DNA of 64,000 nucleotides from Mumia xiangluensis (GTDB lineage Bacteria > Actinomycetota > Actinomycetes > Propionibacteriales > Nocardioidaceae), in assembly GCF_010994095.1 (NCBI RefSeq), contig NZ_WJYO01000002.1, positions 682,001 through 746,000 of the forward strand. Direction: 5' to 3'. Of this stretch, positions 1-64,000 are shown in pieces. The translations under genes were made by a program, and so were the position numbers. Within the stretch, counting starts at the first letter, position 1. The number at the start of each line of letters is the position of its first letter. Below the pieces are notes generated by a model that was not told the DNA's origin, did no database searches, and worked only from the letters and a program-made list of their open reading frames with translations.

Positions 1-2357
1 CGAAGATCTGGCTCAACGGGACCGAGGTGGACGCCTCGGCGTACGCGGACAACCGCATCGCGTTGACCGACCTCGCCGCCGAGAACGAGCTCCGGGTCGA
101 GACCCGACTCCCCTTCTCGCGCACCGGCGAGGGCCTGCACCGGTTCGTCGACCCCGCCGACGACCGCGTCTACCTCTACACGCAGTTCGAGGTGCCCGAC
201 GCGCGCCGCGTCTACACGACGTTCGAGCAGCCCGACCTCAAGTCGACGTTCACGTTCACCATCGACGCACCGACCGGGTGGACCGTCGTCTCGAACTCCG
301 CCACGCCGGAGCCGACCGAGGTCCGCGACGGCGTCAGCCGCTGGGCCTTCGCCGAGACCAAGCGCATGTCGACCTACATCACGGCGCTCATCGCCGGCGA
401 GTACGACACGGTCACCGACACGTACAAGGGCGAGTACGGCGAGATCCCGCTCGGCATCCAGGTCCGCAAGAGCCTGCGCGAGCACCTCGACGACGACGAG
501 ATCTTCGAGATCACGAAGCAGGGCTTCGGCTTCTTCGAGGGCGTGTTCGAGATGGGCTACCCGTTCGGGAAGTACGACCAGGCGTTCGTCCCCGAGTACA
601 ACATGGGCGCGATGGAGAACGCCGGCGCCGTGACGTTCCGCGACGAGTACATCTTCCGCAGTCGCCAGACCCACGCCGCGTACGAGTCGCGCGCGAACAC
701 GATCCTGCACGAGATGGCGCACATGTGGTTCGGCGACCTCGTGACGATGAAGTGGTGGGACGACCTCTGGCTCAACGAGTCGTTCGCGGAGTTCGCGTCG
801 CACCACGCCGAGGTCAACGCGACGAAGTACACCGGCGCGTGGACCGGCTTCACGAACCAGCGCAAGAACTGGGCGTACCGCCAGGACCAGCTCCCCTCGA
901 CCCACCCGATCGCGGCTGACAACTACGACCTGCACGCGGTCGAGGCCAACTTCGACGGCATCACCTACGCGAAGGGCGCGTCGACGCTCAAGCAGCTCGT
1001 CGCGTGGGTCGGCGAGAAGGACTTCTTCGCAGGCCTCCGCGCCTACTTCTCCAAGCACGCGTACGGCAACACCGAGCTGAGCGACCTTCTCGTCGAGCTC
1101 GAGGAGGCCTCCGGCCGTGAGCTCACCTCGTGGGCGAAGGAGTGGCTGCAGACCTCGGGCGTCAACACCCTGCGCCCGCGGTTCACCGTCGACGCCGACG
1201 GCGCGTTCACGTCGTTCGCGGTCGAGCAGACCGCCGTCGACGCGTACCCGACGCTTCGCCGCCACCGCATCGCCGTCGGCCTGTACGACCGCACCGACGC
1301 GGGCCTGGTCCGCCGGACGCGTGTCGAGACCGACATCGAGGGCGCGCTCACCGAGGTCGAGGAGCTGGTCGGCCAGAAGCAGCCCGATCTCGTCCTGCTC
1401 AACGACGACGACCTGACGTACGCCAAGATCCGCCTCGACGAGCGGTCGCTGGAGACGCTGACCACCTCGATCGCCGACCTGCCGGACTCGCTGGCCCGCG
1501 CGCTGTGCTGGGGCGCGGCGTGGGACATGCTGCGCGACGCGGAGCTGCCCGCCCGCCAGTTCGTGCCGATCGTGCTCGCCGGTGTCGGCACCGAGTCCGA
1601 CCTCACCGCGGTGCAGACGCTCCTGCGGCAGGGCGGGTCGGCGGTCGCGCTGTTCTCGGCGCCGGACAACCGTGACGCGCTCGGTGCGCAATGGGAGCAG
1701 GGCGTCCGTGCGCTGCTCGACGCCGCGGCCCCGGGTTCGGACCACCAGCTCGCGTTCGTCCGCGCGTACGCGGGTGCTGCCGAGTCGCCCGAGTCCATCG
1801 CGTACCTGACGGGTCTGCTCGACGGCTCGGTCGCCCCCGAGGGCCTCGCGGTCGACACCGACCTGCGCTGGGCGATCGTCGCGGGTCTCGCGCGCGCCGG
1901 CGCGTTCGGTGACGCCGAGATCGACGCCGAGCTCGCCCGCGACAACACGATCGCAGGCCAGGAGAAGGCTGCCGGTGCTCGCGCCGGGCGACCGGACGCC
2001 GCCGCCAAGGAGTTCGCGTGGGACGCCGTCGTCGTCCGGGACGACCTCCCGAACGAGACGCAGCGCAGCATCGCCCGCGCGTTCCAGCAGCCGGGGCAGG
2101 GCGAGCTCCTCGCCCCGTACGTCGCTCGCTACCTCGAGGTCGCCGAGACGGTGATCGAGAAGGGCGTGTGGCGTGCGTCGGAGATCCTCGAGAGCTTCTT
2201 CCCGCGCGCCAACCCGCGCGCCGAGGACCTCGCCGCCGTCGACGCATGGCTCGCGAGCAACGCCGACCTGGATCCGACGACGCGACGCTACGTGAGCGAG
2301 GGTCGATCGGATCTCGGGCGCGCCCTCGCCGCCCAGGAGCGCGACGCCGCGGTCTGA
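1..2357 (+). CDS. pepN: Aminopeptidase N, M1 family (5' truncated by window edge)
   Basis: Zinc metallopeptidase that removes N-terminal residues from peptides in the cytoplasm. The reading frame is open from base 3, before the first possible start (GTG at 27), so the gene begins upstream. About 784 residues are visible and roughly 70 are missing if it has the usual length of about 850. Seen: the GAMEN substrate-binding motif (MGAMENAGAV), the zinc motif HEMAHMWFGD, and the downstream third zinc ligand Glu in WLNESFAEF. The C-terminal half matches the helical ERAP1-like domain of the family. It converges on the PH-domain gene with only 24 bases between them. Confidence 0.95.
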   Translation, partial: KIWLNGTEVDASAYADNRIALTDLAAENELRVETRLPFSRTGEGLHRFVDPADDRVYLYTQFEVPDARRVYTTFEQPDLKSTFTFTIDAPTGWTVVSNSATPEPTEVRDGVSRWAFAETKRMSTYITALIAGEYDTVTDTYKGEYGEIPLGIQVRKSLREHLDDDEIFEITKQGFGFFEGVFEMGYPFGKYDQAFVPEYNMGAMENAGAVTFRDEYIFRSRQTHAAYESRANTILHEMAHMWFGDLVTMKWWDDLWLNESFAEFASHHAEVNATKYTGAWTGFTNQRKNWAYRQDQLPSTHPIAADNYDLHAVEANFDGITYAKGASTLKQLVAWVGEKDFFAGLRAYFSKHAYGNTELSDLLVELEEASGRELTSWAKEWLQTSGVNTLRPRFTVDADGAFTSFAVEQTAVDAYPTLRRHRIAVGLYDRTDAGLVRRTRVETDIEGALTEVEELVGQKQPDLVLLNDDDLTYAKIRLDERSLETLTTSIADLPDSLARALCWGAAWDMLRDAELPARQFVPIVLAGVGTESDLTAVQTLLRQGGSAVALFSAPDNRDALGAQWEQGVRALLDAAAPGSDHQLAFVRAYAGAAESPESIAYLTGLLDGSVAPEGLAVDTDLRWAIVAGLARAGAFGDAEIDAELARDNTIAGQEKAAGARAGRPDAAAKEFAWDAVVVRDDLPNETQRSIARAFQQPGQGELLAPYVARYLEVAETVIEKGVWRASEILESFFPRANPRAEDLAAVDAWLASNADLDPTTRRYVSEGRSDLGRALAAQERDAAV

Positions 2358-2381
2358 CGCCGGTGCTCCGTGGCCTCCGCC

Positions 2382-2906
2382 TCAGCGCGCGGGGCCACGG
2401 AGACCCGCGGCGACCAGCGCGCGCTGGATCGTACGATCGCGCTCCAGCGGGTCCGGGATGAACTTGATGTCGCGCAGACCCTGGGCCTGCGCGGCCGACT
2501 CGAACACGAAGTGGCCGTAGCCGAGGATCCGACCCAGCATCGTGCGTTCGACGGTGATGTCGAGGATTCGTGCCATCGGCATCGTCGCGACCTTCACCTC
2601 CCACACCCCGCGGATCTTGAGGACGCGGTGGTTGGTGATGACGAAGACGTCGAGGTGCTGCTCTGCCGCGCGGTACATGCCGAAACCGATCACGGCGAGG
2701 CCGACGAGCGCGAGGAACCCCGCGGCATCGATCGGCAGGACCGGGAACAGCAGGATCAGCAGCAGGCCACTCGCCGCGATCGCGTACGGCGTGACGAACA
2801 CGATCCAGTGGTGACGGACGACGTCCTTGACGCGTTCACCGTCATCGAGGAGGAGATGCTTGCCGATGTTGCGGTCCGGCACCACGCGCAGGATCCGACG
2901 CAGCAC
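2382..2906 (-). CDS. Membrane-anchored PH domain protein (bacterial PH, DUF304-like)
   Basis: 174 residues starting at GTG 2906, with GAGGAG seven bases upstream. Two adjoining hydrophobic segments lie at about residues 33-75 (HWIVFVTPYAIAASG... and GFLALVGLAVIGFGMYR). The C-terminal half is a bacterial PH-like domain containing the typical phrase VITNHRVLKIRG. Such proteins are inner-membrane proteins of mostly unknown function. The gene lies 10 bases after the 52-residue membrane peptide gene on the same strand, so the two are probably co-transcribed. The family call is firm and the role is unknown. Confidence 0.75.
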   Translation of the reverse strand: MLRRILRVVPDRNIGKHLLLDDGERVKDVVRHHWIVFVTPYAIAASGLLLILLFPVLPIDAAGFLALVGLAVIGFGMYRAAEQHLDVFVITNHRVLKIRGVWEVKVATMPMARILDITVERTMLGRILGYGHFVFESAAQAQGLRDIKFIPDPLERDRTIQRALVAAGLRGPAR

Positions 2907-2916
2907 CGGGCGCTCC

Positions 2917-3075
2917 TCAGTTCAGCAGTGACTGGAAGAACGAAGCGATCGCGCCGAGGGCGTCGACGATCCAGTTGAAGATCTGCTCCACCGCGTTGGC
3001 AGCACCGGTGGGATTCGTGAGCAGGAAATAGATCACGAAAATCACCAGGACGACCTGGATCGCCTTTTTCACCAC
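2917..3075 (-). CDS. Small single-pass membrane protein (52 aa)
   Basis: Start chosen at GTG 3075 (a second GTG follows at 3072), because AGAAAGG lies seven bases upstream and the protein then opens with VVKKAIQVV, a typical positively charged start. The frame is open further upstream to 3177, but that extension is Arg-rich and unlike a protein N-terminus. One transmembrane helix (about residues 6-20) is followed by an amphipathic stretch, VEQIFNWIVDALGAIASFF. No family recognised. It is the likely first gene of an operon with the PH-domain protein 10 bases downstream. Confidence 0.6.
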   Translation of the reverse strand: MVKKAIQVVLVIFVIYFLLTNPTGAANAVEQIFNWIVDALGAIASFFQSLLN

Positions 3076-3216
3076 TGCTGCCTTTCTCGGGGGCAGAATG
3101 CTGGGGCACACTCTCGGTCGTTTATAGCGGATCGCGGAGTGCCGTGTGACCAGGCGCGCCGTCGTGACCTGCATCACTTCGGCGCGCAGTCGTCGCGCGG
3201 CGCAGGGAGCGGTCGC

Positions 3217-4173
3217 TCAGGGCGCTTCGAGCAGGGTGCGGGCGGCCGCGAACGGGTCGCTGCGCCCCGCCACGACCTCGGCGGCGAGCGCGTCGAGCCT
3301 GCGGTCGCCGTGGACCGCCTCGAAGCGCTGCCGCAGCTCGGTCGTCGCCACCGTCTCGATCTCGTCCCGCGTACGACGCAGCCGGCGACGCCCGAGCTCT
3401 CCGGAGTCGCGGAGGTGACCGAGGTGCGCATCGAGGGCTGCGACGACCTCGTCGATGCCCTCCTCGCGGTACGCGACGGTGAGGACGATCGGGGGCTTCC
3501 ATCCTCCGTCGGGGCGCTGCGTGAGCGAGAGCATCCCGCGCAGCTCACGGCGTACCTGGCTCGCTCCGTCGCGGTCGGCCTTGTTGACGACGTAGACGTC
3601 GGCGATCTCGAGGATGCCCGCCTTCGCCGCCTGGATCCCGTCACCCATCCCGGGCGCGAGCAGCACGACGGTGGTGTCGGCGAGCCTGGAGATCTCGATC
3701 TCGGACTGCCCGACGCCCACGGTCTCGACAAGGATCACGTCGCAGCCGGCGGCGTCGAGGACGCGCAGGGCCTGCGGCGCCGCCCAGGCGAGCCCGCCGA
3801 GGTGACCGCGCGTCGCCATCGACCGGATGATCACACCGGGGTCGCCGGCGTGGTCCTGCATCCGGACCCGGTCGCCGAGCAGCGCGCCGCCGGAGAACGG
3901 CGACGTTGGGTCGACGGCCAGCACGCCGACCTTCCGGTCCTGGGCGCGCAGTGCCGCGACGAGGGCTCCGGTCGTCGTGGACTTGCCGACACCGGGCGAG
4001 CCGGTGAGCCCGATGATCTGGGCGCGGCCGAGGTGCGGCGCGAGCGCGGCGCTGACGTCCGGCAGGAGCGACGACGCGTCCTCCACCAGCGAGATCAGGC
4101 GTGCGACCGCGCGCGGGTCGCCGTCGACGGCTCGGGTCACGAGCTCGTCGACGGCGACCGTACGACGTGCCAT
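3217..4173 (-). CDS. meaB: MeaB, GTPase chaperone of B12-dependent acyl-CoA mutases
   Basis: G3E-type GTPase that protects and reloads adenosylcobalamin in methylmalonyl-CoA or ethylmalonyl-CoA mutase. 318 residues. Seen: P-loop GSPGVGKST, the DPTSPFSGGALLGDR motif, ETVGVGQSE in the switch region, and the NKAD base-recognition motif. ATG 4173 is used; a TTG lies one codon earlier. It follows the thiolase gene on the same strand after 37 bases, so they probably form one transcript. The client here is likely the ethylmalonyl-CoA mutase at 30.4 kb, since no methylmalonyl-CoA mutase is in this window. Confidence 0.93.
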   Translation of the reverse strand: MARRTVAVDELVTRAVDGDPRAVARLISLVEDASSLLPDVSAALAPHLGRAQIIGLTGSPGVGKSTTTGALVAALRAQDRKVGVLAVDPTSPFSGGALLGDRVRMQDHAGDPGVIIRSMATRGHLGGLAWAAPQALRVLDAAGCDVILVETVGVGQSEIEISRLADTTVVLLAPGMGDGIQAAKAGILEIADVYVVNKADRDGASQVRRELRGMLSLTQRPDGGWKPPIVLTVAYREEGIDEVVAALDAHLGHLRDSGELGRRRLRRTRDEIETVATTELRQRFEAVHGDRRLDALAAEVVAGRSDPFAAARTLLEAP

Positions 4174-4210
4174 CAAGCGGGCACTCTCCTCCGTACGGCG
4201 CTGGCCGGGA

Positions 4211-5401
4211 TCAGCTCTGCGGGACGCGGATGATCAGGGCGTCGCCCTGGCCGCCGCCGCCGCACAGCGCGGCGGCGCCGGTGCCGCCACCGCGGCGCGC
4301 CAGCTCGAGCGCCAGGTGCAGCACCACGCGGGCGCCGCTCATGCCGATCGGGTGACCCAGGGAGATCGCGCCACCGTTGACGTTGACCTTGTCGGCGTCG
4401 ATGCCGAGCTCGCGCTGGCTGGCGATGCCGACTGCCGCGAACGCCTCGTTGATCTCGACCAGGTCGAGGTCGGACGGCGCGATGCCCTCCTTCTCGCAGG
4501 CCTTGACGATGGCGTTGGCCGGCTGCATCTGCAGCGTCGAGTCGGGTCCGGCGACGTAGCCGGCCGCGCCGATCTCGGCGATCCAGGTCAGACCCAGCTC
4601 CTCGGCCTTCTCCTTGGCCATGACGACGACCGCGCACGCGCCGTCAGAGATCTGCGACGCCGTGCCGGCGGTGATCGTGCCCTCCTTCGCGAAGGCGGGG
4701 CGCAGCTTGCCGAGGGTCTCGGCGGTGGTGTCGCCGCGGACGCCCTCGTCGGCGGACACGGTGACGGTCTCGCGGCGCCCCGCGATCTCGACCGGGACGA
4801 TCTCGTCGTCGAAGATGCCGTTCTTCTGGGCCTGCGCGGCGAGCTGGTGCGAGCGGGCGCCGAACGCGTCCTGGTCCTCACGGCTGAGCGCGTCGACCTC
4901 GCCGTTGCGCGACTCGGTGAGCTTGCCCATCGCCTGGTCGGTCAGCGAGTCCCACAGGCCGTCGTACTCCATGTGGTCGAGGATCGTCTGCGCGCCGTAC
5001 TTGTAGCCCTCGCGCGACCCCTTGAGCAGGTGCGGCGCCTGGGTCATCGACTCCTGGCCTCCGGCCACGACGATGTCGTACTCGCCGGCGCGGATCAGCT
5101 GGTCGGCCGTCGCGATCGCGTTGAGGCCGGACAGGCACACCTTGTTGATGGTGATCGCCGGGACGTCGAGCGGGATGCCGCCCTTGTGAGCGGCCTGACG
5201 GGCGGGCACCTGGCCGGCTCCGGCACCCAGGACCTGGCCCATGATCACGTACTCGACCTGGTCGCCGGTGATGCCGGCCTTCTCGAGCGCACCCTTGATC
5301 GCGACGCCGCCGAGATCCGACGCGGACTGTGACTTGAGACCACCGAGGAGCCGGCCGATCGGGGTACGGGCACCGGCCACGATGACGGACTGACGAGACA
5401 T
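4211..5401 (-). CDS. Acetyl-CoA C-acetyltransferase (acetoacetyl-CoA thiolase)
   Basis: Condenses two acetyl-CoA to acetoacetyl-CoA (or the reverse), the entry step of the ethylmalonyl-CoA and PHB routes. 396 residues, the normal length. The catalytic set is intact: nucleophile Cys89 (INKVCLSGL), His350 in GHPIGMSG and Cys380 in LCGGGGQG. The ATG at 5401 has GAAGGAG seven bases upstream. The same frame stays open far upstream, but that stretch is antisense to the epimerase gene and is not part of this protein. It is divergent from mce, with operator-like sites in between, and is followed by meaB. Confidence 0.95.
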
Positions 5402-5469
5402 GAGAACTCCTTCGAGCGCGGGAGGCGCGGCCGGCCGAGGACGGCGGTTCGCGGTTGGCTTGCCTGCAC

Positions 5470-5485
5470 GATACTCGCCCGTAAC
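5470..5485. promoter_or_regulatory. TTAC-N6-GTAA-like operator, thiolase/mce
   Basis: The minus strand reads GTTACGGGCGAGTATC, an inverted repeat TTAC-N6-GTAT. It sits between the divergent thiolase (starts 5401) and epimerase (starts 5567) genes. The same word occurs before ccrA, hbd, ecm and the dehydrogenase at 63.6 kb. The regulator is unknown. Confidence 0.5.
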
Positions 5486-5500
5486 ATCGCCGTCGCCTGC

Positions 5501-5516
5501 GGTGAGGAAGGTCACA
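5501..5516. promoter_or_regulatory. CRP/GlxR-like site
   Basis: GGTGAGGAAGGTCACA fits the GTGA-N6-TCAC consensus of actinobacterial CRP-type regulators. It lies in the thiolase/mce divergent promoter region, about 50 bases before the mce start. cAMP control is an inference. Confidence 0.45.
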
Positions 5517-5566
5517 GGGCCGACCAGGAGCGCTCGGCGCCGGCCATCTGGCCTAGGGTGCGTCGC

Positions 5567-6004
5567 ATGGTTCCCGATCATCTGCTCATCGCCATCGACC
5601 ACGTCGGCATCGCGGTGCCCGACCTCGACGAGGCGCTCGAGTTCTATGCCAACGTCTTCGGTCTGCACTCCGTGCACGAGGAGATCAACGAGGAGCAGGG
5701 CGTCCGCGAGGCGATGCTCGCCGTGGGCGACACCGACCAGCGCATCCAGCTCCTCGCGCCGCTGTCGGACCAGTCCACGATCGCGAAGTTCCTCACGCGC
5801 AACGGCCCCGGCATCCAGCAGCTCGCGTACCGCGTGAGCGACCTCGATGCCGTGAGCGACGTCCTGCGCAGCCGGGGGATGCGACTGCTGTACGACCAGC
5901 CGAAGCGCGGCACGTCGGACAGCCGCGTGAACTTCGTCCACCCGAAGGACGCCGGTGGTGTCCTCGTGGAGCTCGTCGAGCCCGCCGCGGACGCCGCCCA
6001 CTGA
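5567..6004 (+). CDS. mce: Methylmalonyl-CoA / ethylmalonyl-CoA epimerase
   Basis: Small VOC-fold metalloenzyme that interconverts the 2R and 2S forms of methylmalonyl-CoA or ethylmalonyl-CoA. ATG 5567 gives 145 residues. A GTG at 5558 overlaps a TAGGGT -10 box (5554-5559), so transcription probably starts at or near the ATG (leaderless). By alignment with the Propionibacterium enzyme, ligands His12, Gln61 and Glu135 are present. The expected second His is Gln85 ([10 protein letters not shown]); from memory the mycobacterial homologue has the same change. C-terminal phrases [20 protein letters not shown] are conserved. Confidence 0.93.
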
Positions 6005-6037
6005 CCCGTACGCCGGCGCCGGACGGGGCGGGACCGG

Positions 6038-6892
6038 TCAGGCCCAGCGCAGCCGCAGCGGGGTGCCCGGGCGGACCTGCGCTGCGCGGTCCACGTCGGC
6101 GTCGACCACGACACCGACGACCGGATAGCCACCGGTGACGGGGTGGTCCGCGAGGAACACGACCGGCTCGCCGCTCGGCGGGACCTGGATCGCGCCACGG
6201 ACCGCCCCCTCCGACGGCAGCTGGCGGTCCGGTCGGACCAGGCGCAGCGGCGGCCCGTCGAGCCGCATCCCGACGCGGTCGGTGTTCGCCGACGCGTGCC
6301 AGGTCGCGCCGACGAGCAGGTCCGGGTCGAGGATCCAGTCGTCGCGCGGGCCCCGGACCACCCGCAGGACGACCTCGTCCTCGTACGCCGGGGCGGGCAC
6401 CGCGTCCACGTGCGGGTACGCGGCCGGCGCGGGGCCGACGACGAGCCGGTCACCAGCCGCCAGCGGCTCCGGCCCGATCCCGGCGAGGACGTCGCGGCTG
6501 CGCGACCCCAGCACCGGCGGGACGTCGATGCCGCCCCGCACAGCGACGTACGACCGTAGTCCCGCCGGCGGCAGCCCCATCCGGAGCCGCTGCCCCTCCC
6601 GCAGCGCCACCGCCGCGTACGGATCGACGGCGCGCGCGTCCACCGTCAGCCGCGCTGGCGCCCCGGTGACCGCGACCCACGCGTCGCCGCCTCGCGCGAC
6701 CACCTCGAGCCCGCCCAGGAGCACCTCGATCGCCGCGGCGCCGGCGGGGTTCGCCAAGAGCCGGTTGGCCAGCCGGTACGACGCCCGGTCGGCCGCACCG
6801 GAACGGCCGACGCCGATCGCGGACCACCCAGGCCTCCCCTCGTCCTCGATCAGCGCGAGCGGCCCGCTGCGGACCACCTCGAGCGTCGTCAT
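6038..6892 (-). CDS. pxpC: 5-oxoprolinase subunit C (biotin-dependent carboxyltransferase-like)
   Basis: Subunit of the ATP-dependent PxpABC enzyme, which opens 5-oxoproline (pyroglutamate) to glutamate. 284 residues from ATG 6892, starting [20 protein letters not shown], the family's usual opening. Also seen: GRSGAADRASYRLANRLL and YVAVRGGIDVPPVLGSRS. The start overlaps the pxpB stop (ATGA), so translation is coupled. The C-terminus PGTPLRLRW is typical of the family (KipA/AHS2). Confidence 0.92.
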   Translation of the reverse strand: MTTLEVVRSGPLALIEDEGRPGWSAIGVGRSGAADRASYRLANRLLANPAGAAAIEVLLGGLEVVARGGDAWVAVTGAPARLTVDARAVDPYAAVALREGQRLRMGLPPAGLRSYVAVRGGIDVPPVLGSRSRDVLAGIGPEPLAAGDRLVVGPAPAAYPHVDAVPAPAYEDEVVLRVVRGPRDDWILDPDLLVGATWHASANTDRVGMRLDGPPLRLVRPDRQLPSEGAVRGAIQVPPSGEPVVFLADHPVTGGYPVVGVVVDADVDRAAQVRPGTPLRLRWA

Positions 6893-7578
6893 GCGCGCTC
6901 CTCGACGCTGTGCTCCTCCACGCTGTGCTCCTCCACGCTGTGCTCCTCCACGCTGTGCTCCTCCACGAACTGGACCGCGGCGCCCGGCCGCAGCAGCGCC
7001 GGCGGTTCGCGGTCGAGGTCCCAGAGCGTCGCGTCGGTCGTGCCGATGAGCTGCCAGCCGCCGGGAGACGACCGCGGGTAGATGCCCGAGTACTCCCCGG
7101 CGAGCCCGACCGCACCCGCAGGCACCGCCGTACGCGCCCGGGGCCGCCGCGGGACCTGGAGGCGCGGGTCGCCGCCGACGAGGTAGGCGAAGCCCGGCGC
7201 GAATCCACCGAACGCGACCCGCCACGGGTGCCCGGTGTGAGCGTCGACCACCCCGCGTACGCCGAGGCCGGTGAGCTCCGCGACCTCCTGGAGGTCGGGG
7301 CCGTCGTACCGGACATGGACGACGATCGCGTCGCCCTCCCCCGCCGCATCCCCGCCGAGCACTGCACCGGCGTCGAAGTCCATCCGGACGAGGGCCGCCG
7401 CGAGCTGCGCGAGGTCGGCCCCGTCGTCGGCCACCACCAGCACCGTCCGCGCCGCGGGGACCACGTCGGCGACGCCCGCGAGCCCGGCCGCGCGCACCGC
7501 GTCGGCCCACGCGACCACGGCTCCCGCGTCGTCCAGGTCGGCGATCAGCGCACGGTCGCCGTACAGCGTGAGCCTCAC
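6889..7578 (-). CDS. pxpB: 5-oxoprolinase subunit B (KipI/AHS1 family) with repetitive tail
   Basis: Second subunit of the 5-oxoprolinase. 229 residues from a GTG that overlaps the pxpA stop (GTGA). Seen: [52 protein letters not shown] and [15 protein letters not shown], all family signatures. The odd feature is the C-terminus: after the normal end (near AVQFVEE) come four to five copies of the pentapeptide SVEEH, encoded by a 15-bp direct repeat and absent from the usual family end. The last unit runs into the pxpC start. Confidence 0.92.
6901..6960 (-). repeat. 15-bp tandem repeat in pxpB 3' end (4 full copies)
   Basis: Four head-to-tail 15-bp units (plus-strand word CTCCACGCTGTGCTC, with one C/G variant in the first copy) and partial units at both edges. 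It encodes EHSVE repeated in frame. Because 15 is a multiple of three, copy number can change without a frameshift. Confidence 0.95.
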
Positions 7579-8333
7579 ACGAAGGCTCCGAGGCTCACCC
7601 GGGCGTCCTCCAGCACCGCGCGGATCCGGCGGGCCATCGCGACTGCACCCGGAGAGTCGCCGTGCACGCAGACGGAGTCCGCGGCGACCGCGACGTCCTG
7701 GCCGTCGATCGCCCGGACCGCACCCTCGGTGACCATCCGGAGCGCGCGCTGCGCCACCTCCTCGACGTCGTGGAGCACGCTGCCCGGCTCCGTGCGGGGC
7801 ACGAGGTCGCCCGACGGGGTGTACGCACGGTCCGCGAACGCCTCACGCACCGTCCGAAGTCCGAGTCGCTCCCCCCACGCCAGCAGCCGCGAGCCGGGCA
7901 GACCCAGCAGCGGCAGCCCGGGGTCGTACGCGTGCACGGCCTCGGCGACCGCCCGCGCCTGAGCGTCGTGGTGCACGGTCGCGTTGTAGAGGGCCCCGTG
8001 CGGCTTCACGTAGCGGACACGTGTCCCCGCGACCTTCGCGAGGCCGTCCAGGGCGCCGATCTGATAGACGACGTCGGCGGCGAGCTCGGCGGGCTCCATG
8101 TCGATGAACCGTCTCCCGAAGCCCGCCAGGTCGCGGTACCCAACCTGGGCGCCCACGGCCACCGAGCCCGCCGCGGCCAGCTCGCACGTACGACGCAGCG
8201 TCCGCGGGTCTCCGGCGTGGAACCCGCAGGCGACGTTGGCGCTGGTCACGAGGGCGAGGATCGCTGCGTCGTCCCCCAGCTCCCAGCGGCCGAAGGACTC
8301 ACCGACGTCGCTGTTGAGATCGATCGTGCTCAC
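7575..8333 (-). CDS. pxpA: 5-oxoprolinase subunit A (LamB/YcsF family)
   Basis: First gene of the pxpABC operon. 252 residues from GTG 8333, which places the family's invariant [11 protein letters not shown] at residues 4-14. Longer in-frame starts add a non-conserved Arg-rich stretch. Also seen: [26 protein letters not shown] and VKPHGALYN. Transcribed away from ccrA across a shared 211-bp promoter region. Confidence 0.93.
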
Positions 8334-8454
8334 GGCGCTCCTGGGATGTCGGACGGCGACTCCCACGCTACCGGCGGGAGGCCGGGCGGTACTGTCGGCA
8401 GACAACCGCCGATCACGAATCGGGCGAGCACGGGGCTCCGGACGCACAGCGCGG

Positions 8455-8470
8455 AGCGACATCGGTCACA
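8455..8470. promoter_or_regulatory. Partial CRP/GlxR-like site upstream of ccrA
   Basis: AGCGACATCGGTCACA has one perfect half site (TCACA) and one degenerate half (AGCGA instead of TGTGA). It lies between pxpA and ccrA. Weak on its own; noted because of better sites at the thiolase and hbd loci. Confidence 0.25.
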
Positions 8471-8486
8471 CTCGTACACCACAACC

Positions 8487-8502
8487 ATTACCGATGAGTA
8501 AT
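8487..8502. promoter_or_regulatory. TTAC-N6-GTAA operator of ccrA
   Basis: ATTACCGATGAGTAAT is a perfect 5-6-5 inverted repeat, 43 bases before the chosen ccrA start. It overlaps a possible -10 (TAATAT, 8499-8504), the expected position for a repressor. It is the best match to the word shared by the acyl-CoA loci here. Confidence 0.55.
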
Positions 8503-8544
8503 ATCCGCGTAACGCAACCGCGCCGCTCAATTCTGGAGGACGAC

Positions 8545-9882
8545 GTGCAGCACATTCTCGACGCCATCATGGCCGGGGACACCTCGAGCGAGGACTTCGC
8601 GAACATCACCATCCCCGAGACCTACCGGGGTGTCACCGTCCACAAGGACGAGGTCGACATGTTCGAGGGCCTTGCCTCACGGGACAAGGACCCGCGCAAG
8701 AGCCTGCACCTCGACGACGTACCCGTCCCCGAGCTGGCGCCGGGCGAGGCACTGGTCGCGGTGATGGCGAGCTCGATCAACTACAACACCGTGTGGACCT
8801 CGATCTTCGAGCCGGTGTCGACGTTCGGGTTCCTCGAGCGCTACGGCCGCCTGTCGGAGTACACGAAGCGTCACGACCTCCCGTACCACGTCGTCGGCTC
8901 CGACCTCGCCGGCGTCGTCCTGCGCACCGGTCCCGGCGTCAACGCCTGGAAGCCCGGCCAGGAGGTCGTCGCCCACTGCCTGTCGGTCGAGCTCGAGAGC
9001 CCTGACGGCCACAACGACACGATGATGGACCCCGAGCAGCGGATCTGGGGCTTCGAGACGAACTTCGGCGGCCTCGCCGAGCTGGCGATCGTCAAGGCCA
9101 ACCAGCTCATGCCGAAGCCCGGCCACCTCTCCTGGGAGGAGGCCGCGAGCCCCGGCCTGGTCAACTCCACCGCGTACCGCCAGCTGGTCTCCAAGAACGG
9201 CGCGGCGATGAAGCAGGGCGACACCGTCCTCATCTGGGGCGCCTCCGGCGGCCTCGGTTCGTACGCCACCCAGTTCGCGCTCAACGGCGGCGCGACCCCG
9301 GTGTGCGTCGTCTCGTCGCCCGAGAAGGCCGAGATCGTACGCTCGATGGGCGCCGAGCTGGTCATCGACCGGTCGGCAGAGGGCTACAAGTTCTGGAAGA
9401 ACGAGCACGAGCAGGACCCACGGGAGTGGAAGCGCTTCGGTGCGAAGATCCGTGAGCTGACCGGCGGGGACGACCCCGACATCGTGTTCGAGCACCCGGG
9501 CCGCGAGACCTTCGGCGCGAGCGTCTACGTGGCACGCAAGGGCGGCACGATCGTGACCTGCGCGTCGACGTCGGGCTACATGCACCAGTACGACAACCGC
9601 TACCTCTGGATGAATCTCAAGAACATCCTGAGCTCGCACTTCGCGAACTACCGCGAGGCGTGGGAGGCGAACCGTCTCATCGACAAGGGCATGATCCACC
9701 CGACCGTCTCGAAGGTCTACAGCCTCGACGAGACCGGCCAGGCGGCTCTCGACGTGCACCGCAACGCCCACCAGGGCAAGGTCGGCGTGCTCTGCCTGTC
9801 GCCCGAGGAAGGCCTCGGCGTGCGCAACGACGAGAAGCGTGCGAAGCACCTCACCGAGATCAACCGTTTTCGCGGCATCTGA
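8545..9882 (+). CDS. ccrA: Crotonyl-CoA carboxylase/reductase
   Basis: NADPH-dependent enzyme that reduces crotonyl-CoA and adds CO2 to give ethylmalonyl-CoA, the committed step of the EMC pathway. GTG 8545 follows GGAGGA and gives 445 residues. With this start the CO2-pocket residues known from the Kitasatospora enzyme fall at the same numbers: Asn81, Phe170, Glu171 and His365. An upstream in-frame ATG (8494) lies inside the operator region and is less likely. Also seen: the nucleotide-binding WGASGGLGSY. A strong hairpin follows the stop. Confidence 0.95.
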   Translation: MQHILDAIMAGDTSSEDFANITIPETYRGVTVHKDEVDMFEGLASRDKDPRKSLHLDDVPVPELAPGEALVAVMASSINYNTVWTSIFEPVSTFGFLERYGRLSEYTKRHDLPYHVVGSDLAGVVLRTGPGVNAWKPGQEVVAHCLSVELESPDGHNDTMMDPEQRIWGFETNFGGLAELAIVKANQLMPKPGHLSWEEAASPGLVNSTAYRQLVSKNGAAMKQGDTVLIWGASGGLGSYATQFALNGGATPVCVVSSPEKAEIVRSMGAELVIDRSAEGYKFWKNEHEQDPREWKRFGAKIRELTGGDDPDIVFEHPGRETFGASVYVARKGGTIVTCASTSGYMHQYDNRYLWMNLKNILSSHFANYREAWEANRLIDKGMIHPTVSKVYSLDETGQAALDVHRNAHQGKVGVLCLSPEEGLGVRNDEKRAKHLTEINRFRGI

Positions 9883-9888
9883 GTGGTG

Positions 9889-9940
9889 AGTTCCGGGGGG
9901 AGGTCGCGCTACGCTTTGCCGAGCGACCTCCCCCCGAACT
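9889..9940. terminator. Strong hairpin between ccrA and the coiled-coil gene
   Basis: The arms AGTTCCGGGGGGAGGTCGC (9889-9907) and 9923-9940 pair over 18 bp with one bulged C and a 15-base loop. There is no T-run. It begins 6 bases after the ccrA stop and ends 18 bases before the next start, so it is a terminator or an attenuator for the next gene. Confidence 0.65.
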
Positions 9941-9958
9941 ACGACGCAAAGGCAATCC

Positions 9959-11257
9959 ATGTCAGACCCTCATGACAGCGTGACCTACGACGGCGACCCG
10001 TTCGCCCGCTCGACCGGCGATCCGGCTACGGGGGCCGGCTTCCCGCTGGTTCGCCGCGGCGGCTACGACAAGGACGCTGTCGACGCTTATCTCGCCCAGC
10101 ACCGGGCCGAGGTCTCTCGCGCCCAGGCCGCCACCCAGGCGGCCGAGTCGAGGGCCGGCGCCCTCGAGGCCGAGATCAACGGCCTCCGCAACCAGCTCAC
10201 CGAGGCCAGCAAGCCCAGCTACGCCGGCCTCGGTGGCCGCGCCGCCGAGCTGCTCGGTCTCGCGGAGCAGCAGTCCTCCGAGATGCTCGACCGTGCCAAG
10301 CGCGAGGCCGAGGACGTGCGTCGCGTCGCCGAGTCCGAGGCCACCGCGCTGAAGGCTGCCGCGGCCAAGGAGGCGGACGACCTCCGCGCCGTCCAGCTCG
10401 CCGACGTCGAGGAGACCCGCGAGCGCCTTCTCGCCGAGGCCGAGAGCGAGCGCGCTCTCGCGCTGGCCGAGGCTGAGGACATCCTCGCGAAGGCGAAGCG
10501 CGAGGCCGACCAGATCGAGCTCGCGGCCAACCAGGCGGCCAGCTCCGCCCGCCTCAGCGCGACGCGCGAGGCCGAGCAGGTCCGTGCCGCCGCCGACCGT
10601 GAGCTGACCGAGGCCCGCCGTGTGCTCGCGCTCGAGAAGGAGCGGATGGCCAAGGAGGCGACCGAGGCTCACGCCGTCGCCACCGAGCAGACCGCCAAGA
10701 TGATCACCGACGCCGAGTCGCGCGCCTCGGCCGCGGAGTCCCGCGCACGCGAGGCGATCGCTGCTGCGACGAAGCGCCGCGAGGAGACCAAGGCCGAGTC
10801 CGAGCGCATGGTCGCGCGCTCGCGTCGCGAGGCCGAGCAGATCATGCACACCGCCCGGACCCAGTCCGAGCACTCGCTGGCCCAGGCCCGTGCCGATGCC
10901 GAGAAGCAGATCTCGTCGGTGCGTCACGAGCTCGACAACCTCGTCGCCAAGCGCGACGCCGTCAAGACCCAGCTGGGCAAGCTGCGCGAGGTCATCGGCT
11001 CCTTCGCCGGGCTCGACGCTCTCGACACCGACGCCGAGGCCGGCGTCGGCAACGCGACCCCGGCAGCGGAGCCGGCGGCCGAGCTCGTGGCAGCGGTCGA
11101 GGAGGCCGTCGTGGAGGCCGAGGCCACGGTCGAGGAGACCGCGACCGACGACACCACCGAGAGCGCTCCGATCGAGCGCCCCTCGACCGAGCGCTCCGTG
11201 CCTCGTGCGAGGCTCGGGGGCCCTGCGGCCGCCGACCTCGCGGAGGACGACAAGTAG
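9959..11257 (+). CDS. Long coiled-coil protein with DivIVA-like N-terminus (Scy/FilP-type)
   Basis: 432 residues. The N-terminal phrase FPLVRRGGYDKDAVDAYLAQ resembles the DivIVA membrane-curvature motif. About residues 45-340 form one long Ala/Glu/Arg-rich coiled coil with recurring AEx-REAE blocks. The tail (about 350-432) is acidic and disordered. Such proteins build cytoskeletal scaffolds for polar growth in actinobacteria. From memory, Streptomyces scy/filP also sit beside mce, thiolase and meaB genes, so the linkage to EMC genes appears old. The start follows AAAGG. Confidence 0.75.
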   Translation: MSDPHDSVTYDGDPFARSTGDPATGAGFPLVRRGGYDKDAVDAYLAQHRAEVSRAQAATQAAESRAGALEAEINGLRNQLTEASKPSYAGLGGRAAELLGLAEQQSSEMLDRAKREAEDVRRVAESEATALKAAAAKEADDLRAVQLADVEETRERLLAEAESERALALAEAEDILAKAKREADQIELAANQAASSARLSATREAEQVRAAADRELTEARRVLALEKERMAKEATEAHAVATEQTAKMITDAESRASAAESRAREAIAAATKRREETKAESERMVARSRREAEQIMHTARTQSEHSLAQARADAEKQISSVRHELDNLVAKRDAVKTQLGKLREVIGSFAGLDALDTDAEAGVGNATPAAEPAAELVAAVEEAVVEAEATVEETATDDTTESAPIERPSTERSVPRARLGGPAAADLAEDDK

Positions 11258-11259
11258 CC

Positions 11260-12069
11260 TCAGGGCAGCTGGTCACCAGAGTGCGGGCCGGCGTCTCCGA
11301 ACGCCGCGACTGTCCGGTCGCGGTAGGCGGAGACGTCGGCCCGTTCCATGGGACCGTCCCACACCTTCGGCAGCGGCACTGCGACGTCGGGCGCGAGCCG
11401 CGCCACGATCTCGTCCAGCACCCGCTCGGTGTCACCGACCCAGAGGTGTTTCGCGCCGTCCACGCCGATGACCTCCGCCTGAGGCACGCGCTCGAACCGC
11501 TCGCGTGCCTCGGCAGGACGAAGGTAGTCGTCGTGCTCCGGCACCAGCGCGACGAGCGGCTTCTCCGACTCCGCCCACGCGTCCAGGTCCGCCGTGTCGG
11601 AGTAACGCAACGGCGGTGACAGCAGGATCGCGCCCTGCACCTCGGAGTCGAGCCCGTACTTGAGCGTCAGGTCGGTCCCGAACGACCAGCCGACGATCCA
11701 GATGTTCGGCAGGTCCTCGAAGTCCGCGAGCTCGATCGCCGCGGCGACGTCGTACTTCTCGCCGCGGGCGTTGTCGAACTCCCCCTCGCTCGTCCCCTGC
11801 ACGCTGGTCGTGCCCCGGGTGTTGAACCGGAGCACCGCGATCCCGGCGAGCGCCGGGAGCCGGTACGACGCCTTGCGGAAGACGTGGCTGTCCATCATCC
11901 CGCCGTGGGTCGGGAGGGGGTGGAGGCAGATCATCGTGGCGACCGGCTCGCGGTCCTCAGGGAGTGCGAGCTCCCCCACCAGCTCCAGGCCGTCGGCGGT
12001 GTGAAGGGTGATCGGGGTACGTCGGGCGGGCAGCACCGAGGTGCCCCGGATGACCTGTGCGTCGCTCAC
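11260..12069 (-). CDS. Alpha/beta hydrolase
   Basis: 269 residues. Seen: nucleophile elbow GWSFGTD, an oxyanion-type segment MICLHPLPTHGG near residue 50, an acid region VPEHDDYLRP and catalytic His in DGAKHLWVG. This layout fits the dienelactone-hydrolase-like or YcjY-type group. The substrate cannot be told. The start is GTG 12069; a TAGGGT box sits 6 bases upstream, so it may be leaderless. It ends 2 bases from the coiled-coil gene (tail to tail). Confidence 0.8.
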   Translation of the reverse strand: MSDAQVIRGTSVLPARRTPITLHTADGLELVGELALPEDREPVATMICLHPLPTHGGMMDSHVFRKASYRLPALAGIAVLRFNTRGTTSVQGTSEGEFDNARGEKYDVAAAIELADFEDLPNIWIVGWSFGTDLTLKYGLDSEVQGAILLSPPLRYSDTADLDAWAESEKPLVALVPEHDDYLRPAEARERFERVPQAEVIGVDGAKHLWVGDTERVLDEIVARLAPDVAVPLPKVWDGPMERADVSAYRDRTVAAFGDAGPHSGDQLP

Positions 12070-12186
12070 CCGACCACCCTACGGTCCGTGGTCCTGTGCG
12101 ATCCGGTCGCGGGGCACGCGTGGGCGCAGTAGCCTCCGAGTGCCGCGATCGGACGTGGGGACGGTCGCAGGCACAAGGGGGAAGCC

Positions 12187-14514
12187 GTGGTGCTTCGTGC
12201 GCACAAGGTCCAGCCGGAGTTCGTCGACGACGCCGTCATCGTGCGGCGGCGGGTGCTGGTCGCGCTCGACCGAGCAGCGCGCCGGCCGATCGTCCTGGTC
12301 GCGACACCGGCCGGGTACGGCAAGACGGTGCTGCTGCGACAGTGGATCGAGACGAGGGCGACCGACGTCCTGCAGGTCGGCGCCGGCACTACCGCCGCGT
12401 GGGACGTCGCCCGGCGCGCGCTCGCACGCGGGCGCACAGTGGTCGTCGACGACAGCCATCGCCTCGGGTGGGGCGACGAGTTCCTCGCAGCCTGCGAGGC
12501 GGCGACCACGGAGGCGCCGCTGGTCATCGCCACCCGCATCGACCCTCTCGTCGCCCTGCACGGCCAGCGCCTCGCGGGCCGCGTCAGCGAGCTGCGGGCC
12601 GACGACCTCGCGTTCACCGTCGGGGAGCTTGCTCGTGTGGTCGCGCGCGCCGGCCGGCGGCTGGACAACGACGAGGCGCAGTCGCTGTTCGACGAGACCG
12701 GCGGATGGCCGGCAGGCGTACGCCTGAGCGCTGGACGGACCCAGCGCACCGCCGTCCACATCGGCGCCTTCTCCCCGACCGGGAGCTACCTCGTCGCGCA
12801 GGTGCTCGACTCGCTCGACGACGACCTCGTCGACTTCCTCCGCGTGACCGCGGTGCCCGAGCACTTCGACCTCACGCTCGCGACCGCGCTCTCGGGCCGG
12901 GCGGACGCAGGCGCCGTGCTCGACGAGGTCGCCCACCGGGTCGGCTTCGTCACGCACGACGTCGAGTCGGGGATCTACCACTACCACCACCTGATGCGCC
13001 AGGTCCTGCTCGACGAGCTGACCCGGCGTGCACCCGACGACGTCCCAGGCCTGCACAGCGAGACGGCCCACTGGCAGGCGGAGCGCTCCGAGCACGCGGC
13101 GAGCGGTCGCCATGCGGCCGAGGCCCGCGACTGGGACCTCGTCGCCGACAACGCCGTCGCACTGGCGTGCGTCGCCCTGGCGGACGGCTCCTGGAGCGCG
13201 GTCGACGCCCTCGTCGCCGCCATCCCGCACGCCGTCGGCACGGATGACGGCCGCCTCCACCTCGTGGCGGCGGCTCGCGCACTGCGGGTCGAGGACACCG
13301 ACACCGTCGTCGCCGGCGACGAGCTGAGTCGGGCCCACGTACCGCCGTCCGTCAACATCGTGACGGCCCGGCACATGGATGCCCTCACCCGGCTCTGCCG
13401 TGCGCGGCTCGCGCTCAGCGCGGACCGTATCGACGACGTGGGCCGCGCACTCGGGACGCCGCAGCCGGTGCTCTCCGAGCACGACAGCCTGCCACGCTCT
13501 CCCGCGGCGGCGCTGCGGGCGGCCTGGGCGGTGACGAACGGCCTCGTCGCCGCGTTCGCGGGCGCCCGCGACGACGTCGCCGCGCACCTCGCGACCGCGC
13601 GCCGTGTCGGGGAGGGTCTCGTACGCGTCGAGTCGGCCGCGGCCGAGATCGAGGTGTGGGCTGCGTTCGGAGCGGGAGACCTCGCAGGGGCGGCTGCCGT
13701 GCTCGCTGGCGACCCGCGCCTCGGCGACGGCGAGCTCGACTCCGCCGTCCTCGTCAAGGACTGGGTCGCGTTCGAGCGCGACGAGCAGGGGACGGACGAC
13801 GGTCAGCGCGGCCCGCTCCACGCCGGTGGGCGCGCCGGCGTCGTACCGGCCCGCGAGGTGAGCTCGGCGCGCTGCGCCCTCCTCCGGCGTACCGGCGCGA
13901 CCGTGCCTGCGCAGACCGTGGCCGCCGACGGCGGGGAGACGTGGCTGGTCGAGCACCACGCGCGTCTCTCCGACGAGATCGCGCTCCTGGGGATCGGTGA
14001 GGTCGCGGCTGCAGCGACGGCGTTCGCCGACCACCTCGCGGCGATGCCGGTCCCGCCGCCCGACGTCGAGGTACGCCTCCACCTCGCGCGGGCCGTCCTC
14101 GCACACCGCGCAGGCGATGCGACCGCCGCGTCGACAGCGCTTCGGCGAGCGCTCGACAGCACCGAGCTTCACGGATGGCGACGCCCGTGGCGCGAGCTCG
14201 GCTCCACGGCGGTCGACCTCCTCTCCGCTGAGCGTCAACGGGTCGGGCGGCACGCCGACACCGTCGCGCGTCTGCTCGTCGACCTTCGCGGCGAGCACCG
14301 CGGGGATCCTGTCGGGCTCGTTGTCGCGCTCTCCGCCCGCGAGGACGAGATCCTCCAATACCTTCCGGGCACGCTCGACCAGGCGGAGATCTGCGCGGCG
14401 CTCTTCATCTCCCGCAACACGTTGAAGACCCATCTCCGTGCCATCTACCGCAAGCTCGGGGTGGAGTCGCGTCGCGAGGCCGTGCTCAGGGCCGAGTCGA
14501 TCGGACTCCTCTGA
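12187..14514 (+). CDS. MalT/LAL-like STAND ATPase regulator with LuxR HTH
   Basis: 775 residues from GTG 12187, after AAGGGGG. The N-terminus has a Walker A motif (TPAGYGKTVLL, about residues 40-50) and a Walker B-like VVVDDSH. The middle is a long helical repeat region, as in MalT. The C-terminus is a LuxR-type helix-turn-helix (LSAREDEILQYL...AEICAALFISRNTLKTHLRAIYRKL). Proteins of this type activate transcription when a ligand and ATP drive multimerisation. The inducer is unknown. No obvious target operon is adjacent except the small genes that follow on the same strand. Confidence 0.85.
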   Translation: MVLRAHKVQPEFVDDAVIVRRRVLVALDRAARRPIVLVATPAGYGKTVLLRQWIETRATDVLQVGAGTTAAWDVARRALARGRTVVVDDSHRLGWGDEFLAACEAATTEAPLVIATRIDPLVALHGQRLAGRVSELRADDLAFTVGELARVVARAGRRLDNDEAQSLFDETGGWPAGVRLSAGRTQRTAVHIGAFSPTGSYLVAQVLDSLDDDLVDFLRVTAVPEHFDLTLATALSGRADAGAVLDEVAHRVGFVTHDVESGIYHYHHLMRQVLLDELTRRAPDDVPGLHSETAHWQAERSEHAASGRHAAEARDWDLVADNAVALACVALADGSWSAVDALVAAIPHAVGTDDGRLHLVAAARALRVEDTDTVVAGDELSRAHVPPSVNIVTARHMDALTRLCRARLALSADRIDDVGRALGTPQPVLSEHDSLPRSPAAALRAAWAVTNGLVAAFAGARDDVAAHLATARRVGEGLVRVESAAAEIEVWAAFGAGDLAGAAAVLAGDPRLGDGELDSAVLVKDWVAFERDEQGTDDGQRGPLHAGGRAGVVPAREVSSARCALLRRTGATVPAQTVAADGGETWLVEHHARLSDEIALLGIGEVAAAATAFADHLAAMPVPPPDVEVRLHLARAVLAHRAGDATAASTALRRALDSTELHGWRRPWRELGSTAVDLLSAERQRVGRHADTVARLLVDLRGEHRGDPVGLVVALSAREDEILQYLPGTLDQAEICAALFISRNTLKTHLRAIYRKLGVESRREAVLRAESIGLL

Positions 14515-14603
14515 ACCGTTCGTGCACGACGGATCTCGCCCATCGTGGGTGATCCCTCGTGCTCGGTGCCCTCCCACAATGGAGCGATGGGGGCGGGGAC
14601 ACC

Positions 14604-14807
14604 GTGAGGTACGAGATCGTGACCGACGGCGTACTCTCCGACGTCTCGCGTTCGGCACTGCACGACCGGGGTCTGGACGTGCTGGCACGGCCGGACGGGA
14701 GCATCGCACTGCGTGGCGAGTTCACCGGTCTCGCCGAGCTGAACGACGTGATCTTCGCCTTGGAGGACTTCGGCCTCGGGCTGGTCTCGGTTCACCAGAT
14801 TCCCTGA
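14604..14807 (+). CDS. Small ALRGEF-motif protein, copy 1
   Basis: 67 residues from GTG 14604 (VRYEIVTDGVL...). No family recognised. The second half, IALRGEFTGLAELNDVIFALEDFGLGLVSV in character, matches the protein at 17299-17565 (VALRGEF..RAELLGALQALEELGVELVEV). An upstream in-frame GTG (14559) would add 15 poorly conserved residues. It lies just before the AI-2E transporter gene. It may be a small ACT/BON-sized domain, but no function can be assigned. Confidence 0.6.
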   Translation: MRYEIVTDGVLSDVSRSALHDRGLDVLARPDGSIALRGEFTGLAELNDVIFALEDFGLGLVSVHQIP

Positions 14808-14861
14808 AGTCACACCTCGCGGGTGAGACGCGAACGGCCCGCGGTGCCCTAACGTCGAGAT

Positions 14862-15989
14862 GTGCCTGACGACTCCGTTGCTCCGCCGAGGTCCTCGATC
14901 CCCCGCGAACCCCTCATCATCGTGACCCTGGCGGCTGCGCTGCTCGCGATTGTCGGCCTACGGCAGTTCTCCGGAATCCTAGGCCCGCTGATCCTCGCAC
15001 TCGTCCTCGTCATCGCCGTCCAGCCGATCCGCGACTGGGCAGTCGGACGCGGTCTGCCCGAGTGGTTCGCGACCATGGTCACGTTGCTCGCGGTGTACGC
15101 GATCGTGATCGGCTTCGCCCTTGCGCTCATCCTGACCGGTGCACAGTTCGCCAGCGCACTCACCGAGTACGAGCCGCAGTTCAACGAGTTCGTCGACGAC
15201 GTGTCCCAGAAGATGGCTGACCTGGGGATCGGTTCCGAGCAGATCCGATCGATGCTCAGCGACGTCGACCTCGGTGGTCTGGTCGACGTCGCGACCAACC
15301 TGATCGGCGGTCTCGCGGGCACCATCACCAGCCTCTTCTTCATCATCGTGCTGCTCTTCTTCGTCGCCACGGACGCGGGCGCGTTCACCTCGAAGCTCCG
15401 GGCAGTGCCGTCGATCGGGTCCCGCACGGCGGAAGCGTTCGGCGTGTTCGCGGCGGGCACCCGGTCGTACCTGGTCGTCTCGACGCTGTTCGGGCTCGTG
15501 GTCGCCCTCATCGACGTGATCGGCCTCTACGCGCTCGGGATCCGTGATGCCTGGCTGTGGGGCCTGCTGGCGTTCCTGACGAACTACATCCCCAACATCG
15601 GATTCGTCATCGGCCTGATTCCGCCGACGATCATCGCGCTCCTCGACCATGGCATCGGCACCGCGATCGCCGTGATCGTGATGTACTCCGCCGTGAACTT
15701 CGTCCTCCAGACGCTGATCCAGCCGCGGGTCGTCGGCAACTCCGTCGGGTTGTCCGGGTCGCTCACCTTCATCTCCCTCATCTTCTGGGCCTCGATCTTC
15801 GGCGGGGTCGGAGCGATCCTTGCGATTCCGCTCACCCTGCTCGTGAAGGCGATCTTCATCGACGTCAGCCCGGACCGGAGCTGGATCGGGCCGCTGCTGT
15901 CCAGCACACCGCACCAGGCAGACGGCGCTCCTCAGCCGAAGCGTCGCTCACATCGCACGAAGGAGACCCGCGATGACGGAGCCCGATAA
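14862..15989 (+). CDS. AI-2E family transporter (PerM/TqsA-like)
   Basis: 375 residues, multi-pass membrane protein. Hydrophobic segments are paired at about 20-60 and 70-95, followed by an extracytoplasmic/helical stretch (about 95-145), then five more segments. The conserved family phrases LTNYIPNIGFVIGLIPP and LIQPRVVGNSVGLS are present. Members export autoinducer-2 or other small solutes, or act as Na+/H+ antiporters, so the substrate is uncertain. Start is GTG 14862. The end overlaps the next gene by 17 bases, so both are probably one operon. Confidence 0.85.
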   Translation: MPDDSVAPPRSSIPREPLIIVTLAAALLAIVGLRQFSGILGPLILALVLVIAVQPIRDWAVGRGLPEWFATMVTLLAVYAIVIGFALALILTGAQFASALTEYEPQFNEFVDDVSQKMADLGIGSEQIRSMLSDVDLGGLVDVATNLIGGLAGTITSLFFIIVLLFFVATDAGAFTSKLRAVPSIGSRTAEAFGVFAAGTRSYLVVSTLFGLVVALIDVIGLYALGIRDAWLWGLLAFLTNYIPNIGFVIGLIPPTIIALLDHGIGTAIAVIVMYSAVNFVLQTLIQPRVVGNSVGLSGSLTFISLIFWASIFGGVGAILAIPLTLLVKAIFIDVSPDRSWIGPLLSSTPHQADGAPQPKRRSHRTKETRDDGAR

Positions 15990-17331
15990 CGAGGTCACCC
16001 AGCTGCGAGCCGAGGTTGCGGCGCTGCGCGGCCAGCTCGCCGAGCAGTCCGAGGGCGGAGGCTCACCACCGTCCTCGGACGCCGGCCGGACCGGATGGTG
16101 GCGCACCCCGCTGGTCGCCGTCCTCGTGCTGCTCGGCACCCTCATGGCACCCCTGTCGGTCGTCGCCACCTGGGCGCACGACGAGATCGGCGACACCGAT
16201 CGCTACGTGGAGACGGTCGGCCCGCTGGCGAGCGAGCCTGCGGTCCAGGCGGCGATCACCGATCTGGTGACCGAGACGATCGTCACCAGGCTGAACCTCG
16301 AGCAGGTGACCGAGGACGCGCTCACCGCGCTGTCACAGCAGAGCTTTGTCCCGCCCCGTGCCGAGCCGCTCCTGCCTGCGCTGAGCACTCCGCTGACGAA
16401 CGCCGTCGAGAACTTCGTCCACGACACCGTCGCACGGGTCGTCCGAAGCGACGCGTTCGCTGACGCCTGGGTCGCCGCCAACCGGGAGGCCCACGCCCAG
16501 GCGGTCGCCGTCCTGACCGGTGAGTCGAGCGGCGCGGTCGAGACGTCGGACAACGCCGTGAGCATCAACATCGCGCCCTTCATCGAGGCATCGAAGGAGC
16601 TCCTGGTCGATCGCGGGTTCGAGCTCGCCTCGCGCATCCCGACCGTCGACGCCTCGTTCGTCCTCTTCCAGTCGGCGGACATCGGCAAGGCGCAGAGGTG
16701 GTTCAGCTGGCTCGACACCCTCGCACGGGTGCTCCCGATCCTCGGGCTGATCCTGCTCGCCACGGCCGTGATGGTCGCGCGCGACCGCCGCCGTACGGTG
16801 ATCACGGCATCGTTGGCAGTCGCCGTGTCGATGCTGCTGCTGGGCCTCACGCTCAACCTCGTCAGGCCCGTCTATCTCGACGCGGTGCCGACCGACGTCC
16901 TCCCGGTCGACGCCGCAGCCGTGATCTACGACCAGCTCGTCGAGTTCGTCCGCACGGCACTTCGCGCCATCCTCGTCGTCGCCCTTGCGATCGCCATCGC
17001 AGCGTTCCTGTTGGCGCCGACCGGCGCGGGGGCCGCGATCCGGACGGGCGCCGCCGGCGGCCTCGCCTCGCTGCGGGCGAAGTCCGGCGTACGACGTGGT
17101 CCGGTGTCGACGTTCGTCAGCACGTACCGGACCTTTGCTCGAGTGCTTGTCGTCGCCCTCGGGGCGCTCGTCTACATCTCGTTGGATCATCCGACCGGCG
17201 GGAGTGCGCTCGTGATCGTGATTCTCGTCGTCCTGGGCATCGTGGTCGTCGAGTTCCTCGCGGGGCCCCGCCGCACCGACGAGCAGGCCAGCGACGACTC
17301 AGCCGACGTCCCGCCCGCGGCCGGGGTCTGA
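15973..17331 (+). CDS. Multi-pass membrane protein with large extracytoplasmic domain
   Basis: 452 residues from ATG 15973, with GAAGGAG upstream. A short coiled coil (EVTQLRAEVAALRGQL) is followed by one membrane helix (about 44-65), a predicted outside domain (about 66-245), then several helices and a C-terminal membrane pair. The pattern resembles actinobacterial integral membrane proteins annotated only as hypothetical. It overlaps the AI-2E transporter gene by 17 bases. Function not known. Confidence 0.7.
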   Translation: MTEPDNEVTQLRAEVAALRGQLAEQSEGGGSPPSSDAGRTGWWRTPLVAVLVLLGTLMAPLSVVATWAHDEIGDTDRYVETVGPLASEPAVQAAITDLVTETIVTRLNLEQVTEDALTALSQQSFVPPRAEPLLPALSTPLTNAVENFVHDTVARVVRSDAFADAWVAANREAHAQAVAVLTGESSGAVETSDNAVSINIAPFIEASKELLVDRGFELASRIPTVDASFVLFQSADIGKAQRWFSWLDTLARVLPILGLILLATAVMVARDRRRTVITASLAVAVSMLLLGLTLNLVRPVYLDAVPTDVLPVDAAAVIYDQLVEFVRTALRAILVVALAIAIAAFLLAPTGAGAAIRTGAAGGLASLRAKSGVRRGPVSTFVSTYRTFARVLVVALGALVYISLDHPTGGSALVIVILVVLGIVVVEFLAGPRRTDEQASDDSADVPPAAGV

Positions 17332-17565
17332 GGGAGCTGGATCGTCCTGCTGGGTGACCTCGACCAGCTCGACGCCGAGCTCCTCGAGCGCCTGGAGCGC
17401 CCCGAGCAGCTCGGCTCGGTCCTTGAACTCACCGCGCAGCGCCACCGGGCCACCCACGTCGACCCGCAGCCGCAGCGCTCCGAGCGCCGAGACGAGTGCC
17501 TCGTCCAGGTCCGCGCGCACCACCACCCCGAACGAGGTGCGGCGGCCCGGCGAGGCACTCGTCAT
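17299..17565 (-). CDS. Small ALRGEF-motif protein, copy 2
   Basis: 88 residues from ATG 17565, with GGAG six bases upstream; longer starts are unsupported. Residues about 35-70 (VALRGEFKDRAELLGALQAL, then EELGVELVEVTQ) match the protein encoded at 14604-14807. The tail is Pro/Asp-rich. The last 33 bases overlap the end of the convergent membrane-protein gene. It lies 10 bases downstream of the DUF7144 gene on the same strand, so co-transcription is likely. Function not known. Confidence 0.6.
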   Translation of the reverse strand: MTSASPGRRTSFGVVVRADLDEALVSALGALRLRVDVGGPVALRGEFKDRAELLGALQALEELGVELVEVTQQDDPAPSDPGRGRDVG

Positions 17566-17575
17566 GGCATCTCCG

Positions 17576-17977
17576 TCAGCTTTCGAAGTCAGGGGTGTAG
17601 TTGGCAAGTGCCCAGATCAGGACGACGTTAAACGCGATGATCAGGACGCCCCAGACGGGGTAGTACGGCAGCCAGAGGAAGTTCGCGACGATTGACAGGA
17701 TCGCGATACCGATGCCTGCGCCGCGCGCGAACGCGTTGCCGGTCATGATCGCGAACGCGATCACGATGAAGAGGATTCCGAGGACGAGGTGGATCCACCC
17801 CCACGTCGTCGTGTCGAACGAGAACAGGTAGTTCTCGGTGGTGACCAGCAGGTCGTCTTTGGCGATGGCAGCGATGCCTTGGAAGACCTGGACGAAACCG
17901 ATGATCGCGAGCATCGCTGCCGCGAAGATCGTGACTCCCTGTGCCCACGGATTGCTGGTGCCGGTGCGGCTGGACAT
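17576..17977 (-). CDS. DUF7144-type four-helix membrane protein
   Basis: 133 residues with four transmembrane helices (about 14-36, 60-80, 85-105, 108-128) and the family's phrases WAQGVTIFAAAMLAIIGFVQVFQG and WGWIHLVLGILFIV. The ATG follows AGGAG. These proteins are common in actinobacteria, and the function is unknown; I recall them near general-stress genes. The neighbours on this strand (SHOCT and DUF6325 proteins) fit that setting. Confidence 0.75.
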   Translation of the reverse strand: MSSRTGTSNPWAQGVTIFAAAMLAIIGFVQVFQGIAAIAKDDLLVTTENYLFSFDTTTWGWIHLVLGILFIVIAFAIMTGNAFARGAGIGIAILSIVANFLWLPYYPVWGVLIIAFNVVLIWALANYTPDFES

Positions 17978-18101
17978 GGGTGCTCCTTCGATAGGCGGCG
18001 GCCGGCCCGCCGCGTACCCCCAATGTGTCGGCGTGCCACCGCTGCTGCATCACTCCGACGGGGTGATTCGCGCACCACGAGTCGGGCCGGCCGCAACCCG
18101 G

Positions 18102-18455
18102 TCAGCCGTTGAGGATCTTCGCCTTCTCCGCCGCGAACTCCTCGGCCGTGAGGATCCCCTGCTGCTGGAGCGCCGCCAAGCGCTCGAGCTGGCCGACGAC
18201 GTCGCCGCCGGCCGGAGCAGCGGGTGCAGCCTGCGGCGCGGCGTACTGCTGGGCCGCCGCTGCCTGGGCGGCGGCCGCTTGCATCGCGGCCTGCTGCTGC
18301 TGTTGTTCGTACGCCTGTGCCTGGGCTTCCTGTTCGTACCGGGCGTCGTTGCGGCGCTGCATCCGGTTGTTCACCGCTCCTGCGGTTCCGGCCACCACAG
18401 CGGTCCGTGCGGCGAGTCCCACCAGCCCCGGTCGTCCCATGCGTCGTGCGAGCAT
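18102..18455 (-). CDS. SHOCT-domain protein with Ala/Gln-rich linker
   Basis: 117 residues from ATG 18455, with GAGGAGGAG upstream. A short N-terminal hydrophobic segment (GLVGLAARTAVVAGTAGAV) is followed by an Ala/Gln-rich linker, then a C-terminal SHOCT domain (about 88-117: DVVGQLERLAALQQQGILTA, EEFAAEKAKIL), a short helical oligomerisation module. It starts 14 bases after the DUF6325 gene, forming a two-gene operon. This pairing is common in actinobacteria. Confidence 0.85.
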   Translation of the reverse strand: MLARRMGRPGLVGLAARTAVVAGTAGAVNNRMQRRNDARYEQEAQAQAYEQQQQQAAMQAAAAQAAAAQQYAAPQAAPAAPAGGDVVGQLERLAALQQQGILTAEEFAAEKAKILNG

Positions 18456-18469
18456 GCTCTCCTCCTCGT

Positions 18470-18907
18470 TCAGTCTGTGCTCAGCGCCGCGGCGACGGCG
18501 TCGAGGTCGGCTCGGTCGATGCGCTCGTGCGCCAGCACCACGCCGCCGACCCTGTCGAGCGCGGCGGCGAAGCGAGCGGCCCACACGTTCTCCCAGACGA
18601 CCAGTACGGCGGCGGTGCCCGGCGGAACCTCGTCGGCGATCGCCAGGATGTCCTCCTCACCGAGCAGTCCCGGCACGTCGCTCTCGATCCCGAGGACGTC
18701 CTTCACCGCCTCGCCGTCGTCGACGTCGATGATGGTCAGGTCTCCGTCGTCCGCCCGCGCGACGATCACCGCGTCGAGCAGGCGCACGGCGCCGCTCGCG
18801 ACGGCGTCCGCGACCACCTTGGCGACGCTGCCATCCGGCTGGTAGCCCTCCAGGAACCCCAGCACGGCGATATCGACCGGACCGGACGGGCCTACGCTCT
18901 CGGCCAT
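18470..18907 (-). CDS. DUF6325 family protein
   Basis: 145 residues from ATG 18907 (MAESVGPSGPVDIAVLGF). An upstream ATG (18928) lacks a ribosome site. Conserved phrases are GPVDIAVLGFLEG, AGVVRLLDAVIV-like GAVRLLDAVIVAR, GTAAVLVVWENVWAARFAAAL and a C-terminal amphipathic helix. The family is probably ferredoxin-like and has no known function. It is the first gene of the pair with the SHOCT protein. Confidence 0.8.
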   Translation of the reverse strand: MAESVGPSGPVDIAVLGFLEGYQPDGSVAKVVADAVASGAVRLLDAVIVARADDGDLTIIDVDDGEAVKDVLGIESDVPGLLGEEDILAIADEVPPGTAAVLVVWENVWAARFAAALDRVGGVVLAHERIDRADLDAVAAALSTD

Positions 18908-18961
18908 CGGTACCCCTCTCTCCGACATTGTTGCCACCAGCCTCTCCGCTGCCGGTCGAGC

Positions 18962-18988
18962 GCGGATCACCCTCGACGGGTGATCCGC
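18962..18988. terminator. Perfect 11-bp hairpin after the phosphatase gene
   Basis: GCGGATCACCC, a 5-base loop, then GGGTGATCCGC. It touches the stop codon of the phosphatase gene (18989) and precedes the DUF6325 gene on the same strand. Probably an intrinsic terminator without a T-run. Confidence 0.6.
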
Positions 18989-19801
18989 TCAGCGGTCGAC
19001 GAGCAGCCGCTCGCGGAGCGCGGCCTGAGTCGCCGCGTCGATGCCCAGCCCGTCGGCGAAGTACGTCGCCACGTCCCCGTAGGTGCGCCGCATCACCGCG
19101 AGGCTGGTCGCGAGGTACTCCGGGCGTACCCCGAGCACCGGCAGGAGCAGGTCCGGGTCGCCGCCGAGCGACGCGAAGTGGTCGAGGACCGGCTGGAGCG
19201 CCGGGAGGAGCTGGTCGTTCGTCAGGAGGTACTCGTGCTCCACGACCTCCTCGGGCACCCCGAGGAGCATCAGCGTGCTCGCCGCCGCCCAACCAGTCCG
19301 GTCCTTGCCGGTCGTGCAGTGGAAGAGCGTCGCACCGCTGCCGGCGGCGAGGACCCTGAAGAACGCCCCGTACGACGCACGGGCGCTGGGCAGCGTGACG
19401 AGGTGCTCGTACGCCTGGAGGAACGCTGCTCGAGCCTGTCCGTCCGACAGCAGGTCACGCGCGCGCCCTGGGTCCTCGAGGATCTCCGCCATGTCGGTCG
19501 GCGCAGCCTGTACGGCGTCGGCGAGGACGTCGAGGACCACCTCGTCGGCGCCGTCGAGACGGACGTCAGGTCGGCGTTCGCGCTCCGGCGCGGTCCGCAG
19601 GTCGACGACGGTGCGGATGCCGAGACCTTCGACGACGGCGGTGTCCGTGCCCGTGAGCCGGCTCAGGTCGGTCGATCGGAAGAGGACGCCTTCGCGCACG
19701 GCCCGCCCGTCGGCTGCGCGCCAGCCGGCGAGGCTGCGGAGGTTCGGCAACGTCGCGACGGGGATCGGTGTCCCGGGAGCGGTGCGGTCGTGCTCGGTCA
19801 T
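18989..19801 (-). CDS. Tyrosine phosphatase, PtpB-like (Y_phosphatase3)
   Basis: 270 residues. The active-site loop HCTTGKDRTG matches HCx5R with the Lys-Asp typical of the mycobacterial PtpB group, which can dephosphorylate phosphotyrosine, phosphoserine and phosphoinositides. The N-terminus NLRSLAGWRAADGRAVREGVLFRS (seen in parts) and VVDLRT are the usual family opening. The start overlaps the YihY stop (ATGA), so the two are translationally coupled. Substrates here are unknown. No secretion signal is seen. Confidence 0.88.
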   Translation of the reverse strand: MTEHDRTAPGTPIPVATLPNLRSLAGWRAADGRAVREGVLFRSTDLSRLTGTDTAVVEGLGIRTVVDLRTAPERERRPDVRLDGADEVVLDVLADAVQAAPTDMAEILEDPGRARDLLSDGQARAAFLQAYEHLVTLPSARASYGAFFRVLAAGSGATLFHCTTGKDRTGWAAASTLMLLGVPEEVVEHEYLLTNDQLLPALQPVLDHFASLGGDPDLLLPVLGVRPEYLATSLAVMRRTYGDVATYFADGLGIDAATQAALRERLLVDR

Positions 19802-20676
19802 GGCTCATCCTGACGGAGCCGGCCCGGGACTGCGCGCCCGGCCGTGGCCAGCAGGCGCGCGGTGAGGCCGCGATCGCGCATCCAGACGGACAGCTCGTAG
19901 CCCACGACCGCGGTCCCGACCAGGACGTACGCGACGATGACGAGCCACGCGACGATGGCGAACGCGACGCCGATGACGCCGTACCGCTGCGCGTCGATGG
20001 CGATGAGATGCGGCACGTACAGGTGGCTCCACCAGCCGGCGACCAGCTGGACGATCGTCGTCAGGACCGCGGCGGGGAGCAGGTCCTCCAGATCGGCGCG
20101 TCCGCCCAGCTCGATCCGGATCAGCACGACCCAGAGCGGGACCGAGAGCAGCAGCTGGATGACGATCCCGGCCGGCCCGAGGAGGTGACCGACCCAGCCG
20201 ACCAGCACGAACGTCCCGAGCATGAACGCCAGGCCGCCGATGCCGGAGACGGCTGCCCGCACGCGCGGTGCTGGCGCGCGCTGCCAGGCCAGCTCGTACA
20301 GGCGCTGGAGCGATCGGCTGAACGATCCGACCGAGAAGAGCAGGATCAGGAACCCGAGCAGCGTGAGGCCCCCCGTGGCGTCGGGCGGGCTGGCGAAGAG
20401 CGCTTCGACGGCTTCGGCCGTGCTGCCCGTCAGGTCGAAGTACTCGATGAGGATGTCGGCAGCCTGCGCGTTCCCGTCACGCGAGAGCCAGCCGGAGACG
20501 ACCACGAGCAACGGGATCAGCGCGATGAAGGCCTGGCCGGCGAGCGTGATCGCACGGTTGCGGCCGTCGATCTCGTACATCCGTCGCATGCAACGGCCCG
20601 GGAACGAACGCTCGAACCAGTCACGGGCGGTGACGAACCGCGCGCGCCAGCGCTCGATCCTGTCCGCGGCCGCCAT
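19798..20676 (-). CDS. YihY/BrkB family membrane protein
   Basis: 292 residues, multi-pass. It shows the family's phrases ITLAGQAFIALIPLLVV, FSVGSFSRSLQRLYELAW and the glycine-rich final helices. Some members are called virulence factor BrkB or were once thought to be RNase BN. Real function unknown. It is the first gene of a two-gene operon with the phosphatase. The 97 bases upstream contain a small hairpin (TCACCC, 5-base loop, GGGTGA, near 20712-20728). Confidence 0.85.
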   Translation of the reverse strand: MAAADRIERWRARFVTARDWFERSFPGRCMRRMYEIDGRNRAITLAGQAFIALIPLLVVVSGWLSRDGNAQAADILIEYFDLTGSTAEAVEALFASPPDATGGLTLLGFLILLFSVGSFSRSLQRLYELAWQRAPAPRVRAAVSGIGGLAFMLGTFVLVGWVGHLLGPAGIVIQLLLSVPLWVVLIRIELGGRADLEDLLPAAVLTTIVQLVAGWWSHLYVPHLIAIDAQRYGVIGVAFAIVAWLVIVAYVLVGTAVVGYELSVWMRDRGLTARLLATAGRAVPGRLRQDEP

Positions 20677-20773
20677 GCGTGCCAGTCTGTCCGCAGCCGG
20701 AGTCCGGGGGCGTCACCCGGGCCGGGTGAGTCGACCGGTCGCTGCGGCTCGCGAGCACCAGCTGCAGACCGGC

Positions 20774-21055
20774 TCAGCGGCGGCGCCTCCAGCACGGCGT
20801 GTGCCAGTGACGCCGCTCCTCCAGCCCGGACGCGCTGAGGAGCCCCGGCTCGAGCGGCCAGACCACGACGTGCGGTGTCGCCGGACGGATGGCCTGCGAG
20901 CAGCCGGGACACGTGTAGGTCTTCGTCGACGAGGACCCCGTGATCGTACGGACGACCCAGTCGCCGTCGCCCCGCTCCTCGACCCGCTGGTTGCCCCCGT
21001 TGAGCGGAGGTGGCGCGCCTCGAGGACCACGGGGCGTGCGGCGTCGGCGGGACAT
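20774..21055 (-). CDS. Small Cys/His (zinc-ribbon-like) conserved protein
   Basis: 93 residues from ATG 21055. An Arg/Pro-rich head ([13 protein letters not shown]) is followed by WVVRTITGSSSTKTYTCPGC, and a C-terminal HWHTPCWRRRR. The CPGC...H..C spacing suggests one zinc site. I recall similar actinobacterial proteins labelled ATP/GTP-binding, with no evidence seen here for nucleotide binding. It lies 29 bases after the 3-hydroxyacyl-CoA dehydrogenase gene on the same strand. Confidence 0.65.
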   Translation of the reverse strand: MSRRRRTPRGPRGAPPPLNGGNQRVEERGDGDWVVRTITGSSSTKTYTCPGCSQAIRPATPHVVVWPLEPGLLSASGLEERRHWHTPCWRRRR

Positions 21056-21084
21056 GCGTCCAGCGTACGGGGACGCCGTACGGG

Positions 21085-22866
21085 TCAGCGGCGCGCGTAG
21101 TCGCGGAACCCACGACCGGTCTTGCGGCCCAGGTAGCCCGCCGTCACGAGGTGCTCCAGGAGCGGTGCCGGCGCCCACGCGGGCTCGCGGAACTCGCGGA
21201 AGAGCGTCTGCTCGATCGCGAGCGACACGTCGTTGCCGACCACGTCGAGGAGCTCGAACGGACCCATCGGCAGGCGACATCCGAGCTTCATGGCGACGTC
21301 GATGTCGTCGGCGGTCGCGTAGTGCGCCTCGAGCATCTTCACGGCGTCGTTGAGGTACGGGAACAGCAGCGCGTTGACGATGAAACCGGCACGGTCCCCG
21401 CATGCGACGGCGTGCTTGCCGACGTTCGCGCAGAGCGCCTGCACCGTCTCCGTGACGTCGTCGGCGGTCGCCACCGTGGAGACGACCTCGACGAGCTTCA
21501 TCACCGGGGCAGGATTGAAGAAGTGCATCCCGATGACGTCCTGCGGACGGTCGGTCACCGCGGCGCAGGCGATCACCGGGAGCGAGGACGTCGTGGTGGC
21601 AAGGATGGCGCCCGGCTTGCAGATCCGGTCGAGGTCCTTGAACAGCTCGACCTTGACGTCGAGGTCCTCCGCGATCGCCTCGACGACGATGTCGACGTCG
21701 GCCAAGGCCTCGCGCTCGGTGCTGCCGGTGAGACGCCCGAGGACCTCGGCCTTCTTCTCCTCCGTCGAGCGGCCGCGCGAGATCGCCTTGTCGAGCGACT
21801 TCGTGATGGCCGCGCGGACGCCGTCGAGCTTCTCGGGCGTACGGCCGACGTACACGACGTCGTACCCGGCCTTCGCGAAGACCTCGACGATGCCCGACGC
21901 CATGGTGCCGGTGCCGACGACACCGACCAGCCCGATCGGGCGGCGCAGCTGCGGCGCCGCGTCGGAGGACGGCGTCACCGCGTCGTCGACGACCGTCGAG
22001 GAGTACTCCTCGGCATAGGTGTAGAAGCCGCGGCCCGACTTCCGACCGAGCAGGCCGGCGGTGACCATCTGCTTGAGGATCGGCGACGGGGCGTGGACGC
22101 GCTTGCGGTCCTGCAGGTACATGGTCTCGAGGATCTCGTACGCGGTGTCGAGGCCGATCAGGTCGAGCAGCGCGAGCGGACCCATCGGGTAGCCGCAGCC
22201 GAGCCGCATGGCCGCGTCGATGTCCTCGCGCGTCGCGTACTGCGCCTCGTACATCGAGGCGGCGTGGTTGAGGTAGGCGAACAGGAGCGCGTTCGCGATG
22301 AAGCCGGCCTTGTCTCCGACCGTCACCGGGCTCTTGCCGAGCCGCTGCGCGAGCGCGACCGCGTCCTCGACCACGTCGGGGGCGGAGACGACCGTCCGGA
22401 CGACCTCGACGAAGTCCTGGACCGGCGCCGGGTTGAAGAAGTGAAGCCCGACCACGCGGCTCGGGAGGCGCGTCGCGGACGCGATCTCGGTGACCGAGAG
22501 CGCGGAGGTGTTCGACGCGAGGATCGCGTCGTCGCGCACGATCTTGTCGAGCTGCTGGAACACGTCGATCTTGACGTCGAGCCGCTCGACGACCGCTTCG
22601 ACGACGAGGTCGGCGTCGGCAAGACTCGCGAGGTCGGTGCTGAAGGAGATGCGGGCGAGCAGCGCGGACCGGTCCGCGGCGTCGAGCTTGCCACGCTCGG
22701 CAGCGCGCTGGGTGGAGTGCTCGATGGTCGAGCGGCCGTGCTCGAGCGCCGCATCGTCACGATCCACCGCGAGCACGGTGATGCCGTTGCGTGCCAGCAC
22801 CTCTGCGATGCCGGCACCCATGGTGCCGACGCCGACGACTCCGACTGTGTTGATCTCGCGCGCCAC
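21085..22866 (-). CDS. Two-domain 3-hydroxyacyl-CoA dehydrogenase (tandem Hbd)
   Basis: 593 residues made of two complete copies of the roughly 290-residue 3-hydroxybutyryl-CoA dehydrogenase unit. Copy 1 (about 1-290): GVVGVGTMGAG, NTSALS, HFFNPAP, KAGFIANALL. Copy 2 (about 310-593): GVVGTGTMASG, TTSSLP, HFFNPAP, RAGFIVNALL. Catalytic His, the following Glu (VEVV) and Asn are present in both, so both may be active. Role: reduces acetoacetyl-CoA or oxidises hydroxyacyl-CoA. It would supply the step between thiolase and crotonyl-CoA for Ccr. Confidence 0.92.
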   Translation of the reverse strand: MAREINTVGVVGVGTMGAGIAEVLARNGITVLAVDRDDAALEHGRSTIEHSTQRAAERGKLDAADRSALLARISFSTDLASLADADLVVEAVVERLDVKIDVFQQLDKIVRDDAILASNTSALSVTEIASATRLPSRVVGLHFFNPAPVQDFVEVVRTVVSAPDVVEDAVALAQRLGKSPVTVGDKAGFIANALLFAYLNHAASMYEAQYATREDIDAAMRLGCGYPMGPLALLDLIGLDTAYEILETMYLQDRKRVHAPSPILKQMVTAGLLGRKSGRGFYTYAEEYSSTVVDDAVTPSSDAAPQLRRPIGLVGVVGTGTMASGIVEVFAKAGYDVVYVGRTPEKLDGVRAAITKSLDKAISRGRSTEEKKAEVLGRLTGSTEREALADVDIVVEAIAEDLDVKVELFKDLDRICKPGAILATTTSSLPVIACAAVTDRPQDVIGMHFFNPAPVMKLVEVVSTVATADDVTETVQALCANVGKHAVACGDRAGFIVNALLFPYLNDAVKMLEAHYATADDIDVAMKLGCRLPMGPFELLDVVGNDVSLAIEQTLFREFREPAWAPAPLLEHLVTAGYLGRKTGRGFRDYARR

Positions 22867-22893
22867 GGAGGTCTCCTGTGTCTGGGACGGAAG

Positions 22894-22918
22894 TTACCGG
22901 CAGGTTACTACCGAGTAG
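22894..22918. promoter_or_regulatory. Two overlapping TTAC-N6-GT(A/T) sites upstream of hbd
   Basis: TTACCGGCAGGTTA (22894-22907) overlaps TTACTACCGAGTAG (22905-22918). They begin 28 bases before the dehydrogenase start, where a promoter is expected, and match the word seen at ccrA and ecm. Confidence 0.45.
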
Positions 22919-22940
22919 CCGCCAGCAGCACCGTCGTACG

Positions 22941-22956
22941 CGTGACACATGTCACG
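22941..22956. promoter_or_regulatory. CRP/GlxR-like palindrome
   Basis: CGTGACACATGTCACG: GTGA-N6-TCAC with outer C/G also symmetric. It lies between the divergent hbd (minus) and lipoprotein (plus) genes, so it could serve either. Confidence 0.45.
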
Positions 22957-23010
22957 AATTCCCGGACCGCGCGGCCTGCCGACGACCTCCTCGCCACCTA
23001 GCATGGCCAG

Positions 23011-23568
23011 ATGCCGAGCCTGGACGATCGCCCCCACGTCGCCCGTCCCGCCGTCGCTCGACGCGTCCGACGACGCCTCGTCGTGGCCTCGTCGACGGCA
23101 GCCCTCGCACTCGTGCTCACCGCGTGCGGCACGTCGTCCGGGGACGCCGGCGCAGACCCGACCGCGACGTCTCCCTCCCCGAGCGCGTCCGACTCTCCGA
23201 CGCCGTCGGCGACCGCAACGACCGCCCCGGCCGGCACAACCACTCAGACCCCGGAGCCCCCGGACACGACGTCCGCCCCCACGCCGTCCGCCACCGCGAC
23301 GCCGTCCGAGGCCGCGAAGCCGGCGGCCAGCGCCAAGCGCAGCCCGGTCGGCCGCTGGCGCAACCGTGAGCTCGCGTGGGTCCTGCGCATCAAGGCGAGC
23401 GGTCGCTTCGTGGAGGACTTCGACGGCGTGAAGAACATCCGCTCCGGCACGTGGCGCCTCAAGGGCAAGGTCGTCGTCCTCAAGGGAGGCGACGGGATCA
23501 CCACCCGCGGCAGGCTCGCCGGCGACACGATCACGATCCGCGGGACCGTGCTCAAGCGGGTGCGCTGA
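23011..23568 (+). CDS. Secreted lipoprotein with Ser/Thr/Pro linker
   Basis: 185 residues. The N-terminus is Arg-rich (n-region to about 22), followed by a hydrophobic core and lipobox LTAC at about residues 36-39, so it is a lipoprotein. A Thr/Pro/Ser/Ala linker runs to about residue 105. A compact C-terminal domain of about 75 residues (VGRWRNRELAWVLRIKASGR, then GTWRLKGKVVVLKGGDGITT) has the look of a small beta barrel. TAGCAT at 22999-23004 lies six bases before the ATG, suggesting a leaderless message. Function unknown. Confidence 0.75.
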   Translation: MPSLDDRPHVARPAVARRVRRRLVVASSTAALALVLTACGTSSGDAGADPTATSPSPSASDSPTPSATATTAPAGTTTQTPEPPDTTSAPTPSATATPSEAAKPAASAKRSPVGRWRNRELAWVLRIKASGRFVEDFDGVKNIRSGTWRLKGKVVVLKGGDGITTRGRLAGDTITIRGTVLKRVR

Positions 23569-23587
23569 CGGTCGCTAGCCTGTCGGG

Positions 23588-24265
23588 GTGCGCCTCGTCA
23601 TCGCTCGTTGCCAGGTCGACTACGCCGGCCGCCTCACCGCCCATCTCCCGATGGCGACCCGCCTGATCCTCGTGAAGTCGGACGGATCCGTCTCGATCCA
23701 CTCCGACGACCGTGCGTTCAAGCCGCTGAACTGGATGAGTCCGCCGGCCGTGATGCGCGAGGGCGTGACCGACGACGGCACGATCGAGTGGACGGTCTCT
23801 GCCACCAAGACCGACGACACGCTGCGCATCCTGATCGAGGACCTTCTTCACGACTCCAGCCACGACCTCGGCATCGATCCAGGGCTGCAGAAGGACGGCG
23901 TCGAGAAGCACCTCCAGGAGCTCCTCGCCGAGCACCCCACCAGCCTCGGCGAAGGGATGTCGCTCGTCCGTCGAGAGTTCATGACCGCGATCGGGCCTGT
24001 CGACCTGCTCTGCCGGGACAGCACCGGCGCATCCGTTGCCGTCGAGGTCAAACGGCGCGGTGAGATCGACGGGGTGGAGCAGCTCACGCGCTACCTCGAG
24101 CTGATGAACCGCGACCCGCTTCTCGCCCCCGTGCGCGGCATCTTCGCCGCGCAGGAGATCAAGCCGCAGGCGCGCACGCTGGCGACCGACCGCGGGATCG
24201 AGTGCCGGGTCGTCGACTACGACGCGCTGCGCGGCATCGACGACCCGACCCTCCGCCTGTTCTGA
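23588..24265 (+). CDS. nucS: NucS mismatch-specific endonuclease
   Basis: EndoMS/NucS cuts both strands at mismatches and provides non-canonical mismatch repair in actinobacteria lacking MutS/MutL. 225 residues. The nuclease core is intact: Asp139 (GPVDLLC), Glu153 and Lys155 (AVEVKRRGE), then [15 protein letters not shown]. The C-terminal TLRLF fits the beta-clamp binding peptide of the family. Start is GTG 23588, six bases after TAGCCT, so probably leaderless. Confidence 0.95.
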
Positions 24266-24280
24266 ACGGCGCCCCGCCCT

Positions 24281-25141
24281 TCAGGCCTCCGGCCAGCTGA
24301 ACGCCGGATCGCGGGCATACTCGTCGCGCCGCCACGCCAGCGCGGTCGACACCATGTCGTGCGCGCCGGCACCGATGATCGCGCGCCGCGGCGGCTGCGG
24401 GTCGTCGACCAGCGCCAGGATCGCAGCCGCGGCGACATCGGGACTCTCGTCGGTCGACTCGACCTCGGCAGCTGCGGCGCCCGCTGCGGCGTCCGGATAT
24501 CCCGGCATCCCGAGCACCGCCTCCCTCATTCCCTCGTACGCGGGCTGCGGCGCTGCGGCGAACCGCATGCTCGACCCCGCCCAGTCAGTCGCGAACCCGC
24601 CGAGCTCGGCCATCGTGACGTGGATGCCGAAGCCGGCCACCTCGTCGGCCAGGGCGCCGCTGAATCCTTCGAGCGCCCACTTGCTCGCGTTGTAGGCGCC
24701 GAACAGCGGCACCGTTCCCACCGCGCCGACGGTCGAGATCTGGACGATGTGCCCGGCGCCCTGCTCGCGCAGGTACGGCAACGCCGCCTGCGACACCCAG
24801 ATCGCGCCGAGGAGGTTCGTGTCGATCTGGGCGCGCACCTCTGCCTCGGTGAGCTCCTCGATCGCTCCGACCTGCCCGTAGCCCGCGTTGTTGACGATCA
24901 CGTCGAGCCGCCCGAAGCGGTCGTGCGCGGCGGACACCGCGGCGTGTACGGCTCCGCGGTCCGTGACGTCGACCTCGTAGACGGCCACGGCACCGTCGTA
25001 CGAGGCGGTGAGGTCGTCGAGCACGCCCGGCGTACGGACGGTGGCGGCGACGCGGTCGCCTCGCGCCAGCGCCGACTCGGCGAACGCGCGGCCGAGTCCT
25101 CGACCGGCTCCCGTGATGAACCAGGTCCTGGCTTCCGGCAT
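24281..25141 (-). CDS. SDR-family oxidoreductase
   Basis: 286 residues of the classical short-chain dehydrogenase fold: cofactor motif TGAGRGLG (residues 10-17), NNAG, catalytic Ser in QISTVGAVG and YNASK. An Arg/Thr after the second strand (TVRTPG) suggests NADP(H). The substrate is unknown. It is divergent from the TetR gene across a 63-bp gap with a perfect palindrome, so it is probably that repressor's target. Confidence 0.88.
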   Translation of the reverse strand: MPEARTWFITGAGRGLGRAFAESALARGDRVAATVRTPGVLDDLTASYDGAVAVYEVDVTDRGAVHAAVSAAHDRFGRLDVIVNNAGYGQVGAIEELTEAEVRAQIDTNLLGAIWVSQAALPYLREQGAGHIVQISTVGAVGTVPLFGAYNASKWALEGFSGALADEVAGFGIHVTMAELGGFATDWAGSSMRFAAAPQPAYEGMREAVLGMPGYPDAAAGAAAAEVESTDESPDVAAAAILALVDDPQPPRRAIIGAGAHDMVSTALAWRRDEYARDPAFSWPEA

Positions 25142-25163
25142 ATGAGCTCCTGTCTGTGATTGG

Positions 25164-25180
25164 CGAGACGGACCGTCTCG
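25164..25180. promoter_or_regulatory. 17-bp palindromic operator between SDR and TetR genes
   Basis: CGAGACGGACCGTCTCG is a perfect inverted repeat (8-1-8). It lies 22 bases upstream of the SDR start and 24 before the TetR start. It covers the -35 region expected for the TetR gene, whose -10 TATGCT is at 25193-25198. Confidence 0.7.
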
Positions 25181-25204
25181 TCTCGCCTACCGTATGCTGA
25201 AGAC

Positions 25205-25801
25205 GTGCCCGAACGCGAATCCGTTTCCCGAGCCCCTCGGCGCCGCAGCGAACGCGCCCGTACGGCGGTGCTCGACGCGACCGCTGCACTGATCGAGGAG
25301 GTTCCGTACGCCCGGCTGACCGTGGAGGCGATCGCCGCGCGCGCGGGGGTCGGCAAGCAGACGATCTACCGGTGGTGGCCGTCGCGCGGTGCCGTCGTCT
25401 TCGACGCCCTGCTCGAACGCTCCGGCGGCGGCGATGCCGCGCTCCCCGACACCGGCGACCTGCGGGCCGACCTGTCGTCCTTCCTCCGCGCATCGGCGCG
25501 CGAGATGACGGCGCCGTCGACCGATGCGTTCCTCCGCGCGGTGACGGTGGAGATCCTCCAGGACGAGGCCGTCGCGCTGCAGTACAGGCAACGACTCCTC
25601 ACACCCCAGCGGGCAGCCGTCCGCCAGCGGCTCGCCACCGCGTACGACGCGGGCCTGCTGCGGGACGACGTCGACCTGGACGTCCTCGTCGAGTGCCTGG
25701 TCGGACCTGTGGCCGGGAGGTGGCTCCTCGGCTCGGGAGCTCTCGACGACGCGTACGCGGACGCCGTCGTGGACGTGGCCCTCCGAGGCGCGATCAGGTA
25801 A
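25205..25801 (+). CDS. TetR/AcrR-family repressor
   Basis: 198 residues from GTG 25205, six bases after TATGCT (leaderless-type). The N-terminal HTH is RSERARTAVLDATAALIEEV followed by LTVEAIAARAGVGKQTIYRWW. The C-terminal ligand domain is of the TetR_C type seen in proteins with the phrase FLRASAREM...LRAVTVEI. The divergent SDR gene and the palindrome between them suggest autoregulation and control of that enzyme. Confidence 0.88.
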   Translation: MPERESVSRAPRRRSERARTAVLDATAALIEEVPYARLTVEAIAARAGVGKQTIYRWWPSRGAVVFDALLERSGGGDAALPDTGDLRADLSSFLRASAREMTAPSTDAFLRAVTVEILQDEAVALQYRQRLLTPQRAAVRQRLATAYDAGLLRDDVDLDVLVECLVGPVAGRWLLGSGALDDAYADAVVDVALRGAIR

Positions 25802-25810
25802 GCAGGAGGC

Positions 25811-26320
25811 ATGCTCCGCATCGAGGTCGTCCAGGGAGACATCACGACGGTCCGCGCCGACGCGATCGTCAACGCCGCCAACAGCACGCTGCTCGGCGGC
25901 GGCGGGGTCGACGGCGCGATCCACCGTGCGGGCGGGCCGGACATCCTCGCGGCGTGCCGCGCGCTCCGCACGACCAGCCACCCCGACGGCCTTCCGACGG
26001 GCGATGCCGTCGCCACCACGGGCGGGCTCCTTCCCGCGCGCTGGGTGATCCACGCCGTCGGACCCGTGTGGTCGCCGAGCGAGGACCGGTCTGCGCTGCT
26101 CCGCTCGGCGTACATCCGAAGCCTCACCGTCGCCGACGAGCTCGAGGCGCGGGTGGTGGCGTTCCCGTTGATCTCAGCCGGCGCGTACGGCTGGCCCCTC
26201 GACGATGCGGTCTCGATCGCCGTCGCCACGGTGCGGGAGGCCGACACCACCGTCGAACGCGTCCTCCTGGTGGCGTACGGCGAGGCTCCTGAACGCCTTC
26301 TTCGCGCTGCCGTCGGCTGA
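25811..26320 (+). CDS. Macrodomain O-acetyl-ADP-ribose deacetylase
   Basis: 169 residues, a single macrodomain. Seen: GDITTVRADAIVNAANSTLLGGGGVDGAIHRAGG (in parts; the Asn-Ala-Ala-Asn and Gly-rich loop that hold ADP-ribose), and FPLISAGAYGWPLDDA. It hydrolyses O-acetyl-ADP-ribose or mono-ADP-ribosyl groups. It starts 9 bases after the TetR stop with AGGAGG, so it may share the TetR transcript. Confidence 0.92.
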   Translation: MLRIEVVQGDITTVRADAIVNAANSTLLGGGGVDGAIHRAGGPDILAACRALRTTSHPDGLPTGDAVATTGGLLPARWVIHAVGPVWSPSEDRSALLRSAYIRSLTVADELEARVVAFPLISAGAYGWPLDDAVSIAVATVREADTTVERVLLVAYGEAPERLLRAAVG

Positions 26321-26346
26321 GCGGCCCGCTCAGGACCGCCTCGGCG

Positions 26347-26874
26347 TCAGGATTGTGCGTCAGGACCCTGCTCACGCACCCGACGCACGTTCTCCAAGGA
26401 GTCCCGGAGCTCGTCCAGCCACGTGTCGGCGTGCTTCTGTACGAGGCGGACGCACCACGCGAGCGCCTCGCTCCTGCTGCGTGCGACGCCGCCGGCGATC
26501 AACGTGTCGAGCACCTGACGGTCCGGCTGGCGCAGGCGCGTCATCACCGGTGCCGCCAGGTGCGTGAACAGGACCCGGCTGCCCTCGCACTCGACGCCCC
26601 ACGACACCTTCCGGTCGAAGCGGTGCTCGGCCTCACGGGCCACCTCGATCCGCTCCGCGCGGGTGCGCTCACGGAACTCGCGCACCCGCCCCTCGATCGC
26701 CCCACGACGCTCGGCGTCCGACGCGTCGTCACCGAGGCTGGGCCCGGGGATCGCACCGATGACGACGATCTCCTCCCGATCCACGGTGACGCTCACGACG
26801 CTCTCGAAGAGACCGTCGGGAAGGCGTCCGACGAACCATCCGCGGATCTCGTCTGTCTGTTGCTGAGTAATCAT
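26347..26874 (-). CDS. Conserved protein with ribbon-helix-helix-like C-terminus
   Basis: 175 residues, no family recognised. The first 70 residues hold a beta/alpha unit with VTVDREEIVVIGAIPGP and a charged helix (EGRVREFRERTRAERIEVA). A middle part (DRKVSWGVECEGSRVLFTHL) is followed by a C-terminal LDTLIAGGVARSRSEALAWC, the pattern of short RHH/antitoxin-like segments, then a charged helix. It starts at ATG 26874. Upstream lies a weak TTGCAA-N17-TAAGCC, seven bases from the ATG. It may be a regulator or an antitoxin-like protein; no toxin partner is adjacent. Confidence 0.6.
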   Translation of the reverse strand: MITQQQTDEIRGWFVGRLPDGLFESVVSVTVDREEIVVIGAIPGPSLGDDASDAERRGAIEGRVREFRERTRAERIEVAREAEHRFDRKVSWGVECEGSRVLFTHLAAPVMTRLRQPDRQVLDTLIAGGVARSRSEALAWCVRLVQKHADTWLDELRDSLENVRRVREQGPDAQS

Positions 26875-26954
26875 GTAATCAGGCTTACGCCGAATCCGTC
26901 ACGATTGCAACGGCGTCCGCTCCTGGCGGACGGTTCGGTGCCCGTACCGTGGGA

Positions 26955-26976
26955 CGGCACGGGCAAACCCGTGCCG
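26955..26976. promoter_or_regulatory. Perfect 9-bp hairpin upstream of the SLATT-like gene
   Basis: CGGCACGGG, loop CAAA, CCCGTGCCG. It lies in the divergent gap, 18 bases before a TAGCAT -10 box (26995-27000). It may be an operator or a transcribed hairpin; the position favours a protein-binding site. Confidence 0.4.
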
Positions 26977-27008
26977 GGACAGGGCGGGGATCGCTAGCAT
27001 CCGACTCC

Positions 27009-27617
27009 GTGTGGACCTATCGCGGCAACGAGCCGACCGTTCTCCAGTGGCTCGACGCCATCAGCGTCGGCCACGAAGCCCACCACCTCGCTGCCCGGTC
27101 ACGGCGTCGCCGAGCACGGGTGCTCGGCACCACGACCGTGATCCTTGCCGCGCTCTCCGCCGCGTGCGCCTTCGCCGCCTACTCGGTGAGCGACGGCGCG
27201 TGGCTGACGATCGGCGCCGGCGTCCTCTCGGGGCTCGCGGCGGCCGTCGCGCTCCTGCAGACGGTCGGCGATCCCGCAGACGTCATCGCCGGACACCAAC
27301 GAGCCGCGGCCGAGTACGGCATCCTGCGACGCGAGCTGGAGCAGGCCATCCTCTCCGAGCGGATCACCGACGACCGCCTCGCCGAGATCCGGCAGGAGTG
27401 GACGCGAGTCGAGGCCACCGCGCCGAGCCTGACGGCACGCGCGTCCCGATCGGTGGCGTTCGATCGGACGCCGACCGGCATGGCCGGCAGCTCGTCCGCG
27501 CCCGCAGCCAGCCCGTCCGCCGCAACCGAGCCTCCCGCGGCAGCCGAGCCGCCCGCACCCGCACCCGCAGCGATCGAGCCCGTCGACGAGCCGGTCAAGG
27601 AGCTCACCACCGGCTGA
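27009..27617 (+). CDS. SLATT-like two-TM protein
   Basis: 202 residues from GTG 27009; TAGCAT ends 8 bases before it, so it is probably leaderless. The helical head (QWLDAISVGHEAHHLAARSR) is followed by two membrane helices (about 36-58 and 62-80), then AGHQRAAAEYGILRRELEQA and a helical segment, the layout of SLATT domains. The tail (about 155-202) is Pro/Ala-rich and disordered. SLATT proteins are usually effectors of nucleotide-signalling conflict systems; no synthase or sensor gene is adjacent. Family call moderate, function unknown. Confidence 0.6.
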   Translation: MWTYRGNEPTVLQWLDAISVGHEAHHLAARSRRRRARVLGTTTVILAALSAACAFAAYSVSDGAWLTIGAGVLSGLAAAVALLQTVGDPADVIAGHQRAAAEYGILRRELEQAILSERITDDRLAEIRQEWTRVEATAPSLTARASRSVAFDRTPTGMAGSSSAPAASPSAATEPPAAAEPPAPAPAAIEPVDEPVKELTTG

Positions 27618-27626
27618 ACCGCCAGG

Positions 27627-28556
27627 TCAGGCCACCGCGTCCAGCAGCGAGGCGACCTCCTCCGCACAGCCCCACGACGTCGTGACGCCCGCACCGCCGT
27701 GCCCGTAGCAGTGGATCACCGGGCTCGCCCCGGCACGGTCCTCTCGCTCGAGCCGCACCGTGGGTCGGCCCGGGCGGAGCCCGACGCGGACGCCGAGCAC
27801 GGGTGCGCCCGCCAGTGCCGGGACCAGCGCGACCGCCCGAGCGAGGATCGCCGTCGTGTCCTCGGTCCGGGGAGCGAGGTCCCACTCCCCGTGATCGCTT
27901 GTGCCGCCCACGATCACGTCGTCTCCGCGCGGCACGACGTACGTCGTCTCGCCGGGACGGTCCGCGAGGAGGACCTCGTCGACGCCGGCGACCGCGGGGA
28001 GCCTCAGCACCTGGCCCCGCACCGGTGTCGTCGACGGGTCCCCGGCGAGCAGACGGCTGCCGAGGCCGGAGGCGTTGACGACCGCGTCGGCGCCCGGCGG
28101 CAGCGCTGACAGTGCCATGCGCGTGACCGTCCCCCCGGAGCTGGCGAGCCGGCGCACGAGATAGTCGAGGTACGTCGGCATGTGCGCGACGGGCGCCTCG
28201 AACACCCGGCCGGCGGCGTACCCAGGTGGGACGTCCTGCAGCGGCGCGAGCACGCCCACGGCGCTCGCCCACCACGGCTCGGGCTCGGGGTCCGTCAGCA
28301 GCTCGACCGAACGCCGCATCGTCACGCCCGCGTCTGCTCCGTCGAGCCCGGCCAGCACCTCGTACGTCCGGCGCGACCACGCAAGGACCCGGTCGGCGGG
28401 CTCGGCGAGGTACGGGTACCACCAGGCTGCTGCCACGGCCGACGTCGTCTCCAGCGGCAGGTCGCGCGCGAGCACGTCGACGTGGTGGCCGCGCTCAGCG
28501 GCCACCACGGCGCACGTCAGTCCAGTGACCCCTGCTCCGACGACCAGCACGCGCAC
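27627..28556 (-). CDS. D-amino-acid oxidase (FAD)
   Basis: 309 residues. Seen: FAD-binding VVGAGVTGLTCAV at the start, SAVAAAWWYPY, the DAAO signatures GLRPGRPTVRLE and CYGHGGAGVTTSWG at the C-terminus. Oxidises neutral or basic D-amino acids to oxo-acids with H2O2 release. Start is GTG 28556. It lies 15 bases after the ferritin-coding strand's next gene stop and is convergent with the SLATT-like gene. Confidence 0.92.
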   Translation of the reverse strand: MRVLVVGAGVTGLTCAVVAAERGHHVDVLARDLPLETTSAVAAAWWYPYLAEPADRVLAWSRRTYEVLAGLDGADAGVTMRRSVELLTDPEPEPWWASAVGVLAPLQDVPPGYAAGRVFEAPVAHMPTYLDYLVRRLASSGGTVTRMALSALPPGADAVVNASGLGSRLLAGDPSTTPVRGQVLRLPAVAGVDEVLLADRPGETTYVVPRGDDVIVGGTSDHGEWDLAPRTEDTTAILARAVALVPALAGAPVLGVRVGLRPGRPTVRLEREDRAGASPVIHCYGHGGAGVTTSWGCAEEVASLLDAVA

Positions 28557-28571
28557 CGTCCGGCCACCTGC

Positions 28572-29096
28572 TCAGGCGCCGGCGATGGGCGGCGCCGTGG
28601 GATCGGCGGCCTCGCCCTTCTCCTCGCGCGCGATCCAGTGCTCGATCGCCTCGAGGTCGTCCGCCGAGCGGGACACCACCGCGAGCAGGTCGCTCATCTT
28701 GGAGACCTCCTCGACCTGCTCCTTGATGAACCACTGCATGAACTGGTCGGACGCGAAGTCGTTCGCGTCGCGGGCGACGCGCGTGAGCTCGTTGATCTGC
28801 TCGGTGACGCGGCGCTCCTGCTCGAAGGCCAGCTGAACCGGCGCGACGACGTCGTCGAAGTCGTTGGTCGGGTCGGCGACCCCGGGGATGCGCACCGAGA
28901 CGCCCGCGTCGAGGAGGTACTGGACCATCATCATCGCGTGGTCCCGCTCCTCGACCGCCTGGTTGAAGAACAGGGCGGCCATGCGGGGCATGGTGAGGGC
29001 GTCGTAGTAGCAGGCGATCGCGACGTACTGCTGGTGGGCGGCGAACTCGTGGCCCACCTGCTCGCTGAGCAGCGCTGCGAACTTGTCCGATGCCAT
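28572..29096 (-). CDS. Ferritin
   Basis: 174 residues from ATG 29096 with AAGGAG upstream. Four-helix ferritin fold with di-iron ligands in EQVGHEFAAHQQYVAIA, AVEERDHAMMM and the later FEQERRVTEQ and FMQWFIKEQVEE. Stores iron as ferric mineral using O2 or H2O2. The order on this strand is ferritin then, after its stop and 15 bases further, the D-amino-acid oxidase start at 28556; co-transcription would pair an H2O2 producer with an iron store. Confidence 0.92.
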   Translation of the reverse strand: MASDKFAALLSEQVGHEFAAHQQYVAIACYYDALTMPRMAALFFNQAVEERDHAMMMVQYLLDAGVSVRIPGVADPTNDFDDVVAPVQLAFEQERRVTEQINELTRVARDANDFASDQFMQWFIKEQVEEVSKMSDLLAVVSRSADDLEAIEHWIAREEKGEAADPTAPPIAGA

Positions 29097-29272
29097 GGCT
29101 GGCTCCTTGCTGCGGGGTCCACCCGCGTCGACGTCGGTACCTAGGACGCTAGTCGGTACGGATGCTTCCTTCCAGGTAGGCGTGGCTGGCCTCAGCAGGG
29201 TCGCGCGCCGGCCGCTACGGTGAGCGCGGAGGACACGAGCGCGACGCGGTCGCACGACGTGACGAGGGAGCC

Positions 29273-30340
29273 ATGGGGATCTCGGCAGGCGCGATCGTGC
29301 GTCGCTGGGGTGGCCGTGCGGTCGGGCTCGCCGTCACGGGCGTCGGACTGTACGTGGTGGCGCCGAGCCTGCTCACGATGTTCGACGCGTGGCCGCAGCT
29401 CGCCGACGTCGAGGTGCACTGGTTCGCCGTCCTCGCCCTGCTCGAGCTCGGCAGCTTCGCCGCGTTGTGGTGGCTCACGCGGATCGCCCTCACGCCCGGC
29501 CGCCGTCCGTCGAGGTCGGCGGACCACCTGACGCCACCCGCGCCGCCAGGGTGGGGCACGCTCGCGGTCGCCCAGATGGCCGGGAACGCGGCGAGCAAGG
29601 TCATTCCCGGTGGCCCCGCCGCCGGGGCCGTGGTCCAGGGCAAGATCCTGGTCGCCTCAGGCCAACCCGGCGGCGCGGTCGCGTCGGCGATGGCGTCGAC
29701 CGGCCTTCTCGGGACTGCCGTCCTCATGCTGCTGCCGGTGCTCACGATCCCGGCGCTGCTGATCGGGCCACCGCCGGCCGAGCAGCTCCAGCTCGGCCTG
29801 CTCGTCTCGTTGATCATCGCGACGGTCATCGTCGCGGTCGGGGTCACCGCGTTCACCTGGCCGCGCGTCGTGGAGGCCGTCGGAGCCGCGGTGGGCGCCG
29901 TCGTCCACCTCGTACGTCGCAAGGTGACGGCCGACCGCGTCGCCGAGATCCTCCTCGTCGAACGCGACCGGATCGTGGTCGCGTTCAGCGGCCGATGGTG
30001 GCAGGCGGTCGTTGCCGCTGCCGCGAACCGGATGTTCGACTACGCGGCGCTCGTCGCAGCCCTGGTGGCGTTCGGCGCGCACGCACGTCCGTCCGAGGTG
30101 CTCCTGGCCTACGTCGTGGCGCAGGCCTTCGCCATCATCCCGATCACGCCCGGTGGTGTCGGGTTCGTCGACGCAGGTCTGACGGCGCTGCTGGTCGTCA
30201 TCGGCGTGCCGGCCGACACGGCAGTCATCGGAACGCTGCTGTACCGGTTGTTCTCGTTCTGGCTCCCGATCCCGATCGGAGTCGGCGCCTGGGGCTGGTG
30301 GACGCTCCACCAACGCTCCGGCGACCCCAGCACCGCATGA
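29273..30340 (+). CDS. LPG-synthase-TM / UPF0104-type membrane protein
   Basis: 355 residues, multi-pass membrane protein with the YbhN/AglD/MprF-N-type pattern: GNAASKVIPGGPAAGAVVQG near residue 105 and the C-terminal PGGVGFVDAGLTALLVV with LYRLFSFWLPIP. Such domains act as lipid or lipid-linked-substrate flippases. No soluble aminoacyl-transferase domain is attached. The ATG follows GAGGGAG. Confidence 0.82.
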   Translation: MGISAGAIVRRWGGRAVGLAVTGVGLYVVAPSLLTMFDAWPQLADVEVHWFAVLALLELGSFAALWWLTRIALTPGRRPSRSADHLTPPAPPGWGTLAVAQMAGNAASKVIPGGPAAGAVVQGKILVASGQPGGAVASAMASTGLLGTAVLMLLPVLTIPALLIGPPPAEQLQLGLLVSLIIATVIVAVGVTAFTWPRVVEAVGAAVGAVVHLVRRKVTADRVAEILLVERDRIVVAFSGRWWQAVVAAAANRMFDYAALVAALVAFGAHARPSEVLLAYVVAQAFAIIPITPGGVGFVDAGLTALLVVIGVPADTAVIGTLLYRLFSFWLPIPIGVGAWGWWTLHQRSGDPSTA

Positions 30341-30377
30341 GGGAGGCTCGACCTGGATCGGCGCACGCGCGCCAGCG

Positions 30378-32390
30378 TCAGTCGAGCTCGTTCGCCCGCC
30401 GGATCACGCTGACGATGTCATCCATGATCTGGGTCATGCCGTAGTCCTTCGGCGTGTAGACCGCGGCGACTCCCTCGTCGAGCAGACGTCGGGCGTCCGA
30501 CTCGGGGATGATCCCGCCGACGACCACCGGCACGTCACCGATGCCGGCGTCACGCAGCTGCGCGAGGACCTCCGGCACCAGCTCCATGTGGGAGCCCGAC
30601 AGGATCGACAGCCCGATGCAGTCGACGTCCTCGTCGACGGCGGCAGCGACGATCTGCGTCGGGGTCAGGCGGATGCCCTGGTAGATGACCTCGAAGCCCG
30701 CGTCGCGCGCACGCACCGCGATCTGCTCGGCACCGTTGGAGTGACCGTCGAGCCCGGGCTTGCCGACGAGCAGCCGCAGACGTCCGCCCAGTTCCTCCCC
30801 CGTCGCCCGGACCCGCTCACGGACACCGGCGAGCTCTGCTCCCGCCTCGGCCACACCGACCACCCCCGTCACACCGGTCGGCGCGCGGAACTCGCCGAAC
30901 ACCTCGCGCAGCGCGCCTGCCCACTCACCGGTCGTCGCCCCGACGCGTACGCAGGCGAGGGTCGCCTCCATCAGGTTCGCGTCGGTCTTCGCATCGGCGC
31001 GGAGGCGATCGAGCGCCTCAGCGACCTCGGACTCGTCACGCTGACCCCGCCAGGCGTCGACGCGTTCGATCGCGCTCGCCTCGGCCAGCGGGTCGGCCGT
31101 CTGGATCGCGCCGTCGAGGTCAGCCGTCAGCGGCGAGTCCTCGGACTCCGTGTAGGCGTTGACCCCGACGACCAGCTGCTCACCTGCCTCGATCTGCGCG
31201 CGACGAGCCGCGTGCGAGGCCACCAGCGCCTGCTTCATGTAGCCGGACTCCACGGCCGCGACCGCGCCACCCATGGCCTGGACGCGATCGATCTCCTCCT
31301 TGGCGCCGGCGACGAGCTCGGCGACCTTCGCCTCGATGACGTGACTGCCGTCGAAGATGTCGCCGTACTCGAGGAGGTCGGACTCGAACGCCAGCACCTG
31401 CTGCAGCCGCAGCGACCACTGCTGGTCCCAGGGCCGCGGCAGGCCGAGCGCCTCGTTCCAGGCCGGCAGCTGGATCGCGCGGGCGCGAGCGTTCTTGCTC
31501 AGGCTCACACCGAGCATCTCCAGCACGATGCGCTGGACGTTGTTCTCGGGCTGGGCCTCGGTGAGACCGAGCGAGTTCACCTGCACGCCGTAGCGGAAGC
31601 GACGCATCTTCGGGTCCTGCACGCCGTACCGCTCACGGGTGATCTCGTCCCAGAGCTGACCGAAGGCGCGCATCTTGCACGTCTCCTCGATGAAGCGCAC
31701 ACCGGCGTTCACGAAGAACGAGATGCGGCCGACGACCTTGTCGAACTCCTCTGCCGGGACCTGGCCCGCGTCACGGACGGCGTCGAGGATCGCGATCGCC
31801 GTCGACAGGGCGTACGCGAGCTCCTGCACCGGGGTCGCGCCCGCCTCCTGCAGGTGGTAGCTGCAGATGTTGAGCGGGTTCCACTTCGGCATGTTGACGA
31901 CCGTGTAGGCGATCATGTCGGTCGTCAGCCTGATCGACGCCTCCGGCGGGAACACGTACGTCCCGCGCGAGAGGTACTCCTTGATGATGTCGTTCTGGGT
32001 GGTCCCGGTGAGCTGGCCGACCCAGTCCGCCGGGTCCTCGCCCGCGTCACGCGCCTGCTCCTCGGCGACCACCTGGTACATCGCGAGCAGCCACATGGCC
32101 GTCGCGTTGATCGTCATGGACGTGTTCATGGTCTTCAGGGGGATGCCGTCGAAGAGACGACGCATCTCGCCCAGGTCCGGCACGGGGACGCCGACCTTGC
32201 CGACCTCGCCCTTGCTCAGCTGGTGGTCGGGGTCGTAGCCGGTCTGCGTCGGCAGGTCGAACGCCACCGAGAGCCCGGTCTGGCCCTTGGAGAGGTTGCG
32301 ACGGTAGAGCGCGTTGGAGTCAGACGCCGAGGAGTGCCCGGCGTAGGTGCGCATCACCCAGGGGCGATCGCGGTGAGTCGAGTCGGCCAT
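30378..32390 (-). CDS. meaA: Ethylmalonyl-CoA mutase (MeaA/Ecm)
   Basis: Adenosylcobalamin enzyme converting (2R)-ethylmalonyl-CoA to methylsuccinyl-CoA in the EMC pathway. 670 residues in one chain: a TIM-barrel mutase domain (about 10-520) and a B12 domain (about 535-670) with base-off ligand His550. The B12 loop reads LDGHSNG rather than the DGHDRG of methylmalonyl-CoA mutase, and the barrel opens TYAGHSSASDSNALYRRNLS, both typical of Ecm. TAACCT lies 7 bases before the ATG, so the mRNA is probably leaderless. Convergent with the flippase-like gene. Confidence 0.92.
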   Translation of the reverse strand: MADSTHRDRPWVMRTYAGHSSASDSNALYRRNLSKGQTGLSVAFDLPTQTGYDPDHQLSKGEVGKVGVPVPDLGEMRRLFDGIPLKTMNTSMTINATAMWLLAMYQVVAEEQARDAGEDPADWVGQLTGTTQNDIIKEYLSRGTYVFPPEASIRLTTDMIAYTVVNMPKWNPLNICSYHLQEAGATPVQELAYALSTAIAILDAVRDAGQVPAEEFDKVVGRISFFVNAGVRFIEETCKMRAFGQLWDEITRERYGVQDPKMRRFRYGVQVNSLGLTEAQPENNVQRIVLEMLGVSLSKNARARAIQLPAWNEALGLPRPWDQQWSLRLQQVLAFESDLLEYGDIFDGSHVIEAKVAELVAGAKEEIDRVQAMGGAVAAVESGYMKQALVASHAARRAQIEAGEQLVVGVNAYTESEDSPLTADLDGAIQTADPLAEASAIERVDAWRGQRDESEVAEALDRLRADAKTDANLMEATLACVRVGATTGEWAGALREVFGEFRAPTGVTGVVGVAEAGAELAGVRERVRATGEELGGRLRLLVGKPGLDGHSNGAEQIAVRARDAGFEVIYQGIRLTPTQIVAAAVDEDVDCIGLSILSGSHMELVPEVLAQLRDAGIGDVPVVVGGIIPESDARRLLDEGVAAVYTPKDYGMTQIMDDIVSVIRRANELD

Positions 32391-32410
32391 GCGGCTTAGG
32401 TTAGTTCCTT

Positions 32411-32426
32411 GTGACCGATGGGTAAC
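32411..32426. promoter_or_regulatory. TTAC-N6-GTCA operator of ecm
   Basis: GTGACCGATGGGTAAC on the plus strand (GTTACCCATCGGTCAC on the gene strand) lies 21-36 bases upstream of the ecm ATG, between the expected -35 and -10. It shares ACCGATGRGTAA with the ccrA site. A TCACA half site of CRP type lies further up at 32452-32456. Confidence 0.5.
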
Positions 32427-32485
32427 AGCCGAGTGAGCGGAGTCACGTCGGTCACATTCCCGGCCGACGGGTGCACACTGGAGAG

Positions 32486-32806
32486 ATGACCGGTGGCGGA
32501 TCCGCGGTGGGCTATCTCTTCGTGCCGCTCGTCAGCGCGCTCGCCATCGTGGGCCTGGCACTGATCCTGCGCTGGGCCCAGTCTCCCGGCAAGCGCATCA
32601 AGCTGCCGTCGTACGGGATGCTCGTGCCGGTCGCGCGCTGCAAGGACCAGCACGGCGCAGAGGTCACCGCTGCACGCCTGCGGGCCGAAGGGATCCGCGC
32701 CTCGGTCACCCACGACGTACGCGGGTGGCTGGTGCTGGCGTGGAAGACGCAGGCCGACGTGGCCAGGGCCTGGGTGGCCTCGAGGCAGTCCCCCCACCAT
32801 CCCTGA
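32486..32806 (+). CDS. Small membrane protein with cytoplasmic domain
   Basis: 106 residues from ATG 32486 (MTGGGSAVGYLFVPLVSALA). One membrane helix at about 8-28, then a basic stretch (QSPGKRIKLPSYG) and a compact domain of about 65 residues (LVPVARCKDQHGAEVTAARL, RAEGIRASVTHDVRGWLVLA). This last part resembles the putative signal-transducing DUF2007-type fold found in proteins that hold one ligand or metal site, but the match is weak. Divergent from ecm. Confidence 0.6.
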   Translation: MTGGGSAVGYLFVPLVSALAIVGLALILRWAQSPGKRIKLPSYGMLVPVARCKDQHGAEVTAARLRAEGIRASVTHDVRGWLVLAWKTQADVARAWVASRQSPHHP

Positions 32807-32859
32807 CCGGGTCGCTCCCGGCGTCCCCAGGTCGCCGGCTGGCGGCATAGTGTGTCGGC

Positions 32860-33432
32860 ATGGTCAATCTCACCCGCATCTACACCCGGACCGGCGACGA
32901 CGGCACGACCCGGCTCGTCGACATGAGCAAGACGTCGAAGCTCGACCTCCGTCTCCAGGCGTACGCCGACACGGACGAGCTCAACAGCCAGATCGGGTAC
33001 GCCCGCGCGCTCGGGACGTTGGACGAGGACGTCGACGCGGTCCTCGCGCGGGTGCAGAACGACCTGTTCGACGTCGGCGCGGACCTCGGAGCCCCGGTCG
33101 TCGAGAACCCTGAGTACCCGCAGCTGCGGGTCGAGCCGGCGTACGTGGATCGTCTCGAGGCGTGGTGCGACCACTACAACGCCGAGATCGAGCCGCTGCG
33201 GTCGTTCATCCTGCCCGGCGGGACGCCCGCGGCATCGGTGCTCCACATCGCGCGTACGGTGTGCCGGCGCTCCGAACGCTCGGCATGGGCGGCGATCGAG
33301 GAGCACGGCGAGACCATGAACGTCCTCACCGCGAAATACCTCAACCGGCTCTCGGACCTGCTGTTCATCCTGGCCCGCTACGCCAACCGGGCGACAGGGG
33401 ACGTCCTCTGGGTGCCCGGCGGCGAACGCTGA
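32860..33432 (+). CDS. pduO: Cob(I)alamin adenosyltransferase, PduO type
   Basis: Makes adenosylcobalamin from cob(I)alamin and ATP. 190 residues; N-terminal ATP loop YTRTGDDGTTRL, central SFILPGGTPAASVLHIARTV with the catalytic-region CRRSER, and C-terminal NRLSDLLFILARYAN. TAGTGT lies six bases before the ATG (leaderless-type). Placed next to ethylmalonyl-CoA mutase, it probably supplies that enzyme's cofactor, with MeaB as its delivery partner. Confidence 0.93.
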   Translation: MVNLTRIYTRTGDDGTTRLVDMSKTSKLDLRLQAYADTDELNSQIGYARALGTLDEDVDAVLARVQNDLFDVGADLGAPVVENPEYPQLRVEPAYVDRLEAWCDHYNAEIEPLRSFILPGGTPAASVLHIARTVCRRSERSAWAAIEEHGETMNVLTAKYLNRLSDLLFILARYANRATGDVLWVPGGER

Positions 33433-33465
33433 CCCGGCACGACGTCGGAGCGGACTGACCCGGAG

Positions 33466-33930
33466 TCAGATGACGTTGTTGACCTCGCGGCCGGGCGGAG
33501 ACGATTCCAACCAGGCCAGCAGCCCCGTCAGCGCCTGAGGGCTCAGCGCGAGCTGGATCCGGGCACCGTCGTCGAGCGAGCACTCGACGATGGTGTTCCC
33601 CGCGTGGAGCGCGTACGTCTCGGAGCCGACCGGCGTCCGCCGCCGCTCGACCTCGACGTGGCCTCGCTCGAAGCGCAGCACCGGGCGCGGCGAGAACGAG
33701 AAGGTGCGGAACCACTCGAGGTGGCTCGCGTTGTAGCGACCGACGCCGAGCGTCCACCCGCGCGGATCGCCCTCCTCGCGGGGTGCCTCGGCACGTCGGT
33801 TGACGCTGAGGTCGAACGTGCTGCCGCCACGCGCCAGGTAGCGGCGACGGCCGCCCAGCCCGAGGACGGCGAGGATCGCCAGGACCAGAAGCACGCCGAG
33901 GGAGTCGAGCACCCACAACCAGATCGGCAT
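33466..33930 (-). CDS. DUF2550 membrane protein
   Basis: 154 residues; one membrane helix (about 4-26: WLWVLDSLGVLLVLAILAVL) and a cytoplasmic domain with WTLGVGRYNASHLEWFRTFS and VVECSLDDGARIQLALSP-like text near the C-terminus. The gene sits after atpC, where homologues (such as Rv1312) sit in other actinobacteria. The ATG follows GGAGGAGG. Function unknown; likely the last gene of the ATP synthase operon. Confidence 0.85.
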   Translation of the reverse strand: MPIWLWVLDSLGVLLVLAILAVLGLGGRRRYLARGGSTFDLSVNRRAEAPREEGDPRGWTLGVGRYNASHLEWFRTFSFSPRPVLRFERGHVEVERRRTPVGSETYALHAGNTIVECSLDDGARIQLALSPQALTGLLAWLESSPPGREVNNVI

Positions 33931-33979
33931 GTGTGCCCTCCTCCCTCGACGTAGCGTCCGGACGCTTTAGAGAACGACC

Positions 33980-34375
33980 CTAGGACGAGGCGAGCTCGAC
34001 GGCGCGGATACGGGCCTCGAGGCGGCGTACCTCTTCGGCAGCCTCCTCGTCGTTGGCACCCTCGGCGTGCACGCGGGCGAGCTCCTGCTTCGCACGCTCG
34101 AGGTCGATGTCGTGCGACATCTCCGCGCTCTCAGCCAGGATCGACACGCGGTCCTGGGCGACCGAGAGGAAGCCGGAGTCGACAGCGGCGACCCAGGTCT
34201 CGTTGTCCTCGGTGTCGATCTCCACGACTCCGTCGGCGAGCAGCGACATCACCGGGGCGTGGCCCGGGAGGATGCCGATGTCGCCTTCGAGGGTGCGCGC
34301 CAGCAGCGACGTGGCCTCGCCCGACCACAGCAGCTGGTCAGCGCTCACGAGCTCGACGTGCAGTGTGCCTGCCAT
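33980..34375 (-). CDS. atpC: ATP synthase epsilon subunit
   Basis: Central-stalk subunit that couples and inhibits F1. 131 residues: beta-sandwich domain (LHVELVSADQLLWSGEATSL, GDIGILPGHAPVMSLL) followed by a C-terminal helical part (DLERAKQELARV). Follows atpD by 31 bases in the operon. Confidence 0.95.
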   Translation of the reverse strand: MAGTLHVELVSADQLLWSGEATSLLARTLEGDIGILPGHAPVMSLLADGVVEIDTEDNETWVAAVDSGFLSVAQDRVSILAESAEMSHDIDLERAKQELARVHAEGANDEEAAEEVRRLEARIRAVELASS

Positions 34376-34406
34376 CAGACGACTCCTTCTTTCCTCGATC
34401 GCTCGA

Positions 34407-36783
<2,377 letters not shown>

Positions 36784-36789
36784 GACAGG

Positions 36790-38427
36790 TCAGCCTCGCT
36801 TCTGCGCGACGATCTGCTCCTGCGAGACGTCCTCGTCCGCGAGAGCCTCGTGCTCTTCCTTGCCCGGCTTGATCGAACCACCGTCGCTGGTCTCGAACTG
36901 GTCGGCGAAGCTGTTGTACGCCGACTCGAGCGAGGACGCGGTGTCGTCGTCGAACTTGCCCGACTCACGGATGGAGTCGAGGATGCCGGGCTCGCTGCGG
37001 CGCAGGTAGTCGAGGAACTCGGACTCGAAGCGCTGCACGTCGTCGACCGGAACCGGGTCGATCTTGCCGGTCGTGCCCGCCCACAGCGAGACGACCTGCT
37101 CCTCGACCGGGAACGGCTCGTACTGGCCCTGCCGGAACAGCGCCATCAGACGCTCACCGCGGGCGAGCTGCTGCTTCGAGGCGGCGTCGAGGTCCGAGGC
37201 GAACATCGCGAAGGCCTCCATCGCGCGGTACTGCGCGAGCTCGACCTTGATCGAGCCGGTGACGGCCTTCATCGACTTGAGCATCGCCGCGCTGCCGACG
37301 CGCGACACCGAGATGCCGACGTCGACGGCCGGACGCTGGTTCGAGTTGAACAGGTCCGACTGCAGGAAGATCTGGCCGTCGGTGATCGAGATGACGTTCG
37401 TCGGGATGTAGGCCGACACGTCGTTGGCCTTCGTCTCGACGATCGGCAGACCGGTCATCGAGCCCGCGCCCAGGTCGTCCGAGAGCTTCGCGCAGCGCTC
37501 GAGCAGCCGGCTGTGGAGGTAGAACACGTCGCCGGGGTACGCCTCGCGGCCCGGCGGGCGGCGCAGCAGCAGCGACACGGCGCGGTAGGCCTCGGCCTGC
37601 TTGCTCAGGTCGTCGAAGATGATGAGGACGTGCTTGCCCTCGTACATCCACTTCTGGCCGATGGCCGAGCCGGTGTAGGGAGCGAGGTACTTGAAGCCGG
37701 CCGAGTCCGACGCGGGGGCCGCGACGATGGCGGTGTACTCCAGCGCGCCGGCCTCCTCGAGCGCCGAGCGCACCGAGGCGATCGTCGAGCCCTTCTGACC
37801 GATCGCGACGTAGATGCAGCGGACCTGCTGAGCCGGGTCACCGGTCTCCCAGTACTGCTTCTGGTTGATGATCGTGTCGATCGCGATCGCGGTCTTGCCG
37901 GTCTGGCGGTCGCCGATGATCAGCTGACGCTGGCCGCGGCCGATCGGGGTCATCGAGTCGATGGCCTTGATGCCGGTCATCAGGGGCTCGTGGACGCTCT
38001 TGCGCTGGACCACGGTCGGCGCCTGGAGCTCGAGCGCACGACGCTCGGTGGTCTCCACCTCGCCGAGCCCGTCGATCGGGTTGCCGAGCGGATCGACCAC
38101 ACGGCCGAGGTATCCGTCGCCCACCGGGACGGACAGGACCTGGCCGGTCCGCTTGACCGGCTGACCCTCCTCGATGCCGGCGAAGTCGCCGAGGATGACG
38201 ACGCCGATCTCGCGCACGTCGAGGTTCAGGGCGAGGCCGAGCGTGCCGTCCTCGAACTCGAGCAGCTCGTTGGCCATCGCGGACGGCAGGCCCTCGACAC
38301 GGGCGATTCCGTCCATCGCCTCCGCGACGGTGCCGATCTCCTCGGTCGTCGCCTGCGGCTTGTAGTCGCTGACGAACTGCTGGAGCGCGTCGCGAATCTC
38401 GTCGGGACGGATCGTGAGCTCCGCCAT
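36790..38427 (-). CDS. atpA: ATP synthase alpha subunit
   Basis: Non-catalytic nucleotide-binding F1 subunit. 545 residues; P-loop [15 protein letters not shown], arginine-finger region [15 protein letters not shown]. The C-terminal extension beyond the usual end (about residues 510-545, charged) is typical of actinobacteria. Confidence 0.97.
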
Positions 38428-38493
38428 GTCAGTGCCTGCCTTCTTCTCGATCGTGCTGGGGAAGTTCTCGGGAGGGGGTTGTGGGAGCCATCG

Positions 38494-39302
38494 TCAGCCG
38501 GCGAGGGCCCGTCGGGCGTCTGCGAGCCGGGTCGAGACCGTGGAGTCGATCCGCTCGCCGGCGATCTCGACGGAGATGCCGCCGATCACGTCCGGGTCCA
38601 CGGTGACGTCCACGTGCACGTCTCGACCGTACTTGCGGGCCAAGGCTCCGGCCAAACGCTGCTTCTCGTCGTCGTCGAGCGCGTACGCCGCGACGACCCG
38701 CGCCTGGAGCCTGCCCTCTCGGACGATGGCGTCCTGCGCGTAGTCGACGATCGCCGTCTCGTAGCTGCGTCCGCGTGACGCCACGGCCTGGCGGGCCAGG
38801 GCGAGCGACACCTCGTCCGCGTGGTCGCCGAGCAGCCGGGAGACGAGCTCCTGGCGACCCTCGACGGACGCCGACCGGTCGCTGAGCGTCTGGCGCAGCT
38901 CCGGGTTGCCGGTGACCACGCGCGTGAACGCGAATAGCGTGTCAGCGACCGTGGCGAGCGAGCCGGCGCTGTCCGCGGCGCTGAGCACCGCCTGGACACC
39001 CGCCTGCTCGAGCGCGTCGGCGAGGTCGCGTCCGGCGCTCCAACGGCCGCGCGCGGCCGCGCCGACGACGTCGAGAGCGCCCGCACCGATCTTGTCGCCG
39101 AACAGCGTGCCGACCAGGCCGGCCTTGGCGTCAGCCTCGGTCGCCGGGTCGGACAGCACGCGTCGGAGGACCGGGTTGGAGTCGAGCGCGCCGACGACCG
39201 CGAACAGCTCGGTGCCGACAGCCACGCCCTGCGCACCGTCGGCGGTCGCGCCGCCCACGGTGTCCAGGACCTGCGCCCGTGAGGTCGCGGAGACGCCCCG
39301 CA

Positions 39303-39303
<1 letters not shown>
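38494..39303 (-). CDS. atpH: ATP synthase delta subunit
   Basis: Peripheral-stalk subunit of F1. 269 residues, longer than the E. coli protein (177) because of an added N-terminal half, as in other high-GC actinobacteria. The C-terminal part (VVAAYALDDDEKQRLAGALA, VDPDVIGGISVEIAGERID) is the standard delta/OSCP domain. The start codon shares one base with the atpF stop. Confidence 0.94.
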
Positions 39304-39860
<557 letters not shown>

Positions 39861-39878
39861 TTACGTCTCGGGACTGGA

Positions 39879-40088
39879 TCAGATAGGCAGGACGAACGCG
39901 AGCGCGACGCTGATGATGAACAGCGCCTCGGCGAGGACGAAGCCAAGGATCGCGATCGTCTGCAGGCGCGACTGCGCCTCCGGCTGACGGGCGACGCCGG
40001 CGATGTACGCGGCGAAGATCAGGCCGATGCCGACACCGGGACCGATCGCGGCAAGGCCGAGACCGATCATGTTCAGAGAGCCTTCCAC
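39879..40088 (-). CDS. atpE: ATP synthase c subunit
   Basis: Proteolipid rotor ring subunit. 69 residues, two helices with the polar loop ARQPEAQ and the proton-carrying Glu54 in FVLAEALF. The absence of the extra polar residues of Na+ types suggests H+ coupling. Confidence 0.96.
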
Positions 40089-40150
40089 GGCTTTTCCTTT
40101 CGTCGTCAGCGCCTGGGGGGCGCTTCGGGTGAACTCTTGGGGTGGGTGAA

Positions 40151-40945
40151 TCAGTGTTCGTCGGCGATGGCTTCGCCGATGTACATCGCGGTCAGCAGGG
40201 TGAACACGTACGCCTGCAGGAACATCACCAGCAGCTCGAGGAAGCTCACCGCGATGCCGAGCACGAAGGACAGGACGCCGACCACGCCGTACAGCGCGTT
40301 GCCCGAGTCCAGCAGCAGGTAGGCGCCGCCGGTCGCGAACAGGATCAGCAGGAGGTGACCGGCGAACATGTTGCCGAAGAGTCGCAGCGTCAGCGTGATC
40401 GGCCGGATGAGGATGTTGGAGAAGAACTCCAGCGGCACCAGGAGCAGCAGGATCGGACCCTTGATGCCGCCGGGGACGGTCTCGTGCTTGAGGTAGCCGA
40501 CGAAGCCGTGCTTGGCGATGCCGACCGTGTTGTAGACCACCCAGGTGATCGCCGCGAGCGCGACGACGAAGCCGATGCGCGCGAACGACGGGAACTGGAT
40601 GAACGGGATCACGCCGTAGTAGTTGTTCACCAGGATGAACATGAACAGCGCGAAGAGGTACGGCACGTACTTCATGTAGTGCTCGGACCCGATGTTGTCG
40701 CGGGCGATGTTGTTGCGGACGAAGTTGTAGGCGTACTCGCCGGCGAACTGCATGCGTCCGGGGACCACCGCAGCACGACGCGCGAACGCGTACGTCAGGC
40801 CCACGACGATGAACCCCGACAGGATCACCAGCACCATCGGCTTCGTGAACTCGACCCCGGCGATCGTGAAGATCGGGGGCAGCTCGAAGCTGGAGGGACC
40901 CGGCGGGTGGAACTCGGCGAGGACAGTCCGTCCTTCGGTGGTCAC
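40151..40945 (-). CDS. atpB: ATP synthase a subunit
   Basis: Proton channel subunit, 264 residues. The essential Arg is in [20 protein letters not shown]; several membrane helices precede and follow it. First core subunit of the operon, after the AtpZ/I-like gene. Confidence 0.96.
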
Positions 40946-41021
40946 TCGATCACCTCATCTGTGGCACGGTCGCGCCGCGGTTCCACGGGCGTCACGGATA
41001 CGTCGGGTAGCAAATGAACGG

Positions 41022-41222
41022 TCAGGACCTGTGCGGCGTGGCCGCGTACACGGTGAAGATCCCGAGCGCTGCCCCGAGGGCGGCACCGGTGAACACCATG
41101 AACGAGGTCCCCCACCAGCGATCCAGGCCGAAGCCGATGGCTCCGTAGACCACGATCCCTCCGACGATCCGTCTGATCGCCTGACCCAGGCTGCGTCGAG
41201 GACGTCGGGAGGATTCGCTCAT
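41022..41222 (-). CDS. AtpZ/AtpI-like small membrane protein
   Basis: 66 residues from ATG 41222; a TTG two codons earlier is less likely. A basic head (SSRRPRRSLGQAIRR) precedes two helices (IVGGIVVYGAIGFGLDRWWG and FMVFTGAALGAALGIFTVY), the short AtpZ pattern. Such proteins help assemble the c-ring or carry Mg2+/Ca2+. Placed just before atpB. Confidence 0.8.
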   Translation of the reverse strand: MSESSRRPRRSLGQAIRRIVGGIVVYGAIGFGLDRWWGTSFMVFTGAALGAALGIFTVYAATPHRS

Positions 41223-41249
41223 TGCCAACGGAACGGTAGCACGCCCGGA

Positions 41250-41681
41250 TCATCGCTCGCCCCCCAGGTCGTACAGGGGTTCGCGGGTCGTCACGGCGGC
41301 GACCAGGAACAGCACGGTGCCGACCAGAGCGCCGACGAGGACGGTGATCCCGAGGGCTCCGGAGTGCACCGCGTCGCCGAGCACACCCGACCTGGTGAGG
41401 GCGAGCGCGACGGCGACCACGAACATGACGTTGGTGGCGTAGAGCAGGAGCGCGATGAGGAGCGTAGCCCCGTTGGCCGGCCGCGCGAGCACGCGCAGAG
41501 CCACGGCGGTGAACCCCAGGAGGAAGGCCACGAGCACGAGCCCGATCAGAGCCCCGACGACGCCCGGGCCGCCGGCGACGAGCGCGCTCCCTGCGACGCA
41601 GGCGACGGCTGTCAGGAGAACGACCGCGATCAGCGCGCGCGTGACCTTCACGGGGCGTCGGGTCGAGCTCTCGGTCGTCAT
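41250..41681 (-). CDS. ATP synthase protein I-like membrane protein
   Basis: 143 residues from ATG 41681, four membrane helices (about 13-32, 38-58, 70-90, 103-124). It occupies the place of Rv1303 in mycobacteria, the first gene of the atp operon. A longer in-frame start (41729) lies inside the proposed promoter. Function inferred from position only. Confidence 0.7.
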   Translation of the reverse strand: MTTESSTRRPVKVTRALIAVVLLTAVACVAGSALVAGGPGVVGALIGLVLVAFLLGFTAVALRVLARPANGATLLIALLLYATNVMFVVAVALALTRSGVLGDAVHSGALGITVLVGALVGTVLFLVAAVTTREPLYDLGGER

Positions 41682-41719
41682 GGGGCGGCCGTCCAAGCGT
41701 GCGGGGTGGGTGTTTGTGA

Positions 41720-41749
41720 AAACTAGCACAAGGTCCCGGACGCCCCCAA
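41720..41749 (-). promoter_or_regulatory. Candidate promoter of the atp operon
   Basis: On the minus strand TTGGGG and TAGTTT are separated by 18 bases, upstream of the first gene at 41681. The short A/T-rich patch stands out in this GC-rich gap. Confidence 0.4.
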
Positions 41750-41762
41750 CTCCGGGGTGCGA

Positions 41763-42890
41763 CTAGGGGTTGGCGCCGCTCGCCCGCCCGACGCGCGGCA
41801 GCCAGAACACCACGAACGCCGTCACCCCGACCATGACCAGAACCCCCGCCACGGCACGCCAGCCCCCGACCAGGCCGAGCGCGACCGCGCCGAACGCGAC
41901 GACCCCGGCGATCATGTACATCGCCAGCACCGCCCGCCGGTGCGAGTGGCCGATCTCGAGCAGCCGGTGGTGCAGGTGCAGCTTGTCCGGCGCGAACGGC
42001 GACCGCCCGGCACGCGTACGGCGCACGACGGCCATCAGCAGGTCGACGAACGGCACCAGCAGCACCGCGAACGGGAGCAGCAGCGGCAGGAGGGCAGGGA
42101 AGAGGGACGCCTCGGCACCACCCAGACCCTGGATCGCCTCCGCCGCCGAGAAGCGGCCCGACAGTGAGATCGCCGAGCAGGCCAGCACGAACCCGATCAG
42201 CATCGCCCCGGCGTCGCCGATGAACATGCGGGCGGGGTTGAAGTTGTGCGGCAGGATCCCGACGCAGACCCCGGCGAGCGCGGCGCAGAGCATCGCCGAG
42301 GCGATGGCGTTGGTCTGCCGGTTCTCGGCGACCAGCACGAAGGCGTAGATGAAGAACGCGATGGCGCCGATGCCGACGACGCCGGCGGCCAGCCCGTCGA
42401 GGCCGTCGACGAAGTTCACGGCGTTGACGCAGATGACGATGGTCAGGACGGAGAACAGGATCGACTGGATCGGGTCGATCGCCCACGTCGAGCCTGGGAG
42501 CGGCAGGTAGACGAGCTGGACGCCCATCGACACCGTGATGACGGCCGCGAGGACCTGCCCCGCGAACTTCGTCAGCGCGTCGAGCTCGTAGACGTCGTCG
42601 ATCACGCCGACCAGGGTGATCACGGTCGCTCCGACCATCACCGCCCCTGCGTCGGCCAGGACGGCGTCCTCCGACCGCGACAGGAACGGCATCTGGGACG
42701 CGACCAGGTAGGCAGCGAGCAGCCCGAAGAGCATGGCCAGACCGCCGAGGTACGGGATGGGGACGGCGTGGACGTCACGGTCGCGCACCGGAGCGTACGC
42801 CCCGACCTTCATCGCGCCCTCGCGCGCGAGGACCGCGAGCAGGTAGGTGACCGCGACGGCGACGAGGAAGACGACGAGGTACTCGCGCAC
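41763..42890 (-). CDS. wecA: WecA-type polyprenyl-phosphate GlcNAc-1-phosphate transferase
   Basis: Transfers a sugar-1-phosphate (commonly GlcNAc-1-P) from a UDP-sugar to decaprenyl/undecaprenyl phosphate at the membrane, starting arabinogalactan- or teichoic-acid-type glycan synthesis. 375 residues, about 11 helices; seen: VNFVDGLDGLAAG, FIGDAGAMLIGF (Asp-rich catalytic motifs) and the WecA loop HLHHRLLEIGHSHRRAVL. Start is GTG 42890, three bases after the sua5 stop. Confidence 0.88.
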   Translation of the reverse strand: MREYLVVFLVAVAVTYLLAVLAREGAMKVGAYAPVRDRDVHAVPIPYLGGLAMLFGLLAAYLVASQMPFLSRSEDAVLADAGAVMVGATVITLVGVIDDVYELDALTKFAGQVLAAVITVSMGVQLVYLPLPGSTWAIDPIQSILFSVLTIVICVNAVNFVDGLDGLAAGVVGIGAIAFFIYAFVLVAENRQTNAIASAMLCAALAGVCVGILPHNFNPARMFIGDAGAMLIGFVLACSAISLSGRFSAAEAIQGLGGAEASLFPALLPLLLPFAVLLVPFVDLLMAVVRRTRAGRSPFAPDKLHLHHRLLEIGHSHRRAVLAMYMIAGVVAFGAVALGLVGGWRAVAGVLVMVGVTAFVVFWLPRVGRASGANP

Positions 42891-42893
42891 GGA

Positions 42894-43541
42894 TCAGCCG
42901 ACCTCGACCCCGAGCTCGGTGAAGCGGTCGGCGGTGATCGCACCCATGCGCACGATCCGGGGGTGCTCGCCGGTGCAGTCCACGATGGTCGAGGGGACGC
43001 CGCTCCCGGCGGGTCCGCCGTCGAGGTAGACGGCGACGCTCTCGCCGAGCTGCTGCTCGGCCTCGTCGATCGTGGTCGCCGCCGGGTGGCCGGTGAGGTT
43101 CGCGCTGGACACTGCCAGCGGCCCCGTACGGCGAAGCAGCTCGCGCGCGGTCTCGTCGTCGGGCATCCGGATCGCGACGGTCCCTCGGGTCTCCCCCAGG
43201 TCCCACGTCAGCGACTCCTGCTGACGGCAGATCACCGTGAGCGGGCCTGGCCACAGCGCGTCGGTCAGCGTGTGGACGTAAGGCTCCACGCTCGAGGCGA
43301 GAGCGTCCAGCGTGGAGTTGGAGGCCACGAGGACAGGCGGCGGCATGTGGCGACCGCGGCCCTTCGCCGCGAGCAGCCGGGCGACAGCGGCAGGGTCGAA
43401 CGCGTCCGCGGCGATGCCGTACACGGTGTCGGTCGGCATCACGACGAGACCACCGTCTCGCAGCGCGAGCCGCGCGGCCTCGAGCCCTTCGTCGCGTCCG
43501 TCGGGGTCGAGGCAGGAGAACCGTTCACTCACAAGGGCCAT
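42894..43541 (-). CDS. sua5: L-threonylcarbamoyladenylate synthase (Sua5/TsaC)
   Basis: Makes threonylcarbamoyl-AMP for the t6A37 tRNA modification. 215 residues; motifs VVMPTDTVYGIAADAFD, PLTVICR, TVAIRMPDDE and VSSANLTGHPAAT are all typical. Short form without the C-terminal Sua5 domain. Between prmC and wecA, as in other actinobacteria. Confidence 0.93.
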   Translation of the reverse strand: MALVSERFSCLDPDGRDEGLEAARLALRDGGLVVMPTDTVYGIAADAFDPAAVARLLAAKGRGRHMPPPVLVASNSTLDALASSVEPYVHTLTDALWPGPLTVICRQQESLTWDLGETRGTVAIRMPDDETARELLRRTGPLAVSSANLTGHPAATTIDEAEQQLGESVAVYLDGGPAGSGVPSTIVDCTGEHPRIVRMGAITADRFTELGVEVG

Positions 43542-43575
43542 GGTGCCAGTCCGGCCTGGCGCGCGAGATCCGGAC

Positions 43576-44427
43576 TCACCGTCGGACGCGTCTCGCCGTC
43601 ACGTAGCGTGGCCGCCCCGCCAGGTCGAGCTGGTCGCGGACCTCGTCGAACGCGCCGTGCGCCACGAAGACCGCCGGTGCCGACTCCCCCTGGACGTCGG
43701 CGTGCTCGGCACCGACGGCGCCGCCGTCACGCAGGAGCCGGGCGGCGGTCGCGGCGACGTCGTGCATGGCGTCGAGACCGTCCTCCCCCGACCACAGGGC
43801 GAGCGCCGGGTCGTGGTCGCGCGCCTCGACGGCCACCGACTCCCACGCGGTCAGCGGGATGTACGGCGGGTTGGACAGCACCAGGTCGACCGACCCGTCC
43901 AGGTCGGCGAACGCGTCGGCGAGGTCACCGTGACGCAGGTCCACGTCGAGGCCGGAGAGGTTGCGCTCGGCGTACGCGAAGGCCGACTCGCCGAGCTCCA
44001 CGGCGTGCACCCGGGCGTGCGGGCGCTCGGACGCGACGGCTCCCGCGATCGCGCCCGACCCCGTCCCGAGATCGACGACGACAGGGTGCGCCACGTCGAG
44101 GGAGTCGATGACGCCGAGGCCCCACTCGACCAGCGACTCGGTCTCCGGACGGGGCACGAACACGCCCGGACCGACCGCCAGCTCGCGGTAGCGGAAGGCC
44201 GCGGACGCGGTCAGGTGCTGCAGCGGCTCGCGCGCCTCGCGCCGGACGACCAGCGACTCGTACGCCGCCGCCTGGGCGTCGTCGAGCGCGTCCACGAGCA
44301 GCAGCCCGGCACGCGACGTCCCCAGGACGTGGACCAGCAGCAGCTCCGCATCGTTGCGGGCAGAGGCGACCCCGGCGGCGTCGAGCCGGCCTGCGGCCTG
44401 CGCCAACGCCGTACGGACGTCCGTCAC
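43576..44427 (-). CDS. prmC: Release factor glutamine methyltransferase
   Basis: Methylates the Gln of the GGQ motif in release factors. 283 residues; SAM motif [15 protein letters not shown] and the substrate motif SNPPYIP. The N-terminal helical domain is present. The GTG start overlaps the prfA stop (GTGA), so it is coupled to its substrate's gene. Confidence 0.95.
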
Positions 44428-45512
44428 GCCGAGGCCTCGACCGCGGCGAGGCGGGCTGCGAGGTCAGCCTCGACGCACGCCGTGACGACGTCGTCGAGCG
44501 CGCCGTCCATCACCTGGTCGAGGTTGTAGGCCTTGAAGCCGACGCGGTGGTCGGAGATGCGGTTCTCGGGGAAGTTGTAGGTGCGGATCCGCTCGGAGCG
44601 GTCGACCGTCCGCACCTGCGAGCGGCGCGCGTCGGACGCCTCGGCGTCGGCGGCGTCCTGGGCGGCCTGGAGCAGCCGGGAACGCAGGATCCGCATCGCC
44701 GACTCCTTGTTCTGGAGCTGGCTCTTCTCGTTCTGGCAGCTCACGACGATGCCGGTGGGCAGGTGCGTGATGCGGACCGCCGAGTCGGTGGTGTTGACGC
44801 TCTGCCCGCCGGGACCCGACGACCGGAACACGTCGATGCGGAGGTCGTTGTCGTTGATCGCGACGTCGACCGACTCCGCCTCGGGAAGCACCAGGACGCC
44901 GGCCGCCGACGTGTGCACGCGCCCCTGCGACTCGGTCACCGGGACCCGCTGGACCCGGTGGACGCCGCCCTCGAACTTCAGCTTCGCGTACGGCGCGTCA
45001 CCGGGATCGGGAGTGCCCTTGGCCTTCACGCCGACCGTGACGGACTTGTAGCCGCCGAGGTCGGAGGCGTTCTCGTCGATCAGCTCGGTCTTCCAGCCCT
45101 GGGTCTCGGCCCAGCGCAGGTACATGCGGAGAAGGTCGCCGGCGAACAACGCCGACTCCTCGCCGCCCTCGCCGGCCTTGATCTCGAGGATCGCGTCCTT
45201 GGAGTCAGCGGGGTCGCGCGGCACGAGGAGACGCTCCAGCCGCTCGGCGAGCTGCTGCTCGCGCGCGGTCAGCGTCTCCACCTCTTCGGCGAAGCCCGCG
45301 TCCTCGTCAGCGAGCTCGCGCGCCGCCTCGATGTCGTCGACCGTCTGCTGCCAGTCGCGGTAGGTCCGGACGATGCCGGTGAGCTCGGCGTAGCGCTGGC
45401 CGAGTCGCTTCGCGAGGGCGGGGTCGGTGTGGACCGAGGGGTCGGCCATCCGGGTCTCGAGGTCGGAGTGCTCGCGCACCAGCGACTCCACGGCATCGAA
45501 CCGGCTGCTCAT
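44424..45512 (-). CDS. prfA: Peptide chain release factor 1
   Basis: Terminates translation at UAA and UAG. 362 residues from ATG 45512 ([19 protein letters not shown]). GGQ motif in [20 protein letters not shown] hairpin separates it from rpmE upstream. Confidence 0.96.
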
Positions 45513-45547
45513 CGACTCCCCTTCGCTCTGGACCGAGACACGACAAC

Positions 45548-45581
45548 GGCGCCGGCGCACGCTTCGTGCGTGGCCGGCGCC
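45548..45581 (-). terminator. Terminator hairpin after rpmE
   Basis: GGCGCCGGC/GCCGGCGCC arms (45548-45556, 45573-45581) with an inner GCACG/CGTGC stem. It lies between the rpmE stop (45591) and the prfA start (45512). Confidence 0.65.
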
Positions 45582-45590
45582 GCGAGGTCG

Positions 45591-45797
45591 TTACTTCTTG
45601 CCGTAGCGCTTCTCGAAGCGGGCGACGCGGCCGCCCGTGTCCAGGATGCGCTGCTTGCCCGTGTAGAACGGGTGGCAGGCCGCGCAGGTCTCGACGCGGA
45701 TCACTCCGTCGGTCGCGGTGCTGCGGGTGGTGAACGTGTTGCCGCAGGTGCAGGAGACCTCGGTCGCCACGTACGTGGGGTGGATGTCCTTCTTCAT
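45591..45797 (-). CDS. rpmE: 50S ribosomal protein L31 (zinc-binding type)
   Basis: 68 residues from ATG 45797 ([10 protein letters not shown]). It keeps the four zinc cysteines (CTCG and CAAC), so it is the C+ form that is swapped for a C- paralog under zinc limitation. The usual neighbour of rho and prfA. Confidence 0.95.
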
Positions 45798-45927
45798 GTC
45801 GTCCTCTCGATCGGCCGCTGGGTCGTCCCGCGGGTCGGGGCGTGAACCAGAGCCTCTATCCATTGTGCCATCGACGTTCTCTGAAACACGAATCGCCCGG
45901 GTGGCATTCCCGGAGCCGGGACGCGCC

Positions 45928-46110
45928 TCACGCCATGATCATCGAGCCCGCGATCAGGATGATCGACAGCCCGAGCAGACCGACCGTCACCGTCAGGAAG
46001 ACGCCGAGCTCGGAGATCGGGACGCCCTTGTTGGCCTCGGTGAGCGCGAACAGCACGGAGGCCGCGGCGAGCGCGTTGAGCAGCACCACCGTGACCAGCA
46101 GCGGGCTCAC
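45928..46110 (-). CDS. Small two-helix membrane protein coupled to gpx
   Basis: 60 residues from GTG 46110, which overlaps the glutathione-peroxidase stop (GTGA). Two hydrophobic helices: [20 protein letters not shown] and [20 protein letters not shown]. Too short to be matched to a family; no strong ribosome site is seen, so coupled translation is likely. It may be a small actinobacterial membrane protein of unknown function. Confidence 0.5.
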
Positions 46111-46586
46111 TTCAGGAGCTTCTCGATGTCGCCGGCGATGTCCTCGGGCTTCGTGGTCGGCGCGTAGCGGTCCACGACCTGCCCGTCGGCGTTGACCAGG
46201 AACTTGGTGAAGTTCCACTTGATGCGGTCGCCGAGCAGACCCGACTTCTGGTCGCGCAGCCACTTGTAGAGGGGATGGGCGTCGTTGCCGTTGACGTCGA
46301 TCTTGGCGAACATCGGGAACGTCACGTCGTACGTCAGCGAGCAGAACGACTTGATCTCGGCCTCGTCGCCCGGCTCCTGGTTGCGGAACTGGTCGCACGG
46401 GAAGCCGAGGACCACCAGGCCCTCGTCCTGGTACTTGCGGTAGAGCTCCTCGAGCCCTTCGTACTGCGGGGTGAACCCGCACTTGCTCGCGGTGTTGACG
46501 ACGAGAACAGCCTTGCCTCGGAACTCGTCCAGGCTGCGCTCGTTGCCGTCGATGTCGACGGCACGGAAGTCGTATGCGGAGGTCAT
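46107..46586 (-). CDS. Glutathione-peroxidase-like thiol peroxidase
   Basis: 159 residues from ATG 46586 (MTSAYDFRAVDIDGNE). Active-site Cys in ASKCGFTPQY, Gln/Phe region GFPCDQFRNQEPG and Trp-Asn in KWNFTKFLV. It uses Cys, so it probably works with thioredoxin or mycothiol rather than glutathione. Inserted between rho and rpmE. Confidence 0.92.
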   Translation of the reverse strand: MTSAYDFRAVDIDGNERSLDEFRGKAVLVVNTASKCGFTPQYEGLEELYRKYQDEGLVVLGFPCDQFRNQEPGDEAEIKSFCSLTYDVTFPMFAKIDVNGNDAHPLYKWLRDQKSGLLGDRIKWNFTKFLVNADGQVVDRYAPTTKPEDIAGDIEKLLK

Positions 46587-46689
46587 GGCGACAGCGTACG
46601 GGCCACGGCGGCGTTCCTCCACGCAACGGCTGGATGAAGGACGAGAAATTCGGAACGACGTTCCACAGATGTTTGCGCCGGGTACGACG

Positions 46690-46725
46690 GAGGCGGCGAG
46701 GCCCCGTTCGGGGCCCCGCCGCCTC
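46690..46725 (-). terminator. Hairpin downstream of rho
   Basis: GAGGCGGCGAGGCCCC, loop GTTC, GGGGCCCCGCCGCCTC: a 16-bp stem with one mismatch, 13 bases after the rho stop. No T-run. Confidence 0.6.
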
Positions 46726-46738
46726 TGCGTCGTGCGCG

Positions 46739-48754
46739 TCAGTCGTCGTCGTTGCGACGACCTGTCGACGGGGTCGACTGGTTGATCTGCATCAGGAACT
46801 CGACGTTGCTCTTCGTCGACTTCAGCTTCTCGAGCATCAGCTCCAGGGCCTGCTGACCGTCCAGGGCCGACAGCACGCGCCGGAGCTTCCAGATGATCGC
46901 GAGCTCCTCGCGGCTCATCAGCAGCTCCTCGCGGCGGGTGCCGGACGACTCGACGTCGATCGCCGGGAAGATGCGCCGGTCCGCGAACTCGCGGCGCAGG
47001 CGGAGCTCCATGTTGCCCGTGCCCTTGAACTCCTCGAAGATCACCTCGTCCATCCGCGAGCCGGTCTCCACCAGCGCGGTGGCGAGGATGGTCAGCGAGC
47101 CGCCGTCCTCGATGTTCCGCGCCGCACCGAAGAACTTCTTCGGCGGGTAGAGCGCCGAGGAGTCGACGCCGCCGGAGAGGATTCGACCGCTCGCGGGTGC
47201 CGCCAGGTTGTAGGCGCGGCCGAGGCGTGTGATCCCGTCGAGGAGCACGACTACGTCGTGCCCGAGCTCGACGAGGCGCTTGGCCCGCTCGATCGCCAGC
47301 TCGGCGACCGTGGTGTGGTCGGTCGCTGGACGGTCGAAGGTCGAGGCGATGACCTCGCCCTTGACCGTGCGCTGGAAGTCGGTGACCTCCTCAGGACGCT
47401 CGTCGACGAGGACGACCATCAGGTGGCACTCGGGGTTGTTGGTCGTGATCGCGTTGGCGATCTGCTGCATGACCATCGTCTTGCCGGCCTTCGGCGGCGA
47501 CACGATCAACCCGCGCTGCCCCTTGCCGATCGGGGCGACGATGTCCATGATCCGGCCCGTCATCTGGGTCGGCTCGGTCTCGAGGCGAAGGCGCTCGGAG
47601 GCATAGAGCGGCGTGAGCTTCGCGAACTCGACGCGCTGCTTGGCCTCTTCGATCGTCATGCCGTTGACCGACTCGATCTTGACGAGCGGGTTGAACTTCT
47701 CCTTGCGCTCGCCCTCGCGGGGCTGGCGCACCTGGCCGACGATCGCGTCGCCCTTGCGCAGGCCCCACTTGCGGACCATCGAGAGGGAGACGTACACGTC
47801 GTTCTCGCCCGGGAGGTAGCCGCTGGTGCGCACGAAGGCGTAGTTGTCGAGGACGTCGAGGATGCCCGCCGCCGGGATCAGGACGTCGTCCTCGCTCACG
47901 ATCGGCTCGGCCTCGCGACCGCCACGCTCGCTGCCGCGCTCGCGCTCGCCCCGGTTGCGGTTGCGGTTGCGGTTGCGGTTGCGGCGGCGACCGCCGCCCT
48001 CGCCGTCGCTGTCGTCGCCACGGTTGGCGTCACCACGATCGTTGCGGTCGCCACGGTTGGCGTCACCACGGTCGTTGCGGTCGCCACGGTTGGCGTCACC
48101 ACGGTCGCTGCGCTCGCCACGGTTGGCGTCACCACGGTCGCTGCGCTCGCCACGGTTGGCGTCACCACGGTCGCTGCGCTCGCCACGGTTGGCGTCACCA
48201 CGGTCGCTGCGCTCGCCACGGTTGGCATCGCCACGGTCGCTGCGCTCGCCGCGGTTGTCGTTCTTCTTGTCACCGCGCTCGTTGCGGCTGTCGTTCTTCT
48301 TCTCGCCGCGGTCGTCGCCGCGGTTGTCCTTCTTCTCGGAGCGCTCGGCGCGGTCGCCGCGCGACTTCTCGCTCCGGTCCTCGCGGGGCGCTTCCGCCTT
48401 GTCACGGGGCTGGTCCGCACCGCGATCTGCGCGGGCCTGCTGGGTCCGCTCCTCGCGCGGCGCCTCGGCGCGCGCTGCGGGCTCGCGAGCGGGCTCGGCC
48501 ACGACGGCAGCGGCTGCCGCCTGGGGGGTCGCGCCAGCGGCGGAGCCGCCTCCCTGCGCAGCCTGGATGGCCTCGATCAGGGCGCCCTTGCGCATCTTGC
48601 CGACGCCCTTGATGCCCAGACCGGAGGCGATCTGCTGCAGCTCGGGGAGCACCATGCCGTTCAGGCCGGTGCCACGTCGGCGCGGGGTCTTGGCAGCCGC
48701 GGTGTCGACCGCGGGCTCGCCGGCGCCGCCGAGCAGGGTTGGTGTTTCGGTCAC
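46739..48754 (-). CDS. rho: Transcription termination factor Rho with large disordered insertion
   Basis: Hexameric RNA helicase ending untranslated transcripts. 671 residues from GTG 48754, after GGAAGGA. Parts: N-terminal helix bundle ([20 protein letters not shown]), an Ala-rich then highly charged disordered region (about 80-275), then RNA-binding OSB fold ([20 protein letters not shown]) and the RecA-like motor (P-loop [32 protein letters not shown]). The insert has seven copies of an 11-residue unit and an Arg-Asn run. Extended Rho inserts are usual in actinobacteria, but the repeat is unusually regular. Confidence 0.96.
47952..47984 (-). repeat. 6-bp repeat encoding an Asn-Arg run in Rho
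   Basis: GGTTGC repeated five times with edges, encoding alternating Asn-Arg (minus strand). It lies just after the [11 protein letters not shown] array in the protein and before the OSB fold. Confidence 0.9.
48017..48247 (-). repeat. 33-bp tandem repeat in rho (7 copies)
   Basis: Seven head-to-tail 33-bp units (starts at 48017, 48050, 48083, 48116, 48149, 48182, 48215), nearly identical, plus a decayed eighth at 48248-48280. On the minus strand they encode [11 protein letters not shown] five times and [11 protein letters not shown] twice. Copy number changes keep the frame. Confidence 0.95.
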
Positions 48755-49062
48755 GTGAGGTCCTTCCCACGTCAGGCGGCGCTCAGGCACCGCTCGTTGT
48801 CAGCGGTCCGTACGATGTCGCGGACCACCAAGCTCGACCTCGCACAACGAGGCCGAACGAAGCATTGCAGATTTCCCACGCGGGTCCTGGAGCTCCGAGC
48901 GTCGAGCGACGTCGGGGAGGATGCGGGGATGAACGGGAGATCGAGGGGGTTCGATCGAATCAGACCCTCTCGGATCACCTGATCGACCATAACACCCGGT
49001 ACGGTCCATCTGTTCCACGCGGGTGCCGCGAGTCACACAATCGTGACCTAACGCCCGAGCGC
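48755..49062 (-). other. 308-bp leader between thrB and rho
   Basis: No gene is seen. The minus strand carries an A/T-richer patch with TATGGT (about 48988-48993) that could be a -10, leaving a leader of about 230 bases before the rho GTG. Several short hairpins are possible. Long rho leaders are used for autoregulation in other bacteria. No riboswitch family recognised. Confidence 0.4.
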
Positions 49063-49977
49063 TCACGCGGGGCGCGCACCCTGAGCATCGATCCCCAGCG
49101 GGAGGGCCGCCCAGCCCGCGGGAGCCCGCGCGACCAGGCGCGCCTCGTCGTACGCGTCGGTGACGAACGCGAGCACGGTCGGGCCGGCACCGGAGATGAT
49201 CGCCGGGACGCCGTCGGCCCGCAGCTGTTCCACCAGCGTGAAGGACTCCGGCATCGCGGGAGCGCGGTAGTGCTGGTGCAGCCGGTCGTCGGTCGCCTCG
49301 AGGAGCAGCTCGGGGCGTCCTCCGAACGCTGCGACGAGCAGGGCAGCGCGTCCAGCGTTGCGCGCGGCGTCGGCGTGCGGGACCGACGCGGGCAGCAGCC
49401 CGCGCGCGACCTCCGTCTTCACGCCGTCGGTCGGGACGAGCGCCACGGTGGAGACCGACGCGTCGAGACGGACGGCACGGCCCCCGTCCTCGTCCGTCCA
49501 CGCGATCGTCAACCCGCCGAGGAGCGCGGCGGCGACGTTGTCGGGGTGGCCCTCGATCTCGGTGGCGAGCCGCAGCGCGGCAGCGTCGTCGAACGCCGCG
49601 ACCTCTGGCGCCGGATCCTCGACCGCGAGGAGGGCGCGCGCCGCCGAGATGCCGCCGACGATCGCCGCAGAGCTGGACCCGAGCCCGCGTGCGTGCGGGA
49701 TCCGGTTGACGCAGTGCACGCGCAGACCGGGCTGGGGGACGCCGAGCCGGGCGAACACCGAGCGCAGCGCGCGCACGACCAGGTGCGACTCGTCCAACGG
49801 GACCTCGTCCGCACCGACACCGGAGACGGTGACCTCGAGCCCGTCGCCGTGGACGACCTCGGCGGTCACCTCGTCGTAGAGGCGCAGCGCGAGCCCGAGC
49901 GCATCGAATCCGGGGCCGAGGTTCGCCGACGAGGCCGGGGTCACGACCGTGACCGACCCCGGGACGAACCTGCTCAT
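49063..49977 (-). CDS. thrB: Homoserine kinase
   Basis: GHMP kinase converting homoserine to O-phosphohomoserine. 304 residues; [20 protein letters not shown] and the ATP loop [19 protein letters not shown], plus a C-terminal GAGPTVLAF. The ATG overlaps the thrC stop (ATGA). Last gene of the hom-thrC-thrB cluster. Confidence 0.96.
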
Positions 49978-51053
49978 GCGAGACCGGCGAGCTCGGCGGC
50001 CTTGCTGACGTCGGCGTCGATGACGTTCTCCGGGATGACGCCGAGGTGCGAGAGCGCCGTGTCGATGTCCTTCAGTCCGTTGCCGGTCACGACCACCGAG
50101 ATCGTGGCGCCGCTGGGAGCCTCGCCCGCAGCGGCCGCCTTGAGCAACCCCGCCACGCCGGCGGCCGACGCCGGCTCGACGAAGACGCCGTCGCGACGGG
50201 CCAGCTCACGCTGGGCGTCGAGGATCTCCTGGTCGCTGACTGCGGCGATCCGCCCACGGGACTCGTCACGAGCAGCGATCGCCAGGTCCCACGACGCGGG
50301 GTTGCCGATCCGGATCGCGCTGGCGACGGTCTCGGGATCCGGCACCGGCGATCCGACGACGAGCGGCGCCGCTCCCTCGGCCTGGAACCCCCACATCTCC
50401 GGGGTGCGGGTGGCGACGCCGTCCGCGGCGTACTCGCCGTAGCCCAACCAGTACGCGGAGATGTTGCCGGCGTTGCCGACGGGCATCACGTGGAGGTCGG
50501 GCGCGTCGCCGAGGACGTCCACGATCTCGAAGGCGCCGGTCTTCTGGCCCTGGAGCCGCACCGGGTTCACCGAGTTCACGAGCGCGACCGGGTAGTCGTC
50601 GGCCATCCCGCGCGCCATGGCGAGGCAGTCGTCGAAGTTGCCGCGGACCTGCACCACGAGCGAGTCGAACATGAGCGCCTGCGCCATCTTGCCGGCAGCG
50701 ATCTTGCCCTGCGGGACGAGCACGATCGGCTGGAGGCCCGCACGGACGGCGTACGCGGCCATCGAGGCCGACGTGTTGCCGGTGGAGGCGCACACGACGG
50801 CCTTCGCGCCCTCGGCGGCCGCGACCGTGATCGCTGCCGTCATGCCTCGGTCCTTGAACGACCCCGTCGGGTTGCTGCCCTCGACCTTGAGCCAGACGTC
50901 GCTCCCCGTGGCCTCCGACAGCCACGTGGAGCGTACGAGGGGTGTGCCGCCCTCCCCCAGCGTCACGGCCGGCGCGTCGCCGACCACGGGGAGGCGGTCG
51001 CGGTACTCCTCGATCACGCCACGCCAGGGGCGGGCGCCGAGCTGCTCGGTCAC
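49974..51053 (-). CDS. thrC: Threonine synthase
   Basis: PLP enzyme making threonine from O-phosphohomoserine. 359 residues; PLP lysine in [26 protein letters not shown], and NAGNISAYW. The GTG start overlaps the hom stop and its own stop overlaps thrB, so all three are coupled. Confidence 0.96.
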
Positions 51054-52363
51054 AGTCCTTCTCCTTCGACGCGCATGACGGACGACACCTCGCGGACCAT
51101 GGGCAGGTCGCTGAGCTGCTGAACCGTCCGCGACAGTGCGGCGTCGGTCGCGGTGTGGGTGATGACGACGAGCTGGGCGTCGTCGCCGTGGCCTTCCTGG
51201 CGGACGGCCGAGATCGAGACCTCGTTGTCGGCGAACGCCAGGGCGACGGACGCGAGCACGCCTGCCTTGTCGTCGACGTCGAGGGCGATGTGGTAGCGGG
51301 TCCGGGCGTCACCGATCCCGAGGAGACGGCGGCGCGCGTGGGTCCGCTCGGGCGGCGCGGTGACCTCGAGGAGACGGTTGCGGGCCACCGAGACGACGTC
51401 GCCCAGCACGGCGCTCGCCGTCGGGGCTCCCCCGGCGCCGGGGCCGTAGAACATCAGCTGGCCCGCGGACTCGCTCTCCACGAACACGGCGTTGTAGGCG
51501 CCGCGGACGCTGGCGAGCGGGTGGTCCTTCGGGATCATCACGGGGTGGACACGGGCCGAGACGGCGCCGCCGTCCATGCTCTGGTCGCAGATCGCCAGGA
51601 GCTTGACCACGCAGCCCATGTCGTCGGCCGACGCGATCTCGTCCGCGGTGACCGTGGTGATGCCCTCGCGGTGCACGTCCTCGATCGTGACGCGGGTGTG
51701 GAAGGCGAGGCTCGCGAGGATCGCGGCCTTCGCGGCGGCGTCGAACCCCTCGACGTCGGCCGTCGGGTCGGCCTCAGCGAACCCGAGGCGCTGCGCCTCG
51801 GCGAGCGCCTCGTCGAAGCCCTGCCCGGTCGTCGTCATCGCATCGAGGATGAAGTTGGTGGTGCCGTTGACGATCCCCAGCACGCGCCGGACGTGGTCAC
51901 CGGTCAGCGACTCGCGCAACGGGCGGATGATCGGGATCGCGCCGGCGACCGCCGCCTCGTACGAGAGGTCCCGCTCGGCGTCCTCGGCGGCCGCGAAGAG
52001 AGTGCTGCCGTCCTCGGCGAGAAGGGCCTTGTTGCCGGTGACGACCGACGCTCCGTGCTCCAGCGCGGCCAGCACGAGCGACCTCGCCGGCTCGATGCCA
52101 CCGATGAGCTCGATGACCACGTCGAGGTCCCCACGCCGTACGAGCGCTGCCGCGTCCGTCGTCAGCAGGGCCGGGTCGAACGCCGTCTGGCGGTCCGGAC
52201 GGTCGCTGCCGACGGCGACGCCGACCAGCTCGAGACGGGCACCGATGCGTTGCGCCAGCTCGTCGGCGTCACGGGTCAGCAGGCGTGCGACCTCGCTGCC
52301 GACGGCGCCGTGGCCGAGCAACGCGACGCGCAGCGTGCGGGGTTCGTGCGGGTGGGAAGTCAC
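51050..52363 (-). CDS. hom: Homoserine dehydrogenase with ACT domain
   Basis: Reduces aspartate semialdehyde to homoserine. 437 residues from GTG 52363; NAD(P) loop [47 protein letters not shown] (in parts) and a C-terminal ACT domain (about 355-437, [20 protein letters not shown]) for threonine feedback. Follows lysA after 63 bases. Confidence 0.96.
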
Positions 52364-52426
52364 CGGTCCAGCCTAGTCGTGGTCGGGAACGTCGGACCTC
52401 GATGTCCGAACTCGGGTCACCGTCGG

Positions 52427-53824
52427 TCAGTCGACGTCGAGGCGCAGCAGGTCGTCCTCGGTCTCGCGCCGCACGATCAACCGCGCTGCCCCGTCCTTGA
52501 CCGCGACGACCGCGGGGCGCGGGACGTGGTTGTAGTTGGAGGCGAGCGAGCGGCAGTACGCGCCGGTGCCGGGCACCGCGACGAGATCGCCCGGCGCGAC
52601 GTCGTCCGGGAGGAACTCGTCCTTGACGACGATGTCACCGGACTCGCAGTGCTTGCCGACGACCCGGCTGAGGACCGGCGGGGCCGTGGACGCACGCGAG
52701 GCGAGCGAGCACGAGTAGTCCGCGTCGTACAGCGCCGTACGGACGTTGTCGCTCATGCCGCCGTCGACCGCGACGTAGCGCCTCGAGGCACCGCCGTCGA
52801 GAGCCACCTCCTTGGTCGTGCCGACCTCGTACAGGGTGAACGTCGACGGGCCGGCGATGGCGCGACCCGGCTCGATCGACAGGCGCGGGACCTCGATGCC
52901 CAGCGCCCGGCACTCGTGCTCGACGATCGTGCGCATCCCGTCGGCCAGCAGCTGCGGCGTGGACGGGTCGTCCTGGGTCGTGTACGCGATGCCGTAGCCA
53001 CCGCCGAGGTCCAGCTCGGGCGCGGTGTAGCCCAGCTCGGCGGCGATCCGGGCGTGCAGCCCGACGACGCGGTGGGCCGCGACCTCGAAGCCGGCCGTGT
53101 CGAAGATCTGCGAGCCGATGTGCGAGTGGAGGCCGAGCAGGTGCAGCGACGGCTGCGCCAGCACCCGGCGTACGGCCTCGAGAGCGTCGCCCTCGGTGAT
53201 CGAGAGCCCGAACTTCTGGTCCTCGTGCGCCGTGGCGATGTATTCGTGGGTGTGGGCCTCGACGCCGGCGGTGACGCGCACCATGACGTGGGCGGTGACG
53301 CCGAGCTCCGTGGCGAGGGCCGCGACGCGCTCGATCTCGACGAAGGAGTCGACGATGATCTTGCCGACGCCGACCTCGAGCGCCCGGCGGATCTCGGCGA
53401 CGCTCTTGTTGTTGCCGTGGTGGCCGATGCGGGACGGGTCGACCCCGGCACGCAGGGCGACGGCGAGCTCACCGCCGGTGCACACGTCCATCCGCAGGCC
53501 CTCCTCGGCGATCCACCGTGCGACCGACGTGCAGAGGAAGGCCTTCGCGGCGTAGTAGACGTCCCAGCCGGCGAACGCGTCGGCGAACGCGCGGGCCCGT
53601 CCGCGGAAGTCGTCCTCGTCGACGACGTACAGCGGCGTGCCGAACTCGGCGGCGAGCGCGGTCGCGCTCACGCCTGCGACGCTGATCTCACCGTCCGCGC
53701 GACGCTCGACGTTCGTCGCCCACAGGGACGCGACCAGTGCGTTGGTGTCCTCGGGCTCCCGCAGCCAGGCGGGTCCACGGCTTCCGGCCTGGCCGTGCAG
53801 GGCCCCGGCCTCGTGCGCGCGCAC
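52427..53824 (-). CDS. lysA: Diaminopimelate decarboxylase
   Basis: Last step of lysine synthesis, PLP-dependent. 465 residues; PLP lysine in VYYAAKAFLC, HGNNKS, DLGGGYGI, and the C-terminal GDLVAVPGTGAYCRSLASNYN (in parts). GTG start six bases after the argS stop, so coupled to argS. Confidence 0.96.
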   Translation of the reverse strand: MRAHEAGALHGQAGSRGPAWLREPEDTNALVASLWATNVERRADGEISVAGVSATALAAEFGTPLYVVDEDDFRGRARAFADAFAGWDVYYAAKAFLCTSVARWIAEEGLRMDVCTGGELAVALRAGVDPSRIGHHGNNKSVAEIRRALEVGVGKIIVDSFVEIERVAALATELGVTAHVMVRVTAGVEAHTHEYIATAHEDQKFGLSITEGDALEAVRRVLAQPSLHLLGLHSHIGSQIFDTAGFEVAAHRVVGLHARIAAELGYTAPELDLGGGYGIAYTTQDDPSTPQLLADGMRTIVEHECRALGIEVPRLSIEPGRAIAGPSTFTLYEVGTTKEVALDGGASRRYVAVDGGMSDNVRTALYDADYSCSLASRASTAPPVLSRVVGKHCESGDIVVKDEFLPDDVAPGDLVAVPGTGAYCRSLASNYNHVPRPAVVAVKDGAARLIVRRETEDDLLRLDVD

Positions 53825-53830
53825 CGGGCG

Positions 53831-55492
53831 TCACATCCGCTCGGGCGCCGAGACGCCGAGCAGCTCGAGGCCGTTGGCGACGACCGTCAGCGTGGCCTCC
53901 ACGAGGACCAGGCGTGCGCGGTGGACGTCGCCGATCTCCTCGTCGCCCTGCGGCAGGACGCGGCACACGTCGTAGAACTTGTGGAACGCCGACGCGGTGT
54001 CCTCGAGGTAGCGCGCGATGCGGTGGGGCTCGTGGTACTCGGCGGCGCGGGCCACGACCCGCGGGAACTCCGCGAGCGCCCGCAGCAGGTCGCCCTCGCG
54101 CTCGGTCGAGAGCAGCGAGAGGTCAGCGGAGTCGGGCGCGGGGACCAGCCCCAGGTCCGCGGCGTTCCGCAGGATGCTCGACAGCCGCGCGTGGGCGTAC
54201 TGGACGTAGTACACGGGGTTCTCGGCGCTCTGCCGCGTCACCTCGGCGACGTCGATCGTCAGCGGCGAGTCCACCGGGTGGCGCGACAGCGTGTAGCGCA
54301 GCGCGTCCACACCGATCATGTCGACAAGCTCCGACAGCGTCACGAGCGTGCCGGCCCGCTTGGAGAGCTTGAGCTCCTCCCCGTTGGACAGGATCTTCAC
54401 CAGCTGCCCGATCAGGACCTGCAGGTTGTATCCGGCCTGGTCGCCCGCACAGGCCGCCATCGCCTGGAGGCGGCCGACGTAGCCGTGGTGGTCGGCTCCC
54501 AGCAGGTAGAGGCACTGCTCGAACCCGCGAGCCCGCTTGTCGAGGTAGTAGGCGGTGTCGGAGGCGAAGTAGGTGAGCTCGCCGTTCGAGCGGACCAGCA
54601 CGCGGTCCTTGTCGTCGTCGAAGTCGGTCGTACGCATCCAGGTCGCGCCGTCCGCCTCGTACAGGTGGCCCTCGGCGGCGATGACCTCGAGCGCGCGATC
54701 GACCGCCCCGGAGGCGATGAGCGAGCGCTCGGAGAACCAGACGTCGAACAGCGTCCGGAAGCTCGCGAGATCGGCCTGCTGCTTCGCGAGCTGCAGCGCG
54801 TACCCCTTCTCCCGGAAGGCGACCGCCTGCTCGGACTCCGGCAGGTCGAGGATCCCGGGGTCGGCAGCCACGATCTCCGCGGCCAGGTCGACGACGTAGC
54901 CGCCGTGGTAGCCGTCCTCGGGAACGGCCTCGCCGCGCGCGACCGCCATCAGCGACGCGCCGAACTTGTCCATCTGGTTGCCGCGGTCGTTGATGTAGAA
55001 CTCGGTCGACACCCGTGCGCCTGCCGCCGTCAGCACCCGCGCGATCGCGTCGCCGACGACCGCCCAGCGCGTGTGGCCGAGGTGCAGCGGGCCGGTGGGG
55101 TTGGCGGAGATGAACTCGAGGTTCACCGCGCGGCCGGCGAGCACGTCGGAGCGACCGTACGCGCTGCCGGCGCGGACGATCTCGCCCGCGAGCGTGCCCT
55201 GCGCGCCGGTGTCGACGCGGACGTTGAGGAAGCCGGGCCCGGCGACCTCGACCGAGCCGATCCCCGGTGCCTGGGCGAGCTGCTCGGCGAGCGCCGCAGC
55301 GAGGTCGCGCGGAGCCATGCCCGCCTTCTTGCCCAGCTGCAGCGCGACGTTGGTCGCGTAGTCGCCGTGCTCCTTGACCTTGGGTCGCTCGACGACCACG
55401 GTCGTCGGCAGCTCGGTCAGGGCAAGGGTCCCTGCAGCCACGAGGGACTTCAGGGCGTCGACGATCGCGTCCGACAGCTGTTCGGGAGTCAC
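53831..55492 (-). CDS. argS: Arginyl-tRNA synthetase
   Basis: Class I synthetase, 553 residues. HIGH-type motif GPLHLGHTRW, an LSKRAG element in place of KMSKS, and a C-terminal anticodon-binding helical domain ending VSAPERM. Only 51 bases separate it from the receiver gene upstream. An Arg tRNA gene lies 0.5 kb away on the other strand. Confidence 0.96.
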   Translation of the reverse strand: MTPEQLSDAIVDALKSLVAAGTLALTELPTTVVVERPKVKEHGDYATNVALQLGKKAGMAPRDLAAALAEQLAQAPGIGSVEVAGPGFLNVRVDTGAQGTLAGEIVRAGSAYGRSDVLAGRAVNLEFISANPTGPLHLGHTRWAVVGDAIARVLTAAGARVSTEFYINDRGNQMDKFGASLMAVARGEAVPEDGYHGGYVVDLAAEIVAADPGILDLPESEQAVAFREKGYALQLAKQQADLASFRTLFDVWFSERSLIASGAVDRALEVIAAEGHLYEADGATWMRTTDFDDDKDRVLVRSNGELTYFASDTAYYLDKRARGFEQCLYLLGADHHGYVGRLQAMAACAGDQAGYNLQVLIGQLVKILSNGEELKLSKRAGTLVTLSELVDMIGVDALRYTLSRHPVDSPLTIDVAEVTRQSAENPVYYVQYAHARLSSILRNAADLGLVPAPDSADLSLLSTEREGDLLRALAEFPRVVARAAEYHEPHRIARYLEDTASAFHKFYDVCRVLPQGDEEIGDVHRARLVLVEATLTVVANGLELLGVSAPERM

Positions 55493-55543
55493 CTGCAGAT
55501 CGTATCGAGGCCCGTCAACGCGGATTCGGCGGATCTCCGCTTG

Positions 55544-55945
55544 CTACGCGTCGACGCCGTTGCCCTGGAGGACCTCGCGGACCGTCCGGACGAGCACCAT
55601 CGGGTCGAACGGCTTGGTGACGTACGCGTCGACGCCGACGTCCTGGCCGCGCTGGAGGTCGTGCGCCTGGACCTGCGTCGTGACCATCACCACGGGGATG
55701 TCCTTGGTGCTCGGCGACCGGCGCAGCGCTCGCACGGTGTCGAGGCCGTCCATGCGCGGCATGACGACGTCGATCGTGACGACGTCGGGACGGGTGTCGA
55801 CGACCACGTCCAGGCACTCGAGCCCGTCGGCGGCCTCGAGGACCGTCCAGCCCTCCAGCTCGAAGTTCGTCCGCAGAAGCAGCCGGATCGAGTCGGTGTC
55901 GTCGACCACCAGGACACGCGGCGGCCGGCCGTTCGGGAAGGGCAT
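55544..55945 (-). CDS. Stand-alone response-regulator receiver domain
   Basis: 133 residues, a CheY-like domain only. Acidic pair VVDDT, phospho-acceptor Asp in VVTIDVVMPRMDG, Thr in VMVTTQV and Lys in YVTKPFDP are all present, so it can be phosphorylated. No output domain and no kinase nearby. 51 bases upstream of argS on the same strand; co-transcription possible. Confidence 0.9.
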   Translation of the reverse strand: MPFPNGRPPRVLVVDDTDSIRLLLRTNFELEGWTVLEAADGLECLDVVVDTRPDVVTIDVVMPRMDGLDTVRALRRSPSTKDIPVVMVTTQVQAHDLQRGQDVGVDAYVTKPFDPMVLVRTVREVLQGNGVDA

Positions 55946-56004
55946 GTGCGCAACCGTACTCGGCGTGCGATACCGTTGTCCGGCCCGCTACAAAACGCGA
56001 GCGC

Positions 56005-56076
56005 GCCCCCGTAGCTCAGGGGATAGAGCACCGCCCTCCGGAGGCGGGAGCGTAGGTTCGAATCCTACCGGGGGCA
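56005..56076 (+). tRNA. tRNA-Arg (anticodon CCG)
   Basis: Folded by eye: acceptor GCCCCCG/CGGGGGC (56005-56011, 56069-56075), D arm with GGGGATAGAGC-like loop, anticodon stem CCGCC/GGCGG with loop CTCCGGA (anticodon 56038-56040 CCG), T arm GTAGG-TTCGAAT-CCTAC, discriminator A. CCA is not encoded. Reads the common CGG codon. Confidence 0.96.
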
Positions 56077-56082
56077 CAGACA

Positions 56083-56120
56083 AAGGGCCGCTGACCTGCA
56101 ACGACAGGTCGGCGGCCCTT
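56083..56120. terminator. Bidirectional terminator after tRNA-Arg
   Basis: AAGGGCCGCTGACCTG (56083-56098), loop of six, and its complement at 56105-56120 (one G-T pair). It lies between the tRNA (plus) and the hydroxyacyl-CoA dehydrogenase (minus), ending in TT on both sides. Confidence 0.85.
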
Positions 56121-56143
56121 CGGCTTGCTCAGCGCCGTACGGC

Positions 56144-57004
56144 TCAGGCGCCGTACGAGTAGAACCCCTCGCCGGACGCGGCCCCGAGCTTGCCTGCGTC
56201 GATGAAGTCGCGCTTGAGGATCTCGGCGAACTTCTGCTGCGTCGGATCGTCGGAGGTCCGCGCGATGTTGTACGGGGTGACCATCCCGATCACGTCGAAG
56301 ATCTGGAACGGCCCCAACGGAGCCCCGGTGGCGATCCGCCAGGTCTTGTCGATGGTCTCCACGTCGGCGACCCCGTCCACCCACAGCGCGGAGGCGGCGT
56401 TGAGGAGCGGCACGAGGAGCGAGTTCAGGACGTATCCGGGCCGCTCCTTCTTGACCTCGATCGGGACCATGCCGATCTCGCGCGCGAAGTCCACGACGGT
56501 CGCGTAGACGGCGGGGTCGGTCTTCGGGGTCCCCATCACCTCGGCGGTGTTCTGGACCCAGATGCGGTTGGCGAAGTGCAGGGCGAGGAACCGGTCCGGG
56601 CGTCCGGTGGCCTCCATGAAGTCGCTCGGCAGCAGCGTCGAGGAGTTCGTGGCGAAGATCGTCCGCTCGGGCGCGGCCGCTCCGACGGCCGTCCAGGTCG
56701 CGCGCTTGATCTCGAGGCTCTCCGGTACCGCCTCGATGACGAGGTCCGCGTCGGCGACGGCTGCGGCGAGGTCGGACGTGACGTTGATGCGCGCGAGGCC
56801 TGCCTCCGCCTTGCCTCCCGCAGCGCCGTCGACCTCCGCCTCGTACGTCGTGACGAGCCCGGCGAAGCGCTCGCGGGCCTTCTCGAGGGCCGGCTCGTCG
56901 ATGTCGTAGGCGACCACGTCGAACCCCGCGTACGCGGTGGCGTAGGCGATCTGCGAGCCGAGGACACCGGTCCCGAGGACAGTGACGGTCGTGATGTCGG
57001 TCAT
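56144..57004 (-). CDS. 3-hydroxyacyl-CoA dehydrogenase, single-domain
   Basis: 286 residues from ATG 57004, after GGAAGGGAG. NAD loop TVLGTGVLGSQIA, DIDEPALEK, EAVPESLEIK, NSSTLLPS, catalytic His in LALHFANRIW (not the usual HFFNPAP), and GYVLNSLLVPLLN. A distinct subgroup from the tandem enzyme at 21 kb. It overlaps the TetR gene (ATGA) and is surely in one operon with it. Substrate not determined. Confidence 0.88.
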   Translation of the reverse strand: MTDITTVTVLGTGVLGSQIAYATAYAGFDVVAYDIDEPALEKARERFAGLVTTYEAEVDGAAGGKAEAGLARINVTSDLAAAVADADLVIEAVPESLEIKRATWTAVGAAAPERTIFATNSSTLLPSDFMEATGRPDRFLALHFANRIWVQNTAEVMGTPKTDPAVYATVVDFAREIGMVPIEVKKERPGYVLNSLLVPLLNAASALWVDGVADVETIDKTWRIATGAPLGPFQIFDVIGMVTPYNIARTSDDPTQQKFAEILKRDFIDAGKLGAASGEGFYSYGA

Positions 57005-57645
57005 GTTGTTGCTCCCTTCCGAGCAGGGCGAGGCGTGGTCAGGTAGCCACGCACGATGAGGGCGACCTGGGCCGCGAGGAGGTCGGACAGCGGGTCGGCG
57101 GCGAGGTCGGGGCGCGCGGCGGCCAGGATCGCCGCGTGGAGCGAGGCGAAGACCGCGTCGGCGGCCGCCGAGGGGTCGGGCGCATCCGTACGGGGGTGGC
57201 TGCGCGTCCACGCCCGTTCGAGGAGTGCGGCGATCGCCGTCACGAAGCCGTCGACGAGCTCGAGCGCCTCGGTGCGGTAGGTGCCGTCCGCGCCGTACAC
57301 CACCTCCCGCTGGTAGCAGGCGGTGTTCTCGGCGTTCGCGCGGCTCTGCTCGAGCAGCGGCGCGACCAGCGCGAGCGCCGCCCGTGCGGGGTCGCCCTCG
57401 CCGTCGGCTCTCCGGAGCCCCGTCTCGAGCGCCGCCGCGACCCGGGCGTTGGTCACCATCAGCAGGAGCTCGGGCTTGGTCGCGGCGTAGCGGAAGAGCG
57501 TCCCGGCAGCGACGTCGGCGCGGTCGGCCACCTGCTGGGTGGTCACCGCCGCGTACCCGCGCTCGTCGAACAGCGCGGACGCGGCGGCGAGGATCCGCTC
57601 GCGCTTCTCCTGCTTGTTGCGCTCGCGCCGACCGGGACCCGTCAC
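57001..57645 (-). CDS. TetR-family regulator of the dehydrogenase operon
   Basis: 214 residues from GTG 57645, which follows GAGGTGG; an ATG at 57678 lies inside the palindrome and is less likely. HTH: RERILAAASALFDERGYAAV with TTQQVADRADVAAGTLFRYA. First gene of the operon, so it likely represses itself and the dehydrogenase. Confidence 0.85.
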   Translation of the reverse strand: MTGPGRRERNKQEKRERILAAASALFDERGYAAVTTQQVADRADVAAGTLFRYAATKPELLLMVTNARVAAALETGLRRADGEGDPARAALALVAPLLEQSRANAENTACYQREVVYGADGTYRTEALELVDGFVTAIAALLERAWTRSHPRTDAPDPSAAADAVFASLHAAILAAARPDLAADPLSDLLAAQVALIVRGYLTTPRPARKGATT

Positions 57646-57673
57646 CGCGCCACCTCGTCTTTCCTGAAGTCCA

Positions 57674-57685
57674 CTCATAAATGAG
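57674..57685. promoter_or_regulatory. Palindrome upstream of the TetR/dehydrogenase operon
   Basis: CTCAT-AA-ATGAG, 29 bases before the TetR GTG and between it and the divergent gene at 57744. Possible TetR operator. Confidence 0.45.
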
Positions 57686-57743
57686 CGTACTCCGTTTTAT
57701 TGCAGAACCCCAGCGCCGCACTCGGCAGACGTACGCTGTCTCC

Positions 57744-58340
57744 ATGCGTGCGAACCGCGGCAACCGCCTCCCCAGCTGGGCAGCGTGGCTCTCGGTTGCC
57801 GCACTCGCGGGGCTCACCATCGGTCCAGTGGTCGCAGTCCTCGCCGCCGGCGCGTGCGCCGCTGCACTCACCGCCGAGGAGGTCGGCTACCGACGGCGCG
57901 CGCGGGCCTACTTCGCCCGGCTCCACCGCACCACCCTCCGCCGTCACGACGCGATCCTCGATGCGTGGATGACGATGCGCGACGGCGACGCCGACCGGCC
58001 GTCGACCCGGCTCGCCGACGACGTGCTGAGGGCGCCGACCGCACGGTTCGTGACGCTCGCCGCCCGGTCCACCGACGCGCGCAACCTCGTACGCCCCCGC
58101 GAGCACGAGACCGTCGTCGCGTACCGCGAGGCCGTCAGCGACCTCGAGCTGGCTTGGCGACGCCTCGAGCTGCACGCGCGCGGCATCGACGCATGGAGCG
58201 ACGCACGCCGCTGGGGACGCGAGCGCCTGCCCGAGTCGGCGACCGCCCTCGTCGCTCCCCTGGTGCCCGTCGTGCGGGCCGCGGCGAGGAACGCGTTGCG
58301 GGCCGCGGAGTCGCGTTTCAGCACACCCGGCGCACGCTAG
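57744..58340 (+). CDS. Membrane-anchored protein of unknown function
   Basis: 198 residues from ATG 57744; TACGCT lies six bases upstream (leaderless-type). An earlier in-frame ATG (57681) would place the TetR palindrome just before it and is not supported. Two adjoining hydrophobic segments (about 12-50), then a helical cytoplasmic part rich in Arg/Ala/Asp ([20 protein letters not shown] and later). No family recognised. Confidence 0.65.
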
Positions 58341-58485
58341 ACAGACCTCTCGCGCCGCGCCGGGCGTGACCGTCGTCACTGATCGCGCCCGTCGGTGGCG
58401 ACCCTTCGGTCGGGGTCTACCCTGGTACGCGTATGCCCTGTGGGCGTGGGAGACATCGGACAACCCGGAAGAGGCGATCGAGGCC

Positions 58486-61400
58486 GTGGCCGAGAGCGAC
58501 AGCCCCCTGCCAGATTTTGGCACCAACCAGTGGCTGGTTGAAGAGATGTACGAGCGTTACAAGACCGACCCGAAGTCGGTCGACGCATCGTGGTCGCGAC
58601 TCTTCGAGGGAGGTGGAACGACGCCGGCCAGCGCACCGACCGCGGCCGCGACGACGAAGGCTGCCCCCGCCGCGACGGCCGTGAAGACGCCCGCCGCGCC
58701 GGCCAAGCCTGCCGCGAAGCCCGCCGCCGCGAAGCCGGCCGCGAAGCCGGCCGCGAAGCCCGCGACCGCATCGGCCCCGCCGGCGAAGGCCGCGGCGCCC
58801 GCGTCGACCGCCACCGACGTCGAGAAGGTCGTCCTGCGCGGTGCCGCCGCCCGGACCGCCCTCAACATGGACGACAGCCTCACGGTCCCCACGGCGACCA
58901 GCGTCCGCTCGGTCCCGGTGAAGCTGCTGATCGACAACCGCATCGTCATCAACAACCACCTCGCTCGCGCGCGCGGCGGCAAGGTGTCGTTCACCCACCT
59001 CATCGGCTATGCGCTCGTCAAGGCGCTGCGGGCGATGCCGGAGATGAACGCCGGCTTCGAGGTCGTCGACGGCAAGCCGAACCTGCTCAAGCCCGAGCAC
59101 ATCAACCTCGGTCTCGCGATCGACCTCGCGAAGCCCGACGGCACGCGTCAGTTGCTGGTGCCGTCGATCAAGCAGGCCGACACGATGGACTTCGCCGGCT
59201 TCTGGACGGCGTACGAGGCCGTCGTGGACAAGGCGCGCAACAACAAGCTGACCGTCGCCGACTTCCAGGGCACCACGATCAGCCTGACCAACCCGGGGAC
59301 GATCGGCACCAACCACTCGGTCCCGCGCCTGATGAAGGGCCAGGGCGCCATCATCGGCGTCGGCTCGATGGACTACCCGCCGGAGTTCCAGGGTGCGTCC
59401 GAGCACACGATCGCCACCCAGGCGATCTCCAAGATGATGACGCTGACGTCGACCTACGACCACCGCATCATCCAGGGCGCGCAGTCCGGCGACTTCCTCC
59501 GGCGCGTCAGCGGCCTGCTCCTCGGTGAGGAGGGCTTCTACGACGAGATCTTCCGCGCTCTCAACATCCCCTACGAGCCGATCCGTTGGGCCCGCGACAT
59601 CGCCGTCAGCCACGACGACGAGGTGCACCGCCAGGCGCGCGTGCTCGAGCTCATCCACGCCTTCCGCGTGCGTGGCCACCTCATGGCCGACACCAACCCG
59701 CTCGACCACTCCCCCCGCAGCCACCCCGACCTCGAGATCTCCTCGCACGGTCTGACGCTGTGGGACCTCGAGCGCGAGTTCGCCACCGGCTCCTTCGGCG
59801 GCCGCGAGCGCCGCTTCATGAAGCTGCGCGAGATCCTCGGCATCCTCCGCGACTCCTACGCCCGCACCTCCGGCATCGAGTACATGCACATCCAGGACCC
59901 GGAGCAGCGCCTCTGGATCCAGGAGCGGGTCGAGCGCGAGCACTCCAAGCCGCCTCGCGAGGAGCAGCTCCGGATCCTGCACAAGCTCAACCAGGCGGAG
60001 GCGTTCGAGACGTTCCTCCAGACGAAGTTCGTCGGGCAGAAGCGCTTCAGCCTCGAGGGCTCCGAGACGACGATCCCGCTGGTCGACGAGATCTGCGAGG
60101 CCGCTGCCGCCGACAACCTCGACGAGGTCTGCATCGGCATGGCGCACCGCGGTCGCCTCAACGTGCTGGTCAACATCGCCGGCAAGAACCCCGGCTTCGT
60201 CTTCCGCGAGTTCGAGGGCAACATCGACCCGCGTACGGTCCAGGGCTCCGGCGACGTCAAGTACCACCTCGGCGTCGAGGGCGAGTTCTCCGCGGCCAAC
60301 GGCGACAAGATCAAGGTCTCGGTCGCCGCGAACCCGTCGCACCTCGAGGTCGTCGACCCGGTGCTCGAGGGCATCGCGCGAGCGAAGCAGGACCGCCTGA
60401 ACCGCGGCGAGGACTTCCCGGTCCTGCCGCTGCTCATCCACGGCGACGCGGCGTTCGCCGGCCAGGGCGTGGTCGCGGAGACGCTCAACCTCTCGCAGCT
60501 GCGCGGCTACCGCACCGGTGGCACGATCCACGTGATCGTCAACAACCAGGTCGGCTTCACCACCTCGCCGAGCTCGTCGCGGTCCTCGACGTACGCGACG
60601 GACGTCGCCCGCATGATCCAGGCGCCGATCTTCCACGTGAACGGCGACGACCCGGAGGCGTGCATCCGGATCGCCCAGCTGGCCTACGAGTACCGCAAGG
60701 CGTTCAAGAGCGACGTCGTCATCGACCTCATCACCTACCGCAAGCGCGGCCACAACGAGGGCGACGACCCGAGCTTCACCCAGCCGCTGATGGTCGACGT
60801 CATCGAGAAGAAGAAGTCGGTCCGTGTGCTCTACACGTCGGCGCTCGTCGGTCGTGGCGACATCACCATGGAAGAGGCCGAGAGCGCGCTCAAGGACTAC
60901 CAGGACCAGCTCCAGCGGGTCTTCGCCGAGGCCGGCACCGCCGCCGACGACTACCAGACGGCGCCGGAGTACCCGGAGAAGCCCGAGCTGCCGCGCCTCG
61001 AGACGGCGGTCACCCCGGAGACGCTGAAGGCGGTCTCCGAGGCGTACACGGCGGTCCCCGACGGCTTCACCGTCCACCCGAAGGTGCTCCCGCAGCTCCA
61101 GCGCCGCGCCGCGTCCATCACGGCCGGGCCCATCGACTGGGGCACGGGCGAGATCATCGCGATCGGCTCGCTGCTGCTCGACGGGCGCCCGGTGCGTCTG
61201 GCCGGCCAGGACTCGCGCCGTGGCACGTTCTCGCAGCGGTTCGCGACGATCATCGACCGCGTGAACGGCAACGAGTGGACGCCGCTCACGCGCATGGCCG
61301 ACGACCAGGGCACGTTCTACATCTATGACTCGCTGCTCAGCGAGTACGCTGCCCTCGGCTTCGAGTACGGCTACTCGGTGGCCCGCCCCGAGGCGCTGAC

Positions 61401-62163
61401 GATGTGGGAGGCGCAGTTCGGCGACTTCGTCAACGGTGCCCAGTCGGTCATCGACGAGTACATCTCCGCCGGCGAGGCGAAGTGGGGCCAGAAGTCCGGC
61501 GTCGTGCTGCTTCTGCCGCACGGCTTCGAGGGCCAGGGTCCTGACCACTCGTCCGCACGCATCGAGCGCTTCCTTCAGCTCGCTGCCGAGGACGCGATGG
61601 TCATCGCGCAGCCGTCGACACCTGCCTCGTACTTCCACCTGCTGCGCAAGCAGAACCTCGGGAGCGAGCACCGCCCCCTCGTGGTGTTCACGCCGAAGCA
61701 GCTGCTCCGTCTGAAGGCCGCCACGTCGCAGCCCGAGGACTTCACGAACGGGACGTTCCAGCCGGTGCTGGCCGACCCGTCGGAGGCGAGCATCAACGCG
61801 GACGCCGTCGAGCGTGTGATCCTGACCTCCGGGCGGGTCGCGTACGACCTCCTCGCGCACCGGAGCACCGTGGAGGCCGACGGCATCCGTACGGCGATCC
61901 TCCGGGTCGAGCAGCTCTACCCGGTGCCGGTCGAGGAGATCAAGGCCGAGCTCGCGAAGTACCCGAACGCACGCGAGCTGCGCTGGGTCCAGGACGAGCC
62001 TGCCAACCAGGGTCCGTGGCCGCACATGGCACTGAACCTGGCTCCGGAGCTCGACCTGCCGCTCGTCCGCGTGTCGCGGGACGCGTCGGCCGCTCCGTCG
62101 GTCGGCAGCCACAAGCGCCACGTCGAGGAGAACAAGGCGCTGATGGCGAGCGCGTTCGCCTGA
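58486..62163 (+). CDS. kgd: Multifunctional 2-oxoglutarate metabolism enzyme (SucA/Kgd type)
   Basis: Fused E2o-like and E1o enzyme of the TCA cycle: oxidises or decarboxylates 2-oxoglutarate. GTG 58486 gives 1225 residues, near the mycobacterial 1231; upstream in-frame starts sit in a likely promoter region (TACCCT about 58417). Parts: N-terminal [19 protein letters not shown], an Ala/Lys/Pro linker (about 60-100), acyltransferase domain with [17 protein letters not shown] (catalytic His), then the ThDP E1 domain ([30 protein letters not shown]). The lipoyl domain is absent, as in this family. Confidence 0.94.
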
Positions 62164-62172
62164 GGACCGACC

Positions 62173-62349
62173 GTGTACTTCACCGACAGAGGGATCGAGG
62201 AGCTCGACTCGCGCCGCGGCGACGAGGAGGTCACGTTCGCGTGGCTCTCGGAGCGGCTGCAGGAGTTCGTGGACCTCAATCCTGAGTTCGAGGTGCCCGT
62301 CGAGCGGCTGGCCACGTGGCTGGCCCGCCTCGACGACGAGGACGACTGA
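62173..62349 (+). CDS. DUF6104 family protein (58 aa)
   Basis: Ten bases... the GTG start at 62173 is 9 bases after the kgd stop. Sequence opens VYFTDRGIEELDSRRGDEEV and ends VERLATWLARLDDEDD. This matches the short DUF6104 family that, as I recall, follows kgd in Streptomyces and relatives. Acidic, soluble. Probably made with Kgd; partner role is an inference. Confidence 0.85.
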   Translation: MYFTDRGIEELDSRRGDEEVTFAWLSERLQEFVDLNPEFEVPVERLATWLARLDDEDD

Positions 62350-62405
62350 GCAACCGCACCACCACCGCCAGCCCCGTCGTCGAGGCGTACAGGCGTCGCC
62401 CAGGC

Positions 62406-62491
62406 GTTTGCCACGCCCCCACAGCAAACACCCCTGGTGCACCGCAAATTTGCGGTGCACCAGGGGTGTTTGCGTGGTGGGCGTGGCAAAC
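62406..62491. repeat. 86-bp inverted repeat with a 50-bp perfect palindromic core
   Basis: Core 62424-62473 is a perfect palindrome of 25 + 25 bases with no spacer, centred on AAATTT. Outer arms 62406-62418 and 62479-62491 (GTTTGCCACGCCC and its complement) also pair exactly in register; five bases each side in between do not. It lies between the convergent DUF6104 and dehydrogenase genes. Could be a terminator, a REP/MITE-like element or a protein site. Confidence 0.9.
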
Positions 62492-62502
62492 ACAGGAGGC
62501 GC

Positions 62503-62616
62503 GACCCGGCAGCAACCCGGCGGCGGACCCGGCGGGACCCGGCAGGACCCGGCAGGACCCGGTGGCGGACCCGGCGGGACCCGGCGGCGGACCCGGCGGG
62601 ACCCGGCCGGACCTCG
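62503..62616. repeat. GC-rich short tandem repeats (GACCCGGCGG-type)
   Basis: About ten imperfect copies of a 10-12-bp word (GACCCGGCGG / GACCCGGCAG / GGCGGACCCG). No gene fits. It separates the palindrome from the dehydrogenase stop. Confidence 0.85.
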
Positions 62617-62628
62617 CGCCGCGCAGGG

Positions 62629-63597
62629 TCAGCGGGTGAGGACGATCTTGCCGAACACGTCGCCCGACGCCACGTCCTCGAAGCCCTTGGCGGCATCGGT
62701 CATCGGCAGCACCTGGTCGATGAGGGGTCGCGTGCCGGTCACGTCGAGGAACTCGGCCAGCTGCGCCAGCTCCGTACGCGTGCCCATCGTCGAACCCTGG
62801 ATGCGCAGCTGCAGGAAGAAGATGCGGGTCAGCTCCGCCTGCGACGGGTTGTTGCCCGACGTCGCGCCCGCGATCACGATGGTGCCGCCGGGCTTGAGCG
62901 CCTTGATCGAGTGCGACCACGTGGCAGCGCCGACGGTCTCCATCACCGCGTCGACCCGCGCAGGCAGGCGAGCACCGGACTCGAAGACGTCGCTGGCCCC
63001 GATCTCGAGGGCACGGGCCCGCTTGGCCTCATCACGGCTCGTCGCGAAGACCCGGATCCCGGCCGCTCGCGCGAGCGTGATCAGCGCCGTCGAGACGCCA
63101 CCACCGGCGCCCTGCACGAGCACGGTGTCACCCGGCTTGAGTCCGGACTGCGTGAAGAGCATGCGGTACGCCGTCAGCCACGCCGTCGGGAGGCATGCCG
63201 CCTCCTCGAACGACAGGCCGGCGGGCTTCGGGACGACGTTGCGTCGCGGCACGGCGACCTTCTCGGCGAACGTGCCCTGGTAGCGCTCGGACAGCAGCGA
63301 CCGCTTCGGGTCGTGCGTCTCGTCGCCCGACCACGACGGGTCGCTGATCACGGCGTGGACGACGACCTCGTTGCCGTCCTCGTCGTAGCCGGCGGCGTCG
63401 CAGCCGAGGATCATCGGCAGCGACTCCTCGCGCAGCCCGACACCACGCAGGGACCACACGTCGTGGTGGTTCAGCGAAGCGGCCTTGACGGTGACGGTGG
63501 TCCAGCCGTCCGGGACCTCGGGATCGGGCCGTTCACCGACCACGAGGCCGGAGAGCGGGTCGTCGTTGCTGAAGGAATCGGCATACACGGCAAACAT
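62629..63597 (-). CDS. Zinc-type alcohol dehydrogenase / quinone oxidoreductase-like protein
   Basis: 322 residues from ATG 63597, six bases after TAAGGT (leaderless-type). MDR-fold: SLNHHDVWSLRGVG, LGCDAAGYD, VQGAGGGVSTALI (NADP loop), and an atypical SGDETHDPKRS lobe. Zinc ligands of classical ADH are not evident. Substrate unknown. The operator overlaps its -10. It may act on an enoyl- or crotonyl-CoA-like compound; that is a guess. Confidence 0.82.
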   Translation of the reverse strand: MFAVYADSFSNDDPLSGLVVGERPDPEVPDGWTTVTVKAASLNHHDVWSLRGVGLREESLPMILGCDAAGYDEDGNEVVVHAVISDPSWSGDETHDPKRSLLSERYQGTFAEKVAVPRRNVVPKPAGLSFEEAACLPTAWLTAYRMLFTQSGLKPGDTVLVQGAGGGVSTALITLARAAGIRVFATSRDEAKRARALEIGASDVFESGARLPARVDAVMETVGAATWSHSIKALKPGGTIVIAGATSGNNPSQAELTRIFFLQLRIQGSTMGTRTELAQLAEFLDVTGTRPLIDQVLPMTDAAKGFEDVASGDVFGKIVLTR

Positions 63598-63606
63598 GTC
63601 CGCACC

Positions 63607-63620
63607 TTACCGACGAGTCA
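63607..63620. promoter_or_regulatory. TTAC-N6-GTCA site upstream of the 62.6-kb dehydrogenase
   Basis: TTACCGACGAGTCA begins 10 bases before the ATG at 63597 and overlaps TAAGGT on the gene strand. Same word as ecm's site. Confidence 0.45.
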
Positions 63621-63644
63621 CGAGGACGTACGGCGGGGAGGAGG

Positions 63645-64000
63645 TCATCGACGCGCGACGCCGTCACGACGCGCCGCCGCCATCACCGCCGTCGCCACCG
63701 CCGGCGCCACCCGGTCGTCGAACGGCGACGGGATGACGTACGACTCGGTCAGCGCCTCCCCGACCAGATCGGACAGCGCCCGCGCCGCGGCGACCTTCAT
63801 GCCTTCGGTCACCTTCGACGCGCGCACGTCGAGGGCCCCGCGGAACAGCCCCGGGAACGCCAGGACGTTGTTGATCTGGTTCGGGTAGTCCGAGCGACCC
63901 GTCGCGACCACGCGTGCGTGACGGCGGGCGATGTCCGGGTGGACCTCCGGAGTCGGGTTGGCCAGCGCGAAGATGATCGCGTCGTCGGCCATCCGCTCGA
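63645..64000 (-). CDS. NAD(P)-dependent malic enzyme (C-terminal part; 5' end beyond window)
   Basis: Oxidative decarboxylation of malate to pyruvate. Only the C-terminal about 118 residues are in the window; the frame is open through base 64000. Seen: [20 protein letters not shown] and [20 protein letters not shown], the NAD-domain end of short malic enzymes. Malic enzyme would draw C4 acids made by the EMC pathway down to pyruvate. Confidence 0.92.

Follow-up and report, generated by a model that had tools for sequence, protein, structure and literature searches.

The 64,000-nucleotide stretch of the Mumia xiangluensis genome analyzed here (the window) contains two small related genes, P0001 and P0002, on either side of an AI-2E family transporter gene and a gene for a 452-aa protein. 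The question raised by this locus is what the small proteins do and which of their neighbors (Table 1) they work with.

Table 1. Features of the regulator cluster and its surroundings in the window.
Feature	Position	Strand	Remarks
MalT-type LuxR/LAL STAND ATPase regulator	12187-14514	+	775 aa
P0001 (SF1)	14604-14807	+	67 aa, GTG start; predicted ferredoxin-like small protein
Palindrome	14810-14826		before AI-2E / 452-aa genes
AI-2E family transporter	14862-15989	+	PF01594, E 1.1e-45; start 14922 also possible
452-aa protein, probably membrane-bound	15973-17331	+	overlaps AI-2E gene by 17 bp
P0002 (SF2)	17299-17565	-	88 aa, ATG start; P0001 paralogue
DUF7144 protein	17576-17977	-	PF23636, E 7.7e-42
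Palindrome	18050-18066		before DUF7144-P0002
SHOCT-domain protein	18102-18455	-	117 aa; PF09851, E 1.5e-6
DUF6325 protein	18470-18907	-	PF19850, E 3.9e-15 on longer ORF 18470-18970
Palindrome	18967-18983		before DUF6325-SHOCT
Tyrosine phosphatase family protein	18989-19801	-	PF13350, E 4.6e-63
BrkB-like protein	19798-20676	-	PF03631, E 1.8e-10
Palindrome	20713-20729		before putative BrkB operon

Both small open reading frames (ORFs) are present where the earlier note had placed them, and the ALRGEF-type segment that it described as common to them was recovered by BLASTP, with 18 of 34 residues identical between residues 32-65 of P0001 and 39-72 of P0002 (E 6e-9, a value for one single pairwise comparison). 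Searched against the genome, each was the other's sole non-self match below E 0.01 (E 1.1e-3 and 8.6e-4). The likeness reaches beyond the noted pattern of about 35 residues; by profile alignment and structural models, the two proteins each consist of the same type of domain, some 65 residues long. The small genes do frame the AI-2E and 452-aa genes, but the latter are both on the plus strand and it is the small genes that lie on opposite strands. P0001 lies directly 3' of the regulator gene, with 89 bp between the genes, and P0002 begins 10 bp after the DUF7144 gene, which is likely the first gene of an operon with it, and overlaps the 452-aa gene at its 3' end. An alternative 82-aa form of P0001, from GTG 14559, is also open, and the regulator gene falls just outside the stretch covered by the earlier note, upstream of P0001. 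Of five further genomes of the genus, four have kept both small genes, on opposite strands, and the fifth (G003) has neither. Orthologues of P0001 lie behind the regulator in all five genomes of the genus with the small genes, and within the genus those of P0002 adjoin the DUF7144 gene on the same strand. Compared with the orthologues in G005, dS exceeded dN for P0001 (0.79 vs 0.19) and for P0002 (0.51 vs 0.06), as expected of real genes.

Relatives of P0001 and P0002 are common in Actinomycetota and also occur in Chloroflexota MAGs, and the search of 21 members at E 0.1 returned no confident Pfam or NCBIfam match. These proteins belong to a widespread, unnamed family of bacterial small proteins, and homologues far outside the locus together with a conserved fold bear out the uncharacterized small-domain family that had been suggested from this DNA. 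The AF2 model of P0001 is a compact small domain of the ferredoxin-like type, with the element order beta-alpha-beta-beta-alpha-beta (pLDDT 94.6); the model of P0002 has the same order, but its pLDDT is only 69. The nearest folds of P0001 are close to ACT/RAM domains (VIA-align Z 8.1-8.7), including the Lrp/AsnC RAM domain 1ri7 (Z 8.7, rmsd 2.1, 67 aligned), the ACT domain 2f1f from the regulatory subunit of acetohydroxyacid synthase (Z 8.6) and FFRP-DM1 2e1a (Z 8.2). A permuted ribosomal S6 reached the same score, and acylphosphatases and HMA domains came close to it; the best Foldseek E was 0.011, and identity was 4-18% in the 13 top VIA rows. The family resembles ACT and RAM (Lrp/AsnC) domains, of which stand-alone forms exist, in its fold, whereas similarity in sequence was detected neither with Pfam and NCBIfam, where no ACT or AsnC family appeared among the matches of the 21 members at E 0.1, nor with profiles against structures; since no sequence relation is recognizable, P0001 and P0002 were not classed as ACT/RAM members.

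Other identities were considered. A BON domain, set aside as less likely, drew only weak matches, namely BON_like in Pfam for one of the 21 members (E 0.035), ArfA/OmpATb in NCBIfam for four of 21 (best E 0.027) and OmpATb structures with the small-family profile A1 (E 0.075), while the fold searches listed ferredoxin-like proteins and the confident P0001 model is itself ferredoxin-like. A phage origin was dropped because PHROGs matches were weak and scattered, the best being a RuvC-like resolvase family (4.8e-4, three of 21 members) and probably due to chance. Nor did any of the 207 called proteins matching the family join the small domain to the regulator; six double-domain proteins (156-167 aa) and a 285-aa fusion with an acetyltransferase were the largest among them. 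In addition, subtypes A and B were paired in 16/16 loci with subtype A, a pairing that is firm only as A implying B among the fetched loci, because B was found mainly at loci picked for A, and its frequency is inflated because many of 20 loci were chosen for two close family matches.

The gene preceding P0001 encodes a protein with a C-terminal LuxR (GerE) HTH (PF00196, E 2e-12, residues 714-768) and a Walker A motif reading ATPAGYGKT. Profile A2, comprising this regulator and 11 relatives, matched residues 1-419 of MalT 8bob with E 2.8e-98 and also matched the MalT sensor 1hz4 and GerE domains. No second regulator of this type was matched in the genome at E<=1e-30, and the Pfam scan of cluster genes showed no other HTH protein.

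A MalT-type LuxR/LAL STAND regulator is the usual partner of the small family. Of the 24 family genes in 12 positive genomes, which have only 1-6 MalT-type regulators each, 22 are no more than about 4 kb away from such a regulator, against 0.19 expected under a simple density model. Among 80 named loci (the best 80 of 116, all of one subfamily), 74 of 83 family genes are <=2 kb from the regulator, 72 of these 74 downstream on the same strand; another locus sample kept the link in all four relative orientations, which argues that it is not just one frozen operon. A regulator match was obtained in 12/12 family-positive and 8/30 family-negative genomes (Fisher 1.1e-5), all picked by hand, with up to 79 candidates scored per positive genome and up to 31 per negative one. 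The sister species G003, devoid of the small genes, is also without the regulator and has kept a 452-aa gene. Moreover, tree distances of the family and the regulator were correlated (r 0.69, 98 pairs), and shuffling partners within genomes gave a mean r of 0.43, with 0/5000 shuffles reaching the observed value. Only regulators >500 aa within 2.5 kb entered this correlation and the count in which the regulator match reached the HTH for all 113 family genes with such a regulator (98 distinct regulators). Congruent trees would also arise from linkage alone.

Linkage to the regulator does not amount to a need for the small family. No family member was found within the fetched 13-14 kb at 20 loci with MalT-type regulators, comprising 11 of the 12 regulator matches in negative genomes and nine unlinked ones in positive genomes. 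Four of these loci were scanned with Pfam, and two had a kinase domain and no GerE match; other family-less regulators resemble ordinary LuxR regulators. For 14 of 150 family ORFs, moreover, no regulator lay within 5 kb, a count that includes duplicates, as does that of 79 palindrome sites below, because some loci overlap (L131/L204, L164/L203, L099/L205). Seven of the 80 named loci (best 80 of 116) contain the nine family ORFs that lack a regulator within 2 kb: L249, L257 and L289 at a contig end, L263 on a 3.3-kb contig, and L260, L267 (3.1 kb away) and L295 (three ORFs).

The AI-2E/452-aa pair, near which the earlier note had placed a role for the small domain, is not its usual companion. 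Within five genes of a family gene, the regulator was present in 75 of the 82 loci with the main family cluster, compared with 24 for DUF7144, 18 for the 452-aa family, for which the Pfam scan gave no family, and 10 for AI-2E. As a partner, AI-2E was rejected on frequency, being near a family gene in only one of the 80 named loci (best 80 of 116, one subfamily). The membrane genes look like targets of a circuit rather than partners of the small proteins, because a palindrome lies upstream of them.

Four copies of this palindrome, TCACNC-N5-GNGTGA, are present in the window, where 0.21 were expected, and every one of them lies in the regulator cluster; none is upstream of the regulator gene itself. 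Across the loci studied, it was found upstream of five other regulator genes and 17 small genes, and 78 of 79 sites (some duplicates) were intergenic in 85.5% coding DNA, "intergenic" resting on gene calls by a purpose-written script; in another 20 regions, chosen for having a site, 3/33 sites were inside called genes. Sites lay at a median of 83 bp before the start codon. Strict palindromes numbered 58 with a spacer of 5, 15 with a spacer of 0 and 0-2 for each spacer of 1-4 and 6-10, including two for spacer 4, in a count that left out four overlapping or empty loci. Some spacer-0 sites may be terminators.

The palindrome tracks the regulator/small-protein system across genomes, only in part of the family. 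Strict sites numbered 142 in the 28 genomes that have the system vs 8 in the 18 that lack it, a comparison that leaves out the family-positive G065, G108, G132 and G231, all without a site; G003, of the same genus, has no strict site, and G001 and G354 have the system and no strict site. The palindrome was present in 42/220 loci, in 0/80 loci of the commonest subfamily (best 80 of 116) and not in 6/16 loci of paired subtypes, and four genomes with members mostly of the commonest subfamily have no strict site. Regulators at palindrome loci tend to differ in HTH consensus (NTVKTHlRaiYRKLG) from linked regulators without a palindrome, a comparison that is weak because regulators not accompanied by the small family have a consensus similar to that of the palindrome group.

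The common palindrome suggests that the regulator and the small proteins form one control circuit. On balance, we favor the reading that the small proteins are dedicated partners of the regulator, which binds the palindromes and activates four operons. P0001 and P0002 would be two copies of a ferredoxin-like (ACT/RAM-like) partner of a MalT-type STAND activator, and the ATP-bound, oligomeric regulator, as the presumed binder, would switch on the putative AI-2E/452-aa, DUF7144-P0002, DUF6325-SHOCT and BrkB/phosphatase operons, the last being a likely operon at 18989-20676 on the minus strand. Through contact with the regulator, the small proteins would control how active it is, in the manner of the unrelated proteins MalY, Aes and MalK with MalT; the sign of this effect, like the contact itself and any ligand, we infer. 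With P0001 encoded right behind the regulator and P0002 in a target operon, a feedback loop would be closed.

Another possibility, which we regard as rather unlikely, is that the small proteins are in-trans ACT/RAM-like ligand-binding sensor subunits that act as co-activators rather than inhibitors and relay a metabolite signal to the STAND regulator. The Lrp/AsnC RAM and acetohydroxyacid synthase ACT domains are amino-acid sensors, and the folds nearest to P0001 include 1ri7, 2f1f and 2e1a; the A/B pairs and the fused double-domain proteins also fit the pairing of ACT/RAM domains. However, the likeness is one of fold only, at the low identities given above, and permuted ribosomal S6 matches just as well. 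We consider it improbable that the small proteins simply belong to the regulon, work at the membrane together with AI-2E, DUF7144 or the 452-aa protein and make no contact with the regulator, a view close to the reading of the earlier note. The position of P0002 and its orthologues beside DUF7144, the 17 family genes preceded by a palindrome and the recurrence of several membrane families near family genes agree with it, but P0001 and its orthologues stay behind the regulator in all five genomes that have them, P0001 is modeled as a small, compact domain, and in the 80 named loci (best 80 of 116) no other cluster family but AI-2E, in one locus, accompanies the family while the regulator does so in nearly all.

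The binder of the palindrome might instead be a BldM-like response regulator whose gene lies elsewhere, with the STAND regulator, small proteins and membrane genes all its targets, although this seems still less probable than the sensor-subunit reading. BldM, a Streptomyces response regulator, has the Group I consensus 5'-TCACcCgnncGgGTGA-3' (PMC4125116), with the same GGGTGA half-site as an inverted repeat; since the site here differs by one spacer base, such a protein could be the binder, and the absence of a palindrome upstream of the window regulator, in contrast to the five other regulator genes and 17 small genes, is in keeping with it. The BldM site is a 16-bp element with a spacer of 4 bound by a response regulator of other architecture (PMC4125116), whereas the spacer here is 5 (0 in a minor set), and the scarcity of strict sites in genomes without the system, none being in G003, and the STAND regulator as the only HTH protein of the scanned cluster genes speak against that binder.

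The favored reading, that of dedicated regulator partners, has a precedent in E. coli MalT, which shares with the window regulator a STAND NOD, a superhelical sensor and a GerE HTH. The modulators of MalT are two enzymes, MalY and Aes, and a transporter subunit, MalK, and MalY blocks MalT oligomerization in a 2:2 complex (PMC10427625). Protein modulators would be common to both, those considered here being candidates from a family of 67-88-aa proteins whose genes are linked to that of the regulator in many genomes. In the XRE-DUF397 pairs of Streptomyces, a small protein whose function is not known is likewise often encoded after a regulator gene (PMC10364602), but those regulators are XRE proteins and DUF397 is not among the Pfam matches of the small family. 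More tentatively, MalT-type activators of Actinomycetota and Chloroflexota may often be two-part systems rather than single-chain sensors, with a dedicated ferredoxin-like subunit (an obligate subtype pair in one branch) binding the regulator and carrying the signal and palindrome branches running an unnamed envelope-related regulon (AI-2E, DUF7144, DUF6325, SHOCT, DUF1269, BrkB).

In actinomycetes, antibiotic and stress genes are under the control of LAL regulators, whose signals are for the most part not known. A small family that tracks one LAL type across genomes provides a concrete handle on these signals, and the palindrome makes the circuit testable, as it predicts targets and a DNA-binding assay; P0002 inside the presumed regulon predicts a feedback loop. 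Among the top-ranked matches in one open-access library, no description of the small family with LAL regulators and no link among DUF7144, DUF6325, DUF1269 and SHOCT was found; the present system ties these four together. For the SHOCT gene, a longer ORF (18102-18584) is also open. Between 12000 and 21000, the promoter scan found no sigma-70-like site, and the terminator scan gave 3 terminator-like sites vs 1.2 expected.

The two tiny proteins P0001 (67 aa) and P0002 (88 aa) belong to a small-protein family that is real, widespread and unnamed. Profile A1, built from 21 relatives, detected members in at least 41 of the 296 genomes drawn from across the phylum and in at least 70 of the 244 of the taxonomic family, both being minimum figures (19 and 23 candidates were scored on first look). 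A narrow-subfamily scan of named genomes confirmed 116 places, and the best 80 of these 116, which were retained, include Nocardioides, Kribbella, Streptomyces, Geodermatophilus, Georgenia, Virgisporangium, Acidimicrobiales and several Chloroflexota MAGs. Searches of Pfam and NCBIfam with the 21 members yielded no confident match (best E 0.035 and 0.016). The earlier note had placed a small family near membrane-protein genes; the existence of the family held up, and its ties are with MalT-type regulators, not with AI-2E genes.

Features discussed, with window positions unless a locus or genome is named
Feature	Position	Strand
MalT-type regulator	12187-14514	+
Conserved blocks between divergent hydrolase and regulator genes	12070-12186	
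P0001	14604-14807	+
AI-2E gene	14862-15989	+
452-aa gene	15973-17331	+
P0002	17299-17565	-
Small-family gene with no regulator match within about 4 kb	G132:C1:1723077	
Small-family gene with no regulator match within about 4 kb	G088:C1:3866560	
Same STAND core with a Ser/Thr kinase domain fused at its N-terminus, no GerE match	L304:4177-8040	
Same STAND core with a Ser/Thr kinase domain fused at its N-terminus, no GerE match	L320:4237-8151	
Small domain fused to GNAT acetyltransferase (Acetyltransf_3 E 7.9e-27)	L215:5421-6278	

Gene calls in the fetched loci showed that 64 of 106 small-family members have a regulator, mostly of 700-1150 aa, as the neighbouring gene, and that 87 have one no more than three genes away. 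Its profile matched MalT (8bob) with E 2.8e-98, and also the MalT sensor and GerE domains, identifying it by sequence as a MalT-type STAND regulator. Such matches are scarce: each of 12 genomes has 1-6, and the window's own genome has one. Of the 24 small-family genes of these 12 genomes, 22 have a match no more than about 4 kb away, against 0.19 expected from regulator density; the table gives the two exceptions. Of 83 family ORFs in the named set, 74 have a regulator within 2 kb, and 72 of the 74 lie downstream of it on its own strand (median gap 180 bp); one has it at 3.1 kb and eight have none in the fetched DNA. In the other sample, in which some duplicates were counted, the regulator lies within 2 kb of 122 and within 5 kb of 136 of 150 family ORFs, in all orientations. 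Where a regulator of >500 aa lies within 2.5 kb of a family gene (113 genes), the regulator match extends to the HTH end without exception.

Tree distances of regulator and small protein correlated with r 0.69 (98 pairs, 74 genomes); r reached at most 0.20 in 2000 free permutations of the pairs, and averaged 0.43 (maximum 0.66) in 5000 shuffles inside genomes only. These results showed that co-inheritance of the two is specific, and linkage alone could produce the same. Eight of 30 genomes without small-family members have a regulator match, and no small-family member was found at E 0.05 around 20 regulators that lack a linked one. Four unlinked regulators were scanned with Pfam, and two of them carried a protein kinase domain but did not match GerE; in several others the match stops short of the HTH. 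On the regulator tree, the linked/unlinked label switches 12 times versus a mean of 18.7 (minimum 13) in 300 shuffles, and the link is therefore clade-bound, yet with several gains or losses. The genome G003, of the same genus, lacks the regulator and both small genes; it keeps a relative of the 452-aa protein (41% identical), with no other cluster family in the surrounding 16 kb. The 452-aa protein belongs to no Pfam or NCBIfam family, yet it recurs near the small family in 18 loci and throughout the genus (six of six genomes). In addition, DUF6325 genes stand beside or near MalT-type regulators without a linked small-family member in L303, L307 and L308, which may make DUF6325 a further companion of such regulators.

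Intergenic alignment across the genus revealed a conserved palindrome upstream of DUF7144-P0002 and likewise of DUF6325-SHOCT. The 64-kb window holds four TCACNC-N5-GNGTGA sites, all at 14.8-20.8 kb and each upstream of one operon, against 0.21 expected, and none of 100 shuffles had four. Genome-wide, a 19-base form occurs twice without mismatch, each time in this cluster, and six times with one mismatch. Across 220 loci including the window (2.45 Mb), 79 palindromes were found in 42 loci, 78 being intergenic by our own gene calls. They precede small-protein genes (17), DUF7144 (15), BrkB (7), AI-2E (6), DUF6325 (6), the regulator (5), the 452-aa family (3) and other genes (45), a palindrome between divergent genes being scored for both. 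Strict sites numbered 58 with spacer 5, 15 with spacer 0 and 0-2 for other spacers, and the reversed control pattern gave none. Spacer-0 sites often lie upstream of small-protein genes of other branches. In L178, L182, L164, L134, L131 and L118, identical half-sites without spacer, TCACCCGGGTGA, are intergenic and mostly just before small-family genes of such other branches.

Genome-wide, 142 strict sites occurred in 28 genomes with the system versus 8 in 18 without it (Mann-Whitney 1.3e-7), the 28 leaving out four further family-positive genomes, with members mostly of the common subfamily and no strict site. Since no palindrome was found in the 80 named loci of this subfamily, nor in 6 of 16 loci of the paired subtypes A and B, the putative operator belongs to only part of the small family, and this part has a predicted operator and regulon. 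In 20 further regions chosen for having a site, 30 of 33 palindromes are intergenic. An amino-acid permease with a palindrome about 105 bp upstream in both the window's genome (L322, G000 contig C4) and another genus (L338, G377) is a predicted conserved distant target, and further sites precede genes for sulfatases, DUF1269 and SHOCT proteins; the regulon may thus reach past the cluster. CCTACG and CTAGCCTCC are blocks conserved in five species in the DNA that separates the divergent hydrolase and regulator genes; they differ from the palindrome and may be the regulator's own control site.

BldM carries an HTH of the LuxR-type class. The regulator is the sole HTH protein among the cluster genes scanned, and palindrome sites accompany it across genomes. 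The HTH consensus of linked regulators with the palindrome differs from that of linked regulators without it, and unlinked regulators resemble the palindrome group. The BldM Group I site, as given in PMC4125116, is TCACcCgnncGgGTGA, whose half-site is the same as in the palindrome of small-family loci; since the half-site is that of BldM, a LuxR-type HTH protein would be the expected reader. Taken with HTH uniqueness and tracking across genomes, this likeness makes the regulator the candidate binder, and it probably does bind the palindrome.

PMC10427625 describes MalT as an ADP-bound monomer at rest that oligomerises with ATP and inducer and is restrained by MalY, Aes or MalK; MalY forms a 2:2 complex with it that obstructs one oligomerisation face. 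The small proteins would, by analogy, target the regulator, through inhibition or sensing in trans. P0001 is encoded immediately behind the regulator and P0002 inside a presumed target operon, and the latter placement suggests feedback.

AlphaFold2 modelled P0001 (73 sequences) at mean pLDDT 94.6 with the order beta-alpha-beta-beta-alpha-beta; for P0002, where the 37 sequences used were mostly distant, the order came out unchanged at pLDDT 69. Foldseek gave no match below 0.001 (best 0.011, acylphosphatase). With VIA-align, Lrp/AsnC RAM domains, ACT domains of acetohydroxyacid synthase subunits, permuted ribosomal S6 and a SecDF domain scored together at Z 8.1-8.7 (up to 7.7 with P0002). The predicted fold is thus ferredoxin-like, and because these domains score alike and the best Foldseek value is 0.011, ACT/RAM kinship is a lead only.

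Both tiny ORFs are present as first described and homologous along the small domain. In the genome search each was the other's second match (E about 1e-3); the genus has five other genomes here, four of which retain both, with nonsynonymous change well below synonymous. A tree of 150 domains places the groups of P0001 and P0002 (support 0.95 and 0.99) as sisters (0.88), and they therefore look like a duplication predating these five species. All 16 subtype A loci (clade support 0.95) also hold a subtype B domain (0.75), in an adjacent gene or, where both domains are fused into one protein, as its second half. Counting P0001/P0002, there seem to have been at least two origins of pairing, and these pairs and fusions suggest that the domain functions as a hetero- or pseudo-dimer. 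Besides the acetyltransferase fusion in L215, a similar acetyltransferase gene directly follows the small gene in L187, which may point to a second function or target.
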